Positions 1 to 64,000 of a stretch of DNA of 64,000 nucleotides are shown here, piece by piece. The notes under the pieces were generated by a model. That model was not told the origin of the DNA. It saw nothing but the letters and a program-made list of their open reading frames with translations, and made no database searches. Made by a program: the position numbers and the translations under genes. Positions within the stretch are counted from its first letter, which is position 1, and each line of letters opens with the position of its first letter. This DNA is from Megasphaera hutchinsoni (GTDB lineage Bacteria; Bacillota; Negativicutes; Veillonellales; Megasphaeraceae): positions 79,700 through 143,699 of the forward strand of contig NZ_KQ960941.1 of NCBI RefSeq assembly GCF_001553405.1, written 5' to 3'.

Positions 1-2
1 AT

Positions 3-761
3 GTTATTACGTATACGCTGGATACGAGCAAATTGAAAACGCAGTTGAGCGGCAGTTCTTCCGGCGGATTTAATTCCATCGGCGTGTATTCCGGAGGTGT
101 GATACAAGGTAACGAATATAAACCGGGAACTGTTACACGGGAATTGTCTTCTAATGAATTTCGCTTAGATTTCGGGGCAGGGTTGCAAGCAAAACAAGTA
201 ACCAAAGACGGGCAGCAATATACATTGGTTAGTATTGATGAGACCGTGTTGAAAACGGCTTCGTCGAAAGGAAAAGAAGGCACCAACGGAGTCACTGCGG
301 CACAATTGGAACAAGTGTCGCAAGGGATGCAGACTCATATGGCGGTTTTAGGAAAACGTATGAACAGTATGGGTGCGGGGAATGCGGCCCTGGCGGCCTT
401 GCATCCGATGGAATTTGATCCGGATGACAAGTTGGAAGCGGCTGTCGGTGTAGGCCATTACGGTGATGCGAATGCGGCGGCGTTAGGTATGTTTTATCAT
501 CCTGATGAAAATACGTTGATTAGTGTGGGCGGTGCTTTTGGTAAGGATAAAAATGTCATGAATGCGGGGATATCTTTCCGCATCGGTAAGGGCGGAAACG
601 GTATGTTGTTAACTAAGACGGCTTTGGCAACGGCGGTAAAACAGCAAAATATAGTGATTCATCAACAAGAAGAACGGATTAGACAGTTGGAAAGGGAAAA
701 TAAAGCGCGGGATGCCAAGTTGGCGGAAGTGTTGCAGGCATTAGCACAGGTCAAGCGGTAA
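3..761 (+). CDS. YadA-like trimeric autotransporter adhesin, C-terminal part
   Basis: This is the C-terminal end of a surface adhesin of the YadA (type Vc secretion) family. The frame stays open to the left edge, so the start and most of the passenger lie outside. What remains is a Gly/Ser-rich head or neck segment, a short stalk (KGKEGTNGVTAAQLEQ, then MQTHMAVLGKRMN), and the membrane anchor: LEAAVGVGHYGD, NAAALGMFYHP, LISVGGAFGKD and NAGISFRIGKG look like the four amphipathic strands each subunit gives to a 12-strand trimeric barrel. Unusually, about 55 residues follow the last strand and form a charged coiled coil (QQEERIRQLERENKARDAKL). In the family the anchor normally ends the protein. 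It implies an outer membrane. Confidence 0.85.
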   Translation, partial: VITYTLDTSKLKTQLSGSSSGGFNSIGVYSGGVIQGNEYKPGTVTRELSSNEFRLDFGAGLQAKQVTKDGQQYTLVSIDETVLKTASSKGKEGTNGVTAAQLEQVSQGMQTHMAVLGKRMNSMGAGNAALAALHPMEFDPDDKLEAAVGVGHYGDANAAALGMFYHPDENTLISVGGAFGKDKNVMNAGISFRIGKGGNGMLLTKTALATAVKQQNIVIHQQEERIRQLERENKARDAKLAEVLQALAQVKR

Positions 762-831
762 ATGTAAGCGGATGCATATAATGGGATAGTAATTTTGTTC
801 GGTAAATAAAGAAAAAAGAGAGGACTTTTGA

Positions 832-1053
832 TACAATATATGGTGGGATGGTAAAGGTGAGAAAAGTCATAGGGAAGATGGAAAAATTCTTTATGAAAGG
901 CAAGTTTTTACAAGCGAACAAGAAATGATAAGACAAGTAGCAAAACATGAAGCCAGATATAATAAAACTGCGAAGACTGGTCTTAATTTCAAAAATCCTA
1001 ACCAAGTTGTGTCGGAATACTTCTCAACGTGTAACATATGTGTTGATAACTAA
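832..1053 (+). pseudogene. possible coding remnant (73 codons, no start)
   Basis: Between the adhesin and rplS lies a stop-free stretch directly after a TGA at 829-831 and ending at TAA 1051-1053. The translation looks protein-like (WWDGKGEKSHREDGKILYER, then FTSEQEMIRQVAKHEARYN, then a CNIC pair near the end), but the first ATG in this frame is at about 928 and has no clear ribosome binding site. It may be the displaced tail of an adhesin or toxin-like gene. I do not recognise a family, and chance openness is not excluded. Confidence 0.3.
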
Positions 1054-1164
1054 GATGCTAGATACATGAGTATGTATACGCTAATTGACAGACCGTAATA
1101 TACATGATATACTAACAAACGTATGTAGAGTAGAACGCATATCGTTTGTACTCTCTTTTATTTT

Positions 1165-1234
1165 AGGCAATCCGCTGCCAGTAAGACGACTATGTAATAA
1201 TGAATAGCGGAGGGTAAGATTGTCTTATAGGAGG
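1165..1234 (+). promoter_or_regulatory. rplS (L19) leader pseudoknot
   Basis: TCCGCT (1171-1176) can pair with AGCGGA (1206-1211), and GTAAGAC inside that loop (1181-1187) can pair with GTCTTAT (1222-1228) beyond it. These are crossing helices, i.e. a pseudoknot, ending at the ribosome binding site GGAGG. Such leaders upstream of ribosomal protein genes are typically autogenous control sites bound by the product; here that would be L19. The pairing is read from the sequence and the function is inferred. Confidence 0.5.
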
Positions 1235-1243
1235 AATAGAAAG

Positions 1244-1585
1244 ATGAACATTATCAGCGTATTAGAACAAGAACAATTACGTCAAGACATCCCTGCCTTT
1301 CGTCCTGGAGATACAGTGAAAGTGCATGTTAAAGTTGTCGAAGGAAATCGGGAACGTGTACAGGTATTTGAAGGGGTTGTTATTGGCAGACAAAATGGAG
1401 GAGTACGTGAAACCTTTACGGTTCGTCGTATTTCTTATGGTGTCGGTGTAGAACGTACATTTTTAGTACATTCTCCGCGCTTAGCTAAAATCGAAGTTGT
1501 TCGTCGCGGTATTGTCCGTCGTGCTAAGCTACATTATCTGCGTGGCTTAACAGGTAAGGCTGCACGTATTCGGGAACGCCGGTAA
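1244..1585 (+). CDS. rplS: 50S ribosomal protein L19
   Basis: L19 sits at the 30S-50S interface of the ribosome. The 113-residue product has the normal family length and its signature stretches: [50 protein letters not shown] and a basic C-terminus with [19 protein letters not shown] start at the ATG at 1244, preceded by TAGGAGGAAT; an upstream in-frame codon at 1220 would add eight residues not seen in L19 and overlap the leader. The usual partners rpsP-rimM-trmD are absent upstream, so it is transcribed alone, between a structured leader and a strong terminator. Confidence 0.96.
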
Positions 1586-1594
1586 ATGGCATGT

Positions 1595-1632
1595 AACAGG
1601 GATCAGTTATGCTGGTCCCTGTTTTTTTTTCT
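1595..1632 (+). terminator. rplS terminator
   Basis: CAGGGATCAG and CTGGTCCCTG form a hairpin with a TTATG loop and one mismatch, followed by a run of nine T. A classic intrinsic terminator 10 bases after the rplS stop. Confidence 0.9.
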
Positions 1633-1828
1633 TTTTTTTATGTACATTAATTTACTCATGAAGAGATAAAATTATGATATACTAAGATAGAAAAATATAA
1701 TCATGTAGGCTTTTTATGCAGTTTTAGCTAGCGATATTTTATTAGTTTATATGTCAAGTGGAGTACATAATAATTGGTAGTATACAGATAAAATAATAAA
1801 TAATTATGGTTATGAAGGAGATACAGGG

Positions 1829-3295
1829 ATGATTACATGCAATGGAAATATTCAAGCGGATGCAATTGTTGTTGGAATTGATAAAACAAAGCAATTGATG
1901 CAACATATACCCAAAGAAGATGCGACACTTATCTATAAATATTTGGAAACAAGGTCATCCAACTTGGCATTTGCATCTGTTCAAGTATTTCATTGTGTTT
2001 GTGAAGAGCGGGTAAAAGTATATTTTTTAATTGGTCAAGAAAATGGCATGAGCAAAACACGAGATTTCAGTGATTATACGGCGGCCCGACAAGTTATGGC
2101 GTTAGCGATGAAAGAACATTGTCAGTCCCTTGCTGTATATGTAGATACTTTATCGATGCGGATAGAAACATTGATTGACGGATTATTAGATAGAAATTAT
2201 GAATTTATACAGTATATGAAAAATAAAGAGAGGTGCGTAGTTGAAAAAATTAATGTTATCACCTCATCGTTACAAGTAAAAGAAATAAATTCATTGTGTT
2301 ATAAATACATGTCTATGTATGAAGGGATTTATAAGGCAAGAGATTTAGTGAATATGCCACCGAATGAATTGACGCCGAGAAAATTTGTTGATCTCATGGC
2401 AACGATATTACAAGGTGGCGGGGGTAAAGTAGAATATTTTAACAAATGGTCGTTAGAAAAAATGAAAATGGGCGGTATTAGTGCTGTTGGTAAGGGAAGT
2501 ATGAACCCGCCTCAATTAGTGGTAATACAGTATTTGGGGGATCCAGATAATCCGGATAAGTTGGGGTTAATCGGTAAAGGCGTTACGTATGACAGTGGAG
2601 GATTATCTTTAAAAAGTGCAGCCAATCAAGAATTTATGAAAGATGATATGGCAGGAGCAGCAACCGTAGTGGGGATTATTAAAGCGTTGCAATATTTGAA
2701 ATATCCCGTTAATGTTATGGGGGTTATTCCTTTGGTTGAAAATATTCCTTCAAGTATGTCATATCATGTAGATGATATTATTACTATGTATGATGGAACC
2801 ACTGTAGAAATTAAAAATACGGATGCTGAAGGACGGTTGATTTTAGCGGATGCATTATCGTATGCACAAGAAAAGGGTGCTACTCGTTTAATTGATTTAG
2901 CTACACTTACGGGGGCATGTGTTACCGCTTTAGGGACGATTCGTTCAGGGATGGTAGGTAATAATCAAGAATGGATGAATCAATTTTTCTGTGTGGCAGA
3001 ACAAAATCATGAAAAAGTTTGGCAATTTCCCTTTGATGCGGAATATGGAGAGAGTCTTAAAAGCCAGGTGGCGGATTTAAAAAATATTGGAGGACGTGAT
3101 GCGGGAGCGATTACGGCAGGGATGTTTTTGAATCATTTTGTGCGTGCGGATATTCCCTGGTTGCATGTGGATATTGCTGGAACGGCTTTTTGTGAACAGG
3201 CTGATAAGACGGGATTTTATGGAGCAACGGGTGTTGGTATTAAATCTATTTTGGAATTATTGCGAAGTGGGAGTATAGAAAAGAACAATCAATAG
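1829..3295 (+). CDS. pepA: leucyl aminopeptidase (M17 family)
   Basis: Cytosolic two-metal aminopeptidase that removes N-terminal residues from peptides. The 488 residues match M17 length, with a variable N-terminal domain and a conserved catalytic half. Metal and catalytic motifs are present: GKGVTYDSGGLSLK (around residue 248, Lys and Asp ligands), MKDDMAGA (Asp ligand) and NTDAEGRL (around residue 330, Asp/Glu ligands and catalytic Arg). GITAGMFL-like and HVDIAGTAF segments also match. The N-terminal half is divergent, so substrate preference may differ from E. coli PepA. The start has AAGGAGATACAGGG just upstream. It is followed after 20 bases by the P-loop/Asp23 gene, probably the same transcript. 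Confidence 0.92.
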   Translation: MITCNGNIQADAIVVGIDKTKQLMQHIPKEDATLIYKYLETRSSNLAFASVQVFHCVCEERVKVYFLIGQENGMSKTRDFSDYTAARQVMALAMKEHCQSLAVYVDTLSMRIETLIDGLLDRNYEFIQYMKNKERCVVEKINVITSSLQVKEINSLCYKYMSMYEGIYKARDLVNMPPNELTPRKFVDLMATILQGGGGKVEYFNKWSLEKMKMGGISAVGKGSMNPPQLVVIQYLGDPDNPDKLGLIGKGVTYDSGGLSLKSAANQEFMKDDMAGAATVVGIIKALQYLKYPVNVMGVIPLVENIPSSMSYHVDDIITMYDGTTVEIKNTDAEGRLILADALSYAQEKGATRLIDLATLTGACVTALGTIRSGMVGNNQEWMNQFFCVAEQNHEKVWQFPFDAEYGESLKSQVADLKNIGGRDAGAITAGMFLNHFVRADIPWLHVDIAGTAFCEQADKTGFYGATGVGIKSILELLRSGSIEKNNQ

Positions 3296-3315
3296 CATGT
3301 ATAGTGGGTGAAAGT

Positions 3316-4140
3316 ATGAATATTGTAGGTTTTATTGGGCCTAGCGGTACGGGAAAAAGTTATCGAGCGTTAGCTATTGCGTATGAACATCAACTAGATT
3401 GTTTAATTGATGACGGCATTTTAGTGTATCAGAATCGAATTGTAGCGGGTTCTACGGCGAAATCGGCGAATAATCACATGCAAGCTGTGAGGAAAGCTAT
3501 TTTTATGGATCTGCAACAACAAAAGGATGTCCGTTTGGCATTAAAACGAATTAATCCAGCGGGTATTCTTATTTTAGGGACATCGGTTCATATGATAGAA
3601 CGGATTTGTCAAAATTTGTCTTTGCCGATGGCGAATTCGTTCATATCGATTACAGACGTGGCGAGTGCAGAGGAAATAAAAATGGCTCAAAAAAATAGAA
3701 TGGAAGAAGGTACACATATTATTCCCGTGCCAGTGTTTGAACTTCGTCCTCATTTTAGTGGGTATATTTTTAATCCGTTACGTTCTTGGTGGTATGGACG
3801 AAATGGCAAAGAAGCGATGGATCGATCTGTGGTTAGGCCTGTTTTTAGTTATTATGGTAAATTAATTTTTGCTAATAACGTATTATCTACGCTTGTGCAA
3901 CATGGGATAGCACCAATAGATGGCATTGCTAAAGTTCATCGTATATATGTAGAAAAATGGCGAAAAAATAAGTATAAAGGCGTTCGTGTTCAATTAAAAA
4001 TTACGATATATTGTGATGTGGTGATAAAAAAACTTATGGCTCAGATTAAGCGAACGATTCAACAGGAAATTGAATATATGACAGGTATGGTTTTATCGGC
4101 ATTGGAAATCGTTATACAATGTCAGATTGAACGTGTATAA
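3316..4140 (+). CDS. P-loop NTPase fused to an Asp23/Gls24-like domain
   Basis: The N-terminus is a P-loop domain (GPSGTGKS about 10 residues in, LIDDGILV, ILILGTS) resembling adenylate-kinase-like ATPases. The C-terminal ~100 residues (MDRSVVRPVFSYYGKLIFA, then VQLKITIYCDVVIKKLM, then EYMTGMVLSALEIVIQCQ) follow the beta-rich pattern of Asp23/Gls24 envelope-stress proteins, including the MTG turn. No substrate can be named. I prefer the ATG at 3316; a GTG at 3304 is an alternative. It follows pepA by 20 bases and ends at a terminator, so the two probably form one operon. The role is unknown; a regulatory ATPase linked to envelope homeostasis is only inference. Confidence 0.6.
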   Translation: MNIVGFIGPSGTGKSYRALAIAYEHQLDCLIDDGILVYQNRIVAGSTAKSANNHMQAVRKAIFMDLQQQKDVRLALKRINPAGILILGTSVHMIERICQNLSLPMANSFISITDVASAEEIKMAQKNRMEEGTHIIPVPVFELRPHFSGYIFNPLRSWWYGRNGKEAMDRSVVRPVFSYYGKLIFANNVLSTLVQHGIAPIDGIAKVHRIYVEKWRKNKYKGVRVQLKITIYCDVVIKKLMAQIKRTIQQEIEYMTGMVLSALEIVIQCQIERV

Positions 4141-4145
4141 TAAGG

Positions 4146-4177
4146 GCGACACATCTCGTTAGGTGTGTCGTTTTGTT
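4146..4177 (+). terminator. terminator of the pepA unit
   Basis: CGACACATC pairs with GGTGTGTCG (one G-T) around a TCGTTA loop, followed by TTTTGTTTT. Confidence 0.85.
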
Positions 4178-4204
4178 TTACTGTACATCTGAAGTGGTAA
4201 ATGG

Positions 4205-4233
4205 TATACTAGAATAATCAATAATGATTATTC
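4205..4233 (+). promoter_or_regulatory. uvrB promoter -10 with overlapping 22-bp palindrome
   Basis: TATACT at 4205-4210 is a good -10 element. It is followed directly by a perfect palindrome at 4212-4233: arms GAATAATCA and TGATTATTC around ATAA. The palindrome covers the likely transcription start 18 bases before the uvrB start codon, the position of a repressor operator. It is not the Gram-positive LexA box (CGAAC-N4-GTTCG). The embedded AATAATGATTATT resembles Fur-family sites, so the cognate regulator is undecided. Confidence 0.55.
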
Positions 4234-4250
4234 TTTATTAGGAGGGAAAT

Positions 4251-6365
4251 ATGGATATACGCGACCATTTAAGCGATACGTATGATTGTTCGCATCCATT
4301 TCAAGTTCATGCTCCTTATAAACCAACGGGAGATCAGCCTGAAGCGATTGCCTCCTTGGTTAAGGGGATTCAATCGGGGCAATGGGCACAAGTATTATTA
4401 GGGGCGACAGGAACGGGAAAGACGTTTACGATGGCTAAGGTAATTGAGGCGGTTCAAAAACCGACCTTGGTGATTGCACATAATAAGACTTTGGCAGCAC
4501 AACTTTGTAGCGAATTTAAGTCTTTTTTTCCGAATAATGAAGTAGCCTATTTCGTTAGTTATTATGATTATTATCAACCGGAAGCATATATTGCGACAAC
4601 GGATACCTATATAGAAAAAGATTCATCTATTAATGATGAAATTGATAAAATGCGTCACTCTGCTACGATGAGTTTATTTGAGCGACGTGATGTTATTATT
4701 GTTGCTTCTGTATCATGTATTTACGGGTTAGGCGATCCGGAAGATTACAGTGAATTAGTGGTTTCCTTACGGCCTGGGCAAGAAAAAACACAAACGGATA
4801 TTTTACATAAATTGGTATCTATTCAATATACACGCAATGATTTGGTGTTGCAACGTGGAACCTTTCGCGTGCGTGGGGATACGATTGAAGTATATCCCGT
4901 TTCTTTTGATAATACGGTTATCCGGATTGAAATGTTTGGCGATGAAATTGAGCGCTTAGTGGAAGTAGATGCGTTGACAGGTAAAATTATAGCAGAGCGA
5001 AATCACATAGCTATTTATCCAGCTAGTCACTATGTGACAACGCAAGCAAAAATGGAACGAGCGTTAGGAACGATTCAAACGGAATTGACGGAACGTTTAA
5101 CGGAATTAAAAGAGGAAGGGCGATTATTAGAAGCACAGCGATTAGAACAACGAACTAAATATGATATGGAAATGATGATGGAGATGGGCTATTGCTCGGG
5201 GATTGAAAATTATTCTAGGCATCTAGCTGGGCGTAAAGCAGGGCAAACACCATATACATTATTGGATTATTTTCCTAAAGATTTTTTAATTATGGTGGAT
5301 GAATCGCATGTTACCTTACCTCAGCTTCGTGCTATGTATGCAGGCGATCGCTCACGGAAAGAAAATTTAATTGAATATGGGTTTCGTTTACCATCAGCTT
5401 TAGATAATAGACCATTACGCTTTGATGAATTTGTTGATCGTATTAATCAAATTGTATATGTTAGTGCAACGCCTGGTTCATATGAAATGGAAGTATCGAC
5501 GAATACGGTTCAACAAATTATCAGGCCTACCGGGTTATTGGATCCCCTGGTGGAAGTTCGACCTATTATGGGACAATTGGATGACTTATTGGGGGAAATT
5601 CGTATACGTGTACAAAAAAATGAACGTGTTTTGATTACGACACTTACTAAAAAAATGGCTGAAGATTTAACGCAATATTTAGAAGATATGCAGGTTCGTA
5701 TTCGTTATTTACATTCGGATATTGCTACCTTTGAACGAGCTGAAATTATTAAAGATTTACGGGCTGGAGAATTTGATGTGCTTGTAGGGATTAATTTATT
5801 GCGTGAAGGATTGGATTTGCCGGAAGTATCGTTAGTGGCTATTTTAGATGCGGATAAAGAAGGCTTTTTGCGTTCGGATACGGCTTTTATTCAAACAATA
5901 GGTAGAGCGGCACGTAATGCGGAGGGAACGGTTATTATGTATGCCGATCGGATTACTGATTCTATGAAACGGGCGATAGATGAAACTAAGCGAAGAAGAA
6001 CAATCCAAGAAGCGTATAATAAACAGCATCACATTATACCGAAAACGGTATCTAAAGAAGTGGTGTCTTTAATTGAATCAACTAAGGTAGCAGAAACAAC
6101 ACCGTCGTATGATGGTAAGACGAGCGTGTCGCCTAGTGACATGAAAAATCTTATTCATACGTTAGAGAAACAAATGCAAGAGGCTGCTAAGCGGATGGAA
6201 TTTGAACAAGCCGCAGCTTTACGAGATCGTATTTCGGTCTTGCAAAAACAGTCTACACTTCAGATTTATGACGATACGTTACCTTCTGCATTGGCAGGTA
6301 AGGATATGCCCAAACGGCGGTATCGGCGAAAAGTTAGTCGTCCTGATCAGCACAAGCGGCGATGA
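4251..6365 (+). CDS. uvrB: excinuclease ABC subunit B
   Basis: Damage-verifying helicase of nucleotide excision repair, loaded by UvrA and then recruiting UvrC. At 704 residues it is of family length. Visible elements: Walker [11 protein letters not shown] near residue 51, the DNA-clamping beta-hairpin [11 protein letters not shown], the Walker B-type [10 protein letters not shown], helicase motifs VSATPGSYE and [25 protein letters not shown], and a C-terminal UVR domain ([18 protein letters not shown]) that contacts UvrC. Start is fixed by TAGGAGGGAAAT. First gene of a uvrB-uvrA-uvrC operon behind a palindromic operator. Confidence 0.98.
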
Positions 6366-6393
6366 GATGGGCTAAAAAAGGAGTAACATAATA

Positions 6394-9255
6394 ATGGCAG
6401 AAGAATATATTACGATTAAAGGTGCCCGACAGCATAATTTAAAAAACATAGATATTCGTATTCCTAGAGATAAACTTATTGTATTTACAGGATTGTCTGG
6501 TTCGGGAAAGTCGTCGTTAGCGTTTGATACGATTTATGCAGAAGGTCAGCGACGATATGTCGAATCTCTTTCGGCGTATGCACGTCAATTTTTAGGACAA
6601 ATGGATAAGCCTGATGTAGATTATATTGAAGGATTATCACCAGCAATTGCTATTGATCAAAAGACAACCAGTCGCAATCCTCGTTCGACCGTGGGTACTG
6701 TAACGGAAATATATGATTATTTACGGTTGTTATATGCTCGTATAGGAGAAGCGTTTTGTCCCAAATGTCATAAACCGATTACCCAACAGACCATTCAACA
6801 GATGGCTGATAACATAATGAAGATGCCTGCAGGGAGTAAAATCATGATTATGGCTCCTGTTGTTGAGGGGCGTAAAGGAATGCATCAAAAGACATTTACT
6901 CATCTTATTAAGGAAGGGTATGTGCGAGTTCGGGTAGATGGAGAAGTATATATGCTATCTGAGGATATTCCTTTAGAGAAAAATAAGAAGCATACGATTG
7001 AAGTCATTATCGATAGGTTAGTAATGAAGGATACCATTTTATCACGTTTAACCGATTCACTGGAAACGGCGGCAAAATTGAGTAATGGTTTAGTGCGTGT
7101 GTTGGACATGGCTACGCAGCAGGTACAAGTGTATAGTCAATATTTTGCATGCCCTACTTGTCATATTAGTTTACCTGAAATTGAACCCCATTTATTTTCT
7201 TTTAATAGTCCTTTTGGGGCATGTCCAGCTTGTTCGGGTATAGGTAGCACGATGGAAGCGGATGAAAAATTAATTATTCCAGACACGCATGTGCCTTTTT
7301 CAGAAGGTGCCGTAGCGGCGTTAAGTAGTAATCCGAACTCATGGTTTATGCGTCAGTTAGGGGGTTTTTTAACTGCACAAGGAGCAGATATAAATCAGTC
7401 ATTAGCAGATTTGACGCCAGAAGTACAAGCCAAGTTATGGTGGGGGACGGAAGAAACATGTGAATTTGAATATGAAAACATGCGGGGGGAATCAAAAACT
7501 TTTGCTGTTCCTTTTGAAGGTGTTATTCCTATGGTACGGAGACGATATCAAGAAGCGTCAACGGATATGATGCGCGAACAGTTTGCCGAGTTTATGCGGA
7601 TTAAACCATGTGGTACATGCAATGGTGCCAGATTAAGACCGGAGGCTTTAGCGATTCGCATTGGGGGATTAAACATATATGAAATGACTAAATTATCTAT
7701 CGCTGAAATGATTTTGTTTTTTCAAAAGCTTACGTTAACTTCTCGCCAAAAAATAATTGGTAAGCAAATTTTGAAAGAAATAGCATCACGGTTATATTTT
7801 TTGCAAACGGTTGGCTTAGAATATCTAACCTTAGCACGCAGAGCCGGAACCTTATCGGGGGGAGAATCGCAGCGGATTCGTTTGGCAACACAAATCGGTT
7901 CTGCTTTGGTGGGTGTTTTATATATATTAGATGAACCTTCGATTGGGTTACATCAACGAGATAATAGCAAATTATTAGAAGCGTTGTGTCATTTGCGCGA
8001 TATCGGGAATACCCTTATTGTAGTAGAACATGATGAAGATACGATGTATACAGCTGATTGGTTGGTAGATATTGGTCCAGCTGCAGGTAACCAGGGGGGG
8101 ATGGTGGTTGCTCAAGGACCGATTGCGAATATTATGGAATGTAACGAGTCATATACGGGTCAATATTTGAGTGGCAAGAAATATATTCCTTTGCCCTTAA
8201 AACGACGTAAGGGCAAGGGACATGAGATTGTTGTGCACGGTGCGGCCGAACATAATTTAAAAAATATTGATGTAGCATTTCCTTTGGGTGTGCTAACTGT
8301 TGTTACGGGTGTGTCTGGATCGGGAAAATCAACCTTGGTGAATGAAATATTATATAAGGGAATGGCAGAAGCCATATATGGTACGCTACATCGAGCAGGA
8401 AAATTTTTAGCATTGGATGGGGCTGAATATATTGATAAAGTAATTAATATAGATCAGTCCCCTATTGGGAGAACGCCGCGGTCTAATCCGGTAACGTATA
8501 CGGGTGTGTTTGATTCTATTCGTCAGTTATTCAGTCAAACCGCGGAGGCTAAGGTTAGAGGATATGCGGCAGGACGCTTTAGTTTTAATGTTAAAGGTGG
8601 ACGGTGCGAAGCTTGTCGGGGTGATGGCATCATTCGGATTGAAATGAATTTTTTACCTGATGTATATGTGCCTTGCGAAGTATGTCATGGTGCTAGATAT
8701 AATCGAGAAACGTTAGAAGTAAAATATAAAGGGAAAACAATTTCTGATGTATTACATATGACTGTTGCCGAAGCGTGCGAATTTTTTTCAGCGATACCGC
8801 GGATTGTTAATAAATTGAAAACATTACAAGACGTAGGTTTAGGCTACATTCAGTTGGGACAATCCGCAACAACGTTGTCAGGTGGGGAAGCACAACGGAT
8901 CAAATTAGCTTCAGAATTATCTAAACGAAGCACAGGAAAAACGTTGTATATATTAGATGAACCAACAACGGGTTTACATACAGCCGACATACATAAGTTA
9001 CTAGAAGTATTACAATTATTAGTTGATAGTGGTAATACGGTAGTGGTTATTGAACATAATTTGGATGTTATAAAAGTAGCCGATCATATTATTGATTTAG
9101 GACCGGAAGGTGGAGATGGTGGTGGAACGATTGTCGCTATTGGTACGCCTGAAGAAATTTGTAATGTTTCGGCTTCTTATACAGGACAATTTTTGAAACC
9201 TGTCTTAGAAAAGACGAAGAAACGTATGCAAGGAGAAGGTAAATATGTTGAGTGA
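6394..9255 (+). CDS. uvrA: excinuclease ABC subunit A
   Basis: Damage-sensing ABC ATPase of excision repair; the 953 residues are full length. Both nucleotide sites are intact: Walker [10 protein letters not shown] near residue 32 and GVSGSGKST near 640, with signatures [11 protein letters not shown] and [11 protein letters not shown] and Walker [11 protein letters not shown] and [10 protein letters not shown]. Zinc modules are visible as [12 protein letters not shown]...[13 protein letters not shown], and CEAC...[10 protein letters not shown]. It lies 28 bases after uvrB with an AAGGAG site, and its end overlaps the uvrC start by 11 bases, so translation of the two is probably coupled. Confidence 0.98.
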
Positions 9256-11080
9256 AGCCGTAGTAGAAAAAATTCACCAACTACCGTTGAGTCCAGGGGT
9301 ATATTTATGGAAAAATGCTCAAGGTCGTATTATTTATGTGGGAAAAGCCGTTCAATTGCGTAATCGTGTACTCAGTTATATTCGTAAAGATGCCAATCGA
9401 TCACTTAAGGTTGCGGCAATGATGAAACATGCCGTGGATTTAGAAACGATTATGGTATCTACTGAAATGGAAGCATTGTTATTAGAAAACACATATATTA
9501 AAAAATATCAACCGCGATATAATATTTTATTGCGAGATGATAAGACCTATCCGTATATTAAAGTTACGGTGCAAGAAGTATATCCTCGTGTTTTTCTTAC
9601 ACGTCAAATTCGTCATGATGGCGCTCGGTATTTTGGCCCTTTTACCGATGTGGGGGCAGTTCATCGCATATTAGACTTAATACAACGCCGATTTCATTTA
9701 CGAACATGTCGAACGATGAGAACCGATCGTCCTTGTTTACAATATCATTTAGATTATTGTAAGGCCCCTTGTGCAAAGTTGATTCCAGAGGAAACATACC
9801 GTGCTTTAGTGATGCAAGTTGTGGCAATATTAGAAGGCAAAGATAAAGAACTTATTGCTATCTTAACACGCTTTATGGCGGAGGCAGCAGAGAAGATGGA
9901 TTTTGAAAAAGCCGCTTTATATAGAGATCAAATAAAAGCAATTGAAAGTATTCAAGAACAACAACATGTTATTCATGTGGGTGGAGGAGATCTAGATGTC
10001 ATTTCGTTAGTAACAGAAGCGGGACAAACGTGTGTACAGATTTACCAAATACGTTCAGGAAAATTGCTGGGGCGAGAAATATTTTATTTAGAAAATAGTA
10101 ATGCCGAAACAGTGGATATTTTGACAGAAGTTGTATTAGATCAATATTATGATAAATACGTTGATATTCCTCAGGAAATAATCGTTCCGGCTTTGCTAAA
10201 TAAGAATGAATACGAAGAGCAATTAAGATGTCGTTATGGTCATCCCGTATCGATAACTATTCCCCAACGTGGCTTGAAAAAAAAATTACTCACCATGGCG
10301 GAAACAAATGGAAAAATTATTTTACAGCAGCGGCGTTTACAGTGGCAGTACAATCAAGATAAAACGATGGGTGCCGTAGAAGCTTTGGCAGAGATATTTG
10401 ACTTACCACGGTTGCCTTTACGGATGGAGTGCTTTGATATTTCCCATACCCAGGGAATAGAAACAGTGGCATCTATGGTTGTTTTTGAAAATGGTCGTCC
10501 CGCGAAGCGTGAGTATCGGCGGTTTAAATTACGAACGGTGCAGGGAAAACCGGATGATTTTAAATCAATGGCAGAAATTATGCAGCGCCGATATGGTGAA
10601 AAAGAGTGGCCTATACCCGATTTGATTATTATTGATGGGGGATTAGGTCAATTACACGCAGCCCTTCCTATTATTAGAAAAGCGGGCTGTATGGCCCCCG
10701 TTATTAGTTTGGCGAAGCGTATCGAAGAAGTGTTTGTTGAGGGAAGCAATCAATCGATTATATTAAGTCATCACACGCCGGAATTACAGCTCTTGCAAGC
10801 GATTCGGGATGAATCACATCGCTTTGCGATTACGTATCATCGGACATTGCGAGGTAAAAGGGGATTAGTTTCTCTTTTGGATCATATTGAAGGCGTAGGA
10901 CCTAAGCGACGCAAAGCGTTGTGGTTACATTTTAAAAATATGGAAGAAATTAAACAAGCTAATGTGGAAGCACTTACGGCAGTGCCGGGGATGAATAAAA
11001 AAGTTGCTGAAAATATTTATAATTTTTTTAGACTCGGATTAGATGAAAGGAAAAAACGCGTAGGGATAAGTAAAAGTTAA
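9245..11080 (+). CDS. uvrC: excinuclease ABC subunit C
   Basis: Dual-incision nuclease of excision repair. Domains in order: GIY-YIG nuclease ([20 protein letters not shown], residues ~14-33) for the 3' cut; a Cys cluster ([20 protein letters not shown]...PC) typical of the [4Fe-4S]-type UvrC N-terminal domain; a UVR domain ([17 protein letters not shown]) binding UvrB; an RNase H-like nuclease ([20 protein letters not shown]) for the 5' cut; and two C-terminal helix-hairpin-helix motifs ([28 protein letters not shown]). The 611 residues are full length. It overlaps the uvrA end and is followed by a terminator. Confidence 0.98.
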
Positions 11081-11088
11081 ATAAATAT

Positions 11089-11134
11089 AGGGATAGTCGC
11101 TATATTCAAAGAATATGTAGCGACTATTTTAGTA
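11089..11134 (+). terminator. uvrBAC terminator
   Basis: ATAGTCGCTATATTC pairs with GAATATGTAGCGACTAT (one bulge) around AAA, then TTTT. It lies about 10 bases after uvrC. Confidence 0.88.
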
Positions 11135-11145
11135 TAAACAGTACT

Positions 11146-11350
11146 TAATAATCATTATCGTAAAATAATAAATGCTTTGAGAGATATATATAATTTATTG
11201 TGAAGCATATATTGAAAAGAAAAAGAAGAGAATATATATACATAAATAACAATAAAATGCTAATGATAATCAATATAAATAAAGAAATAAAGAAAAAATA
11301 TAAAAAATATACAAAAATAGGTTGCCAAATATTTTACGATGTGGTATTAT
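11146..11350 (+). promoter_or_regulatory. rubredoxin upstream region: Fur/PerR-like site and promoter
   Basis: The 330-base gap between uvrC and the rubredoxin gene is very AT-rich. It holds TAATAAT-C-ATTATCG at 11146-11160, which fits the 7-1-7 arrangement of Fur-family operators (TGATAAT-N-ATTATCA) with one mismatch per half site. A weaker match, TGATAATC, is at 11264-11271. A promoter reads TTGCCA (11322-11327), a 17-base spacer, TATTAT (11345-11350). The promoter is convincing; the Fur-family sites are inference in an AT-rich background. Confidence 0.5.
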
Positions 11351-11409
11351 AAATACAGATAAAAGATAATTAATATTTGTTAGTTACAATTTTTAGGGAG
11401 GCAATAACA

Positions 11410-11571
11410 ATGGATAAATACGAATGCACAGTTTGTGGATATATTTATGATGAAGCAGAAGGAGATGCTGATAACGGCATTAGTGCAGGCACGAAATTTG
11501 CTGATTTAGCTCCTGATTGGATGTGTCCAATGTGTGGGGCTGATAAAGGTTCGTTCGTTAAGGTTGATTAA
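11410..11571 (+). CDS. rub: rubredoxin
   Basis: Small [1Fe-0S] electron carrier. The 53-residue product shows both CxxC iron knuckles, CTVCGY near the N-terminus and CPMCGAD near the C-terminus, plus the conserved DPAEGD-like stretch ([12 protein letters not shown]) and APDWMCP. Start chosen at 11410 because TAGGGAGG precedes it and family members begin with M-x-K-Y-x-C; an upstream in-frame ATG at 11377 would place the site inside the gene. In anaerobes rubredoxin feeds electrons to peroxide and oxygen reductases, which fits a possible PerR/Fur site upstream. Monocistronic, with its own promoter and terminator. Confidence 0.96.
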
Positions 11572-11585
11572 TGGATATAAAACAT

Positions 11586-11624
11586 AAAGGGGTTATGGTG
11601 TAAAACCGTAACCCCTTTTTTTTA
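11586..11624 (+). terminator. rubredoxin terminator
   Basis: AAGGGGTTA(T)GG and CCGTAACCCCTT pair around TGTAAAA, followed by a T run. Confidence 0.9.
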
Positions 11625-11726
11625 TAAAAAGAAAAAGTTACTTATCAACAAGTAATTTGTATAGACGATATAAATGCTCTTTGTTACAATAAAAAGAAAA
11701 CGTTATCTCAATAAGGAGGTATATAT

Positions 11727-12764
11727 ATGGATATACAAACCATTCGAAAGAAAGCCAAAGAACGTCAAAAGGCATGCATTGTCTGTTCTTATTGTGATGG
11801 GAATGGTTGTAGAGGAAAAATTCCAGGATTTGGCGGATTGCGAACGGGGCGTTCGTTTCAGCGTAATATAGAAGCGTTAGCAGCATATGGACTAGTTATG
11901 AATAGTATGAGTGGTACGGTCTGTCCTAAAACGGATGTATCTTTTTTTGGAAAGACGTTGCGTTTTCCGGTGATGATCGCACCTATTGGGGCGATTGCCT
12001 TAAATTGTGGCTGGCAAGAAGAAACAGAAGCTCGTGAATATGAATATGTTGAAGCCATTTGTGGTGGCGCTGCGGATGCCGGTGTGGCGGCTTGGACTGG
12101 TGACGGAGGGATTCCGTTTGTATATCAAGCTGGGATGGATATGGCACAAAAATTTGCTAAGACCGTTATTCCTACGATTAAACCGCGGGTGGATGAAGAA
12201 ATTATTGACCGTATTCATCGTGCAGAAGCAGCGAATGCCTTAGCTGTAGCCTGTGATATAGATGCAGCTACTTTAGTGAATATGCGGTTGTTAGGACAAC
12301 CAGTTGAACCGAAATCACCAGCGAGTATTCGTACGTTGGCCGGCATCTCTTCCCTTCCTTTTATCGTAAAGGGGATTATGTCAGCAAAAGAAGCATTGAT
12401 TTGTGCTGAAGCGGGTGTTTCTGGCATTGTTGTGAGCAATCATGGCGGTAGGGCATTGGATGGCTTAGCGGGTACGGCTGATGTGTTACCTGAAATTGCG
12501 GCTGCCGTCAAAGGAAAACTTACGATTTTTGTCGATGGGGGCATTCGTCATGGTGAAGATATATTGAAAATGTTGGCGTTAGGTGCAGATGCCGTACTTA
12601 TCGGTCGGCCCGTAGCTATTGCGGCTATCGGTGGTGGTCGTGAGGGCGTACGTATATATTTAGAACAATTATATCAAGAGTTTTCTGAAGCGTTAATTAT
12701 TACAGGTACACCGAGTGTAGATGATATATCTTCAAATATTATTCGAACCTTATCATCATATTAA
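11727..12764 (+). CDS. FMN-dependent alpha-hydroxy-acid oxidising protein
   Basis: A TIM-barrel flavoprotein of the lactate oxidase/glycolate oxidase/LldD family, 345 residues. Family marks: FPVMIAPIGA near residue 77, IVVSNHGGRALDG (catalytic His and substrate Arg), FVDGGIRHGEDILKMLALGA and VLIGRP for FMN phosphate. Lactate is a plausible substrate for a Negativicute but 2-hydroxyacid specificity cannot be read from sequence. The N-terminus is notable: ACIVCSYCDGNGCRG puts four Cys within 13 residues, a possible metal or Fe-S site, as seen in some clostridial relatives and absent from aerobic oxidases. It would suit a dehydrogenase passing electrons to a carrier rather than O2. Start has AAGGAGG upstream. 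Confidence 0.85.
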   Translation: MDIQTIRKKAKERQKACIVCSYCDGNGCRGKIPGFGGLRTGRSFQRNIEALAAYGLVMNSMSGTVCPKTDVSFFGKTLRFPVMIAPIGAIALNCGWQEETEAREYEYVEAICGGAADAGVAAWTGDGGIPFVYQAGMDMAQKFAKTVIPTIKPRVDEEIIDRIHRAEAANALAVACDIDAATLVNMRLLGQPVEPKSPASIRTLAGISSLPFIVKGIMSAKEALICAEAGVSGIVVSNHGGRALDGLAGTADVLPEIAAAVKGKLTIFVDGGIRHGEDILKMLALGADAVLIGRPVAIAAIGGGREGVRIYLEQLYQEFSEALIITGTPSVDDISSNIIRTLSSY

Positions 12765-12899
12765 GGAAAGTCTGTTAAACAGTAGATAAAAATTGCTAGG
12801 TTTATATTTTTTTTATATTTTCTTTGATTTTGAGAATTAAAGGTGATAAAATATAGGTGTATTTTTGATAGTGATTATTTATGATAATAGAGGCAATAT

Positions 12900-14918
12900 A
12901 TGAAAAAACAATGGCAATGGCGGAAACATGAGCCTTTTTTAGCAAGCGAAATGGCACAATCTCTTCATATTTCTACTTTTTTAGCAGAAATATTATTGGG
13001 GAGAGGAATTACGACAGTTGAAGAAGGTGTCCATTTTTTGCATGATACCGTAGCGGATGCGGCTGATCCGCACTTAATGAAAGGCTTAGATAAGGCTGTT
13101 GAACGCTTGCAGAGTGCTATTGAAAAGAAAGAAAAAATTGTTGTCTATGGTGATTATGATGTAGACGGTATTACAGCGACGGTCATTTTATATTCTATTT
13201 TACGGGATTTAGGGGCCTGTGTTGATTATTATATTCCTGAACGACAAAGTGAAGGTTATGGTTTACATCAAGAGGCCTTAGAGCAGTTAGTGCAGGCACA
13301 AACCGATCTGTTGGTTACCGTTGATTGTGGTATTGCCTCGGCAGCATTGGTATCAGCGTTTAATTCGGCGATGGATATTATTATTACGGATCACCATGAA
13401 CCGCCACCACAGGTGCCACCTGCATATGCTGTGTTAGATGCGAAACAACCTGATTGTACTTATCCTTATAAGGAGCTTGCTGGTGCAGGTGTCGCATATC
13501 TGTTGGGACGTACGTTGTGGAAACAAATGCGACATACGACATTAACGAAGTATGCGGAAATCGCGGCCCTGGGAACGATTGCTGATTTAGTTCCGTTAAC
13601 AGGCGAAAATCGGGCATTGGTTAAAGCCGGATTGCAACGAATGAGAGAGGGGGCGAACCCAGGGTTAAATAAGTTGTTTTCCATAGCGAACATTCCTCGT
13701 CAGCGTGTGCAAGCCGGCACGATTGCCTATCTGATTGCACCACGGTTAAATGCGTCAGGGCGATTAAGCCATGCCAAACGGGGGGTGCAATTACTCTTAG
13801 CGGAGGAAACAGATCCGCAGATTACATTGATAGCCGAAGAGTTGAGTGCTTTAAATAAGGAACGACAGGCGATTGAAAAGCAGATATCGCAACAAGCGGT
13901 TCAACAAATTAAGGCCGGTGGACATGAACAGGATGGGGTATTGATTGCCTATGGTGAAGAGTGGCATCCTGGTGTGATTGGTATTGCCGCTTCTCGCGTG
14001 GTAGAAAAATATTATCGACCAGCTTTAGTGATTAGTGTACATAATGGTATAGGGAAAGGATCTTGTCGGAGTATTGATGGTTTCCATATGTATCAGGCTT
14101 TGCAGTACGCAGCCGATTTATTGATACAATTCGGGGGACACCAAATGGCGGCGGGATTTTCTGTTGCTGTTGAGAATATCGAAGCATTACGACAACGGTT
14201 ATGTGAATATGCAGCCAAGGAAATGAAAGCGGAAGATTATGTGCCTAAGATTGTTATTGAGGGGGAATTATTGGCGAGCGATATTACGTTGGCGTTAGTA
14301 CAGGAAATGGAACAATTAGAACCGTATGGAATGAAAAATGCTCGTCCTATATTTGCAATAAAAGAAGCGAATATCAACGATGTGAAAATGGTAGGTACTG
14401 ATAAAAGCCACTTACAGATGAAAATTCGATCGACTACACCAAACGTATTGACTGCTATTGGTTGGTCTATGGGAGAGATGTATAGTAATTATTGGCTTGA
14501 TACAGCAGATATAGCCTTTCAATTAGACCTGAATGAATTTAGGGGAGAAATAACGCCTCAATTGGTTTTAAAAGATATTCGAGCTAAAAAAGAAGATATT
14601 CATTTAAATCGTGCTGTTATGGTCGATATATATCAATTGATTCATAGTTACGCAAAACGATTTGCTTTTTATGGTTCGTCTAATTCTGTTCCGGAGATAG
14701 AACAAGGTAGATTACAACAATACTTGTTACAAGAACGGCAACGGCAATATGGTGGCGCTGTTGTTTATGCGGTAGTGCGGGTGTTGATGGAATTGGGAAT
14801 ATTACAACTGCGGTTAAGCTCTCATGGACCCGTTTATGTATTACCACTTATTGCACATAAATTGCAGCTTTTAGATTCTGCAACATATAGAAAATATTAT
14901 GCACGAGAGGAGGGATAA
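12900..14918 (+). CDS. recJ: single-stranded-DNA-specific exonuclease RecJ
   Basis: 5'-3' ssDNA exonuclease of recombination and repair. The DHH phosphoesterase core has VVYGDYDVDGITAT near residue 83 (motif I), VTVDCGI, and ITDHHEPPP (motif III DHH). The DHHA1 part follows with RLNASGRLSHA and GVIGIAASRVVEKYYRPA, then GKGSCRSIDGFHMYQAL and GGHQMAAGFSV, then an OB-like domain. The 672 residues exceed the E. coli length, with a Firmicute-type C-terminal extension of about 100 residues. It begins a tight gene run; its stop overlaps the relA ribosome binding site. Confidence 0.95.
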   Translation: MKKQWQWRKHEPFLASEMAQSLHISTFLAEILLGRGITTVEEGVHFLHDTVADAADPHLMKGLDKAVERLQSAIEKKEKIVVYGDYDVDGITATVILYSILRDLGACVDYYIPERQSEGYGLHQEALEQLVQAQTDLLVTVDCGIASAALVSAFNSAMDIIITDHHEPPPQVPPAYAVLDAKQPDCTYPYKELAGAGVAYLLGRTLWKQMRHTTLTKYAEIAALGTIADLVPLTGENRALVKAGLQRMREGANPGLNKLFSIANIPRQRVQAGTIAYLIAPRLNASGRLSHAKRGVQLLLAEETDPQITLIAEELSALNKERQAIEKQISQQAVQQIKAGGHEQDGVLIAYGEEWHPGVIGIAASRVVEKYYRPALVISVHNGIGKGSCRSIDGFHMYQALQYAADLLIQFGGHQMAAGFSVAVENIEALRQRLCEYAAKEMKAEDYVPKIVIEGELLASDITLALVQEMEQLEPYGMKNARPIFAIKEANINDVKMVGTDKSHLQMKIRSTTPNVLTAIGWSMGEMYSNYWLDTADIAFQLDLNEFRGEITPQLVLKDIRAKKEDIHLNRAVMVDIYQLIHSYAKRFAFYGSSNSVPEIEQGRLQQYLLQERQRQYGGAVVYAVVRVLMELGILQLRLSSHGPVYVLPLIAHKLQLLDSATYRKYYAREEG

Positions 14919-14919
14919 T

Positions 14920-17133
14920 GTGGAGACAGAACATATTCCAGAAGGAACAGTAGAAGAAAAATTTCAATATTTACTGGCTACAATACGGAAGTATCAACCA
15001 GATCTATCGGAAGATATATTGACTAAAGCTTTTATCTTAGCTGCTGATGCACATAAAACGCAACGCCGTGTAAGTGGAGAACTTTACATTGTCCATCCGT
15101 TGGCAGTTGCTCAAATTTTGGCAGATATGAAAATTGATGCGACGACGATTACCGCCTCTTTGTTACATGATGTAGTGGAGGATACGAAATATACATTAGA
15201 GGAAATTGAAGAACGATTTGGTAAAGAAGTTGCTTTTTTAGTAGATGGGGTTACGAAATTAAATCGGTTAGATTATCGGACAAAAGAAGATCAGCAACTT
15301 AATAGTTTGCGAAAAATGTTTTTGGCGATGGCAAAAGATATTCGGGTAGTGGTAATTAAACTGGCGGATAGGCTACATAATATGCGGACGTTGCGTTATA
15401 TGCGTAGTGATAAACAAAAACGTATATCGCAAGAAACACTGGAAATATTTGCTCCTTTAGCCCATCGATTAGGTATTTTTAATATTAAATGGGAACTGGA
15501 AGATTTATCATTTCGTTATTTAGAACCAGATAAATATTATGATTTAGTCGATCAGATGAAGCAAAAACGGCACGCCCGTGAAGAAATTGTTAATGATGCG
15601 ATTACGGTTTTACAGAAGGCGTTAGCAGACTCACATATTTCTTTTGAAATTAATGGCAGACCGAAACATTTATATAGTATTTATAAAAAAATGAAAAAAG
15701 ATAATCGAGATTTGAGTCAGGTCTACGATTTATATGCCATTCGTATTATCGTTGATACGGTGCAAGATTGTTATGGTGTGTTAGGTATTGTACATAGCTT
15801 ATGGAAACCTTTGCCGTATCGATTTAAAGACTATATTGCTATGCCGAAACCCAATAATTATCAATCACTTCATACGACGGTTATCGGTTCGCAGGGACAG
15901 CCCGTTGAAATTCAAATTCGTACGTGGGAAATGCATCATGTTGCAGAATATGGTGTAGCCGCTCATTGGCGTTATAAAGAAGGACATGCCAATGCAGGAG
16001 CTAATGAATTTGATGAAAAAATGGGGTGGTTACGAAATTTGTTGGAATGGCAAGATACGAGTAATCCCCGTGAGTTTATGAATGCGTTAAAATTAGATGC
16101 CTTTTCGGATGAGGTGTTTGTATTTACGCCACAGGGCGATGTTATTGATTTGCCGCAAGGTGCGATTCCGATTGACTTTGCCTATCGGATTCATACGGAT
16201 GTGGGACATCATTGCGTAGGGGCGAAAATTAATGGTAAAATTGTCCCCTTGGATTATTCTTTAAAAAATGGTGATATCGTTGAAATCATTACGACGAAGA
16301 CGGGAAAACCTAGTATGGATTGGTTGAAAATTGTAGGTAGTTCGGAAAGTCGTTCTAAAATTCGTACATGGTTTAAACGAGAAAATCGTGAAGAGAATAT
16401 TGAAAAAGGGATGGAAGCCTTAGAAAAAGAGTGTAAACGTTTGGGCTATGAATGGAAAGCCGTTTATACGACTAGTCGTTTGGCACATATTGCTAAGCAG
16501 ATGAACGCAGGGACGGAAGAGGATCTAGTAGCAGCTATTGGGTATGGAGGTTTTGCCGTCAATACCATTTTAATTAAATTGATTAAAATGTATAAACAAG
16601 CGGATCAAGATAAAGAAGGCTTAGAGCCGATACAAGTTATGGAAACGGTAAAATCGGTGAAAAATGTACAAACTACCGGTTCGGGTATTTTAGTAAAAGG
16701 GGAGGCAGGACTACTTATTCGTATAGCAAAATGTTGTAGTCCTGTACCAGGTGATCCGATTATTGGTTTTATTACGAAAGGTCGGGGTATTTCCGTCCAT
16801 CGAGCTGATTGTCCTAATATTAATCACGTCCGTAGTGATGTCGAGCGCTTGATTGATGTTGAATGGGAATGTAGTGGTAAGGAATGGTTTGAAGTGCATA
16901 TTGAAATTGTCGCTTATGATCGAACAGGGATTATGGCAGAGATTATGGCAGTATTAGCGGAATTGAAAATTTCTATATTAAGTATGAATGCCAAGGTGAA
17001 TGATACCAAAACAGCTATGATTTATATGGGCATCAGTATTAAAGATTTAGCTCAATTTGAATTTGTCACTACTAAAATTCGCCGGTTAAAAGATGTGTAT
17101 TCAGTGGCACGATATACAGGAGGTCAATTATGA
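14920..17133 (+). CDS. relA: bifunctional (p)ppGpp synthetase/hydrolase
   Basis: Long RelA/SpoT homologue (737 residues) that makes and degrades the stringent-response alarmone. Domains in order: HD hydrolase (ASLLHDVVEDT around residue 85, intact HD pair), synthetase (YDLYAIRIIVD, MPKPNNYQSLHTTVI), TGS (VFVFTPQGDVIDLPQGAIP around residue 400), zinc-finger/helical region with CCSPVPGD, and a C-terminal ACT domain (AYDRTGIMAEIMAVLAE). I take the GTG at 14920, seven bases after GAGGAGGG, as start; the nearby ATG at 14918 is out of frame. It ends four bases inside dtd. Confidence 0.96.
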   Translation: METEHIPEGTVEEKFQYLLATIRKYQPDLSEDILTKAFILAADAHKTQRRVSGELYIVHPLAVAQILADMKIDATTITASLLHDVVEDTKYTLEEIEERFGKEVAFLVDGVTKLNRLDYRTKEDQQLNSLRKMFLAMAKDIRVVVIKLADRLHNMRTLRYMRSDKQKRISQETLEIFAPLAHRLGIFNIKWELEDLSFRYLEPDKYYDLVDQMKQKRHAREEIVNDAITVLQKALADSHISFEINGRPKHLYSIYKKMKKDNRDLSQVYDLYAIRIIVDTVQDCYGVLGIVHSLWKPLPYRFKDYIAMPKPNNYQSLHTTVIGSQGQPVEIQIRTWEMHHVAEYGVAAHWRYKEGHANAGANEFDEKMGWLRNLLEWQDTSNPREFMNALKLDAFSDEVFVFTPQGDVIDLPQGAIPIDFAYRIHTDVGHHCVGAKINGKIVPLDYSLKNGDIVEIITTKTGKPSMDWLKIVGSSESRSKIRTWFKRENREENIEKGMEALEKECKRLGYEWKAVYTTSRLAHIAKQMNAGTEEDLVAAIGYGGFAVNTILIKLIKMYKQADQDKEGLEPIQVMETVKSVKNVQTTGSGILVKGEAGLLIRIAKCCSPVPGDPIIGFITKGRGISVHRADCPNINHVRSDVERLIDVEWECSGKEWFEVHIEIVAYDRTGIMAEIMAVLAELKISILSMNAKVNDTKTAMIYMGISIKDLAQFEFVTTKIRRLKDVYSVARYTGGQL

Positions 17134-17579
17134 GGGCAGTAGTACAGCGAACGTTATCTTCACAGGTTACTTCGGAAGGCGTTGTAACAGGTGCTATTAA
17201 GCGAGGGCTAACTGTTTTATTGGGCGTGGCACCTGATGATGATGAACGTGATGTCGCTTATATGGTAGATAAGCTTGTTCATATGCGAATATTTGAGGAT
17301 GAACAGGGAAAAATGAACATATCCGTTCAGGATATTCAAGGGTCTATTCTCGTGATATCTCAGTTTACCTTATATGGTGATTTACGTCATGGCCGACGCC
17401 CCGGTTTTACGGGCGCAGCGGCTCCAGAGGTAGCCGCTAAATGGTATCAACGTTTGATTGACGCATTGCGAGCAACGGGACTTACGGTTGAAACAGGCAA
17501 GTTTCAAACAGAGATGCTCGTGACATTGGAAAATGATGGTCCTGTTACCATATTATTAGATAGTAAAAAAATATTTTAA
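17130..17579 (+). CDS. dtd: D-aminoacyl-tRNA deacylase
   Basis: Removes D-amino acids, and glycine mischarged on tRNA-Ala, from tRNA. The 149 residues are full length with the family active-site motifs SQFTLYGD (residues ~77-84) and the Gly-Pro loop NDGPVTILLDS near the C-terminus. Its ATG overlaps the relA stop in ATGA, and this relA-dtd linkage is common in Firmicutes. Confidence 0.96.
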   Translation: MRAVVQRTLSSQVTSEGVVTGAIKRGLTVLLGVAPDDDERDVAYMVDKLVHMRIFEDEQGKMNISVQDIQGSILVISQFTLYGDLRHGRRPGFTGAAAPEVAAKWYQRLIDALRATGLTVETGKFQTEMLVTLENDGPVTILLDSKKIF

Positions 17580-17604
17580 TGAAAGGTGGATAATAACGAT
17601 AATA

Positions 17605-18240
17605 ATGAGTATGAAATATGAAGTAAATGTATTAGGTCCAGTTATGACGAATTGTTATATTGTATATGATACGGATACTAAAGAAGGTATGGTCATCGAT
17701 CCGTCTTGGGATTATGATGTTATTCATGCACGCTTACAGGCATTGGGTGTATCCTTGCAATATATTGTCCTGACCCATGGGCATGCTGATCACATTGGGG
17801 CCTTGCAAGAATTGCGACAAAAAGAACATGTCCCCGTATACATAGGTGCAGGAGATAAAGCACTAATTTCTAATTCACGCAATAATATGTCTATGTTTGT
17901 GGGGCGAGAAATTGTATGCGATTTACCAGAGTATATTTTGGCAGATGGGGATGTATTACACTTAGGAAAATTATCATTTCGCGTTATTACGACACCGGGA
18001 CATACGCCCGGAGGAATTTGCCTTTATGGACAGAATACACTGTTTTCTGGTGATACGTTATTCCGTTATTCCGTGGGTAGAACTGATTTATATGGGGGTG
18101 CTTGGGATACATTGATTCAGAGTATCAACGAAAAATTAATGATCTTACCACCCGATACGGTGGTATTACCAGGACACGGACCGGCGACCACGATAGGGGA
18201 AGAAAAAACAGGCAATCCCTATTTGGATGGAGGCTGGTAA
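17605..18240 (+). CDS. metallo-beta-lactamase fold hydrolase (glyoxalase II-like)
   Basis: Two-zinc hydrolase of the glyoxalase II/YcbL type, 211 residues. Metal ligands are visible as THGHADHIG (residues ~57-65), the His of TTPGHTPGGIC, the bridging Asp in FSGDTLF, and the last His in LPGHGP. The substrate is probably a thioester such as a thiol-conjugated hydroxyacid, but is not determined. The start is slightly uncertain: ATG at 17605, or 17611 two codons on; AGGTGG lies a little far upstream. Part of the recJ-hemZ gene run. Confidence 0.85.
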   Translation: MSMKYEVNVLGPVMTNCYIVYDTDTKEGMVIDPSWDYDVIHARLQALGVSLQYIVLTHGHADHIGALQELRQKEHVPVYIGAGDKALISNSRNNMSMFVGREIVCDLPEYILADGDVLHLGKLSFRVITTPGHTPGGICLYGQNTLFSGDTLFRYSVGRTDLYGGAWDTLIQSINEKLMILPPDTVVLPGHGPATTIGEEKTGNPYLDGGW

Positions 18241-18243
18241 TGG

Positions 18244-19323
18244 ATGTTCCGGGATAGAGGCGTACAATTTTGGATGAGGATTGTTTTGGGATTGCTGGCA
18301 ATGGTGTTTTGCATTTCTATCCATGCTGTTTATTGGCCCATTGTTATTTCATTAATTTTTACTTTCATTTTAATGCCTATTCGTGATTTGATCATTCGAC
18401 TTGTTCGGTACATGACGCATCGTACGTTGCCAAGTAGTGTGGGAATTGTCATTTCATTTTTTGTATTGATTGTGATTTTGACTTGCATGATGAACGTTAT
18501 TTTACGACCCTTATTGTATCAATTGAATTTATTAGCTGCGAATTTTAATTCGATCGTAGCACAAATGGCAGCACTTATAGCACATTTGGAAAACGATCAA
18601 ACGCATATATATATACCTGAACAGGTCAAGCAACTGATCAATGATACATTACTACGAATTGGAAATTACGGGGTCGATAGTATTACCGATGTGGTTCGAT
18701 CTTTAGTGGTCATTGCCGGCACGCTAGTAGAATTTTGTGTAGTGCCTTTTATTACGTTTTATTTTATGAAAGATGGTAGTAATTTAGTGACATCCTTTAT
18801 ATCGATATTTCCTAGTGCTTATCGCGGACGGTTAAATATGGTGGTCAGTGAAATACACCGCGTATTGAGTCGATATATTCGAGGTCAAATTATATTGAGT
18901 TGCATTATGGCGGGGGTCATCTTTTTGGGAATGTGGATTATGGGGGTACCTTATCCCTTGGTCATTGGTTTATTAGCGGCAATTACTGAATGGATTCCTA
19001 TTGTTGGACCTATTGTCGGAGCTGTTCCTGCCATTTTATTGGGAGCGACAATTAGTGGTTCTCTTGCACTTAAAGTGTTCGTTTTTTATGTGATTGTACA
19101 ACAAATTGACAGTCACGTTATTATGCCTCAAGTAATGGGGGCGGTTATTAGATTACATCCTGTAGTGATTATTATTGCTTTGCTTATTGGCGGGACACTG
19201 ATGGGGATTACAGGAATGATCTTAACGGTTCCAATTACGGCAGTATTACAAATTATTGGTACGCATTTATGGTTTTATGAAACGTGTACAGACAGGGAGA
19301 TGGAGAATTATGGAAAAAGATAA
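18244..19323 (+). CDS. AI-2E family transporter (permease)
   Basis: Polytopic inner-membrane protein of 359 residues with about seven to eight hydrophobic segments. Typical family features are FITFYFMKDG in the middle, RYIRGQIILSCIMAG, LVIGLLAAITEWIPIVGP and the C-terminal QQIDSHVIMPQVMG and GMILTVPITA. Members include AI-2 exporters, Na+/H+ antiporters and many of unknown substrate, so transport specificity is open. Starts three bases after the MBL hydrolase stop, with GGAGG overlapping that gene's end, and overlaps the fur-like gene by 14 bases. Confidence 0.9.
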   Translation: MFRDRGVQFWMRIVLGLLAMVFCISIHAVYWPIVISLIFTFILMPIRDLIIRLVRYMTHRTLPSSVGIVISFFVLIVILTCMMNVILRPLLYQLNLLAANFNSIVAQMAALIAHLENDQTHIYIPEQVKQLINDTLLRIGNYGVDSITDVVRSLVVIAGTLVEFCVVPFITFYFMKDGSNLVTSFISIFPSAYRGRLNMVVSEIHRVLSRYIRGQIILSCIMAGVIFLGMWIMGVPYPLVIGLLAAITEWIPIVGPIVGAVPAILLGATISGSLALKVFVFYVIVQQIDSHVIMPQVMGAVIRLHPVVIIIALLIGGTLMGITGMILTVPITAVLQIIGTHLWFYETCTDREMENYGKR

Positions 19324-19822
19324 GGTTGAATTGATGGAAGTTATGATGAAACGTATGAAAGAGAAAATTAAGGATAATCGTTATAAAATGACGACCCAAC
19401 GGCAAGTCATTTTACGTGCTTTTGTTGAAAGTACGATTCGTCATATGAGTGCAGAAGAAGTATTTGAATTGGTGAAGAAAACGTCTCCCGATATTGGGTT
19501 GGCAACTATTTATCGTACGTTGGATTTATTTACGGAAATGGATTTATTGAAAAAACTGGACTTCGATGATGGGTGCAGTCGTTATGAATTAAATGATCGG
19601 GAAAATGAAGAACATTTTCACCACCATTTAATTTGCTTAGGATGTAATAAAGTGCGAGAATGTAAGGATGATTTATTAGAAACATTAGAAGCTAATTTAC
19701 AAAAACAATATCATTTCCGCACAGTCGATCATCAATTAAAAGTGTATGGTTACTGTGAAGAATGTGATGCAAAACGCCAAAAAGAAGGCGAAGAAACCGA
19801 CTCATCCATAGAGCAGGCATGA
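19310..19822 (+). CDS. Fur/PerR-family metal-dependent repressor
   Basis: Dimeric winged-helix repressor of iron, zinc or peroxide responses, 170 residues. The DNA-binding half has MTTQRQVILRAF and IGLATIYRTLDLF. The metal half has the HFHHHLICLGC cluster, and two CxxC pairs (CLGC and CEEC) that hold structural zinc. The sequence does not decide between Fur and PerR. I start at 19310 (GGAGATGGAG ahead); an in-frame ATG at 19256 lies well inside the upstream gene. Candidate targets in this window are the sites before rubredoxin and uvrB. Overlaps both neighbours, so it is co-transcribed. Confidence 0.9.
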   Translation: MEKDKVELMEVMMKRMKEKIKDNRYKMTTQRQVILRAFVESTIRHMSAEEVFELVKKTSPDIGLATIYRTLDLFTEMDLLKKLDFDDGCSRYELNDRENEEHFHHHLICLGCNKVRECKDDLLETLEANLQKQYHFRTVDHQLKVYGYCEECDAKRQKEGEETDSSIEQA

Positions 19823-21258
19823 GTAGCACGCAAAAGTACATTTATCGAGGACCAACAGAATATCATGCCATGGTAGGGCAAGTGATGGCATATTTGGGTT
19901 TTACTGGCGGGAGATTACCTGGTCTAGTGGAAGCGGTGGTTTTGATAAAAGAAGAAAACCACCGTTTCTTCTTGCATTGTTTATATGGTCATGATGAAAT
20001 GGCACGATCTTTTGTGGGAGAATTAAAAACAAGTCTTATCGGGCAAGAGATAAAACGATATTTATTGCATTGGTATGATACGTGGCAAGGTGTAGAACGA
20101 GGCAGGTGGGGAATCTTAATTGGTGTTCGCCCAACAAAATTGGTACACCATTTACTTGATAAGGGATTAGATGAAAAGCAAGTGCAGTATGAATTGGTAC
20201 ATACATATGAAGTGGATGCAGAATTAGCTAGTCAATTAGTACGTATGGCGGTATTACAACAACCCTATATTAAGGTACCAGCCAATCAAGTATCTATATA
20301 TGTAGGGATTCCTTATTGTTCTAGTCATTGCTTATATTGCTCATTCCCGTCTCGTTTGGTGCAACAGAATGTGGGTATACCGAGTTTTATTGATGCGTTA
20401 GTACAGGATATTGATGATTGGGGAAGCATATGTCGTCAATATGGGTTGCACGTACATTCTATTTATGTCGGCGGAGGAACTCCTACTTGTTTGCCTGTAC
20501 AAGCATTACAGAATATTTTATGTGCTATTAAAGAAGCGTTTCCTAATGTTCAAGAATGGACCGTAGAAGCAGGACGACCGGATACGGCATCACTTGATAA
20601 ATTAACGCTGTTGGCCGAATGTGGTGTCCATCGAATTAGTGTAAATCCACAGACGATGCAACAATCGTTGCTTGACTGTATGGGGAGAAAACATGTGATA
20701 GAGGATGTTTATCGCATGTATGAACAGTGTCGTGCATTACATTTTTCGATTATTAACATGGATTTTATTGCTGGGTTACCTAGACAAACCGTAGCAGATA
20801 TGCAAGAGAATATGAAAATTGTTTGCCAACTCTTACCGGAAAATGTTACAATTCATACGTTAGCGTTAAAAAAACAAGCTCCTTTATTTTCACATCCCTT
20901 ACGACAAGAGATTCCGTCGGAAGCCATTGTAACGGATATGCTGGCATGTTGTCACCATACGTTAAAAGATGCGGGTTATATTCCCTATTATCTTTATCGA
21001 CAAAAATACATGGCTACGGGCTTTGCCAATATTGGGTATGCTCAACCCGGCACGGTTAGTGCTTATAATATAGAAATGATGGAAGAACGTCAAAACATAT
21101 TTGCCGTTGGTCCTGGAGGTGCAACCAAGCTCATTACGGGAAAGTATACATTAGCTAAAATGTATCAGCCTAAAGATATAGATCGGTATATACAAGAATT
21201 ACCAGAAACGATAAAGGAGAGACACCGTTTGTGTGCCGATATATGGAGGAGAGGATAA
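19819..21258 (+). CDS. hemZ: oxygen-independent coproporphyrinogen-III oxidase-like radical SAM protein
   Basis: HemN/HemZ-type radical SAM enzyme, 479 residues. The cluster motif is YCSSHCLYCSF (CxxxCxxC) near residue 168, after an N-terminal domain of about 150 residues typical of HemZ. YVGGGTPTCL and INMDFIAGLP match the SAM-binding barrel. The family performs anaerobic decarboxylation of coproporphyrinogen III, or related radical chemistry; HemZ members often lack proven activity, so haem synthesis here is inferred. Overlaps the fur-like gene by four bases and is three bases from hisS. Confidence 0.88.
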   Translation: MSSTQKYIYRGPTEYHAMVGQVMAYLGFTGGRLPGLVEAVVLIKEENHRFFLHCLYGHDEMARSFVGELKTSLIGQEIKRYLLHWYDTWQGVERGRWGILIGVRPTKLVHHLLDKGLDEKQVQYELVHTYEVDAELASQLVRMAVLQQPYIKVPANQVSIYVGIPYCSSHCLYCSFPSRLVQQNVGIPSFIDALVQDIDDWGSICRQYGLHVHSIYVGGGTPTCLPVQALQNILCAIKEAFPNVQEWTVEAGRPDTASLDKLTLLAECGVHRISVNPQTMQQSLLDCMGRKHVIEDVYRMYEQCRALHFSIINMDFIAGLPRQTVADMQENMKIVCQLLPENVTIHTLALKKQAPLFSHPLRQEIPSEAIVTDMLACCHHTLKDAGYIPYYLYRQKYMATGFANIGYAQPGTVSAYNIEMMEERQNIFAVGPGGATKLITGKYTLAKMYQPKDIDRYIQELPETIKERHRLCADIWRRG

Positions 21259-21261
21259 GTC

Positions 21262-22536
21262 ATGTCAATTACCGCACCGCGAGGTACGCAAGATTTTTTA
21301 CCAGAACAAACGGTAGCGTGGCAAATGTTGGAGTCTAAGATTCGCAATATATGTGCGCTATATGGATTTGGTGAAATTAGAACACCTATATTTGAACAGA
21401 CGGAGTTGTTTTTACGTGGAATCGGAGAAACAACCGATGTAGTTACAAAAGAAATGTACACCTTTTTAGATCGAGGTGGACGTAGCATGACGTTGCGTCC
21501 GGAAAACACGGCATCGGTCGTACGATCTTTTTTAGAACATAAACTGTACAGTGAGGCAAAAGTACATAAATTATATTATATGGGTCCCATGTTTCGTCAT
21601 GATCGACCGCAAGCTGGGCGGTACCGTCAATTCAATCAATTTGGCGTAGAAGCGATTGGTTCTAAAAGTCCTGCTGTGGATGCAGAAATTATTGCAATGG
21701 CATTTCAATTATTTCATGAGTTGGGCTTAGAAGATCTTACGTTGCATTTGAATTCGGTAGGATGCTCTTGTTGTCGACCGCGATATAGAGAAAAATTACT
21801 AACATTTTTGGAAAATAAAAAAGAGGAATTATGCGAAGATTGTCGCACGCGGTTAGAAAAAAATCCCTTGCGTGTCTTAGATTGTAAACTAGACGGAGAA
21901 AAAATGATGCAAATGGGAGTGCCGTTAATTACAGATTCACTTTGTGATATGTGTCATGATCACTTTGAACAGGTCCAGACATATTTAACGAGTATTCATA
22001 TTCCTTTTGTGTTAGATCCGCGCTTAGTACGAGGTTTAGATTATTATACGAATACGGCTTTTGAAATTATGTATACACCTTTGGGCGCACAAAGTACTAT
22101 TTGTGGAGGCGGTAGATACGATGGCTTGATTTCAGAAGTAGGAGGTCCGGATACTCCTGGTATTGGCTTTGCTATAGGCATGGAACGATTGTTACTAACA
22201 TTGCAGGAACAAGGATTGATGAAAAATGTAGAAACGCCTATTCCCGTATACATCGTTGCTTTAGGGGATAAGGCTCGCGAGCAAGCGTTTGTTGTACAAC
22301 AACAACTGCGTGATCGTGGAATTTATGTAGAGATTGATCTCATGGGGCGTAGCATGAAAGGGCAGATGAAAGCAGCCAATAAGTCTCGTGCTATATATAC
22401 GGTTATTATGGGTGATGATGAATTAGCACAGGGAGAAGTTTCGGTACGAAATATGCAAACCAAAGAACAAGTTAGTGTTGCCTTAGATGACATTATTACT
22501 TATATAGAAGAACAAGAGAAAGGAATGAAAGCGTAA
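21262..22536 (+). CDS. hisS: histidyl-tRNA synthetase
   Basis: Class II synthetase, 424 residues. The N-terminus APRGTQDFLPEQ is diagnostic. Also present are motif 2 (YMGPMFRHDRPQAGRYRQF), the histidine-binding RGLDYYTNTAFE and GGGRYDGL, and motif 3 (GIGFAIGMERLLL), then the anticodon-binding domain. CCR, CEDC and CDMC pairs in the insertion domain look like a zinc site. Followed by aspS with a one-base TAATG overlap, the usual Firmicute hisS-aspS pair. No T-box leader precedes it. Confidence 0.97.
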   Translation: MSITAPRGTQDFLPEQTVAWQMLESKIRNICALYGFGEIRTPIFEQTELFLRGIGETTDVVTKEMYTFLDRGGRSMTLRPENTASVVRSFLEHKLYSEAKVHKLYYMGPMFRHDRPQAGRYRQFNQFGVEAIGSKSPAVDAEIIAMAFQLFHELGLEDLTLHLNSVGCSCCRPRYREKLLTFLENKKEELCEDCRTRLEKNPLRVLDCKLDGEKMMQMGVPLITDSLCDMCHDHFEQVQTYLTSIHIPFVLDPRLVRGLDYYTNTAFEIMYTPLGAQSTICGGGRYDGLISEVGGPDTPGIGFAIGMERLLLTLQEQGLMKNVETPIPVYIVALGDKAREQAFVVQQQLRDRGIYVEIDLMGRSMKGQMKAANKSRAIYTVIMGDDELAQGEVSVRNMQTKEQVSVALDDIITYIEEQEKGMKA

Positions 22537-24329
22537 TGGAAACGACAGTAGGATTGCACCGGTCACAATATTGTGCAGAAGTCAGTGAAGCAGATCAAGG
22601 GAAAGAAGTCATATTATTTGGTTGGGTAGAACGCCGGCGTGATCATGGAGGATTAATTTTTATTGATTTACGGGATCGCACGGGGGTTGTACAAGTCGTT
22701 GCTTCTCCAGATTACGAAAAAGATGCATTTAGCAAAGCGGAACAAGTTCGTAATGAATATGTTTTGGCTGTTCGCGGCAAGGTACGTATGCGTGATAAGG
22801 AAACGATTAATCCGAAAATGAAAACTGGTACGATTGAAGTACGGTGTGAAGAATTACGGATATTGAATCAGTCCCAAACGCCACCGTTCTATATCGAAGA
22901 TAACATTGATGTGGATGAAAAAATTCGCTTGAAATATAGGTACTTAGATTTACGCCGTCCTGAAATGCAGCATAACTTGGTTATGCGTCATCGCGTTAAA
23001 CATGCGATGCGGTCTTTCTTAGATGCACATGGTTTTATTGACATTGAAACGCCAGAATTGTGTAAGAGTACACCCGAAGGTGCAAGAGATTACTTAGTTC
23101 CCAGTCGCGTAAATGAAGGCAAGTTTTATGCGTTACCTCAATCACCTCAGATTTTTAAACAATTATTAATGATATCAGGCATGGATCGGTATTACCAAAT
23201 TGCTCGGTGTTTCCGTGACGAAGATTTGCGTGCGGATCGACAACCTGAATTTACCCAATTAGATATGGAAATGTCTTTTATGGATCAAGAAGAGATATTA
23301 TCGTTGACCGAAGAAATGATGCAGTATATTTTTAAAGAAACGTTAGGGTATGAAATTTCTTTACCTATTCCTCGTATGACGTGGGATTACGCTATGGAAA
23401 ATTATGGTTCTGATAAACCTGATTTGCGTTTTGATATGAAATTTACAGATGTTACAGAATTAGTTAAAGATACGGAATTTAAAGTATTTCGTAGCGTTAT
23501 TGATAACGGTGGACAAGTCAAGGCAATTAACGTAAAAGGGGATGCCGATATCCCACGGCGTGAACTTGATGGTCTGGTAGAATATGTAGGGCGTTATGGT
23601 GCTAAAGGACTGGCTTGGATTGGCTTTTTAGAAGACGGAACGTTAAAATCACAAATTAAGAAATTCTTTAGCGAAGATATGTTACGTGCTATTGGGCAAA
23701 AATGTGGCGCTGAAAAAGGCGACTTAGTCCTCATGATTGCGGATAAACCAGCCGTTGTAGCCGCTGCTTTGGGGGAATTGCGTAAAGAAATGGCCCGTCG
23801 CATGAATTTAATTGATGAAAATGCGTTTGCCTTTACGTGGGTTGTTGATTTCCCCATGTTTGAATATAATGAAGAAGAAAAACGTTACACCGCAATGCAT
23901 CATCCGTTTACGGCTATGCGTGATGATGATTTAGATAAATTGGAAAGCGATCCTGCACATGTATATGCGAAAGCATATGATTTGGTGTTGAATGGTATTG
24001 AATTAGGGGGAGGCTCTTTGCGTATTTATCAACCGGATATTCAACAGCGTGTATTTAAGGCAATTGGCTTAACTCCAGAAGAAGCAGAACAAAAATTTGG
24101 CTTCTTAATTCGTGCATTTGAATATGGGGCACCTCCCCATGGTGGTTTGGCTTTTGGTTTAGATCGTATGATTATGTTAATGTTAAAACGTAAATCAATT
24201 CGTGATGTCATTGCTTTCCCGAAGACGCAGAATGCAATTGACCCGATGAGTGAAGCTCCTTCTGAAGTAACACGGAAGCAATTGCATGAATTGCACATTC
24301 AAGTAGAAGAAGATCTTGTTTCTAAGTAA
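22536..24329 (+). CDS. aspS: aspartyl-tRNA synthetase (bacterial type)
   Basis: Class II synthetase, 597 residues, bacterial length because of the GAD insertion domain (around residues 300-410). The N-terminal OB fold reads LFGWVERRRDHGGLIFIDLR. Active-site parts are FYALPQSPQIFKQLLM, the motif 2 loop RCFRDEDLRADRQPEFTQLD and motif 3 GLAFGLDRMIML. The sequence alone does not say whether it is Asp-specific or also charges tRNA-Asn. Overlaps hisS by one base. Confidence 0.97.
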   Translation: METTVGLHRSQYCAEVSEADQGKEVILFGWVERRRDHGGLIFIDLRDRTGVVQVVASPDYEKDAFSKAEQVRNEYVLAVRGKVRMRDKETINPKMKTGTIEVRCEELRILNQSQTPPFYIEDNIDVDEKIRLKYRYLDLRRPEMQHNLVMRHRVKHAMRSFLDAHGFIDIETPELCKSTPEGARDYLVPSRVNEGKFYALPQSPQIFKQLLMISGMDRYYQIARCFRDEDLRADRQPEFTQLDMEMSFMDQEEILSLTEEMMQYIFKETLGYEISLPIPRMTWDYAMENYGSDKPDLRFDMKFTDVTELVKDTEFKVFRSVIDNGGQVKAINVKGDADIPRRELDGLVEYVGRYGAKGLAWIGFLEDGTLKSQIKKFFSEDMLRAIGQKCGAEKGDLVLMIADKPAVVAAALGELRKEMARRMNLIDENAFAFTWVVDFPMFEYNEEEKRYTAMHHPFTAMRDDDLDKLESDPAHVYAKAYDLVLNGIELGGGSLRIYQPDIQQRVFKAIGLTPEEAEQKFGFLIRAFEYGAPPHGGLAFGLDRMIMLMLKRKSIRDVIAFPKTQNAIDPMSEAPSEVTRKQLHELHIQVEEDLVSK

Positions 24330-24391
24330 TAGATGATCCATTTTGAGTATTTCCTATGTAGTATAAATAGGGATGAAGAAGGAGGGATTTG

Positions 24392-24952
24392 GTGCGTACT
24401 TTTTTACATGAAGTATATGAGTGGTTGTATTCCATTGTTATTGCCTTAGCCATTGCCTTGGTAATTCATATCTTTTTTGTCCAACCAACACGTGTTTCCG
24501 GTGAATCAATGGTACCCACGTTACATAATGGAGAGTATTTGCTGGTAGCTAAATGGCCACATATTTTTAAACAGATGCCACAATATGGACAAATTGTGAT
24601 TATTGATAGTCGTGTGGCTTATCAACGTACATGGAAAGATGATGCGGCGGAACCGATGCATAATTATTTTGCTTTCTTTAATGCGAATTTACAAACGCAC
24701 CATGTCTGGGTAAAGCGAGTGATTGGTTTACCTGGTGACACCTTGGCTTTTCGTGAGGGAAAAGTTTGGCGCAATGGCAAACCGCTGACGGAAACATATA
24801 TTAATGAGCCTATGGAATACACCAGTTCCAAAGAAATACGGATACCGGAAGGTTATGTATTTTGCATGGGTGATAATCGAAATCATAGCAGTGATTCACG
24901 CTATATTGGACCCGTTCCTTTGGATCATGTCCTGGGACGAGTTATTTGGTAA
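24392..24952 (+). CDS. lepB: signal peptidase I
   Basis: Membrane-anchored serine protease that removes signal peptides from exported proteins. One N-terminal membrane segment (SIVIALAIALVIHIFFV) is followed by the catalytic Ser in SGESMVPTL (near residue 38) and the general-base Lys in VKRVIGLPGDT, then GDNRNHSSDSRYIGPV. The 186 residues are typical of Gram-positive-type SipS. The start is GTG at 24392 with GGAGGG five bases upstream; a TTG just before is possible. Confidence 0.94.
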   Translation: MRTFLHEVYEWLYSIVIALAIALVIHIFFVQPTRVSGESMVPTLHNGEYLLVAKWPHIFKQMPQYGQIVIIDSRVAYQRTWKDDAAEPMHNYFAFFNANLQTHHVWVKRVIGLPGDTLAFREGKVWRNGKPLTETYINEPMEYTSSKEIRIPEGYVFCMGDNRNHSSDSRYIGPVPLDHVLGRVIW

Positions 24953-24957
24953 TTTTA

Positions 24958-25002
24958 CGTAGACAGTTCGCAATCCATCCTGTCGTTAAATAAAACTAGG
25001 AA
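24958..25002 (+). promoter_or_regulatory. preQ1-I riboswitch
   Basis: GACAG (24962-24966) and CTGTC (24980-24984) form the short stem around the conserved TTCGCAATCCATC loop. The A-rich tail ends in AAAACTAGGA, the classic preQ1-I pseudoknot arrangement. It lies upstream of the queuosine-precursor genes queT-queF and directly before an intrinsic terminator, so it is likely a transcriptional OFF switch when preQ1 is abundant. Confidence 0.9.
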
Positions 25003-25024
25003 CATCGTAAACGATACGCATTGT

Positions 25025-25061
25025 TGATGGATGAAAAGCTATTTTCATCCATCATTTTTTT
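25025..25061 (+). terminator. riboswitch-controlled terminator
   Basis: GATGGATGAAAA and TTTTCATCCATC form a perfect 12-bp stem around GCTA, followed by a run of T. It sits between the preQ1 aptamer and the queT ribosome binding site, as an expression platform should. Confidence 0.9.
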
Positions 25062-25076
25062 TAGGAGGTGACGCTT

Positions 25077-25574
25077 ATGTATTCATTTTGGTCTAGTTCG
25101 CGACGATTAACTATATCAGCGATGGTAATAGCTGCTTATTTGGCTATCATATTTTTTACAGCAGGTATTTCTTTTGGTGCATATCAAATTCGGATTGCCA
25201 CAGCATTGTATGCATTAGCGTATTGTTTTCCCTTCCTAGTTATTCCGATGGGAATTGCTAATTTTTTTGCCAACTTATTATTTGGTGGGTTAGGTATAAT
25301 TGATATGATAGGGGGAAGTTTGGTCGGAATGATCGTAACTTTTTTACTGGTGCAAATTAAAATACGTACCTTGCCGATTTGGTTTGCTTTTTTTCCGATT
25401 GTACTTGTGCCGGCTTTGGGTGTGGGTTTATGGTTAGCACCCTTATTGCATATACCTTATACTGCTGTGGTGAGTAGCATCGCTATTGGGCAAATTATTC
25501 CGGCGGGAATAGGCGTATTTTTTATTCATACATTTATACGGTATAAATATATTTTTATAAAGGAGAACATATGA
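25077..25574 (+). CDS. queT: queuosine precursor transporter QueT
   Basis: Small integral membrane substrate-binding (S) component of an ECF-type transporter that imports queuosine precursors. The 165 residues contain about five to six hydrophobic segments ([35 protein letters not shown], and [15 protein letters not shown]). The preQ1 riboswitch upstream and overlap with queF support the assignment over other ECF S components. Start at 25077 with TTAGGAGGTG upstream; a GTG at 25068 is less likely because it overlaps the ribosome binding site. Confidence 0.92.
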
Positions 25575-26065
25575 GTCGAACAAAACAAGAATTACAAGGC
25601 ATTACGACCTTGGGAAAACAACAAACTCAGTATAGCACAACCTATGATCCGACCCAGCTGGAAACATTTGTGAATAAACATCCTGAGCATGATTATTTTG
25701 TGAAATTTAATTGTCCTGAATTTACTAGTTTATGCCCTAAAACAGGACAACCCGATTATGCTACGCTTTATATATCTTACGTTCCTTGTGAACGCATGGT
25801 GGAAAGTAAATCATTAAAATTATATTTGTTTAGCTTTCGGAACCATGGGGATTTTCATGAAGATTGTGTAAATATCATTATGAACGATCTTATTTCGTTA
25901 ATGGATCCCAAATATATTGAAGTATGGGGTAAATTTTTACCGCGGGGGGGCATTAGTATTGATCCTTTTTGTAATTATGGGAAAAAAGGTACTCCGTGGG
26001 AACAAGTTGCATGGAAACGCTTATCTGAGCATGATATGTATCCAGAGATAGTTAATAATAGATAG
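25571..26065 (+). CDS. queF: NADPH-dependent 7-cyano-7-deazaguanine reductase
   Basis: Unimodular type I QueF (164 residues) reducing preQ0 to preQ1 in queuosine synthesis; tunnelling-fold enzyme of the GTP cyclohydrolase I superfamily. The catalytic Cys is in [12 protein letters not shown] near residue 56, and the family signature [21 protein letters not shown] follows, with the Glu and His that bind the substrate. Overlaps queT by four bases. queC, queD and queE are not adjacent, so preQ0 may be made elsewhere or salvaged through QueT. Confidence 0.96.
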
Positions 26066-26119
26066 GGGTTTAGTTGTTATAAGAAATAATTGGGTTTGCT
26101 TTTTCGGTAGGATATATAT

Positions 26120-26156
26120 AAACGGTGTATCTTGTGAAGATACACCGTTTTTTCTT
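26120..26156 (+). terminator. queT-queF terminator
   Basis: AAACGGTGTATCTT and AAGATACACCGTTT form a near-perfect stem with a GTG loop, then a T run. Confidence 0.92.
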
Positions 26157-26282
26157 GTTTATGCGTTTTTTTTGCCTGGTGAGAAAAATAAGTAAATACA
26201 AAATGATATTGTTTATCTATATTATATAGGCGTATTATATAATTAATGGTATACTTAGTATATAAATAAGGTAGGTGAGAAA

Positions 26283-27092
26283 ATGACAGAAATGAAGTTA
26301 GCTTTGCTCAAAGAGCAAGCTTTTTCAGGTGATGCCCGAAAACAATGTGAAGTAGGGGATTATTATTTTTTTAGTAATCGTGAAGACAATTTGAAGTGGG
26401 CTTTATATTGGTATAGTCATGCGGCAAAACAAGGTGATGCGGCAGGCCAGTATAATTTAGCTTATCAATATGAACATGGCATGGGTGTGCCTGTGGATAA
26501 ACAAAAAGCCTTTTATTGGTATCGCTGTGCAGCTGAACAGGGATATGGGGCTGCTGAAAATGGAATTGGTGATTTTTATCATTATCCTGGAAGTATTCCG
26601 ACTAATGTATGTATTGCCGGGTATTGGTATCATCGTGCTGCTCAACATGGCGATTCAAATGGGCAATGCAATTATGGAATTATGCTTCAATTTGGTGAAT
26701 TAGGATATGTTGATTATAAAAGAGCTAGTTATTGGTATAGCAAAGCCGTACAACAAGAACACTTGCGAGCTACGAATAATTTGGGCTTTTTATATGAACA
26801 TGGGTTGGGCGTAGAGATAGATGAAATAAAAGCGGCTAATTTATATACGAAAGCCGCTATCGGTGGAGATGGAATGGCTCAAAATAATTTGGGTAAATTG
26901 TATCGCCGTGGTGGTGGTGTAGAAAAGAACTTAAGGGAAGCCGCTTACTGGTTTGCCCAATCGGCACTTTCTGATTATGACGAGGGAATTCGTAATTATG
27001 TTCGGGCGTTAGAACATGGTGAAGGCATTGAAAAGGATATGGTGGAAGCTGCGTTTTGGCGAGAAAAATTAATTATGAATCGATGGAAATAA
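26283..27092 (+). CDS. Sel1-like repeat protein
   Basis: A 269-residue protein made of about six Sel1-type helical hairpins of 36 residues (for example ALYWYSHAAKQGDAAGQYNLA, YEHGMGVPVDKQKAFYWYR, YEHGLGVEIDEIKAANLY). Sel1 arrays are TPR-like scaffolds for protein-protein contacts. There is no signal peptide or membrane segment, so it should be cytosolic. No partner can be inferred from the neighbours. A second, larger Sel1 protein lies at 39222. It shares a convergent terminator with the next gene. Confidence 0.88.
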   Translation: MTEMKLALLKEQAFSGDARKQCEVGDYYFFSNREDNLKWALYWYSHAAKQGDAAGQYNLAYQYEHGMGVPVDKQKAFYWYRCAAEQGYGAAENGIGDFYHYPGSIPTNVCIAGYWYHRAAQHGDSNGQCNYGIMLQFGELGYVDYKRASYWYSKAVQQEHLRATNNLGFLYEHGLGVEIDEIKAANLYTKAAIGGDGMAQNNLGKLYRRGGGVEKNLREAAYWFAQSALSDYDEGIRNYVRALEHGEGIEKDMVEAAFWREKLIMNRWK

Positions 27093-27093
27093 A

Positions 27094-27134
27094 AGAAAAA
27101 AACGATGTAACTACGGTTACATCGTTTTTTTCTT
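27094..27134. terminator. bidirectional terminator
   Basis: AACGATGTAAC and GTTACATCGTT pair around TACG, with A-rich sequence before and a T run after. It serves both the Sel1 gene and the convergent oxidoreductase gene. Confidence 0.92.
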
Positions 27135-28646
27135 TTATTTCTTTTCATAGTAGTAACGCGTCCACATGGTTAACTCGGACAATGCTGGATGAGGCGTCAT
27201 CGTTTCGCTAAGTGTATAGACTGAACGTGGCGGTAAATGCCTTGTTAGAGGTAAGGCACGTAGCTTTTTTGTAATATCGGAACAAATATCCGGTTCGGAT
27301 ATCTGTAGATGCTGACGACCGCAATAGAATAAATTGCAGAAAGGTTGAATTAAGATAGACGCTTCAACGCCTACAATATGTACACCGAGGATTTTTTTCT
27401 GTTTGCTATCAATGACGAGTTTTACAAAACCATCATCACTGGCATTTGGCATAAAGCCTAAGGCATATCCTTTGGCGGTAGAAGAATAATGATTGATAGC
27501 TATTTCTACTTCGTAACCTGCATTGCGAGCGGCTTTTTCATTCATGCCGATATGTGCTGCTTCAGGGTAGGTGTATGTTACGGCCGGTATGGCATCATAG
27601 CGTACCCAACGCCATTCTTCAGGTGCTTTATTAGAAAATAAATTATGTGCGAGTGTTTCGGCTTCATAATTGGCTTTATGGCGAAATGGTGCTTTCCCAT
27701 TAATATCACCTAATGCCCAAATACCAGGTGCCGTTGTTTCTAAGAATTCATTCGTACGAATATAACCGCGTTTATCTAGTTGTACATGTGTATTTTCGAG
27801 ATGAAGTAATTCTGTCATTGGTTTAATACCAGGTGCTACAAGAATTTCTTCGGCCCGTACTGTCGTTATTTCACCACTCGTGCGATCTGAACAAGTTACT
27901 ACCTTTTCGCCATTTTCCATTTCTACCGATAAGGTATCTTGGTTTAGACGAACGTCGATTCCGTACTGTTGAAATTGTGTTAGCATATGTGCGGATACGG
28001 CTTCATCTTCTTTGGGGAGTAAGCGTACATTATGTTGTACGACTGTTACTTTTGTCCCTAATGCATTAAATACATGAGCAAATTCACAGCCAATAGGCCC
28101 GCCACCGAGAATGATTAAACTTTTGTATGGTTTTTGGGGATAGGCATCGCCAAAAAAGGTTTCCGATGTAAGATAACCAACATCGTTTAGACCTTCCACG
28201 GCAGGAATATTTGTGCGACCGCCGGTGGCAATAAAGATAGATGTACCCGTTATACGTTCAGTGGTTTCGTTTTCATAGGTGATAGTGATGGTTTTATCGT
28301 CTGTAAAAGAAGCTGTTCCTTGATAGGTGGTGACATGAGGAAAGGCGTCATAGTAGGTGCGAATTTCATCACTTTCTTGTATTTTGTGCCAAAGCCGCTT
28401 GCTGAGTAAGTCCCAATCAACAGTTATTTTTTCTGTATAAATGCCAAGTCGTGCGGATTCAGCCATCTCACGGATGCGATTAGCTGCGGTAACGAGTATT
28501 TTAGTAGGGATACAGCCACGATTTAAACAGGTTCCACCAAAGCGACCTCGTTCAATGATAGCGACACTTTTCCCGCCGGCAATAGCTGCATCGGCGATGA
28601 TATTGGCAGCACCGGTGCCAATAATAATGACATCATATTGTTTCAT
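27135..28646 (-). CDS. FAD-dependent pyridine nucleotide-disulfide oxidoreductase
   Basis: Flavoprotein of the dihydrolipoamide dehydrogenase/mercuric reductase/mycothione reductase family, 503 residues. It has an N-terminal FAD site (VIIIGTGAANIIADAAIAGG), the redox pair CLNRGC followed by IPTK, the NAD(P) site ILGGGPIGCEFA, the second FAD motif GIWALGDINGKAP, and the C-terminal HPALSE holding the His-Glu base. The physiological disulfide cannot be named; no 2-oxoacid dehydrogenase or glycine-cleavage genes are nearby, which argues against a plain lpd role. Strong ribosome binding site (GGAGG read on the minus strand). Divergent from the TonB receptor gene. Confidence 0.88.
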   Translation of the reverse strand: MKQYDVIIIGTGAANIIADAAIAGGKSVAIIERGRFGGTCLNRGCIPTKILVTAANRIREMAESARLGIYTEKITVDWDLLSKRLWHKIQESDEIRTYYDAFPHVTTYQGTASFTDDKTITITYENETTERITGTSIFIATGGRTNIPAVEGLNDVGYLTSETFFGDAYPQKPYKSLIILGGGPIGCEFAHVFNALGTKVTVVQHNVRLLPKEDEAVSAHMLTQFQQYGIDVRLNQDTLSVEMENGEKVVTCSDRTSGEITTVRAEEILVAPGIKPMTELLHLENTHVQLDKRGYIRTNEFLETTAPGIWALGDINGKAPFRHKANYEAETLAHNLFSNKAPEEWRWVRYDAIPAVTYTYPEAAHIGMNEKAARNAGYEVEIAINHYSSTAKGYALGFMPNASDDGFVKLVIDSKQKKILGVHIVGVEASILIQPFCNLFYCGRQHLQISEPDICSDITKKLRALPLTRHLPPRSVYTLSETMTPHPALSELTMWTRYYYEKK

Positions 28647-28808
28647 TGTATATATCCTCCATTGATGTATTGTTCGTGTTTTTAGTATACGTTGGTTTGG
28701 CTTTTTTTACAAGAAGCCTTATTTTTTCAGTTAATATATTATAGTTGATAAATTTGTATCCAAAATATAAAAAAATGTCGGATTGGATTATTTTATGTCC
28801 GAATGGAG

Positions 28809-28837
28809 TAGAAAAAGTACTCGGGGGGGGGTATATT
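28809..28837 (+). promoter_or_regulatory. TonB-receptor promoter containing a G9 tract
   Basis: A run of nine G (28823-28831) directly abuts TATATT (28832-28837), a good -10 element 45 bases before the start codon of the receptor gene. The tract lies where the -35/-10 spacer would be; the -35 candidate TAGAAA (28809-28814) is weak. Length changes by slipped-strand mispairing would alter spacer length and promoter strength. Confidence 0.55.
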
Positions 28838-28882
28838 AAAAAGGAAAATAAGAATAATATCATAATGGAGAGAGGGGAGTAT

Positions 28883-31189
28883 ATGAGAAAACATATATGG
28901 GCAGCCGTTATGGCCGCTATATTCAGTACAACTGTATCAAGTATATATGTACAGGCGGAAAGTACTTATTTGACGGATAATGTGGTGGTACGAGCGGAAA
29001 ATGCACGTGCGAGGGCGAAAAAGCGTCCCGAAACGGTAACCATTATTACGAAGCAGGATATGAAAGAGAAAAAAATGCAAGATTTGCGGAATGTTTTGGA
29101 AGTGGTTCCGGGCGTTTCTTTCTCTGTCGATGGCATGAATCGCTCTGATTATTCTATTCGCGGTGCCGCCAGTCGGCATTGCCCGATTTTTGTTGATGGT
29201 CTTAAAGAAGCGGGCGAATATAGTAAGCTCATGGGTGCCGCCAATGAAATGGAACGGTTTTCGACTCATAATATGGCCCGGGTTGAAGTGGTGCGCGGCG
29301 TATCGGGAGCCCGATACGGTTCCGATGCGGTAGGCGGTGCCATTCGTATTGTTACGAAACGACCGGTTAAAACAAACGCTTACTTTGATTATGAATATCG
29401 GGTAGTGGCTCACGATAAAAACGATGAATATACCTATCGCTTGGGTATGGATATGGTAGGAAAACGAATGCAGGCACAAGTATCGGTGGCCGATAATACT
29501 ACGGCTCCCTATTATAATTGGCAGTATGCGGATTATAATTTACCCTATATGACAGATAAAAATTTCCCTGATGTTAAAACCATGGATACGGCTCATTGGC
29601 CGAAGAATCATACGTTTATTCAAGATAATTTCAGCGGTTCGCGTCGCCATTTAGAAGGACGGTTATTTTTTCAACCGACATCGCGTACGGAAGTCATGTA
29701 TGGGTTTCATCGCCTGAATGACGATACGAGGACGTCTGAGTTTTTAGGGCACTATTCTTTTGAATGGTGGCTTAGAGGGGATTGGCCCGAAGCATTAACA
29801 GAAAAAAATAAGGGTTTCTTTTATACGGAGTATATGGATATAGCTAATCATATTCAACGGGATACTAACCAAGGATATATTTCGTACGGTTGGAATACAG
29901 GCGATATAAAATTGCGGGTGAAAGATTCGCACTATGGTAAGTTGACGAATACGTATTTAAATACTACTTTTCTGAAAAATAAGTCGTCCGATTGGCTGGA
30001 AAGCGGCGATCGCTCTTATGATATGGAATTAAACTGGTATGGGAATCCCAAACATTCGATTACCGTAACCGCACAACGGAAAAAATCGTACGGCATAGGA
30101 ACCCGTCTGCGTACCACTAATGAAGCGGGAAGTTTTAAGTATCACTATTGGGAATATAATGCTTGGGGTTACGGTGACGGTATTTGGGAAACGACAGAAA
30201 AAAAACAGCTTTATCGCGCGGATATGGAGGAATGGAACGCGGCTATTACCGACACGTATACACCTAATGATAAAATAACCGTTGTGCCCACTTTGCGATA
30301 TACGCATCATACGACAGGGCATAGACCGACCGTCGGGTTAGGTATTATTTATAAAAGTGATGACCGGACGAAAATAAAGGTAAATGTCGGGACAGGGTTT
30401 TCTACGCCCGGCATGATGGAAATGTATCATCACTTTATGATGAAACCGTTTACTCCTATTACAGAAGATGGGGTGGTAACGGATTGTTATCAGGACTTTA
30501 AAGATAAAAATGGTAACTCACAAAGAGTATATTTTTATCCTGGCTGGTATTTTCAAGGAAATCCTGCCTTAATACCGGAAAAAGCTTTGGGGTTTGATAT
30601 ATCTCTGGAAAAAGAATATACTCATGGACAAGGACGACTTACGGCATTTTATAATCATATTACCGATTATCTTAATTTGTATTACACCTTAAAAAAATTA
30701 GAAGTAGATCCGGATGATCCTTTAACAAATTTAAATGATACGCGGATTTACAGTTATAGCAATCTCAAACGGGTGACGTTGGCCGGTGTGGAAGCGGAAT
30801 ATACGCATCGGTTTGATAAGCATTGGAGCCTTACTGCATCGGCAACGTATTTACATGCAGTCGATGATAGTACGGGAAAACGTCTGACGATGAAACCGTT
30901 ATGGAAATATATTTATTCGCTGAATTACAAAAATAAGGCATGGCATGGAACATTATGGGGAGAATATAATACAAATTATATCGATATTTTTGACCGCAAA
31001 CACATCAAGTTTGAACGTATTGAAGAAGGGTATGAAAAGAATTACGGTATTGCCAACCTGTTGATAGAACGACAGGTGACACCGTCACTTTCGTATTACT
31101 TCGGCGTTAATAATCTCTTCCATTATCAATCGACCAGTTTAAATATTCGCGGTCGTATATTCCGTATAGGAGGGAGTTTGCAATTTTAA
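28883..31189 (+). CDS. TonB-dependent outer membrane receptor
   Basis: Outer-membrane active transporter energised by TonB, 768 residues. A signal peptide (MRKHIWAAVMAAIFSTTVSS, cleaved near VQA-ES) is followed by a TonB-box-like region, the plug domain (RPETVTIITKQDMKEKKMQD, VVPGVSFSVDG, ARVEVVRGVSGARYGSDAVG) and a 22-strand barrel ending in the aromatic RGRIFRIGGSLQF, the usual C-terminal insertion signal. The ligand is likely an iron chelate, haem or cobalamin, but cannot be chosen. Start at 28883 is set by AGAGGGGAG and the signal peptide; an upstream in-frame ATG is within the promoter. GC and codon use are a little higher than neighbours, so it may have been acquired. Confidence 0.92.
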   Translation: MRKHIWAAVMAAIFSTTVSSIYVQAESTYLTDNVVVRAENARARAKKRPETVTIITKQDMKEKKMQDLRNVLEVVPGVSFSVDGMNRSDYSIRGAASRHCPIFVDGLKEAGEYSKLMGAANEMERFSTHNMARVEVVRGVSGARYGSDAVGGAIRIVTKRPVKTNAYFDYEYRVVAHDKNDEYTYRLGMDMVGKRMQAQVSVADNTTAPYYNWQYADYNLPYMTDKNFPDVKTMDTAHWPKNHTFIQDNFSGSRRHLEGRLFFQPTSRTEVMYGFHRLNDDTRTSEFLGHYSFEWWLRGDWPEALTEKNKGFFYTEYMDIANHIQRDTNQGYISYGWNTGDIKLRVKDSHYGKLTNTYLNTTFLKNKSSDWLESGDRSYDMELNWYGNPKHSITVTAQRKKSYGIGTRLRTTNEAGSFKYHYWEYNAWGYGDGIWETTEKKQLYRADMEEWNAAITDTYTPNDKITVVPTLRYTHHTTGHRPTVGLGIIYKSDDRTKIKVNVGTGFSTPGMMEMYHHFMMKPFTPITEDGVVTDCYQDFKDKNGNSQRVYFYPGWYFQGNPALIPEKALGFDISLEKEYTHGQGRLTAFYNHITDYLNLYYTLKKLEVDPDDPLTNLNDTRIYSYSNLKRVTLAGVEAEYTHRFDKHWSLTASATYLHAVDDSTGKRLTMKPLWKYIYSLNYKNKAWHGTLWGEYNTNYIDIFDRKHIKFERIEEGYEKNYGIANLLIERQVTPSLSYYFGVNNLFHYQSTSLNIRGRIFRIGGSLQF

Positions 31190-31219
31190 TGCGTTCGGGT
31201 GAAAGAAAGGAAAAGTTTC

Positions 31220-31337
31220 TTTACAGATATAGACGAATATAGTATAATATCTAGTGTCGTACGGGTACTCGGTGTTACGCTTTCTCCAGCGCATACTTAG
31301 TGCTTTGCGAATGACGATATATTAGGAGGAATGCTAT
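31220..31337 (+). promoter_or_regulatory. rpsO promoter and 5' leader
   Basis: TTTACA (31220-31225), a 17-base spacer and TATAAT (31243-31248) make a strong promoter. It is followed by a roughly 85-base leader with a hairpin CGCT-TTCTCC-AGCG and further possible pairing to the region near the ribosome binding site AGGAGG. S15 leaders are autoregulatory in many bacteria; here that is inferred. Confidence 0.65.
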
Positions 31338-31604
31338 ATGTTAAGTGTTGAAGCAAAAAAAGATATTATTGCTAAATTTGGTAAGAATGAAGCAGATACG
31401 GGATCTCCGGAAGTACAAATCGCGTTACTTACGAGCCGTATTTTGTATTTAACAGAACATTTACGGAGTCACAAAAAGGATCACGCATCTCGTCGGGGTT
31501 TATTAAAATTAGTTGGGCAACGTCGTAACTTGCTTAGCTATTTACAAAAACATAACTTGGAACGGTATCGTGCAATTCTTGAAAAATTGAACTTACGTAA
31601 ATAA
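31338..31604 (+). CDS. rpsO: 30S ribosomal protein S15
   Basis: Early-assembling protein of the 30S platform. The 88 residues match family length exactly, with the conserved [35 protein letters not shown] and [12 protein letters not shown] that contact 16S rRNA. Linked upstream of pnp, the universal rpsO-pnp pairing, but separated from it by a terminator and a long hairpin. Confidence 0.98.
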
Positions 31605-31616
31605 TTTGCACACTGG

Positions 31617-31648
31617 GAGGCTGATGTGGATGCATCAGCCTCTTTTTT
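31617..31648 (+). terminator. rpsO terminator
   Basis: GAGGCTGATG and CATCAGCCTC form a perfect 10-bp stem with a TGGATG loop, followed by TTTTTT. Confidence 0.93.
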
Positions 31649-31656
31649 AAAAGGGG

Positions 31657-31724
31657 TACAGGGTGGCAGGTAGTATGATGATGACGTAATACACGTACTT
31701 ATCATAGTGCCTGACACCTGTGCA
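31657..31724 (+). promoter_or_regulatory. long hairpin in the pnp leader
   Basis: ACAGGGTG, CAGG and TATGAT on the left arm (31659-31678) pair in register with ATCATA, CCTG and CACCTGT on the right arm (31701-31721), giving an imperfect stem of about 20 bp just before the pnp ribosome binding site. In E. coli a comparable pnp leader hairpin is cut by RNase III and then used by PNPase to limit its own synthesis. A similar role here is inferred. Confidence 0.55.
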
Positions 31725-31746
31725 GAAAATGTATAGGAGGATGAGT

Positions 31747-33894
31747 ATGGAAGAAAAGAAGTTTCATATGGAGTTTGCCGGTAGACCGCTTACGGTAGAA
31801 GTCGGCAAATTAGCTAAACAGGCGAGTGGTGCCGCATTGGTTCGGTACGGTGATACAGCTGTATTTGTGACTGCAACGGGATCTAAGGATGCTCGAGAAG
31901 ATGCAGATTTTTTCCCGCTTACAGTAGATTATGAAGAAAAAATGTATTCCGTAGGTAAGATTCCCGGCGGATTTATTAAAAGGGAAGGAAAACCGCCTGA
32001 ATCAGCGACCTTATTTGCACGGTTAATCGATCGTCCCATTCGTCCATTATTTCCCAAAACCTATCGCCATGATGTACATGTCGTTGCATACGATTTTTGT
32101 GTAGACCATGACAATGCTCCGGAAATTGCTGCTATGATTGGTGCATCTGTAGCTTTGAGTATGTCCCATATTCCTTTTGCCGGACCTATTGCAGGGGTGC
32201 GGGTAGGACGAGTTGATGGTACTTTTGTTATTAATCCAACGGTAGCACAAAGTGAAAAGAGCGATATGGATATTGTGGTTGCCGGTACGAAGGATGCTAT
32301 TTTAATGGTTGAAGGGGGCGCTAAACAAGTTCCCGAAGCAGATATGTTAGATGCTATCATGGCTGCTCATGAAGAAATTAAAAAGGTAATTGCTTTTCAA
32401 GAAAGTTTCTTAGATGAAATTAGTGTGCCCAAACAGGAATTTGTAGAAGTAGAACCGCCCATTGATATGGTAGAAGCAATTCATGCGTATGGCGAAACCG
32501 CCATGAAAGAAGCCGTATTTACATCGGATAAAATGGCGCGGGAAGAAAAGATGAATGCCGTAGAAACGGATATTTATGATCATTTTGCAGACATCTATCC
32601 GGAAGATATGTCTACGGTTGGAGTAATTACACAAAAGATGATCAAAGAAATTGTTCGCCATATGATTGCTGTCGATAAAATTCGTCCGGATGGGCGTAAG
32701 GTCAATGAAGTGCGTCCTGTAAGTTGTGAAGTGGGCTTATTTGCACGTACACATGGTACGGGGTTATTCACGCGTGGACAAACACAAATTTTGAGTTTTG
32801 CGACGTTAGCTCCGCTTTCTGAATCACAGCATATTGATGGCGTGGGGATGGAAACAGATCGTCGTTATATGCATCATTATAATTTTCCTTCTTTTAGTGT
32901 AGGTGAAACGAAGTCATCCCGTGGACCGGGACGCAGGGAAATTGGTCATGGTAAACTGGCAGAACGAGCATTAACGCAAGTATTGCCGACGGAAGAAGAA
33001 TTTCCTTATGCTATTCGGGTTGTATCGGAAGTATTAGAATCGAATGGTTCCAGTTCTATGGGTAGTGTGTGCGGTAGTACATTGGCCTTAATGGATGCAG
33101 GTGTGCCGTTACAAGCACCCGTATCAGGTGTAGCGATGGGACTCGTTACGAAAGGCGACGATTTTACGATTTTAACGGATATTCAAGGTATGGAAGATGC
33201 CCTTGGCGATATGGATTTCAAGGTAGCTGGTACGATGAAAGGGGTAACAGCTATTCAGATGGATATAAAAATCAAAGGCCTTCGCAGGGAAATTTTGGAA
33301 CAAGCTTTACAGCAAGCACATGAAGGACGTATCCATATTATGGAAAAAATGCTGGCAGCTATTCAGCAGCCGCGAGAAGAATTGTCGCCTTATGCACCGC
33401 GAATTATTACGCTACATATTCATCCGGATAAAATTCGTGATGTCATTGGACCGGGGGGCAAGATGATCAAACAGATAACGGAAGAAACGGGAGCTAAAAT
33501 AGATATTGACGACTCCGGATTAATTTATATTGCTTCTGTTGATGCAGCCGGTGGCAATAAGGCAAAAACATGGATTGAAAATCTGACAAAAGACGTTGAA
33601 GTAGGCGAAGTTTATGAAGGAAAGGTAACGCGTATTATGAACTTCGGTGCTTTTGTAGAAATATTGCCTGGAAAAGAAGGGATGGTACATATTTCTCAGC
33701 TTGCACCGGAACGAGTTGAAAAGGTGGAAGATGTCGTTCAGGTGGGAGATGAAATTGTCGTTAAATGTATCGAAATCGACGACCAGGGGCGTGTTAATTT
33801 ATCAAGAAAAGTCTTGTTAACGGGCGATACATCCGATGGACGGTCTCATCAGAAACGCCGTTCAGGGCATCGTCCCAATGGAATGAGGAAATGA
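31747..33894 (+). CDS. pnp: polyribonucleotide nucleotidyltransferase (PNPase)
   Basis: Trimeric phosphorolytic 3'-5' exoribonuclease of mRNA turnover. The 715 residues contain two RNase PH-like domains (first ending near residue 220; second with [13 protein letters not shown] and [13 protein letters not shown] and the catalytic [10 protein letters not shown]), an alpha-helical linker, a KH domain ([20 protein letters not shown], around residue 565) and an S1 domain ([20 protein letters not shown]). The ATG at 31747 sits six bases after AGGAGG; the ATG at 31741 touches that site and is less likely. Overlaps dut by four bases. Confidence 0.97.
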
Positions 33895-34343
33895 CAATGA
33901 CACGAGGATTTAAAATTGTAAAAAAATATGCAGATCAAGATATTACCTTACCCGTGCGGAAGACAACGGGGAGTGCAGGGTATGATTTAGCGGCAGCAGA
34001 AACAGTAACGTTGCTGCCACATGCGATTACTATCGTACCTACGGGAGTTAAAGCGTATATGCAGGAAGATGAATATCTGTCTATTTTTATCCGTTCTAGT
34101 TTATCTTTTAAATACGGCTTGATGTTAGCTAATGGCACGGGAATTATTGACAGTGATTATTATAATAATAGTGATAATGAGGGACATATCATGATTGCAT
34201 ATTATAATACGGCTGAAGAGCCTTATACAATACAAAAAGGTGAACGTATTGGGCAAGGTATCTTTATGAAGTACTTTACCGTCGATGGTGATACCGTTAC
34301 GGCTGTTCGTACGGGAGGTATTGGTAGTACGGGGAAAGTATAG
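33891..34343 (+). CDS. dut: dUTP diphosphatase
   Basis: Trimeric dUTPase that keeps uracil out of DNA and supplies dUMP. The 150 residues show the five family motifs: [17 protein letters not shown], the GIIDSDY region with the catalytic Asp, [10 protein letters not shown], and the C-terminal P-loop-like RTGGIGSTG. The latter reads TGGIG where many have GGFG. It begins within the pnp stop in an ATGA overlap, and the terminator downstream closes the pnp-dut unit. Confidence 0.95.
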
Positions 34344-34346
34344 TAA

Positions 34347-34386
34347 AAAGGGCGTCGGACAGGTATGTCTGAACGCCCTTTTTTGG
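34347..34386 (+). terminator. pnp-dut terminator
   Basis: GGGCGTCGGACA and TGTCTGAACGCCC form a stem with one mismatch/bulge around GGTA, then TTTTTT. Confidence 0.9.
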
Positions 34387-34398
34387 GGAGGAATAGAA

Positions 34399-34938
34399 AT
34401 GGACGTTGGTATGGAAACTTGTTTGGATAGCAAAGAAATTATGAAGGGCAAGGTGATTCGAGTAACCCTTGATACGGTGCGTATTAATGGGTTAGCGGAA
34501 CCGGCAATACGGGAAGTGGTTTGGCATAGAGGTGCGGCATGTGTATTGCCGATTACGGATGACGGGAAAATTCTTTTAGTTCGCCAATATCGGTATGCTC
34601 CAGGATGCGAGCTATTAGAAGTTCCGGCAGGTAAATTGGAAGGCGAAAAGGAAAGCCCTCGAGCATGTGCGGCACGGGAATTGTCTGAAGAAGGTGGTGT
34701 AGAAGCGGGTGAATTGATTGATTTGGGATTTATTTATACATCACCAGGATTTTGTAATGAGCGGTTGTATATGTTCTTAGGAAGGAAGCTAAAACAGGGG
34801 AAGCAACATTTAGATGCGGATGAATTTGTACAACTTGAAGAATATACACGGGAAGAAGTAGAAAATTTGATTGCTACAAATGAGATTGTTGATGCAAAAA
34901 CGATTGCTATTTTTATGAAAGCGAAGGCTTATTTATAA
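34399..34938 (+). CDS. NUDIX hydrolase (ADP-ribose pyrophosphatase-like)
   Basis: A 179-residue NUDIX enzyme cleaving nucleoside diphosphate-X compounds. The NUDIX box reads GKLEGEKESPRACAARELSE followed by EGG, with the metal-binding REL-EE core, and the preceding LLEVPAG and following FIYTSPGFCNERLYMFLG place it with ADP-ribose/ADP-sugar pyrophosphatases. Start at 34399 with GGGGAGG upstream; an earlier in-frame ATG lies inside the upstream terminator. It leads the deoB-pyrimidine phosphorylase cluster, where ribose-phosphate recycling would fit. Confidence 0.92.
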   Translation: MDVGMETCLDSKEIMKGKVIRVTLDTVRINGLAEPAIREVVWHRGAACVLPITDDGKILLVRQYRYAPGCELLEVPAGKLEGEKESPRACAARELSEEGGVEAGELIDLGFIYTSPGFCNERLYMFLGRKLKQGKQHLDADEFVQLEEYTREEVENLIATNEIVDAKTIAIFMKAKAYL

Positions 34939-34959
34939 GTATAAAAGGAGGGAAAAGGC

Positions 34960-36141
34960 ATGAACTTTAATCGTATTATTATTATCGTTATGGATAGCGT
35001 TGGTGCAGGGGACTCACGAGATGCGGCGGCTTTTGGGGATGCCGGTGCCGATACGTTGGGGCATATTGATGCAACTGTACCAGGTGGATTAAATATACCT
35101 CACATGAGAAGCATGGGGATGGGCGAGATTGCGAATATTCACCCTGATACTTCTATTGAAGTAGTTGGTTCGTACGGAAAAATGCAAGAAAAAGCAGCAG
35201 GAAAAGATACGACTAGTGGGCATTGGGAATTTATGGGAAATCCCCTAGCCCAGCCTTTTCCTACCTTTGCACATGCTTTTCCTCCAGATTTAGTTAAGAC
35301 TTTTCAAGAAAAAACAGGATATGGATATCTCGGTAATGAAATTGCTTCAGGAACGGAGATTATTGAGCGTTTAGGCCGTGAACATTTCCGGACAGGTAAG
35401 CCGATTATTTACACTTCTGCCGATAGCGTATTTCAAATTGCTGCACATAATGACGTGATTCCGCTCCAAGAATTATATCGTATCTGCGAAATTACACGCC
35501 ATGAAGTATGTGTAGGACCTTATGAAGTAGGACGCATTATTGCACGACCGTTTATTGGCACGCAAGGAAATTTTATTCGTACGGGTGATCGACGTGATTA
35601 TAGTCGTCTACCAAAACGAAAGATGGTTTTTTCTTATTTAAAAGAGGCAGGATATATGGTTATTGGTGTAGGGAAAATTGGTGATATTTATGCGCATGTT
35701 GATCTCACTGAATCGCATCACACCGCTAACAATACAGAAGATATGATCGTATTAACCGAGCAATTGCATAAGCATCGACAAGAAAAAGGACTGCTCATGG
35801 CCAACTTTGTCGATTTTGACAGTCAATTTGGTCATCGCAGAAATACGATTGGGTATGCTAAGGCGTTGGAAGATTTTGATGGAGATTTGGGACCTTTTAT
35901 GGCGCAATTGCAAGAAGATGAATTACTTATGATTACGGCGGATCATGGCAACGATCCTACTTGGCCTGGAAGTGATCATACGCGTGAACAAGTGCCATTG
36001 CTAGTATATAGTCCAGGCTTACGGCAAGCTGTTCATTTGGGTGTCCGTGAAACATATGCTGATTTAGGGCAAACGGTTATGGAGAACTTCGGTCTTACAG
36101 GCTTGGAAAAGGGAACAAGTTTCCTTACGCAATTGAAATAG
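34960..36141 (+). CDS. deoB: phosphopentomutase
   Basis: Converts (deoxy)ribose 1-phosphate to the 5-phosphate, linking nucleoside phosphorolysis to central metabolism. The 393 residues show the alkaline-phosphatase-fold metal ligands: MDSVGAGDSRDA at the start, GKDTTSGHWEFMG with the phospho-accepting Thr, VDFDSQFGHRRN, and ITADHGNDPTWPGSDHTRE. Full length. It lies 21 bases after the NUDIX gene and nine before the nucleoside phosphorylase, forming a nucleoside-salvage operon. Confidence 0.97.
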   Translation: MNFNRIIIIVMDSVGAGDSRDAAAFGDAGADTLGHIDATVPGGLNIPHMRSMGMGEIANIHPDTSIEVVGSYGKMQEKAAGKDTTSGHWEFMGNPLAQPFPTFAHAFPPDLVKTFQEKTGYGYLGNEIASGTEIIERLGREHFRTGKPIIYTSADSVFQIAAHNDVIPLQELYRICEITRHEVCVGPYEVGRIIARPFIGTQGNFIRTGDRRDYSRLPKRKMVFSYLKEAGYMVIGVGKIGDIYAHVDLTESHHTANNTEDMIVLTEQLHKHRQEKGLLMANFVDFDSQFGHRRNTIGYAKALEDFDGDLGPFMAQLQEDELLMITADHGNDPTWPGSDHTREQVPLLVYSPGLRQAVHLGVRETYADLGQTVMENFGLTGLEKGTSFLTQLK

Positions 36142-36150
36142 GAGAAAAAA

Positions 36151-37464
36151 ATGTGGCCTCAAGATTGCATTATACATAAACGAGATGGAGGGGAACTGTC
36201 CCGCAAGGAAATTTATCGCTTTATTACCGACTATACGAGCGGCAATATTCCGGATTATCAAGCGGCTGCCTGGCTTATGGCGGTATATTTACAAGGCATG
36301 ACGGCTAGGGAAACGACAGACTTGGCATTGGCCATGGCACATTCCGGCCGAATTGCCGATTTATCAACCGTGCCGGGAATAAAAGTAGATAAACACAGTA
36401 CCGGTGGCATTGCCGATACGACGACGCTTATTGTAGTGCCTTTAGTAGCGGCGGCCGGTGTACCGGTTGCTAAAATGAGCGGGCGTGGCCTTGGCTTTAC
36501 TGGGGGCACCTTAGATAAATTGGAAGCTATTCCCGGTTTTTCCACGCAATTGACACCGAACCGATTTTTACAACAGATTCGACAACATGGTGCGGCTGTT
36601 ATGGGACAGACAACCGACTTGGCACCTGCCGATAAACTATTATATGCATTGCGGGATGCTACTGGAACAGTAGAAAGTTTGCCGTTGATTGCCGCTTCGA
36701 TTATGAGTAAAAAAATTGCCGCCGGCGCGGATGCGGTAGTATTGGACGTGAAGTACGGTGACGGTGCGTTTATGAAAACGCCGGCACAGGCCCGGCAATT
36801 AGCACAAAAAATGGTGGACATCGGCACGCTGGCCGGCTTGCCTACTTGTGCCGTGCTCACGTCCATGGAGGCTCCGTTGGGAACGGCGATCGGGAACAGC
36901 TTGGAAATTGATGAAGCCGTGGAAACGTTGGCGGGAAAAGGGAATTCACGATTGGCGGCAGTGGTGGAAGAAATTGGCAGTCGCATGTTGTACATGGCAC
37001 ATTGTACGGATACTGTGGCGGCCGGAAGAGAAAAATTGCAAGCCGTTTGGAAAAGCGGTGCAGGGTTAAAAAAATTTAAAGAACTTATTCGCACACAAGG
37101 GGGCGAAACCGACTGGATAGGAAAACACGCCTTAACGCAAGCCCCTTTTGTGTATACGGCGGTTTCCACGGAAGGCGGTTATATTACTGCTATTAAAGCT
37201 AAAACATTGGGAGAAATTGCCATGCGTATGGGTGCCGGTCGAGCTAAAAAAGAAGATGCCGTACAACCGATGGTGGGGATTCGTTTGTTTAAAGAACTAT
37301 ATGATCCCGTACGACCGGGGGAACCGTTATTCACGTTGTACAGCATGACGGAAGATAATCTGCCGCAATTGGCGTTACAAGCGGCGGCGGCCATTACTGT
37401 TGACGCACAATTACCGAATAACCCCGCCTCCGTTATAGGCGGCAGTATAGAAGCAACCATATAA
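36151..37464 (+). CDS. deoA: pyrimidine-nucleoside (thymidine) phosphorylase
   Basis: Dimeric enzyme releasing (deoxy)ribose 1-phosphate from pyrimidine nucleosides. The 437 residues are full length with the phosphate-binding signature VDKHSTGGIADTTTL (around residue 80), MSGRGLGFTGGTLDKLE and the catalytic core VLDVKYGDGAFMKT. The split between thymidine- and broad-specificity enzymes is not resolvable by eye. Its product is the substrate of the adjacent deoB. From here to rlmD the DNA becomes noticeably richer in G and C than upstream. Confidence 0.93.
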   Translation: MWPQDCIIHKRDGGELSRKEIYRFITDYTSGNIPDYQAAAWLMAVYLQGMTARETTDLALAMAHSGRIADLSTVPGIKVDKHSTGGIADTTTLIVVPLVAAAGVPVAKMSGRGLGFTGGTLDKLEAIPGFSTQLTPNRFLQQIRQHGAAVMGQTTDLAPADKLLYALRDATGTVESLPLIAASIMSKKIAAGADAVVLDVKYGDGAFMKTPAQARQLAQKMVDIGTLAGLPTCAVLTSMEAPLGTAIGNSLEIDEAVETLAGKGNSRLAAVVEEIGSRMLYMAHCTDTVAAGREKLQAVWKSGAGLKKFKELIRTQGGETDWIGKHALTQAPFVYTAVSTEGGYITAIKAKTLGEIAMRMGAGRAKKEDAVQPMVGIRLFKELYDPVRPGEPLFTLYSMTEDNLPQLALQAAAAITVDAQLPNNPASVIGGSIEATI

Positions 37465-37500
37465 AATAAGCGATACATAAGGAAGGAACAGAAACCATAC

Positions 37501-38883
37501 ATGAAAGAACAACGTACGATTCCTGTAACCAAGGGAAAGACATATGAAATAGAGATTATACGACTGGGAACGAACGGGGAAGGCGTGGGAAAATATCAGG
37601 ATTTTACCGTATTTATCCCCTATGCACTGCCGGGAGAGCGGATTGTGGCCGTCATTACGACGGTAAAAAAAACATATGCTGTGGGAAAACTGCGGCAAGT
37701 ATTATGTGCTTCGCCGGCACGAGTAGTCCCTACCTGTGCAGTATATTATCGGTGCGGGGCCTGTCAATTGCAACATTTTTCATATGACGGTGAATTACAA
37801 GAAAAACAACGACAAGTACAAGATGCGTTAACGCGTATCGGACACATAACGAATGTACCCGTACTGCCTACGTTAGGTGCGGCAACCCCGTGGAACTATC
37901 GCAATAAAATGCAATTTCCCGTAGGCGAAGATAAAAAAAATACACTGTCTATCGGTTGTTTTGCGGCGGCTACACATAACGTCATTAATGTGGAACATTG
38001 TGCCATTCAAAAAGAAGAAAATAACCAAATTGTGCGTATTGTACGGCAATGGATGAAGGATTTTAAAATTCCCGCCTATGATGAAGATAAATGTACCGGT
38101 ATGATTCGTCATATTATGGGACGGGTGGGGGTGAAAACCGGCGAAATTATGGTCTGTATTGTGACCGCTTGCGAGTGTATCCCTCATATAAAAGATTTGA
38201 TTCGCCGCTTGCGACAGGAGATTCCCGGTCTAACCGCCGTCATACAAAATATTAACACCGGACATACTAATGTCATTTTAGGAAGAAAAACGCGAACACT
38301 ATATGGACAGGATACGATACACGATGCCATAGGAAATTTGCGGTTTCATATTTCGGCACAATCATTTTTTCAAGTTAACAGCGAACAAGCACAACGGCTG
38401 TACGAAAAGGCGTTGGAATTTGCCGATTTAAAAGGAAATGAAATTGTTGCCGATGTTTACTGCGGCACGGGGACGATAACCTTATTTTTAGCACAAAAAG
38501 CAAAACAAGTGTATGGTATTGAAATTGTTCCTTCCGCCATAAAAGATGCTATCCGGAATGCGCGGGATAACCATGTTAAAAATGCGGAATTTATTTTAGG
38601 CGATGCCGTATACAAATTGCCGGAACTTATTAAAAACGGCGTGCGACCGCAAGTTATTGTTTTAGACCCGCCGCGTGCAGGGTGCGGCGAACCGGTATTA
38701 CGCGCGATTGGTCGCAGTCAACCGGAACGGGTCGTATACGTTTCTTGTAATCCCGCAACCTTAGCACGAGATTTGGCCTGTTTACAAACCTACGGTTATA
38801 AAACCGAACGCGTGCAACCGGTAGATATGTTTAGCCGTACGCATCACGTCGAGAGCGTTGCAGTAATGTCCAAGGCGGATTAG
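37501..38883 (+). CDS. rlmD: 23S rRNA (uracil-C5)-methyltransferase, RlmD/RumA family
   Basis: SAM-dependent methyltransferase acting on 23S rRNA uridines (U1939 in E. coli). The 460 residues comprise an N-terminal TRAM domain (IRLGTNGEGVGKYQDFTVFI), an Fe-S cluster binding set (CAVYYRCGACQLQHF plus a later Cys), and the methyltransferase fold with ADVYCGTGTITLFLAQ (SAM), VLDPPRAGC and the nucleophile in VSCNPATLARDL. Firmicutes carry related RlmCD-type enzymes, so the exact target base is uncertain. Last core gene before the accessory island. Confidence 0.92.
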   Translation: MKEQRTIPVTKGKTYEIEIIRLGTNGEGVGKYQDFTVFIPYALPGERIVAVITTVKKTYAVGKLRQVLCASPARVVPTCAVYYRCGACQLQHFSYDGELQEKQRQVQDALTRIGHITNVPVLPTLGAATPWNYRNKMQFPVGEDKKNTLSIGCFAAATHNVINVEHCAIQKEENNQIVRIVRQWMKDFKIPAYDEDKCTGMIRHIMGRVGVKTGEIMVCIVTACECIPHIKDLIRRLRQEIPGLTAVIQNINTGHTNVILGRKTRTLYGQDTIHDAIGNLRFHISAQSFFQVNSEQAQRLYEKALEFADLKGNEIVADVYCGTGTITLFLAQKAKQVYGIEIVPSAIKDAIRNARDNHVKNAEFILGDAVYKLPELIKNGVRPQVIVLDPPRAGCGEPVLRAIGRSQPERVVYVSCNPATLARDLACLQTYGYKTERVQPVDMFSRTHHVESVAVMSKAD

Positions 38884-39066
38884 GAGGGTGCATAGCAGCC
38901 CTTGTGCGGCAAGGGGTTTCAGGTGCTATCGTTAAAAGGTTTATAACGCGGTTGCTTACCAGCACCTTTTTGAGAACGATTTTGTGGTAAGCGGAAACAT
39001 ATCAACGTCATAAGGTTGAGTGTATAAGCTGTATATCGTTAAAAAGTGCACCCTTTTGCACCCTCC
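38883..39066. repeat. 184-bp interval bounded by 10-bp inverted repeats
   Basis: GGAGGGTGCA at 38883-38892 is the exact reverse complement of TGCACCCTCC at 39057-39066. The interval begins at the last bases of rlmD and holds no gene. Inside, TATCGTTAAAA occurs twice (about 38926 and 39035), giving some internal repetition. It marks the junction between the core genes and the accessory island. It could be a small terminal-inverted-repeat element or recombination scar; I see no clear target-site duplication. The rest of the gap to 39221 contains only a TATACT -10-like element near 39130. Confidence 0.4.
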
Positions 39067-39221
39067 CATCGGGGGATAAATCGGGGATTTTCTCAACGTG
39101 CCACATAGGTATTCATATTTAAGACGTATGGTATACTTTAGGTAATAAAATTATGTATTCATATAGGCCATATATTTAGATTTTCATATTTTTAGAAGGA
39201 AAAGAGCAGGAGGAACAGAAC

Positions 39222-41573
39222 ATGACAGAATCTCGGTTCGGTTTTTTAAAAGAAGATTTCGGAGAGTTATATGAAAAATGTATACAGGCGGAGCAGTCGG
39301 AAAATGATATAGGCTTATTAAAAGTACGGCAGGCACTGGAATATATGGTACATGACTTAGGCGGACAAAGTCCGGAGCTGTTTCAAAGTATAGAGGAATT
39401 AGAAAACAGCAATATTTTGAATGCGGATACGAGTCGGAAATTTCATGAACTTCGTTGTATAGCCAATCAAAGCATTCATAATGCCATTACCGTAGATGAA
39501 AGTCGGTTGAATGAGTGTTTGGATAAATTAATGGTATTAACGTTGTGGTACGGCATTACTAAAGGGAAGAAATATGAGTTGAATCAATTTGCTGCGGATA
39601 AGGTAGTTACAGTAAAAAACTATTTGGCCTCTATAGGGGAATGGGAAGAAAAGGTAAATTCGATTAAGGCGGAACATTATAGCGGTATTGATCCGTTAGG
39701 GCGGGATCGTCGTGGAGATTTTTCGAGTACAGATTTAGCTAAACCCGATATATGGGAAAAAGATGTTTTTGAAACGGACGAAGAATATAAAGAACGAATT
39801 AAGAATATGGAGTGTATTCATATCGGGTACGGGATTTTGGATGCACGAAGAATCGAAGAATATACACAAATTAATTTTTTGATTCATCATATGGATTATA
39901 GTGATAAAATTCAGCACTCGGAAATACAAGCCTTTTATATAGAAGGGGCAACGGAAGAGCAACTTATAGACAGTGAATTGGTAGCGAGTTTAAAAGTATA
40001 TAAGGAAAAAATTTGTTGCGATTATAGTAGAGTATATTTGAAAAACGGTACTGAAAATATTGCGGTACATCCTATTTGTTGGGAAAAATTTTATTATGAA
40101 GACGAGGAAGAATTCAAACAAAGAATACAGCAAATGCCGTTATTGCCTATGGGAGAGGGAATACCTATACGCAATCGGTATGACCTGAAACAGCAACTGT
40201 TGCCGATTCGTATAGAGCCGTTTCAATATGGAAAAGATATGTTAAAAAATATTATGCCCGATACGAATCAGATTAGCATTCATTGCGATCGAATGATAGC
40301 AAAACAAGTTTGTGATACACAAAATCCATGCCTGTTTTTCTTAAAACTTTCTGCCGTAGATTCAGTTGAACAATATGTGTTATGGCAAAAAAATACAGGG
40401 GAAATAGTAAAAAAGAGTTATGAAAACAGTTGGGGTTGGTATAAGCAATTCACTATTCAAGATAATGGGGCAGTACAGGATGATGCAACGGCGATAAAAT
40501 GGTATCAAAAAGCGGCAGACCAAGGGGATCCGGATGCCCGGAACAGGATGGATGAATTACAAAAAAAGCAGAAGGAACAAAAGGCGATAGAGGGATATAA
40601 GAAAAAAGCGGAACAAGGGGATGCAGAGGCACAAAATTATTTAGGAGGGTGCTATAGAAACGGAAAAGGGGTAGAAAAGGATGATGTAAAGGCGGTAGAA
40701 TGGTATCAAAAAGCGGCAGACCAAGGATATGCAGCGGCACAGTATCAGTTAGGCGTATGCTATGAAGAAGGAAAAGGAGTAGTACGGGATTACGCAACGG
40801 CGATAAAATGGTACCAAAAAGCGGCAGATCAAGGAAATGTGTTTTCTCGAAACAGGATAAATGAATTACAAAAAAGGATGGCGGAACAAGGGGATGCCGC
40901 GGCACAGTATCAGTTAGGTGTATGCTATGAACATGGAAAAGGAGTAACACAGGATTACAAAAAGGCTGTAGAATGGTATCAAAAAGCGGCAGAACAAGGA
41001 CATACAGCGGCACAGTATTATTTAAGCTTGTGCTATGCAAAAGGAAAAGGGGTAGCACAGGATTTTGTAAAGGCGGTGAAATGGTCTAAAAAAGCGGCGG
41101 AACAAGGGGATGCCGATGCACAGTGTGTTTTAGGCGGGGGCTATCTATTGGGAATAGGAGTTGCACGGGATGAAGTAAAAGCAGTAGAATGGTTTATGAA
41201 AGCAGCAGAGCAAGGATCTGCAAGGGCACAGCGGGCTTTAGGCGAGTGCTATGAAGAAGGAAAAGGGGTAGTGCAGGATTACGCAAAGGCGGTAGAATGG
41301 TATAAAAAAGCGGCGGCCCAAGGAGATGCGGATGCCCGGAACAGGATGGATGAATTACAAAAAAAGCAGAAGGAACAAAAGGCGATAGAGGGATATAAGA
41401 AAAAAGCGGAACAAGGGGATCCGGATGCCCAGAACAGGATAGATGAATTACAAAAAAAGCAGAAGGAAAATTCTGAAGGGAAAGAAAAGGAAAGTTCTGA
41501 TAGATCAGGGTGCTTAGGAAAAATCGTTCTTGGGGTAATTATAGTTTTTATACTTATGAAGATACTGTCTTAG
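39222..41573 (+). CDS. DUF4145-like / Sel1-repeat membrane-anchored protein
   Basis: A 783-residue multidomain protein. The N-terminal ~110 residues (LLKVRQALEYMVHDL, LRCIANQSIHNAI) resemble DUF4145/HEPN-like helical domains linked to restriction and toxin systems. The middle has two copies of an ETDEEYKERI / YEDEEEFKQRI module (near residues 182 and 290). The second half is an array of about eight Sel1 repeats (VEWYQKAADQGYAAAQYQLG and similar). The C-terminus has one membrane segment (IVLGVIIVFILMKIL), so the repeats would face the cytosol on a tail anchor. Function unknown; its place beside a defence operon and its domain mix suggest a conflict or sensing role. Confidence 0.65.
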   Translation: MTESRFGFLKEDFGELYEKCIQAEQSENDIGLLKVRQALEYMVHDLGGQSPELFQSIEELENSNILNADTSRKFHELRCIANQSIHNAITVDESRLNECLDKLMVLTLWYGITKGKKYELNQFAADKVVTVKNYLASIGEWEEKVNSIKAEHYSGIDPLGRDRRGDFSSTDLAKPDIWEKDVFETDEEYKERIKNMECIHIGYGILDARRIEEYTQINFLIHHMDYSDKIQHSEIQAFYIEGATEEQLIDSELVASLKVYKEKICCDYSRVYLKNGTENIAVHPICWEKFYYEDEEEFKQRIQQMPLLPMGEGIPIRNRYDLKQQLLPIRIEPFQYGKDMLKNIMPDTNQISIHCDRMIAKQVCDTQNPCLFFLKLSAVDSVEQYVLWQKNTGEIVKKSYENSWGWYKQFTIQDNGAVQDDATAIKWYQKAADQGDPDARNRMDELQKKQKEQKAIEGYKKKAEQGDAEAQNYLGGCYRNGKGVEKDDVKAVEWYQKAADQGYAAAQYQLGVCYEEGKGVVRDYATAIKWYQKAADQGNVFSRNRINELQKRMAEQGDAAAQYQLGVCYEHGKGVTQDYKKAVEWYQKAAEQGHTAAQYYLSLCYAKGKGVAQDFVKAVKWSKKAAEQGDADAQCVLGGGYLLGIGVARDEVKAVEWFMKAAEQGSARAQRALGECYEEGKGVVQDYAKAVEWYKKAAAQGDADARNRMDELQKKQKEQKAIEGYKKKAEQGDPDAQNRIDELQKKQKENSEGKEKESSDRSGCLGKIVLGVIIVFILMKILS
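40532..40622 (+). repeat. 91-bp perfect direct repeat, copy 1
   Basis: Identical to 41330-41420. It encodes the linker DARNRMDELQKKQKEQKAIE plus the next Sel1 start. The two copies are 798 bp (266 codons) apart, so recombination between them would delete most of the Sel1 array in frame. Confidence 0.9.
41330..41420 (+). repeat. 91-bp perfect direct repeat, copy 2
   Basis: Second copy of the 40532-40622 repeat. A third, shorter and diverged copy follows (DAQNRIDELQKKQKE at about 41425-41470), showing that the array grows by duplication. Confidence 0.9.
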
Positions 41574-41904
41574 CATAGGCGGTTTTGTGAAGTAGGCAAC
41601 AGGTATATAGTTGCAGGGCAGGAATGCCTTTAAGACATCGACGGAACAGAAGAGGCAGCGGTGTTCATTGGGAATAGGATAAAAAATAGAATCGATACAG
41701 CAGTGCAAAGTGTGTACCGATACAAAGTTTAGTGGCTGTTGCTTAGGATAACACTGTAAATAAGGGCTTATTGTAGGCTTGAGAAACAGACGAACGTGAA
41801 TAAAGGTCGGCATGAACTTACGCTAGACTTTTGCTTTTAGGGGGGGCGTTTACTTCTTAGGGGGTCTAACTGAGTGATGTATAGGCTACAAGGAGGATGA
41901 GCCA
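41574..41904. other. 331-base gap, nothing recognised
   Basis: No convincing gene, terminator or tRNA is visible between the Sel1 protein and the next small gene. The right part has a run of seven G at about 41840 and a good ribosome binding site (AAGGAGGATGAG) just before 41905. It may be decayed mobile-element DNA. Confidence 0.5.
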
Positions 41905-42171
41905 ATGCGAGAAGTAAAGAAAATACTGCAGGATGAGATGGATCATTTAGTGGGGCTAGCTGGCAACGAACTCAAAAGAGCAATTAACAAGGCATCTGCG
42001 AGTGAGTTCGTTGGCGATTACAAACTATTTGAAACTATCATCAAACGAATTACTGTCAGGGAAAATCATGATGCTGGATTTACTTTCATTGATGGGAGTA
42101 AGGCTAAAGAGCATATTGCATGTATCGGGAAAACGCTTAAAAAATGTATGAGTAATAGAGAGAGTATGTAG
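41905..42171 (+). CDS. small protein resembling the C-terminal tail of a serine recombinase
   Basis: An 88-residue product with a strong ribosome binding site. The central part (DYKLFETIIKRITVREN, then FTFIDGSK) resembles the beta-strand tail found at the C-terminus of large serine recombinases (pattern LF-x5-I-x-V ... F-x-F-x-DG). The catalytic and DNA-binding domains are missing, so it would be either a decayed integrase remnant or an unrelated small protein. Its position between island genes favours the remnant view, with low certainty. Confidence 0.4.
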   Translation: MREVKKILQDEMDHLVGLAGNELKRAINKASASEFVGDYKLFETIIKRITVRENHDAGFTFIDGSKAKEHIACIGKTLKKCMSNRESM

Positions 42172-42385
42172 AGTATCAAAAGGGAATGAAGGTTTGTGGT
42201 TGTTGTACAGTAACAGTGCTACAAGAATAGATTTTAAGGTCAAATTTTATTTATTAATTTGGACTTTATGTTTTAGAGAATAGTGTATGGCTGTTTACTA
42301 GTAATTTAACGCTATCATGCAAACATCTATTGGAAAATATGCTGGCGACACAGGTGTTTAAAAATAAAAACGGGTTTGATAGTAC

Positions 42386-42414
42386 TTGAAAAAACAATGT
42401 TCTTATGCTAAAAT
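42386..42414 (+). promoter_or_regulatory. promoter of the methyltransferase gene
   Basis: TTGAAA (42386-42391), 17-base spacer, TAAAAT (42409-42414). It lies 25 bases before the start codon, with AAGGAGGTGA as ribosome binding site. Confidence 0.7.
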
Positions 42415-42438
42415 CTATATATCCAAGGAGGTGACAAT

Positions 42439-43902
42439 ATGCCTGGTGGAATGCGTGAAGGATCTGGTAGAAAAACTATTAACGACAAGAGACAAGCAGT
42501 TTCAGTATATATTAGTTCAGAGGAAAAAGAACGTATTGAATCCTTACCTCTACCAGCATGCTCGAGTTTTTCTGGAAGAGTTAGAAAATTAATAAAACTA
42601 GGGATTAGCACTGTAGAAATGAACACAAGTCGGAACGCTAATCAAATAACTTATATAGATTTGTTTAGTGGTCTAGGCGGTATAAGACTAGGCTTCGAGG
42701 AAGCGTTAGCGGATTATGGTCTTACTGGTAAATGTATTTTTTCCAGCGATATAAAAGAGTCTGCTATAGTTGCATATAAGACAAATTTTGGCGAAAATCC
42801 AAAATGTGATATTACTAAGATCAATCCTGCTAATTTACCTAATTTTGATTTTTTATTAGCGGGATTCCCATGTCAAGCTTTTTCTCAGGCGGGTTTAGGC
42901 TTAGGGTTTCAAGATACAAGAGGTACACTATTTTTTGATGTTGCTAAGATTTTATTGGAAAAGAAGCCAATAGGTTTTGTACTTGAAAATGTTGAGGGAC
43001 TTGTAAACCATGATAATGGGCGAACTCTCAAAACTATTAAAAATACTTTATTAGAACTTGGATATGATATAGATGCAAGAGTATTAAATAGTAAAGATTT
43101 TAATCTTGCTCAATCTAGAAATCGAATTTACATAATAGGACTACGCTCTGGAAAGGTGAAAAAACTAGAAGGGTTTGAAAAGAAAATTTCAGTTTTGAAA
43201 GATATTATTGATAGTAGTGTTGAAGCAAAGAAGACTGATTTTACTCAAAAACTTTTATCTCATTACAGCGTAGATGAGCTTTATGGTAAAGCTATTAAAG
43301 ATAAGCGTGGTGGGGAGAATAATATTCATAGCTGGGACATAGAGCTAAAAGGTGCAGTTACAGATGAACAAAAAGAACTATTGGAACTTTTGTTAAGGCA
43401 ACGAAGAAATAAAAAATGGGCGGATATTATAGGTATTGACTGGATGGATGGTATGCCATTGACCGTCGACATGATATATACCTTTTATCCTCATAAAAAT
43501 TTAGAAATTATGCTGAAAGATCTTGTAAATAAAGGCTATCTAGTTTATGAGTACCCTAAAAAAAAGGTTGGGAATCGCAGAGTAAGGGATGAAAGTTTAA
43601 AAAAGGGCTATAACATCGTAACAGGGAAATTATCTTTTGAGTTTTCAAAAATATTAAATCCTAATGAGATTACACCTACGTTGGTAGCTACTGATGTTCA
43701 TAAGCTTGGAGTTCCTGTTAATGGTGGTATAAGGTCATTAACTGTAAAAGAGTGTTTAAGGCTATTTGGATTTCCAGATACCTATTCACTCGATAATGTA
43801 AAAACAACAGAAGCTTTAGATTTGTTGGGTAATACAGTATGCGTTCCCGTAATAAGAGCTGTATCAAATAAATTAATAGAGTCATATCTAAATAATAAAT
43901 AA
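42439..43902 (+). CDS. DNA (cytosine-5-)-methyltransferase with N-terminal RHH-like domain
   Basis: Type II modification enzyme. From about residue 70 the C5-MTase motifs appear in order: IDLFSGLGGIRLGFEEA (motif I), FLLAGFPCQAFSQAG (motif IV, catalytic Cys), FVLENVEGLV (VI), LAQSRNRIYIIGL (VIII), a variable target-recognition region (about 210-400), and LLGNTVCVPVIRAV (X). The first ~60 residues (GSGRKTINDKRQAVSVYISS, then SFSGRVRKLIKLGI) look like a ribbon-helix-helix DNA-binding fold and may repress its own promoter, as regulatory methyltransferase N-termini can. Convergent with the PD-ExK gene, the presumed partner nuclease. DNA is AT-rich compared with the core genes, indicating transfer. 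Recognition sequence unknown. Confidence 0.9.
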   Translation: MPGGMREGSGRKTINDKRQAVSVYISSEEKERIESLPLPACSSFSGRVRKLIKLGISTVEMNTSRNANQITYIDLFSGLGGIRLGFEEALADYGLTGKCIFSSDIKESAIVAYKTNFGENPKCDITKINPANLPNFDFLLAGFPCQAFSQAGLGLGFQDTRGTLFFDVAKILLEKKPIGFVLENVEGLVNHDNGRTLKTIKNTLLELGYDIDARVLNSKDFNLAQSRNRIYIIGLRSGKVKKLEGFEKKISVLKDIIDSSVEAKKTDFTQKLLSHYSVDELYGKAIKDKRGGENNIHSWDIELKGAVTDEQKELLELLLRQRRNKKWADIIGIDWMDGMPLTVDMIYTFYPHKNLEIMLKDLVNKGYLVYEYPKKKVGNRRVRDESLKKGYNIVTGKLSFEFSKILNPNEITPTLVATDVHKLGVPVNGGIRSLTVKECLRLFGFPDTYSLDNVKTTEALDLLGNTVCVPVIRAVSNKLIESYLNNK

Positions 43903-43904
43903 TA

Positions 43905-43946
43905 ATAAAAACTGCAAGGACTATTAATTCTTGCAGTTTTTATTAT
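43905..43946. terminator. bidirectional terminator between methyltransferase and nuclease genes
   Basis: AAAAACTGCAAGGA and TTCTTGCAGTTTTT pair around CTATTAA, with A-rich and T-rich flanks serving both converging genes. Confidence 0.88.
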
Positions 43947-43951
43947 CTTGT

Positions 43952-44608
43952 TTAGTATGATAAAACTTTCCTTATCCAATCATCTGAAGAAAATTTTAGA
44001 CTCGTGCTTGGAAATAAATCGTATGCTTTTTTAACAGCTTTAATAAAGTCTTCTTTCGTTTTGAACGACTTATCTGGATGCTTGTGGAAAGCAGTCGGTC
44101 TCATTGCATAAGGCTGGTTTCTTTTTACCTGAATACCTATGGGGTATTTAGTTGAAGGCGCTGTTATTTCCCAAATTTTTTTAAGAAAAACTTTTTCTAC
44201 TTTAAAGCCTTCAGAAAAGCCATCATTCATCGGCTTATATCCTAAGATGAAATAATATGCATCAAGTTTACTTGGGCTCTCATAGGTGCTTGCTATAAAG
44301 CTTTGAAAATTCGCTATATCAAATGCTGGATTATTGTTGTAGTTCCAAGCTTTTACTTCAACATCATAGTTGCTGTTGTCAAACACAGCTACAAAATCTG
44401 GAAACTCTTGTGTGTGCTCTCCTGGAACAATATTTACGCCTAGATACTGAAACCAATTAGGCAACCATTCTTGTAAACAGTTACCTATAACGTCATTCCC
44501 AGAGTATACATGACTTCTATTGGCAAAATTAATAGTGATTGTCCCATTTTGCCCTTCGAGTTTTTCCTTAGTGATGTTAAATAGTTCATTAATATTATTT
44601 ATATTCAT
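43952..44608 (-). CDS. putative type II restriction endonuclease (PD-(D/E)xK)
   Basis: A 218-residue protein whose centre reads EFPDFVAVFDN followed after a short gap by YDVEVKAWNY, giving Pro70-Asp71 ... Glu84-x-Lys86. This is the PD-(D/E)xK nuclease core on adjacent beta-strands. Length and position, facing a C5-methyltransferase, fit the cognate restriction enzyme. I do not recognise the subfamily, so target and cut position are unknown. It is the last gene of a five-gene minus-strand operon, 11 bases after the Xre gene, so its expression is tied to the regulator and to the ABC-ATPase genes rather than to the methyltransferase. Confidence 0.7.
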   Translation of the reverse strand: MNINNINELFNITKEKLEGQNGTITINFANRSHVYSGNDVIGNCLQEWLPNWFQYLGVNIVPGEHTQEFPDFVAVFDNSNYDVEVKAWNYNNNPAFDIANFQSFIASTYESPSKLDAYYFILGYKPMNDGFSEGFKVEKVFLKKIWEITAPSTKYPIGIQVKRNQPYAMRPTAFHKHPDKSFKTKEDFIKAVKKAYDLFPSTSLKFSSDDWIRKVLSY

Positions 44609-44619
44609 AAGATGCCTCC

Positions 44620-44823
44620 TTATTCTTCTACGTTTTCCATGATATCTTCCAGTTTACAGTCCAATGCTTCGCAAATTTTGATGAGAACTTCAGTGGTGAC
44701 GGTTTCACCTTTGCCAAGTTTTGCAATTGTCGATGAGCTGATTTTTGCAGAATTTTGCAAATCAGCTCTGTTCATGTTTTTATCTATTAGTAGTTTCCAT
44801 AGTCGGTTATAGCTTATTTTCAT
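44620..44823 (-). CDS. Xre/Cro-type HTH regulator (controller-like)
   Basis: A 67-residue single-domain helix-turn-helix protein (LWKLLIDKNMNRADLQNSAK, SSTIAKLGKGETVTTEVLIK, ICEALDCKLEDIM), of the size of restriction-modification C proteins and HTH_26 regulators. It sits directly upstream of the nuclease gene and 16 bases downstream of the ATPase gene. Likely role: timing or repression of the nuclease and operon. Alternatively, as the only Xre protein in the window, it may have been taken from a phage lysogeny switch. Confidence 0.85.
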   Translation of the reverse strand: MKISYNRLWKLLIDKNMNRADLQNSAKISSSTIAKLGKGETVTTEVLIKICEALDCKLEDIMENVEE

Positions 44824-44839
44824 TTTTTGTTCCTTTCGT

Positions 44840-47125
44840 TTAGCTTTTATTCATCATCATTTCGTAGTGTTGACTTTGGTTCATAAGAGTAAAAATCTTT
44901 TTAAATGTTTCTTTCGTCTGTGAAACGTCCACGCAGTTATCTACGTAGTTGATTCCGTCAGTTATGCCAAGCGATGATTTCGTTTGTATGTAGGACAGCA
45001 TTGAGGATGCCAACTGATATGCCGAATAGTCGTTATTATCATTTTTGTCTGTACAAATAAACTTCTCTTTGTTTTGTTTAAGAATTACATCTCTTAGTGT
45101 TGTTCCGTCATAACCACACAGCTGAAGGAAGTAATATTCTAATATTCTTCTTATGACATTTATAAGAGGAATCGGTGCTTCTAGTATTTTATACTCTTCC
45201 CATAGCGCTGTATAGGAGTTTTGTACCGGGTTATAGTTCATCATCTCCGATGGAATCTCAGGGTTTTGTTTCTCGCAAAGACGAACTGACGATTTGTTGT
45301 CATTTTTGTATACTAGATAGAAGTTAACAAATTGGTAGTCTTTCACTCTGTCGTAGGTTATTTCCTGATGGAAATAAGTGTTATGAGTAAGTATGAATAG
45401 TTGTTTTATATATCTGTCTTTTACATAGGCGTCAGTGGGTTGAACGTTGTTTTCGCAGACACATATCATTTCGCGGATTAAAGCACTGACTATAAATAAG
45501 GTACCGCTGTCCATACTGGAAACCGGATCGTCAATAATTACAATCTTGTTAGGGTTTTTTTCTTCCGGAGTGGCACTGCCTTTAATTTGATGGTAGAAGT
45601 AGAGAAAGGCTATGAAGTTTTTTTCACCTTCACTGAGGTTTGAAGCTATAGAGCCGTCATTGCGAATAACTTCGTAGACGTTAGGGGTGTTTACTTTTTC
45701 TTGTAGATAGAATCCTTGGAACCCCGAATCTTTTAACAAGCGGTTGATGCTTTCAATAGAATCCCTTGTATTTACAGTATTTTTAAGCAGGATAGCAATC
45801 TTTCGTTCTATGTCTTCAATTTGTAAAGCGTTATTTTGATATTGTTGACAAGCATTTTTCAATTCTTTGTTAAGTGTGGCAATGCTCGTGTTATAGGATT
45901 TTATCTCGTCTTTCAGTTGATAAGATATCAATTCCCAGACCTGTTTTTTGCATTCGTTCTGTTTAGCGGGTTTTGTTGAAACAATAGTATTATGTTCTGC
46001 TATAGACTGATTAAAATTAGTGATCATCTTTGCCAAATCATCTAACAGAGGCTTAGTTGGTTCTAGCTGATATGCAATTCCATAGTCTTGCTGTTTTTTT
46101 GCAATAAGCTCCAGATTAGAAGCGATAACACCTTTTAATGCACTTAGCTTATCTTTATATAGGGCTATTTCAGCATCAGAAATATTTGATTCAGGTATTT
46201 TTGATATTGGAACAAAGAGAGTGGTTGCCGAGTCGTTATACTCTGCTTGTAGGCTTGAGATTGCATGTGTTTCTTTCTCAAACTGTTCATCAAAACAAGC
46301 TTTTATATCATCTTCAAAACTAGCAGGTAGCTGTTGTTGGCAAAATGGACATTTTCCTTTAGATGCAATGTGGTAGCGTTCCATTCCTTGTTTTATCCAA
46401 GCTGTACTGTTCATAGCCTTGATAAAGTTGGAAAATGGGGTGTCAGAGCTACTGATAATCTTTTTTGCAATCAAATCGAGATTTGCAATGTTATCTAAAA
46501 TCGCAGTATCATCGATAACTGTGAATTTTTGAAAGGCCACAGCATTCTTAGAATAGGCAGTATCATACAAACTTTTTAGTTTATTTAAATCATGATTCAC
46601 AGAGCTACTATTTTTGAGTACTTCTTTTGTGAAAATGGTCTTTTTTAGTTTGCCTGTAACGGTTTGTTTGAAGTCATTGCGAATATTATAGGTTTTGGAC
46701 CAGCAGGCTTCTTGAAAAGAAACTGCTACTTTTTGCAGCTCGGAAGTCTTATCGTTTTTTATGGTTAATAGGCTACTGTTTTCCTTTAACAAGTCTTCTT
46801 TTTGTTTGGTAAGTGTATTGATTTGATTTTGAATTTGAATGTTCTCTTCATTGAAGGTGAAAACACCCGGTAAGTTATCATAGTTAGCAAGATTAGCTTT
46901 GATATAATCAGCGTTATAAACATGTAATTTACAATCTTGTGTAGCTACATTGTTTGACCACGTAACACCGTTGCTGCTTTTTAAAGTTTCAGCAATGGTA
47001 GATTTTCCAGAGCCGTTATTTCCATAGAAGAAATTAATAAAAGTAGGGGTAATTGTTACAGGATTGAGTTTGTATGTAGCAGCATCAATACGTATAGATT
47101 GAATACTGGCCGGTATTTTTTTCAT
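44840..47125 (-). CDS. RloC/PrrC-like ABC ATPase (AAA_13), putative anticodon nuclease
   Basis: A 761-residue ABC ATPase of the AAA_13 group (COG4694, wobble-nucleotide-excising tRNases). Visible: Walker A YGNNGSGKST (residues ~34-43), long coiled-coil flanks around KCPFCQQQL (CxxC at ~258-261, a zinc-hook-like turn as in RloC), signature LSEGEKNFIAFLYF (~496), Walker B IVIIDDPVSSMD (~527), H-loop LTHNTYFHQE, and a C-terminal RRILE (~658-662) with a late His (~752). PrrC/RloC nuclease centres use Arg-x3-Glu plus His, but the His is farther away here, so nuclease activity is unproven. Third gene of the operon, behind two unfamiliar partners with gaps of 10-11 bases. Clear AAGGAGG-type site (TAGGAGGTATC). 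Confidence 0.75.
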   Translation of the reverse strand: MKKIPASIQSIRIDAATYKLNPVTITPTFINFFYGNNGSGKSTIAETLKSSNGVTWSNNVATQDCKLHVYNADYIKANLANYDNLPGVFTFNEENIQIQNQINTLTKQKEDLLKENSSLLTIKNDKTSELQKVAVSFQEACWSKTYNIRNDFKQTVTGKLKKTIFTKEVLKNSSSVNHDLNKLKSLYDTAYSKNAVAFQKFTVIDDTAILDNIANLDLIAKKIISSSDTPFSNFIKAMNSTAWIKQGMERYHIASKGKCPFCQQQLPASFEDDIKACFDEQFEKETHAISSLQAEYNDSATTLFVPISKIPESNISDAEIALYKDKLSALKGVIASNLELIAKKQQDYGIAYQLEPTKPLLDDLAKMITNFNQSIAEHNTIVSTKPAKQNECKKQVWELISYQLKDEIKSYNTSIATLNKELKNACQQYQNNALQIEDIERKIAILLKNTVNTRDSIESINRLLKDSGFQGFYLQEKVNTPNVYEVIRNDGSIASNLSEGEKNFIAFLYFYHQIKGSATPEEKNPNKIVIIDDPVSSMDSGTLFIVSALIREMICVCENNVQPTDAYVKDRYIKQLFILTHNTYFHQEITYDRVKDYQFVNFYLVYKNDNKSSVRLCEKQNPEIPSEMMNYNPVQNSYTALWEEYKILEAPIPLINVIRRILEYYFLQLCGYDGTTLRDVILKQNKEKFICTDKNDNNDYSAYQLASSMLSYIQTKSSLGITDGINYVDNCVDVSQTKETFKKIFTLMNQSQHYEMMMNKS

Positions 47126-47136
47126 AAAGATACCTC

Positions 47137-47772
47137 CTAAAAAATAGAATTCTTAAAATCTATTTTTGCTTCTGTTAATTCTTCAATGAGATTGACAGGT
47201 TTAATAGCCCAATGCGTATGATTGAGTTCGGTTATAGCTAAATCCATGTTTTGGATACCTAAATCAAGAGCAATTTCACTAATCTTTTTTAGTGGGATTG
47301 TTTTTTTTTCCTCAAATTTGCATTTCAGAACAATATCGCATGAATCTTTTCTAATTTTTTCTATTATTCCAACGTACCCATATTGATCGTCTGAAGCTTT
47401 GCCATAATACCCTGTGGCTTCAGGTACTACAAGAATGGGGAATCGCTGAATCTCTTTAATTGCATCAAGGGATAAAGAGGCATACTTGTCTCGTAATTCA
47501 TCTTCTGTGTAAAAGCCGTTTATAGCTCTTTTCTTATCTACTTTTACAAAAACACTGTCAATAATAGAACTGCCTACAACAAGATTATAGTAATCACATA
47601 TTAAACCATCAGTAGGCATAGCTATTCCTTTATCTAGAGTATGGACTGGTGGGGAAGCTACAACAGTCATGTGCTCTACATTATTTATGTTGTAGAGTTT
47701 TTCAGCTTGTTGGTTTATTTCTCTTGTGGCAGCTAGTTTATTAGTGATGATTTTTTCTAATTTATTTCCCAT
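47137..47772 (-). CDS. unrecognised operon partner with N-terminal YNI motif (211 aa)
   Basis: I recognise no family. The N-terminus carries NQQAEKLYNINNVEHM (residues ~20-35), matching the C-terminal NQYADKIYNIEHVDHL of the preceding 306-residue protein. The rest is a mixed alpha/beta domain (GLICDYYNLVVGSSIIDSVF, RFPILVVPEATGYYG, GYVGIIEKIRKDSCDIVLK, LNHTHWAIKPVNLIEEL) without nuclease or protease motifs that I can see. By position it is the middle component between the upstream protein and the ABC ATPase. In three-component ABC systems described for bacterial conflict, a middle component couples the effector to the ATPase; that role here is inference. Confidence 0.6.
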   Translation of the reverse strand: MGNKLEKIITNKLAATREINQQAEKLYNINNVEHMTVVASPPVHTLDKGIAMPTDGLICDYYNLVVGSSIIDSVFVKVDKKRAINGFYTEDELRDKYASLSLDAIKEIQRFPILVVPEATGYYGKASDDQYGYVGIIEKIRKDSCDIVLKCKFEEKKTIPLKKISEIALDLGIQNMDLAITELNHTHWAIKPVNLIEELTEAKIDFKNSIF

Positions 47773-47782
47773 ACAGACACCT

Positions 47783-48703
47783 CTAATCTAAATGATCTAC
47801 ATGTTCTATGTTGTAGATTTTATCTGCATACTGATTGACAATTTTAGGGTTGTTAATAGTCTGGGTTATTTGTTTAGGTGCCTGTTTTTCCTCATTGCTT
47901 ATATCATCAGCTTCAACGACAGGTATATCTGTCTCGGGGTTAAAAATTTCGCTATCTTCTTTCATGTCTGGAGTTTTACTACATTCAGTCGCTTTTTCTT
48001 CATTATAAACAGGTGTTTCAAATCTTGTAATCTCGATATTTTGAGTAATTGTTGTGCCTATATTCTCATTAATAAATTTCCATTTACTGTTGGTTGCAGA
48101 TTGTTTATACCATGCTTCAAATGTTAATCTACCTAATTTATTATTTGTTTTGTTTATCAAAATATAATCCCATATGCTAACTAGAAAAAATTCCAAATTA
48201 ATGTGAGTGACTGTTTGCAGTTGCTCCTTTTTTAGTTTGGTTTGGGAATTAATACTAAATTCTGCATCTGAGCTAATGGAGGTATCTTTAATAATTGTTT
48301 CTAATATCGCTTTAATTAACCATTGCATTTTACGTTCAGCGAGGAAATAATCGGTCAGGTTCTTCATTTGTTGATATATGTGAAAATCATTTGACATGAC
48401 TCTATTGTGAAACGCTTTAATCGAAACCTCGTCGCCTTGAGGAGTGTATGAGGATTTATATGTTGTGCACCGCTTGTAATTACTGGTACTTGTTTTGACG
48501 GATTTATCATATTGAGAAACATCTTCGCCAGTTATAACTTTTAGCAGTGCTTTCATTAAATTTGAGTCGCTACACTCATCTTTATATCCGCTTGTTCTAG
48601 ATCGGGCGGATTTTTTTATTTTGGTGGCTTCAACCATGAGATTAAATAAAATACCACCACTTAGATAAGGAATACTCACTGGAATGCTTTCTTTTGAAGT
48701 CAT
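47783..48703 (-). CDS. unrecognised first gene of the defence operon, C-terminal YNI motif (306 aa)
   Basis: No family recognised. The N-terminal ~200 residues are mostly helical and Ser/Lys-rich (PYLSGGILFNLMVEATKIKK, LTDYFLAERKMQWLIKAILE, THINLEFFLVSIWDYILI). A low-complexity acidic linker follows (DMKEDSEIFNPETDIPVVEA) and the protein ends in NQYADKIYNIEHVDHLD, a short docking-type motif repeated at the start of the next protein. It heads the operon, so it may be the effector or target sensor. The ribosome binding site is modest (AAGGGGG). Confidence 0.6.
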   Translation of the reverse strand: MTSKESIPVSIPYLSGGILFNLMVEATKIKKSARSRTSGYKDECSDSNLMKALLKVITGEDVSQYDKSVKTSTSNYKRCTTYKSSYTPQGDEVSIKAFHNRVMSNDFHIYQQMKNLTDYFLAERKMQWLIKAILETIIKDTSISSDAEFSINSQTKLKKEQLQTVTHINLEFFLVSIWDYILINKTNNKLGRLTFEAWYKQSATNSKWKFINENIGTTITQNIEITRFETPVYNEEKATECSKTPDMKEDSEIFNPETDIPVVEADDISNEEKQAPKQITQTINNPKIVNQYADKIYNIEHVDHLD

Positions 48704-49165
48704 CTTAAAAAACCCCCTTTTTGAAAAAACTTAACTGTTTTCGTCCTTATTAACACCTTTTTCGATTGCGTTTAACTCTATTAACTATAGGCTAGAGATT
48801 GAAAGATACGAGGCATGAAAATCGTTAAAGACTTTTATACATATTCTACCAAAAAAGTTTTATTTTTAATAGGCAGAACTAAAGGAAAAAGAGGCGTATC
48901 GAAAGTCTTTTGATGCAAAAGCGTTCTTGTTCTTTTCAAACTTGAGGCATCAGCCTCAAATAGTCTACACGAATATGTCTCTTGATCAAAGACTGATTCG
49001 GTATTCGTGTAGAAAAACTAAATAAGTACAGCGGTCTTACCGAATAAGGCAGCTGCAAGTCAAGATGAAGGAATTCTTCATTCTAGCTTGTGGTGTTTTG
49101 TTATGCCTTATTTGAGCTGAATTTAAGAAATTCCTTCATCGGAAATCGAATGGAGGAATTTTTTT
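48704..49165 (+). ncRNA. structured leader / possible noncoding RNA before the first prophage gene
   Basis: This 462-base gap separates the minus-strand defence operon from the plus-strand prophage genes. From 48942 onward it is densely structured: TTGAGGC-ATCA-GCCTCAA (48942-48959); a long hairpin with arms CTACACGAATA (48965-48975) and TATTCGTGTAG (49002-49012) and inner TTGATCAA; AATAAGGCA (49043-49051) with TGCCTTATT (49104-49112). GATGAAGGAATTCTT (49064-49078) can form a local hairpin or pair with AAGAAATTCCTTCATC (49125-49140), i.e. two exclusive states just before the ribosome binding site. It could be a switching leader or a stable RNA. No known class recognised. The left part should hold the defence-operon promoter, which I cannot place. 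Confidence 0.45.
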
Positions 49166-49783
49166 ATGAGAATTCAAGTTCGCTACGAGAAGCACTTTAT
49201 AACATTTGAACTGTCTGTAGATGAAATTAGAAATTGGCTTGATATCGCCTTTATTCCCGATGACACGGAAGAAAAATTTCGGGTAAGGGCACAAGCATTG
49301 GTGGACGAAAGGTATAATCGCCCGGAATACAACGTCATGCATAAACAGGAGCGACATAAAGGGTTTATTGAGCCCGTCAAGGATGAAAATGGTGAAGAAA
49401 TAGGGGAATTTGAACTACGTATAAGAGATGTTAGGGATTCTTCTATATTCTTCAAAGATGAAATTGATAGGGAGAAAGCTGCAGGGTATGAGGCTGTAGA
49501 AGGGTTCGTTTATGCCGTTTTAAAGCCCGATGTAGCGGAGCTTTTTATGGACGTTGATATTAATTGTATTCCGATTAATGAAAAAGCCGCATCCATGATT
49601 AATCGCGATGAATTTGAAATGGAAGAGGAGTATCAAAAGGCGGTGGCACGGATGGCTAACAACATTACACAAAAACTTAAACGCGCTAAACAAAAATTGA
49701 AAAAAAATATTTCAAAGGCGTCAGATTACGGTATTTGCTACGGCTACCAAGTAGGAGGACAAAATTCCTCCAATAAAAATTAG
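49166..49783 (+). CDS. hypothetical prophage protein (205 aa)
   Basis: First gene of the prophage-oriented run. The N-terminus (MRIQVRYEKHFITFELSVDE) looks like a beta-hairpin followed by helices, and the C-terminus is rich in Lys/Ala helices (NITQKLKRAKQKLKKNISKA). Many acidic residues lie in the centre. No family is recognised. Translation starts after GGAGGAATTTTTTT, and the structured leader upstream suggests it is regulated. Confidence 0.6.
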   Translation: MRIQVRYEKHFITFELSVDEIRNWLDIAFIPDDTEEKFRVRAQALVDERYNRPEYNVMHKQERHKGFIEPVKDENGEEIGEFELRIRDVRDSSIFFKDEIDREKAAGYEAVEGFVYAVLKPDVAELFMDVDINCIPINEKAASMINRDEFEMEEEYQKAVARMANNITQKLKRAKQKLKKNISKASDYGICYGYQVGGQNSSNKN

Positions 49784-49795
49784 GAGGTCAAATAG

Positions 49796-49942
49796 ATGAC
49801 TATTGAAGAAAGAATCGCCTACTTGGAGACGATGGATAAAGTAAGAGACCGGAAAATAAAAGAAATTCAAGTGGCAGTAGAAGAACTAAGTGGATGTGTG
49901 AACGGAGGTATTAATCATGAAAGCAATGATTCCAATGAATGA
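49796..49942 (+). CDS. small hypothetical phage protein (48 aa)
   Basis: A short gene starting ATG at 49796 behind TAGGAGGTCAAAT and ending at 49942, overlapping the start of the Rha gene in another frame. The product (MTIEERIAYLETMDKVRDRK, then EIQVAVEELSGCVNGG) is a charged helix with a likely coiled coil. The good ribosome binding site and position in the gap support it; it has no known function. Confidence 0.5.
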   Translation: MTIEERIAYLETMDKVRDRKIKEIQVAVEELSGCVNGGINHESNDSNE

Positions 49943-50591
49943 TTACGGCATTATGGCTGATAAGAATAACACCGCCAGAGTGGATAGTAGGTTTATTGCG
50001 CAGTTTTTTGAAAAAAGACATTCTCATGTAATACGTGATATTCAATCAATCACTGAGCCCAAATCTGGGCTGAGTAAAGAATTCACTGAACTCAATTTTG
50101 AACTAAGTAGTTATAAGGATTCTACAGGAAGAAAACTTCCTTGCTACCTGCTTACTAGAGATGGCTTTACCATTTTGGCAATGGGGTATACTGGACCAAA
50201 AGCCATGAAGTTTAAAGAGCTTTATATTAAGAAGTTCAACGAAATGGAGGACTTCATAACAACGATTATTTCTGCTAGAGAAATGTTCCCAATTCTAACA
50301 GAAAATATTGCCTTAATTCATGATAATCCAAAGGCTTATCACTACAGCAATGAGTGCGACATGATCAACCGTCTTGTTTTGGGGATGTCTGCAAAACAAG
50401 TAAGAGAAATAAACGGTCTTGAGAAAGGGCAAAGCATACGTCCTTATCTAACATCAGGGCAAATGTATCTAATTGATCGTTTGCAGAAAATTGATGCAGG
50501 TCTTCTTATTTCAACACCGGATTTCCAAGCTAGAAAACGCCAGCTTGAATGGTATTTAACCAAGATAGATAAGGAGGCTAGAGATGAGTAA
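49917..50591 (+). CDS. Rha family phage regulatory protein
   Basis: Rha proteins are phage-encoded DNA-binding or antirepressor-type regulators. The 224 residues show the Rha domain: VDSRFIAQFFEKRHSHVIRD, then NFELSSYKDSTGRKLPCYLL, then TRDGFTILAMGYTGPKAMKF and KELYIKKFNEME. The C-terminal half (NECDMINRLVLGMSAKQVRE, TSGQMYLIDRLQKIDAGLL) is an accessory domain common in such proteins. It overlaps the next gene by eight bases. Start supported by ACGGAGG. Confidence 0.92.
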   Translation: MKAMIPMNDYGIMADKNNTARVDSRFIAQFFEKRHSHVIRDIQSITEPKSGLSKEFTELNFELSSYKDSTGRKLPCYLLTRDGFTILAMGYTGPKAMKFKELYIKKFNEMEDFITTIISAREMFPILTENIALIHDNPKAYHYSNECDMINRLVLGMSAKQVREINGLEKGQSIRPYLTSGQMYLIDRLQKIDAGLLISTPDFQARKRQLEWYLTKIDKEARDE

Positions 50592-50958
50592 GTCTTATAA
50601 AAAGCATCTTGAAACAACCCCGAATTTTAAGCCTATAGTCTATATTTGCGCCCCCTATCGCGGGGAAAAGGAGAAAAATGTGCAACGCGCTGTCCGGTAT
50701 GCCGATTATGCCTACCGGCACGGCGCAATCCCCATAACTCCACACCTTTTATTCCCGTTCATGGATGACAATAATCAAAAGCACCGTAAAGATGCGATGT
50801 TTATGGATATCGTTCTTTTGGGAAAATGCAATGAATTGTGGGTGTTCGGGGAAACAATTACGGAAGGTATGCGTGTGGAAATCGGGGTGGCCGAAAGACG
50901 TAGACAGCCGATTAAGTATTTTACGGATAAAGAGTTGGAGGCGATGGCAGATGCGTGA
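50584..50958 (+). CDS. DUF4406-like / nucleoside 2-deoxyribosyltransferase-like protein
   Basis: A 124-residue phage protein with the Rossmann-like pattern of DUF4406 and nucleoside 2-deoxyribosyltransferases: VYICAPYRGEKEKNVQRAVR, then GAIPITPHLLFPFMD, then DAMFMDIVLLGKCNELWVFG with the Asp/Glu set, then ITEGMRVEIGVAERR. A nucleotide-related activity, such as base exchange or modified-nucleotide handling, is plausible but unproven. It overlaps both the Rha gene and vapE. Confidence 0.8.
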   Translation: MSKSYKKHLETTPNFKPIVYICAPYRGEKEKNVQRAVRYADYAYRHGAIPITPHLLFPFMDDNNQKHRKDAMFMDIVLLGKCNELWVFGETITEGMRVEIGVAERRRQPIKYFTDKELEAMADA

Positions 50959-53278
50959 TTTTGCGGTAGCTTACGGAAATAGCCGTCGGGCGAAAGAATG
51001 GGTGAATAAAACCATCCGTTACGAGGACTTAAAAGTACGGCTAAAGGTACCCGTTCGCACAACGGAGTCGGCGGAGGAGTATGCGAAAATGGGAAAAGCC
51101 GATCGTGAAGTTGCAAAGGACCATGGCGGTTTTGTTGCGGGAATTTTAGCGCACGGCAGGCGGAAAGTAGACAGCGTTGAATCCCGTTCCATGCTGGCCT
51201 TGGATGGGGATCATATTGCTAAAGATTTTATCGCCAAGTATGAAACGATTGCGCCGTATACCTCTTTCCTGTATACGACCCATAGTCATACGGCGGATAA
51301 ACCGAGAGTCAGAATTGTGTTTCCGTTAACACGGGACGTAACACCGGAAGAATTTGTGGCGGTTTCCCGATATTTAGCAGCCATGCTGGGGATTGATCAA
51401 TTTGACGAATGCTCGTACCTGCCGAATCAACTCATGTATTGGCCGTCTACGCCGCGAAACGGCATATTTGTCTACAAGGAAGTGGAAAAAGAGCCGCTTA
51501 ATCCGGACGCTATCCTTGCAGCCCACCCGGAGTGGACGGATCCGACCCGACTTCCGACATCTTCCCGGGAAAGTAATGCCAATCGGGTACAACGGCGGAA
51601 AGTACAGGATCCGCTTACGAAAAAGGGCGCGGTAGGCCTGTTTAATCGTACGTTTTATCCGATAAACACCGCGTTAGAAAGGTTCCTGTCGGACGTGTAT
51701 GAGCCGACAGATAATGCAAACCGCTGGCATTTGATATCCTCGCACAGTGTGGCGGGAGTGGAAGTTATTGAAGATAAATTCGTGTATTCCCATCACGCTA
51801 AAGATCCTGCATATCTTACCTTGTGTAATGCTTTTGATATTGTACGCAAGCATAAATTTATAGGTATGGAGGATAAAGAATCCTTTAAGAAAATGACCGA
51901 ATTTGCCATGAGCCTTGACGAGGTAAAACGCAAGGCGGCAAACGAGCGTTTTGAGGAGGCGGAAACGGAGTTTACAGACGAGGAGGATTGGCAGAAACAA
52001 CTGCGGTATACATCGAAGGGAGCGGTGTTGGAAAATTCGTTGTATAACGTAAAGCTTATCATACAAAACGATCCGCAGCTTAAAAGTATCGTCTTTAATC
52101 AACTGGCCGACGGTCTTGAAATTAAAGGCGATGTGCCATGGCGGCATACGGGGAAGTTTTGGCGGGATGCCGACGATGCGCAGTTGATTTGTTATGTAGA
52201 TGACCATTACGGCACGTTCTCGCAACAGAACTACAATATTGCGATTACTAAAGTGACGGACGACAGAAGCTATCATCCGATCCGACGCTACTTTGAAAAG
52301 TTGCCTCCGTGGGACGGCATTAAACGGGTGGATACGCTTTTTATCGACTATCTCGGGGCGGAAGATAACGAATACATCCGCGCTGTCTGCAGGAAGACAC
52401 TGTGCGCTGCGTATATGCGCGTTTACCATCCGGGGATTAAGTTTGATTACTTGCCGGTGTTTAACGGGGCGCAGGGAATCGGCAAATCTACGTTTATTGC
52501 CAAACTCGGTATGGATTGGTTTTCAGACAGCCTTACCTTGTCCGATATGAACGACAAGACGGCGGCGGAAAAGTTGCAGGGGTATTGGATACATGAAATC
52601 AGCGAATTGGCGGGTATGAAAAAAGCCGATATAGATAAAGTAAAAGCGTTTGTTTCACGAAGTGACGATAAGTATCGCGCGGCTTTCGGGAAACGGGTTA
52701 TTCCCCATCCCAGACAATGCGTGTTTTTCGGTACTACGAACGAAGAAAACGGGTATTTAAGAGATATTACGGGTAACCGGCGGTTTTGGAATGTGTGGGT
52801 ATCCGGAAACGGGAAATATAAGCCGTGGGAAATGACGGGAGAAATCGTAGATCAGATTTGGGCGGAAGCTATGGTTTTAGCCGAAGCGGGGGAAAAACTT
52901 CATCTTGATCCCGCGTTGGAAACGCTGGCACGGGAAGAACAGCGTGACGCCATGCAGCAGGACGACCGTGAAGGGCTTGTACGCGCATATCTGGATATGC
53001 TTTTACCGGATACGTGGGATAGTATGGATGTTTACAGGCGGCGAGATTATTTTCGTGATTGGGATGATCCCGCCCGTCCTAAAGGCACGGTTAGACGTAC
53101 GGAAGTATCCAATATTGAAATATGGTGCGAGTGTTTCGGTAAGGCGAAAGAGGATATTAAACCGTCGGACAGTTATGCCATATCGGCGATTATGAAACGG
53201 GTGAAAGAGTGGGAGAAAACCGGAAAACGGGGGTATACCGGACCATATGGGCAACAACGCCTATACACTCGGAAATAG
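50951..53278 (+). CDS. VapE-family phage replication protein (primase-helicase)
   Basis: Replication protein of 775 residues. The N-terminal half (SMLALDGDHIAKDFIAKYE, YTTHSHTADKPRVRIVFPLT, CSYLPNQLMYWPS) resembles the primase-polymerase domain of phage and plasmid primases. The C-terminal half is the VapE superfamily-3-like ATPase: NGAQGIGKSTFIAKLG (Walker A), WIHEISELAGMKKADIDKVK, and CVFFGTTNEENGYLRDITGN. I start at ATG 50951, inside an ATGCGTGA overlap with the previous gene and after TTGGAGGCG; a longer frame from 50765 overlaps that gene completely and is rejected. Confidence 0.92.
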   Translation: MRDFAVAYGNSRRAKEWVNKTIRYEDLKVRLKVPVRTTESAEEYAKMGKADREVAKDHGGFVAGILAHGRRKVDSVESRSMLALDGDHIAKDFIAKYETIAPYTSFLYTTHSHTADKPRVRIVFPLTRDVTPEEFVAVSRYLAAMLGIDQFDECSYLPNQLMYWPSTPRNGIFVYKEVEKEPLNPDAILAAHPEWTDPTRLPTSSRESNANRVQRRKVQDPLTKKGAVGLFNRTFYPINTALERFLSDVYEPTDNANRWHLISSHSVAGVEVIEDKFVYSHHAKDPAYLTLCNAFDIVRKHKFIGMEDKESFKKMTEFAMSLDEVKRKAANERFEEAETEFTDEEDWQKQLRYTSKGAVLENSLYNVKLIIQNDPQLKSIVFNQLADGLEIKGDVPWRHTGKFWRDADDAQLICYVDDHYGTFSQQNYNIAITKVTDDRSYHPIRRYFEKLPPWDGIKRVDTLFIDYLGAEDNEYIRAVCRKTLCAAYMRVYHPGIKFDYLPVFNGAQGIGKSTFIAKLGMDWFSDSLTLSDMNDKTAAEKLQGYWIHEISELAGMKKADIDKVKAFVSRSDDKYRAAFGKRVIPHPRQCVFFGTTNEENGYLRDITGNRRFWNVWVSGNGKYKPWEMTGEIVDQIWAEAMVLAEAGEKLHLDPALETLAREEQRDAMQQDDREGLVRAYLDMLLPDTWDSMDVYRRRDYFRDWDDPARPKGTVRRTEVSNIEIWCECFGKAKEDIKPSDSYAISAIMKRVKEWEKTGKRGYTGPYGQQRLYTRK

Positions 53279-53581
53279 CGGATAACTTCCCTCGGGACAA
53301 GTGCCTACAAAGGGTGGTACTTGCCATATAGTTGTCCCGGATGTCACAGGTGGTCCGTTCGTTTTGTGGAGAAATAACGGGAGTTGGACACATTCGGACA
53401 GACAACTTATGAAATACTATATTAGACTAAATAGTTATTTACTATATCAAGCGTGCGCGTAACGCGTATATCCGCGCGTATAGGAATTTTTGGCACTTGT
53501 CCGTCATTGTCACAGAGAAGATGTCAATATGGTGTGTAAAAAAAGAACGATATACCGAGAACCGGTGCGGATAAAAAGCAT
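53279..53581. other. noncoding region with repeated GGACAAGTGCC sites; origin or operator candidate
   Basis: This 303-base gap follows the replication gene. GGACAAGTGCC (53295-53305) recurs as its exact reverse complement GGCACTTGTCC (53492-53502). TTGTCC-N4/5-TGTCACAG occurs at 53332-53349 and again at 53497-53515. A hairpin GGGACAA...TTGTCCC spans about 53294-53338. An AT-rich stretch (53405-53450) is followed by alternating CG-rich sequence (GCGCGTAACGCGTATATCCG). Repeated sites plus an AT-rich tract next to a primase-helicase gene are typical of a phage origin. A 21-codon frame at 53529 is not convincing. Confidence 0.4.
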
Positions 53582-53896
53582 ATGGAAACGGTAAAAGAGG
53601 CGGGTGATAGGGTTTTGAGAGAAAAAGAAACGGAAAGAAAATTGGTTTGCGCCGTTAAATCTATGGGAGGTATGGCTGTAAAGCTTGTAAGCCCTTCCGT
53701 TGACGGACTGCCGGACAGGCTTATTCTTTTACCGGGAGGTAAGGCGGGGTTCGTGGAGCTTAAAGCGAAAGGCAAAAAGCCGAGAGCCTTGCAGGTAAAA
53801 CGCATGAACGATTTACGGGCATTAGGGTTTACCGTTTTTGTAGTGGATGATAAAGAGCGGATTGGAGGTGTGTTACATGCAATACAAACCACATGA
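53582..53896 (+). CDS. VRR-NUC domain nuclease
   Basis: A stand-alone 104-residue VRR-NUC protein of the PD-(D/E)xK superfamily, common next to SNF2 helicases in phages. The nuclease core is seen in VDGLPDRLILLPGGKAGFVE followed by LKAKGKKPRALQ, i.e. D ... ExK and Gln. It is thought to act on branched DNA during phage replication or recombination. Overlaps the SNF2 gene by 20 bases. A slightly earlier start cannot be excluded. Confidence 0.93.
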   Translation: METVKEAGDRVLREKETERKLVCAVKSMGGMAVKLVSPSVDGLPDRLILLPGGKAGFVELKAKGKKPRALQVKRMNDLRALGFTVFVVDDKERIGGVLHAIQTT

Positions 53897-55226
53897 GTAT
53901 CAAAAATATGCGACCGATTTTATTATTGCCCATCCCGTTTCGGCCATTTTGTTGGAGATGGGGTTAGGTAAGAGTGTCATTACCCTTACCGCTATACACA
54001 AACTGATGCTGGATTCCTTTGAGGTTTCCCGTACACTCGTTATTGCCCCGCTTAGGGTGGCAAGTACCACATGGCCCGAAGAAATACGGAAATGGGAACA
54101 TTTAAAGCATTTAACCTATTCGGTAGTAACCGGCGGAGAGAAGAAACGATTACAAGCTTTACGGACGCCGGCGCATATCTACATCATTAATCGGGAGAAT
54201 GTGGATTGGTTGGTTACGAAAAGCGGGGTGCCGTTTCACTTTGATATGGTCGTAATAGATGAACTGTCCGGTTTTAAATCCTATCAGGCGAAACGGAGTA
54301 AAGCCCTTTTAAAAGTACGACCGAAAGTAAAACGGGTGGTGGGGCTTACGGGCACGCCGTCTTCCAACGGTCTGATGGATTTATGGGCGGAATTCAGAAT
54401 CCTCGATTTAGGAGAGCGGTTGGGCAGGTATATTACGCAGTATAGAAACACCTACTTTCTTCCGGATAAACGCAATCAGCAGATGATATTTTCCTATAAG
54501 CCGAAAGCGGGAGCGGAGGAGAAGATTTATAAAAAGATTGGCGATATTACGATTGCCATGAAAGCCACGGATTATCTACCTATGCCCGACCGTATTATAA
54601 ATAAAATTAACATACCCTTGTCGGCTACGGAGCAAAAGCGGTATGATACCTTAAAGAGGGAGATGGCGGTGTCGGTGAAGGGGAAAGAAATAGATGCCGT
54701 TAATGCGGCGTCTCTGTCCAATAAACTCCTGCAAATGGCAAGCGGTGCGGTATACGATGACGAAAAACGGATGATCCCCATTCATGACAGAAAGCTGGAT
54801 GCTTTGGAAGAGGTCATCGAAGGAGCGAACGGTAAACCGGTACTGGTGGCATATTGGTATAAGCATGATTTGGAACGGATTAAGAAACGCTTTACGGTAC
54901 AGGAGATTAAAACAAAAGAAGATATTGCCGACTGGAATGAAAGAAAAATACCGGTCGCCGTTATTCATCCGGCAGCCGCCGGCCACGGGTTAAACCTTCA
55001 AAGCGGCGGGTGTACATTGGTTTGGTTTTCGCTTACGTGGTCCTTGGAGTTGTACGAGCAAACCAACGCAAGGTTATATCGGCAAGGACAGAAAGAAACC
55101 GTAGTTATTCATCACCTGTTGGCTAAAGGCACGATTGATGAAGACGTCATGAACGCCTTGGCCCATAAGAATAAGACACAGGCGGCATTGATAGATGCCG
55201 TTAAAGCGAATCTAACCATATCTTAA
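53877..55226 (+). CDS. phage SNF2-type DEAD/DEAH helicase
   Basis: Superfamily 2 helicase of 449 residues. Motifs: MQYKPHEYQKYATDFI at the N-terminus, ILLEMGLGKSVITL (I), LVIAPLRVASTTWPEEIRKW (Ia), DMVVIDELSGFK (II, DEL), VVGLTGTPSSNGLMDLW (III), and C-terminal AGHGLNLQSGG (V) and RLYRQGQKETVVIH (VI). Start at 53877 with ATTGGAGGTG ahead; the longer in-frame version would bury this site. Usual partner of the VRR-NUC nuclease just upstream. Confidence 0.95.
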   Translation: MQYKPHEYQKYATDFIIAHPVSAILLEMGLGKSVITLTAIHKLMLDSFEVSRTLVIAPLRVASTTWPEEIRKWEHLKHLTYSVVTGGEKKRLQALRTPAHIYIINRENVDWLVTKSGVPFHFDMVVIDELSGFKSYQAKRSKALLKVRPKVKRVVGLTGTPSSNGLMDLWAEFRILDLGERLGRYITQYRNTYFLPDKRNQQMIFSYKPKAGAEEKIYKKIGDITIAMKATDYLPMPDRIINKINIPLSATEQKRYDTLKREMAVSVKGKEIDAVNAASLSNKLLQMASGAVYDDEKRMIPIHDRKLDALEEVIEGANGKPVLVAYWYKHDLERIKKRFTVQEIKTKEDIADWNERKIPVAVIHPAAAGHGLNLQSGGCTLVWFSLTWSLELYEQTNARLYRQGQKETVVIHHLLAKGTIDEDVMNALAHKNKTQAALIDAVKANLTIS

Positions 55227-55248
55227 AAATCGGTATAGGAGGAACGGA

Positions 55249-55662
55249 ATGAGCGTAAAAGAATATTTGCAGCAAGCCTTTTATGTCGATAAAAGGATTA
55301 CAGGGAAGTTGGAGCAACTGGATCGATTAAATGCGTTGGCGACCAAAGCGACATCGACGTTGTCGGATATGCCGAAGAGTCCCGGCGGTACAACGTCCGG
55401 GTTGGAAGCTACGGTAGTAAAGATTGTTGCCCTGCAAGAGGAAATCAATCGGGACATTGATGCCCTCGTTGATTTAAAGCGGGATATTGCAAGAGAGATT
55501 TTTTCCTTGAGTAATAAAGAAGCACAGACCATTCTTGAAAAAAGATACCTTTGCTTTGAAACGTGGGAGAAGATAGCCGTCGACATGAATCGTTCCATTC
55601 AGTATTGCTTTATGGTACATAGGAAGGCGTTAAAAAAGATTAAAGCGGGTCAACGGGTATAG
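55249..55662 (+). CDS. DUF1492 / ArpU-like late transcription regulator
   Basis: A 137-residue protein of the DUF1492 family, whose members resemble RinA/ArpU activators of phage late genes. An N-terminal coiled coil (VDKRITGKLEQLDRLNALAT, VVKIVALQEEINRDIDALVD) leads to a sigma region-4-like helix-turn-helix (QTILEKRYLCFETWEKIAVD, then MNRSIQYCFMVHRKALKKI). It is followed by a terminator and then by a duplicated control region before the packaging genes, the expected site of action. Confidence 0.88.
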   Translation: MSVKEYLQQAFYVDKRITGKLEQLDRLNALATKATSTLSDMPKSPGGTTSGLEATVVKIVALQEEINRDIDALVDLKRDIAREIFSLSNKEAQTILEKRYLCFETWEKIAVDMNRSIQYCFMVHRKALKKIKAGQRV

Positions 55663-55683
55663 TCGGCACGAAAGAAGTATACG

Positions 55684-55724
55684 TAAAAAGCCTTGAAGAA
55701 ATTGTCCTTCAAGGCTTTTACAGA
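55684..55724 (+). terminator. terminator of the early/middle phage transcript
   Basis: AAAAGCCTTGAAG and CTTCAAGGCTTTT form a perfect 13-bp stem with a AAATTGTC loop; T residues follow on the right arm. It ends the replication module. Confidence 0.9.
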
Positions 55725-55732
55725 ATAATTAC

Positions 55733-55816
55733 GTATTAAAATTCGTTAAAATGTATATAGTAATCTGTAGTAAAATGTATAGAATTATAGTTCCCGTCTG
55801 TGGTACAGTTAGGATA
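55733..55816 (+). repeat. 84-bp direct repeat with iterons, copy 1 (putative late control region)
   Basis: Nearly identical to 56021-56104, with two or three mismatches. Inside it TAAAATGTATA occurs twice, at 55747 and 55771, 24 bases apart, followed by a conserved CCGTCTGTGGTAC block. Between the copies (55817-56020) lie an AATGACCGCT/AGCGGCCATT hairpin and an AGCTATCT/AGATAGCT inverted repeat. No gene is seen in 55663-56138. Confidence 0.75.
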
Positions 55817-56020
55817 GAACGAGCGTAAGAAAAAGAGAGAGCGACTGAAAAGCAAATGACCGCTCTATTAAAGCGGCCATTCACTATTATGAAATATGTA
55901 AAACAAAAAATAAAGAGCTATCTGTTATCAGTATAACGAAGATTTTATCGGTATGTCAATAGGGACATAAAAAGATAGCTGTGCGTTAAAATCTGCGTTG
56001 TTATCTGCTTGAACGGGTGT

Positions 56021-56104
56021 GTATTAAAATTCGTTAAAATGTATATAGTAATCTGTAGTAAAATGTATAGAATTATAGTTTCCGTCTGTGGTACTGTTAG
56101 GATG
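56021..56104 (+). repeat. 84-bp direct repeat with iterons, copy 2 (putative late control region)
   Basis: Second copy, with TAAAATGTATA at 56035 and 56059, ending 34 bases before the HNH gene. Two tandem control regions of this kind just after a DUF1492 gene and before the packaging module suggest activator binding sites at the late promoter. Confidence 0.75.
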
Positions 56105-56138
56105 GAAAGGATGTAAGAAAGAGGATTGGGGTGATGCG

Positions 56139-56501
56139 ATGCCGAGAAAGCCGAAACAACCGTGTGCCTATCCGGGTTGTCCGCGATTGTCGGAACGAAG
56201 ATATTGTGAAGAGCACCGTAAAAAAGTAGCGAGCGTGTATGACAGATATACGAGAGATCCGGTGATACGGAGAAAATATAACGGGCAGTGGCAACGGATC
56301 CGAAAACGGTATGTAAGCGTGCACCCGTTTTGTGAACGGTGTTTGGCACAGGGGAAGCTTACTCCCGTTGCGGAAGTACATCACATCTTACCGCTTACTC
56401 GGGGCGGAACGCATGAGGAAGTAAATTTAATGAGTTTATGCAGATCCTGTCACATGATCCTTCATAGTCAGTTGGGGGATCGAAATGGAAAGTCGCATTG
56501 A
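56139..56501 (+). CDS. phage HNH endonuclease
   Basis: A 120-residue HNH nuclease of the kind that sits beside the terminase of HK97-like phages and is needed for cos cleavage. Zinc-type Cys/His pairs frame the N-terminus (CAYPGCPRLSERRYCEEH) and the core (PFCERCLAQGKLTPVAEVHH, ILPLTRGGTHEEVNLMSLCR, SCHMILH), with HH, Asn and His in the right order. I start at ATG 56139 (MPRKPKQ); an earlier in-frame ATG at 56088 lies in the repeat. Confidence 0.92.
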   Translation: MPRKPKQPCAYPGCPRLSERRYCEEHRKKVASVYDRYTRDPVIRRKYNGQWQRIRKRYVSVHPFCERCLAQGKLTPVAEVHHILPLTRGGTHEEVNLMSLCRSCHMILHSQLGDRNGKSH

Positions 56502-56602
56502 CCCCGGAGGGGGGGGAGTGTTATCTCTACAGGGGTAACAATTCCAAGCCGAGGCGGGGTCACACGCGCAAAAAAAGCGTAATCAAAGGGGGTATTTAGG
56601 GC

Positions 56603-57154
56603 ATGCCGAGCAAATCGAATAACATCGGCGGGCGAGGCGGCAGACGAATCGGAGCGGGAAGAAAGAAAAAAGCCGTTATGGAAAAAGCAAAGGAAGGAAA
56701 TCCGGGCGGGAGAAAATTAAGTATCCTGGATATACCGGAAATGGAAGGAACGGAGATGCCGCAGCCGCATGAGTTTCTGTCGTCTACACAAAAAGACGGA
56801 ACGCAGCTGCAAGCTAAGGACATTTTTACGGAAACCTGGCAGTGGCTGCAAACGATAGGGGTCAGTGCAAAAGTACCTGTACCGCTTATTGAACGGTATG
56901 CCATGAGCAGTGCCCGCTGGATTCAGTGTGAAGAAGTTACCAGCAAGCTGGGATTTTTATCTCGTCATCCGACTACGGGAAAACCGATCCCGTCGCCATT
57001 TATTAATATCGGAATTAACTATATGAATCAAGCCGTGAGACTGTGGAATGAAATTTTTCAAATTGTAAAAGAAAATTGTACCACCGAATTTGACGGTGCG
57101 GCACCTCAAAACGACTTGATGGAACGATTGCTTGTCGCACGAAAGAAAATGTAA
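56603..57154 (+). CDS. phage terminase small subunit, P27 family
   Basis: DNA-recognition subunit of the packaging motor, 183 residues. The basic Gly-rich N-terminus (GGRGGRRIGAGRKKKAV) and helical core (LQAKDIFTETWQWLQTIGVS, PLIERYAMSSARWIQCEEVT, TTGKPIPSPFINIGINYMNQ) are typical of P27-type TerS. It lies between HNH and the large subunit, though here several small genes and a methyltransferase intervene before TerL. Confidence 0.9.
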   Translation: MPSKSNNIGGRGGRRIGAGRKKKAVMEKAKEGNPGGRKLSILDIPEMEGTEMPQPHEFLSSTQKDGTQLQAKDIFTETWQWLQTIGVSAKVPVPLIERYAMSSARWIQCEEVTSKLGFLSRHPTTGKPIPSPFINIGINYMNQAVRLWNEIFQIVKENCTTEFDGAAPQNDLMERLLVARKKM

Positions 57155-57240
57155 AAAGAGAACGGTTGTATTGCAATAGCAAGGGACACTGTCAGTAAAA
57201 GAAATGACGGGGTCTTTTTTTTATGGGAGAAGTGTGGGAT

Positions 57241-58479
57241 ATGAAAAATCAGTTGTTACAATATGAATTGCGGGATATAGAGGAGATCATTCCCTACGTC
57301 AATAATTCCAGAACGCATTCGGAAGAACAAATAAAAAAAGTAATGGCATCCATTAAGGAGTTCGGGTTTTTAAATCCGATTCTTATTTCGGAAGATAACG
57401 TGGTAACGGCGGGGCATTGTCGTTTGGTTGCGGCTCAGCGGCTGGGGTTTAAGAAGGTGCCCTGTATTAAAGAAAACTATTTAACGGAGGCGCAACGAAG
57501 AGCGTATGTCATTGCGGATAATAAGTTGGCGCTTGATGCCGGTTGGGATCGGGATTTGCTGAAAATTGAGTTGGAAGAATTGGAAGGCGCCGATTTTAAT
57601 CTGTCGCTGTTAGGCTTTGAGGACGACGAGCTTGCAGACCTTTTTGAAGGGGATAAAGAGGTAAAAGAAGATAACTTTGATGTAGAGAAAGAATTACAAC
57701 AGCCGACTATAAGTAAGGCGGGGGATATATGGCGGTTAGGTCGCCATCGTCTTATTTGCGGAGATGCGACGAAAGAAGAAACCTATCGGGCGTTGTTGGA
57801 AGATAAAAAAGTGAATCTGGTTCTTACCGATCCGCCGTATAATGTGAATTACGAAGGGGCGGCGGGTAAGATTAAAAATGATCATTTGGAAGAGGGTGCC
57901 TTTTTTCAATTTTTGTTACAGGCCTTTACGAATATTAAACAGGTGATGGCGGATGATGCCTCGATATATGTGTTTCATGCGGATACGGAAGGATTGAATT
58001 TCAGAAAAGCCTTTCAGGAGGCGGGGTTGTATTTATCGGGATGTTGCATTTGGAAGAAACCGTCGTTGGTATTGGGCAGAAGTCCGTATCAGTGGCAGCA
58101 TGAACCTTGTTTGTACGGGTGGAAGAAAAAAGGAAAACATCGTTGGTATGCCGGAAGAAAAGAAACGACCATATGGGAGTTCGATAAAACCAAGAAAAAT
58201 ACGGAGCATCCTACCATGAAACCGATTCCGCTGCTGGCGTATCCGATAAAGAATTCCAGCATGACGAATGCCCTTATTTTAGACCCGTTCGGAGGGAGCG
58301 GCAGTACCCTTATCGCCGCGGAACAAACGGATCGTATTTGTTATATGATGGAGCTTGATGAAAAGTATTGTGATGTGATTGTCAAAAGGTATATAGAGCA
58401 AGTTGGCAGTGATAAAGAGGTTAGTGTGCATAGAGACGGCGCCACGTATGCCTTTAAGGAAGTGACGGCCGATGCATGA
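57241..58479 (+). CDS. ParB-domain DNA adenine/cytosine-N4 methyltransferase
   Basis: Phage modification enzyme of 412 residues. The N-terminal ParB/Srx-like nuclease domain (IIPYVNNSRTHSEEQIKKVM, PILISEDNVVTAGHCRLVAA, AYVIADNKLALDAGWD) is followed by a beta-class amino-methyltransferase with motif IV LVLTDPPYNVNYEG before motif I LILDPFGGSGSTLIAAEQT, the order used by N6-A/N4-C enzymes. It probably protects phage DNA from host restriction. Start at 57241, eight bases after GGGAGAAG; ATG 57223 lies within a T-rich stretch. Confidence 0.92.
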   Translation: MKNQLLQYELRDIEEIIPYVNNSRTHSEEQIKKVMASIKEFGFLNPILISEDNVVTAGHCRLVAAQRLGFKKVPCIKENYLTEAQRRAYVIADNKLALDAGWDRDLLKIELEELEGADFNLSLLGFEDDELADLFEGDKEVKEDNFDVEKELQQPTISKAGDIWRLGRHRLICGDATKEETYRALLEDKKVNLVLTDPPYNVNYEGAAGKIKNDHLEEGAFFQFLLQAFTNIKQVMADDASIYVFHADTEGLNFRKAFQEAGLYLSGCCIWKKPSLVLGRSPYQWQHEPCLYGWKKKGKHRWYAGRKETTIWEFDKTKKNTEHPTMKPIPLLAYPIKNSSMTNALILDPFGGSGSTLIAAEQTDRICYMMELDEKYCDVIVKRYIEQVGSDKEVSVHRDGATYAFKEVTADA

Positions 58480-58534
58480 ACCGTAATTCCGTTGAGGTAA
58501 TGTGTAGGTTCATCGAAAACAGGCCGGAAAGGAC

Positions 58535-58566
58535 TTGCTAAATACCTTCTTTAGAGTGATATATAT
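58535..58566 (+). promoter_or_regulatory. duplicated phage promoter, copy 1
   Basis: GACTTGCTA (58532-58540) and AGAGTGATATATATAC (58553-58568) are repeated with identical spacing 980 bases downstream. Read as TTGCTA, 17-base spacer, GATATA, this is a plausible promoter for the 58598 gene. Confidence 0.5.
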
Positions 58567-58597
58567 ACACAAGGAAAACCCTAAAGGAGGTATATAG

Positions 58598-59260
58598 ATG
58601 GAATTACGATATGAACTAAAAGGCGGCATGAGAAAACCGCTTGTTAAAGCCTTGGAAGAGATAACGGGAAGGAAAGCGCAGTACTTGGGAATGCCGGATA
58701 TGGCCTATAAAATAGACACCTTTACGGTCAGTAAAGAAGGTACGGTCAGCGGGGATACGGACGAACGGGTACGGGAAGTTCGGGAGATACTGGCCGATAC
58801 GTACGGTATACGACCGGCAAAACCGGTACCGGAAGGAGCGGACGAATTTACCGTGATGTTGCCGAAGGGGACCGTGGATATTGAAAAACTTATGCAGATT
58901 CTTGAGGGTAAAGGGGAATTGATAAAAAAAGCCTTGGGCGTTAGCGACCTTCCCGTTAAAGAAACGGCGGACATGGTGACATTTCCCTGGTTCGGTACGA
59001 TTGATATGGCGCATCGGCTAACCTATACCCGGTTTATTACAGCCCTGGGGATATTCAGTCGGGGCGCAAAACGGGTACATAAGGGACAGCGTGAAATCGT
59101 CAATGAAAAGTACACGTTCCGATGCTTTCTGTTGCGACTGGGGTTTATCGGTAAGGAATGGAAGCAGGACCGACGGATACTTTTGGAACGGCTGGAAGGA
59201 TCATCCGCTTTTAGAAACGGGGTGAAAAAGGATGAAACGTCTTTGTGCGGAAAAGATTAA
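58598..59260 (+). CDS. virulence-protein-like phage protein (220 aa)
   Basis: This resembles small phage proteins often annotated as virulence-related in Firmicutes, with an N-terminal part of the form MELRYELKGGMRKPLVKALE then YLGMPDMAYKIDTFTVSKEG, a linker of low conservation, and a C-terminal helical part (AHRLTYTRFITALGIFSRGA, YTFRCFLLRLGFIGKEWKQD). The molecular function is unknown. Strong AAAGGAGGT site. Overlaps the next gene by 29 bases. Confidence 0.65.
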   Translation: MELRYELKGGMRKPLVKALEEITGRKAQYLGMPDMAYKIDTFTVSKEGTVSGDTDERVREVREILADTYGIRPAKPVPEGADEFTVMLPKGTVDIEKLMQILEGKGELIKKALGVSDLPVKETADMVTFPWFGTIDMAHRLTYTRFITALGIFSRGAKRVHKGQREIVNEKYTFRCFLLRLGFIGKEWKQDRRILLERLEGSSAFRNGVKKDETSLCGKD

Positions 59261-59459
59261 TGCCCTGCGAAAATCCTATCCCGTAGGCACGAAGATTGTA
59301 TTGGTCTATATGGATGATCCGCAGGCACCGCCGCCGGGAACCGAAGGCCGTGTGACGGGGGTGGATGATATGGGCTCCCTATTGGTTTCGTGGGAAAACG
59401 GTTCGGGGTTACACCTCCTTTTAGGAGTGGATACGTGGGTGAAAGTCGGTAAAGAGTAG
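59232..59459 (+). CDS. DUF4314 family protein
   Basis: A 75-residue phage protein with the SH3-like DUF4314 pattern: YPVGTKIVLVYMDDPQAPPP, GTEGRVTGVDDMGSLLVSWE and NGSGLHLLLGVDTWVKV. It is common in Firmicute phage genomes near virulence-protein-like genes. The role is unknown. It overlaps the upstream gene. Confidence 0.88.
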   Translation: MKRLCAEKINALRKSYPVGTKIVLVYMDDPQAPPPGTEGRVTGVDDMGSLLVSWENGSGLHLLLGVDTWVKVGKE

Positions 59460-59514
59460 CGGCTTTTAAGGCTATAAAAAACATAAAAATAAGTACATTT
59501 TTTTCTAAAAAGAC

Positions 59515-59546
59515 TTGCTATTATGTGCGTTCAGAGTGATATATAT
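59515..59546 (+). promoter_or_regulatory. duplicated phage promoter, copy 2
   Basis: Second copy of the GACTTGCTA ... AGAGTGATATATATAC arrangement (59512-59520 and 59533-59548), with unrelated sequence between the two conserved blocks. It precedes the small gene at 59592. Confidence 0.5.
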
Positions 59547-59591
59547 ACTAACAAAAGAAATAAAAAACAAAAGAAAAGGAGCAAAAAAAAG

Positions 59592-59876
59592 ATGAAAAAA
59601 GAAACCTTAAAGCAATTGGAAATTGAAACGAAGGCATGCAAACACTACGCAGAAAGAGCAAGGGAAAAAGCAAAGGAAGGGAACATCAGCGCCGCCATTG
59701 ACCTTTTGGACATTGCGCAAACCGCAAAAACCTGCGCCGACCGGGCACACGAAGAACTCTGGAAAGTTACAAACGGCAAGCTTAACGACAAAGAATTTAA
59801 GACTTTTGCGGAAGCCGAAACCTTGAACGCCGCCATTCAAAAAGCCTACCAAGCCATCAAAGCGGCAAGAAAATAA
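59592..59876 (+). CDS. small hypothetical phage protein (94 aa)
   Basis: A helical, Lys/Ala/Glu-rich protein (MKKETLKQLEIETKACKHYA, ISAAIDLLDIAQTAKTCADR, FAEAETLNAAIQKAYQAIKA) likely to form a helical bundle or coiled coil. Its codons favour C at the third position more than those of neighbouring genes, suggesting a separate origin. Start at 59592 after AAAAGGAGC. It has its own promoter copy upstream and a hairpin (CAGAGCC-ACC-GGCTCTG, 59899-59915, then TTT) downstream. Confidence 0.6.
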   Translation: MKKETLKQLEIETKACKHYAERAREKAKEGNISAAIDLLDIAQTAKTCADRAHEELWKVTNGKLNDKEFKTFAEAETLNAAIQKAYQAIKAARK

Positions 59877-59993
59877 GAAAAAACGAACAAAAGAGTTTCA
59901 GAGCCACCGGCTCTGTTTCTCGTAGAAATAAAGCAATAGGCGCAGAGGAGGCGTCTTTTTTTATGCCTTAAAAGCCGGAAAGGGGGGAAGGCA

Positions 59994-62615
59994 GTGGAAA
60001 CCTATGAAGTCACGAAATTTAAAAAGGAAGATTCGATTTATAACAAAGACCTGGCGGATTATGCGGTAAGCTTTATTGAATGCTTAACGCATACGAAAGG
60101 TACGTGGGCGGGTAAAGCCTTTACGTTGTTACCTTGGCAGGAACAAATCATCCGGGATTTGTTCGGCGTGGTTAAACCGAATGGGTATCGTCAGTTTAAT
60201 ACCGCATATATTGAAATTCCGAAGAAGATGGGGAAGCAGCTTGATTTAAAAACTTTGATTCCGACACCATCGGGTTTTACAACTATGGGTGAAATCAAAG
60301 TCGGTGATGAGGTTTTTGATGAGCAGGGCAAGGTTTGTCATGTTGTTGCTAAAAGTGAAGTGGACTATAAAGAGCAGGCTTATAAGATTAGGTTTAAAGA
60401 CGGAGAAGAAATTGTTGCAGGTGCAAGGCATCAGTGGATTGGTGAAAGAACACATGGTAAGACAAAGAAAGTAACACTCACAACCGAGGCGCTTTACCGC
60501 TTGCCAAAAGAAAATGATTCTTCCTACAGGTTCAGAATCCCCGTTGCTAAAGCTGTTGAAACTAATAACAGCATGCTTGCGGTTGATCCTTATCTTATGG
60601 GGTATTGGCTTGGAAACGGTAATGCAATAAGGCCTGAAATTACGATTCAAACTTGTGATGTGATAGAAGTGTTAAATCGAGTTTGGCCAAACCATAAATT
60701 GGGTGAACGTTGGCCTAACACGGGAGATTCTTTTGTCTGCCGTATACCTGAACTAAAGAAAATACTCGTTGAAAGCTTTAGAGAAAAAGTAATCCCGTTA
60801 GAGTATTTAAGGGCTTCATACTCTCAGAGGTTAGACCTTTTGCAAGGACTCATGGACTCGGACGGGTCTATATCTACCCGAAAAGGGCAGGCTATTTACA
60901 CGTCTACCGAGAGGGCTTTATCTGAAAGCGTGAGTGAGCTTTTATGGAGCTTAGGGATAAAGAATTCGATAACAACAGCAGATAGTGAGCAAAGGCTTGA
61001 TTGGACAAAACCAAGTAAAGAGTGTGGAAGGGTTAAAACCGGAGAAACACTGTATTACGTTAAGTTTACAGCTTTTAGTGACACGCAAATTGCGGGGCTT
61101 AAACGAAAACAAAAGCATGCTGTAAAAAGACATCCAAGAACGAGAAGTCATTACCGCTATATTGACCGAATAGAAAAAGTGGAAAACAATGGCATGCAGT
61201 GCATACAGGTAGATAGTTCGTCTCATCAATATTTGGTGGGGCGTTCTTTTTTGCCAACTCATAACAGTGAGCTTGCCGCAGCAGTGGCCTTACTTTTATG
61301 CTGCGGGGATAATGAAGAACGGGCGGAAGTGTACGGCTGTGCGGCGGATCGGCAGCAGGCGGCGATTGTTTTTGATGTGGCGGCGGATATGGTGAAAATG
61401 TGCCCGGCATTACATCGAAGGGTAAAGATATTAGCTTCCCAAAAACGGATGGTGTATCTTCCCACTAACAGTTTTTATCAAGTGCTGTCGGCGGAAGCGT
61501 ACTCCAAGCACGGTTTTAATATACACGGGGTGGTGTTTGATGAACTTCATACGCAGCCGAATCGTAAACTTTTTGACGTCATGACCAAAGGATCCGGAGA
61601 TGCCCGCATGCAGCCGTTGTATTTTCTTATTACCACGGCAGGTACGGATACGCACAGCATTTGTTATGAAACCCATCAAAAAGCTGTCGATGTCCTCGAG
61701 GGAAGAAAGATCGATCCCACTTTTTACCCGGTCATTTACGGAGCGGATGAAACGGACGACTGGACGGATCCTAAGGTGTGGAAGAAAGCCAATCCCTCTC
61801 TCGGCGTGACCGTACAAATGGAGAAGGTGCAGGCGGCCTTTGAATCGGCCAGACAAAATCCGGGAGAAGAGAACTCCTTTAGGCAGTTACGGTTAAACCA
61901 GTGGGTGAAACAATCCGTTCGTTGGATGCCGATGGAAAAGTGGGATAAATGCGCGTTTGCCGTAAATGAGGAAGAACTGGCGGGACGGGTATGTTATGGA
62001 GGGCTTGATTTATCCGCTACGACTGACCTTACCGCTTTTGTCCTGGTATTTCCGCCGGAAGAACAAACGGATAAATATCAAATTTTACCCTATTTTTGGA
62101 TACCGGAAGAAACGGTAGACCTTCGGGTAAAACGAGACCATGTGCCCTATGATGTGTGGAAGAAACAGGGGTTCATTCAAACTACGGAAGGGAACGTGGT
62201 GCATTACGGTTTTATTGAAACATTTATTGAACGGCTGGGCGAACGGTATAACATACGGGAAATCGCCTTTGACCGTTGGGGAGCCGTACAAATGGTGCAG
62301 AACTTAGAGGGGATGGGTTTTACGGTTGTTCCCTTCGGCCAAGGCTTTAAGGATATGAGTCCGCCGACGAAAGAACTGATGAAACTTACATTGGAAGAAA
62401 AAATAGCCCATGGCGGGCATCCCGTACTGCGATGGAATATGGATAATATTTTTATTCGTACGGATCCGTCGGGAAATATTAAAGCGGACAAAGAAAAATC
62501 TACCGAAAAGATAGATGGTGCTATCGCTATGATTATGGCACTGGATCGAGCCATTAGGTGCGGAAATGATAATACCGCTTCGGTATATGATGAGCGAGGA
62601 ATTTTGTTTATATAA
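59994..62615 (+). CDS. phage terminase large subunit interrupted by an intein
   Basis: ATPase/nuclease that packages phage DNA. The 873-residue precursor has an extein total of 530 residues, normal for Terminase_1 proteins. The motor reads IPKKMGK (residue 81), then the intein, then SELAAAVALLL from Ser425, so splicing rebuilds the Walker A motif PKKMGKS. Walker B is GVVFDELHTQP, motif III is LITTAG, and the nuclease region shows CYGGLDLSATTD, IAFDRWGAVQ and a late Asp in DGAIAMIMALD. Without splicing the ATP site cannot form. GTG start at 59994 after AGGGGGGAAG. Confidence 0.95.
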   Translation: METYEVTKFKKEDSIYNKDLADYAVSFIECLTHTKGTWAGKAFTLLPWQEQIIRDLFGVVKPNGYRQFNTAYIEIPKKMGKQLDLKTLIPTPSGFTTMGEIKVGDEVFDEQGKVCHVVAKSEVDYKEQAYKIRFKDGEEIVAGARHQWIGERTHGKTKKVTLTTEALYRLPKENDSSYRFRIPVAKAVETNNSMLAVDPYLMGYWLGNGNAIRPEITIQTCDVIEVLNRVWPNHKLGERWPNTGDSFVCRIPELKKILVESFREKVIPLEYLRASYSQRLDLLQGLMDSDGSISTRKGQAIYTSTERALSESVSELLWSLGIKNSITTADSEQRLDWTKPSKECGRVKTGETLYYVKFTAFSDTQIAGLKRKQKHAVKRHPRTRSHYRYIDRIEKVENNGMQCIQVDSSSHQYLVGRSFLPTHNSELAAAVALLLCCGDNEERAEVYGCAADRQQAAIVFDVAADMVKMCPALHRRVKILASQKRMVYLPTNSFYQVLSAEAYSKHGFNIHGVVFDELHTQPNRKLFDVMTKGSGDARMQPLYFLITTAGTDTHSICYETHQKAVDVLEGRKIDPTFYPVIYGADETDDWTDPKVWKKANPSLGVTVQMEKVQAAFESARQNPGEENSFRQLRLNQWVKQSVRWMPMEKWDKCAFAVNEEELAGRVCYGGLDLSATTDLTAFVLVFPPEEQTDKYQILPYFWIPEETVDLRVKRDHVPYDVWKKQGFIQTTEGNVVHYGFIETFIERLGERYNIREIAFDRWGAVQMVQNLEGMGFTVVPFGQGFKDMSPPTKELMKLTLEEKIAHGGHPVLRWNMDNIFIRTDPSGNIKADKEKSTEKIDGAIAMIMALDRAIRCGNDNTASVYDERGILFI
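60237..61265 (+). mobile_element. class 3-type intein with LAGLIDADG-like domain in TerL
   Basis: In-frame 343-residue insertion, residues 82-424. Block A reads QLDLKTLIPTPSGFTTMGEI: position 1 is Gln instead of Cys/Ser. Block B holds ARHQW (His146, Trp148 at B:12), block F holds MQCIQVDSSSHQYLV (Cys403 at F:4), and block G is FLPTHN followed by Ser (Thr422 at G:5). Trp-Cys-Thr at these places defines class 3 inteins, which start splicing from the block F Cys and need no residue-1 nucleophile. The endonuclease part shows YLMGYWLGNG (199-209; Asn where LGDG is usual) and LLQGLMDSDG (282-291). Codon use is more AT-rich than in the exteins. Confidence 0.92.
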
Positions 62616-62628
62616 AAGGAGAGGAGAT

Positions 62629-63864
62629 ATGGTATCTATATTTAGGTGGTTAACTAGGGATAAACCGAAGAATATCATGGAAGGAAGTCCGTTCAGACCG
62701 GTGTACGGGGGAAGCCCTGCGGGAAAAATAGTTACCGAACGGAGTGCTATGCAGCTTACGGCGGTGTATGCTTGCATACGTATTTTAGCAGAGTCTATTG
62801 CCGGGTTACCCTTACATGTATATCGGTATACAAAAACAGGTACCAAAGAAAAAGCGGCAGACCATCCGCTGTTTTTTTTATTGCATGATGAACCGAACGA
62901 AGAAATGACCAGTTTTGTCTTTAGAGAAACACTCATGACACACATACTGTTATGGGGAAACGCCTATGCCCAGATCATTCGAAACGGGAAAGGAGAGGTA
63001 CTTTCTTTATATCCGCTTATGGCCAATAAAATGAGAGTGGCTCGGGATGAGGCCGGAAAACTGTGGTATGAATATAGCGGCGGCAATACAGGGAAAGGGA
63101 ATGAGGCGGTACGGTTATCGCCGAAAGAAGTACTGCATATTCCGGGACTGGGATTTGACGGACGGGTGGGGTACTCTCCCATTGCCATGGCGAAAAATTC
63201 TCTTGGTATTGCTATGGCGTGTGAAGAATACGGAGCAAAATTTTTTGCTAACGGTGCCACTCCCGGCGGCGTACTGGAACATCCCGGTATATTAAAATCT
63301 CCCGAGCGGGTACGGGAAAGCTGGAATGCCACCTTCGGCGGTAGCGCAAATGCCAATAAAGTGGCGGTTTTGGAAGAAGGGATGAAGTATACACCGGTTT
63401 CTATTGCACCGAACGAAGCACAATTTTTAGAAACGAGAAAATTTCAGCTTAGTGAAATTGCGCGTATGTTTAGGATACCACCACATATGATCGGCGATTT
63501 GGAAAAATCCAGCTTTTCCAATATTGAGCAGAAATCGTTGGAATTTGTAAAGTATACGTTAGGACCTTGGGTTTCGAGGTGGGAGCAAGCGTTGGAACGA
63601 AGCCTTTTAGCAAGAGAAGAACGGCGAGAATATCGCATTGCCTTTAACGTGGATGGGTTATTACGAGGGGATTATGAAAGCCGAATGAACGGATATGCTA
63701 TTGGAAGACAAAACGGCTGGATGAGCGCCAATGATATTCGCAGACTGGAACATTTGGATAGAATCCCGACGGAAGAAGGCGGAGACGAGTACTTGGTAAA
63801 CGGATCAATGACGCGGTTGGCACAAGCCGGAATAGCCTATGAATCGCGAAAGGAGGGAAGGTAG
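62629..63864 (+). CDS. phage portal protein, HK97 family
   Basis: Dodecameric ring protein at the capsid vertex. The 411 residues show family features: SAMQLTAVYACIRILAESIA, ETLMTHILLWGNAYAQIIRN, LHIPGLGFDGRVGYSPIAMA, RMFRIPPHMIGDLEKSSFSN followed by IEQKSLEFVKYTLGPW, and the C-terminal GDYESRMNGYAIGRQNGWMS. Start at 62629 with AAAGGAGAGGAG, 13 bases after terL; a longer frame would overlap terL. Directly followed by the head protease gene. Confidence 0.95.
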   Translation: MVSIFRWLTRDKPKNIMEGSPFRPVYGGSPAGKIVTERSAMQLTAVYACIRILAESIAGLPLHVYRYTKTGTKEKAADHPLFFLLHDEPNEEMTSFVFRETLMTHILLWGNAYAQIIRNGKGEVLSLYPLMANKMRVARDEAGKLWYEYSGGNTGKGNEAVRLSPKEVLHIPGLGFDGRVGYSPIAMAKNSLGIAMACEEYGAKFFANGATPGGVLEHPGILKSPERVRESWNATFGGSANANKVAVLEEGMKYTPVSIAPNEAQFLETRKFQLSEIARMFRIPPHMIGDLEKSSFSNIEQKSLEFVKYTLGPWVSRWEQALERSLLAREERREYRIAFNVDGLLRGDYESRMNGYAIGRQNGWMSANDIRRLEHLDRIPTEEGGDEYLVNGSMTRLAQAGIAYESRKEGR

Positions 63865-63865
63865 T

Positions 63866-64000
63866 ATGAAAAAATTTTGGTATTGGAATACACATACGGA
63901 TGAAGAAACGACACATCGTACGTTATTTTTACAGGGAGTCATTGCGGAAGAATCCTGGCTGGGAGATGAAATTACTCCCAAAATATTTAAAGAAGAGTTG
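63866..64000 (+). CDS. ClpP-like phage head maturation protease, N-terminal fragment
   Basis: The gene begins one base after the portal stop, with AAGGAGGGAAG upstream, and runs off the window after 45 codons. The visible part (FWYWNTHTDEETTHRTLFLQ, then GVIAEESWLGDEITPKIFKE) matches the start of ClpP/S14-type prohead proteases that follow the portal gene in HK97-like phages. The catalytic Ser-His-Asp would lie beyond the edge. Confidence 0.8.
   Translation, partial: MKKFWYWNTHTDEETTHRTLFLQGVIAEESWLGDEITPKIFKEEL

Follow-up and report, generated by a model that had tools for sequence, protein, structure and literature searches.

What does a run of nine G residues do in the putative promoter of an outer-membrane receptor gene of Megasphaera hutchinsoni? 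An earlier note on this DNA had read the run as a candidate phase-variable spacer between the -35 and -10 hexamers. To answer this, we analyzed a window of 64,000 nucleotides (G000:C17:79700-143699) together with the genome to which it belongs (G000; 1,565,222 bases in 32 contigs). The elements of the locus are as follows:

28771-28886, + strand: regulatory block of 116 bp, comprising operator, G9 spacer, -10, leader, ribosome-binding site and start codon
28777-28812, + strand: tandem operator with half-sites GTCGGATTGGATTA and GTCCGAATGGAGTA, 20 bp apart; putative AraC-family activator site
28809-28814, + strand: -35-like hexamer TAGAAA, overlapping the end of the operator (promoter scan)
28823-28831, + strand: G9 tract in the -35/-10 spacer (sequence and G-run scan)
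28832-28837, + strand: -10 hexamer TATATT, 22 bp past the operator GGAGT (promoter scan, operator spacing)
28883-31189, + strand: TonB-dependent receptor of 768 amino acids, plug and barrel (Pfam PF07715, E 2e-20; PF00593, E 1e-27)

The G9 run directly abuts TATATT, and 45 bases lead from TATATT to the receptor ATG at 28883, just as the earlier note had described. TAGAAA is a weak match to a -35 hexamer; paired with TATATT at a 17-bp spacing, it gives 9 of 12 matches in the promoter scan. A homopolymer between -35 and -10 is the arrangement of the FetA/PorA-type switch, and here the G9 run lies inside the 17-bp spacer. No RNA element at the tract is among those listed for positions 26000 to 32000 of the window.

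The gene behind this promoter is of the kind on which promoter-spacer phase variation acts, namely, one for a surface protein. The best NCBIfam matches of the receptor are haem-, haemoglobin- and transferrin-type receptors, all below the curated cutoffs. Both the purine-rich Shine-Dalgarno region and the signal peptide, which is normal, fit the ATG at 28883. Downstream of the receptor, before a large open reading frame at 31720, there is a subthreshold match to the ribosomal S15 leader (31284-31391; 36.7 bits against a gathering score of 39.5), and elsewhere in the window a DUF2800 RNA motif was found at 48964-49123 (89 bits).

The G9 run is the longest G run in the window, as previously noted: the others on the + strand are three of seven (at 8094, 25944 and 41840) and one of eight (at 56509), and no run of seven or more C residues occurs on that strand. 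We considered whether length by itself sets the tract apart and rejected length as evidence, since G9 is not in excess over a first-order Markov model. For the window, this model predicts 0.34 runs of at least nine G on the + strand. Across the genome, about 17 such runs are expected and 2 were found, and for runs of at least seven the figures are about 225 and 35 (42 pattern matches, made up of 30 runs of seven, three of eight and two of nine); long G runs are thus underrepresented. Position gives a different answer. The only two G9 runs in the 1.565-Mb genome both sit in operator promoters, which are two copies of one block. The probability of nine G residues in a given 22-bp spacer is about 7e-5, or about 5e-4 over the 7 operator promoters. 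We conclude that the tract is beyond chance by position and not by length.

The initial part of the block is also present upstream of other genes. Its half-sites have the form GTCNNAATGGAGTA and are 20 bp apart (21 in a few sites). A degenerate pattern, with as many as 3 mismatches allowed, matched 7 operator sites in the genome, and a reversed-pattern control found none there at the same stringency. Six of the sites precede genes: the window receptor, a porin-receptor pair on contig C5, TonB-receptor-like genes on C16 and C28 (twice), and exbB/exbD on C31. The seventh, on C2, lies just behind an AraC-family gene, has no gene start within 400 bases and is followed about 0.5 kb further on by an SLH-domain gene. 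The AraC-family gene of C2 occupies positions 24572 to 25540 of that contig, on the minus strand. With at most 1 mismatch, 7 of 61 genomes in the order carry the operator, all from one genus (Megasphaera in the broad GTDB sense), and all 7 encode a close AraC-family protein (E <1e-100). The AraC-family gene ends 12 to 315 bases upstream of an operator in six of them, namely, G000, M. micronuciformis F0359 (G005), G010, M. cerevisiae DSM 20462 (G011), G013 and Anaeroglobus geminatus F0357 (G014); in G004, very probably Colibacter massiliensis, it is about 1.7 kb from an operator. The presence of the protein is not diagnostic by itself, because it also occurs (E <1e-20) in 30 genomes that have no site at this stringency. 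The arrangement is that of an AraC-activated promoter, with tandem direct repeats 20 bp apart abutting the -35 region and a regulator gene nearby in 6 of 7 genomes. Judging from the position of the regulator gene, an AraC-type activator most likely binds the operator.

The distance from the operator to the -10 hexamer is tightly constrained. Measured from GGAGT in the second half-site, it is exactly 22 bases in all seven sites of the genome. Genus-wide, we compared 31 distinct 28-base stretches downstream of operators; these counts omit operators with GGAGG or GGAAT (e.g., L159 and L169), which fall outside the pattern, and, like the open-frame counts below, a Nitrospirota match (L207) that does not match it. 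TANNNT stands at 22 in 25 of the 31 stretches and at 23 in the other 6, with none at 20 or 21; three stretches have an extra TANNNT at 24. A run of at least six G is found in one of the 31, which is the stretch shared by the two tract promoters, and among the 60 other genomes of the order no operator promoter has a spacer run of at least seven G. The operator and the fixed 22-bp distance strongly support the earlier assignment of TATATT as the -10 and of the tract to the -35/-10 spacer.

The same data bear on a translational switch, in which an upstream start (ATG at 28775 or TTG at 28745) would be read in frame through the G9 run (as GlyGlyGly) into the receptor, so that changes in the tract would frameshift a longer product. 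The frame is indeed open from 28745 through the receptor, a similar frame is open at the C5 copy, and congeners do use coding tracts. However, the frame from the operator stays open for at least 100 codons in only 2 of the 31 distinct sites, that of the window included, and so is not conserved; a transcription start past the tract, near 28844, is predicted from the -10 distance; and ATG 28883 already has its own signal peptide and Shine-Dalgarno region. We consider a translational switch at this locus very improbable.

We propose instead that the G9 run is probably the variable part of an activator-dependent promoter switch of the FetA type, as suggested by the promoter anatomy and by analogy. 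An AraC-family activator of a TonB-uptake regulon would bind the tandem operator abutting the -35 region, and RNA polymerase would meet the -10, whose distance from the operator is fixed at 22 bp. Since nine of the 22 spacer bases are the G run, a slipped G would shift the -10 relative to the activator, and the window promoter is at the canonical distance only because its run is nine long. Slipped-strand mispairing at the run would change both the 22-bp distance and the 17-bp -35/-10 gap by one base at a step, and receptor expression would move between levels, or on and off, with tract length. Because the operator-to--10 distance is fixed across the regulon, a direct prediction follows from the anatomy: G9, giving the canonical 22 bp, should be the on state, and G8 and G11 should be weak. 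G10, giving 23 bp, may remain functional, as that distance is found at 6 of the 31 distinct genus sites.

The whole block recurs on contig C5, identical at 115 of 116 positions (one mismatch), whereas the flanks on both sides are only 19 to 33% identical. There it precedes an SLH-domain porin-like gene, directly followed by a gene for a TonB receptor 46% identical to that of the window. Just upstream of this second copy, at C5:57633-60512, lie two tandem genes with autotransporter barrels. The tract is G9 in both copies, although the assembly could have averaged the two, because a 116-bp repeat is close to the length of a short read. The equal lengths are compatible with recent copying, with selection for the on state and with a tract that is static. 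Since each tract could slip on its own, they either say nothing about a very fast switch or count slightly against it.

Two further readings concern a tract of constant length. In the first, the promoter is real and the G-rich spacer is static, having expanded by chance and been copied with the block to a second locus, with no switching at a useful rate. The identical G9 within near-identical blocks suits this reading, as does the fact that five of the seven operator promoters of the genome have no tract at all; in addition, a run of nine is rather short for fast slippage. Against it, the genome has few long G runs, but the two longest of them both fall in operator promoters, and sister species clearly differ in poly-G length within the same receptor class (see below). 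We regard a static spacer as unlikely, though as an alternative to be taken seriously. In the second, the tract is bound or structured (by G-rich stacking or altered bending) and sets promoter strength with no change in length. Long G runs can adopt unusual structures, and the tract belongs to the copied block, but a quadruplex motif consists of four G runs, whereas the tract is one, and the other 30 distinct operator sites have no G run in the spacer. We give this reading very little weight. A search for this promoter with a tract of variable length returned 0 matches in genome_contigs and 0 in viral_contigs, collections from which the own genome or very near genomes may be absent, so that the result is uninformative on strains.

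In the relatives, poly-G length at receptor genes does change. M. cerevisiae, Colibacter massiliensis and Anaeroglobus geminatus have operator-driven TonB receptors with a run of G6 to G13 close to the signal peptide or immediately after it, at 15 loci with a readable start:

Coding poly-G receptor loci: L153, L158, L162, L163, L165, L166, L171-L173, L176, L178, L179, L183, L184, L187

These 15 leave aside three loci without a start and one from another genome of the genus (G006), which is not a TonB receptor; no on/off state was assigned to M. cerevisiae tracts at contig ends (C122, C149 and C159). The tract is in frame with the receptor in 4 of the 15 and out of frame in 11 (in frame: 1 of 6 in M. 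cerevisiae, 0 of 4 in Colibacter and 3 of 5 in Anaeroglobus). Paralogues of M. cerevisiae with near-identical flanks have 10, 11, 12 and 13 Gs. This is the picture expected of translational phase variation, although some of the Colibacter loci with G6 to G8, none of which is in frame, may be decayed genes or have wrongly chosen starts. The coding tracts of these relatives show that poly-G length at receptor genes changes in this lineage, and by analogy within the genus they support slippage-type variation as a prediction for the window tract. We set aside G14 runs of M. micronuciformis (L228 and L229), which adjoin runs of N and are probable assembly artefacts. Eight M. cerevisiae contigs (C132, C135, C145, C149, C156, C158, C159 and C181) stop about 100 to 250 bases past an operator, at or before the G run; the 5' ends of the receptor genes in this species seem to be repeats that break assembly.

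Tracts of other kinds occur in G006, which has no operator. Near position 1507 of L235, upstream of an exported-protein gene, a G11 run separates TTGACA from TATATT at an 18-bp spacing; this is a second promoter-spacer tract in the genus. G006 also has runs of G9 to G11 inside short leader open reading frames, with a hairpin-plus-T stretch between each leader and the exported-protein gene downstream. In seven of these leaders, which are related to each other and are not independent cases, the frame passes the hairpin with G10 and stops before it at the two neighboring tract lengths tested:

L231 and L242: G9 and G11 stop before the hairpin
L232, L233, L234 and L237: G11 and G12 stop before the hairpin
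L243: G8 and G9 stop before the hairpin

For L234, a separately located hairpin was used and not the one picked in the tract-length comparison. A similar leader in M. cerevisiae (L226) passes its hairpin with G13 and not with G12 or G14. On sequence, the leader tracts suggest tract-controlled terminator read-through, possibly an attenuation switch.

The porA and opc promoters of Neisseria have a homopolymer between the -35 and -10 of a gene for an outer-membrane protein. Unlike the window gene, these are porin and adhesin genes, and we know of no AraC operator at either; tract variation is proven for them and predicted for the window promoter. The closer likeness is to fetA (frpB) of Neisseria gonorrhoeae, a phase-variable TonB-dependent receptor gene in which, according to the relevant passages of PMC6965322, the length of a promoter C run changes the -10/-35 distance. 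The activator of fetA is MpeR (PMC9147433), which is termed AraC-like in a title cited in PMC6965322. The window gene differs in belonging to an unrelated phylum, in having G and not C and in its operator, and length variation is known for fetA, whereas the window tract is known from its anatomy. Going by that anatomy, the view that the window promoter would work like fetA is well supported, with membership of the class incomplete, as variable length and expression define it. The HpuAB and HmbR haemoglobin receptors of Neisseria, also TonB receptors, undergo slipped-strand phase variation (PMC6965322, same passages). They are comparable to the coding tracts of M. cerevisiae, Colibacter and Anaeroglobus; unlike theirs, the window tract is in the promoter and not in the gene. 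Among the titles and abstract openings listed for Megasphaera, Veillonella and Negativicutes with phase variation, homopolymeric tracts or TonB, none describes a poly-G switch in this group; one paper describes a Megasphaera inverton, the mechanism of which differs from poly-G slippage.

The earlier proposal of phase variation is therefore borne out in part: the promoter placement is strongly supported, slippage-type variation is supported by analogy with the genus, and the equal tracts of the two copies do not speak for very fast switching. The sharply bounded 116-bp block, copied as a unit with its G9 run before an unrelated outer-membrane gene, also raises the possibility of a portable switch cassette. 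On this tentative view, which we hold with less confidence than the switch itself, the organism would spread a slippage-tunable, activator-dependent promoter among surface-protein loci, and relatives would instead use poly-G inside receptor genes or leader open reading frames.

If the G9 run is the variable part of a promoter switch, phase variation of TonB receptors through the promoter spacer, as known from Neisseria, would have arisen separately in diderm Firmicutes (Negativicutes), and it would sit on an AraC-type uptake regulon, whose tract-free sister promoters offer natural controls for the model. With the coding and leader tracts of the relatives added, the Megasphaera group would then offer a setting in which kinds of poly-G switch can be compared.
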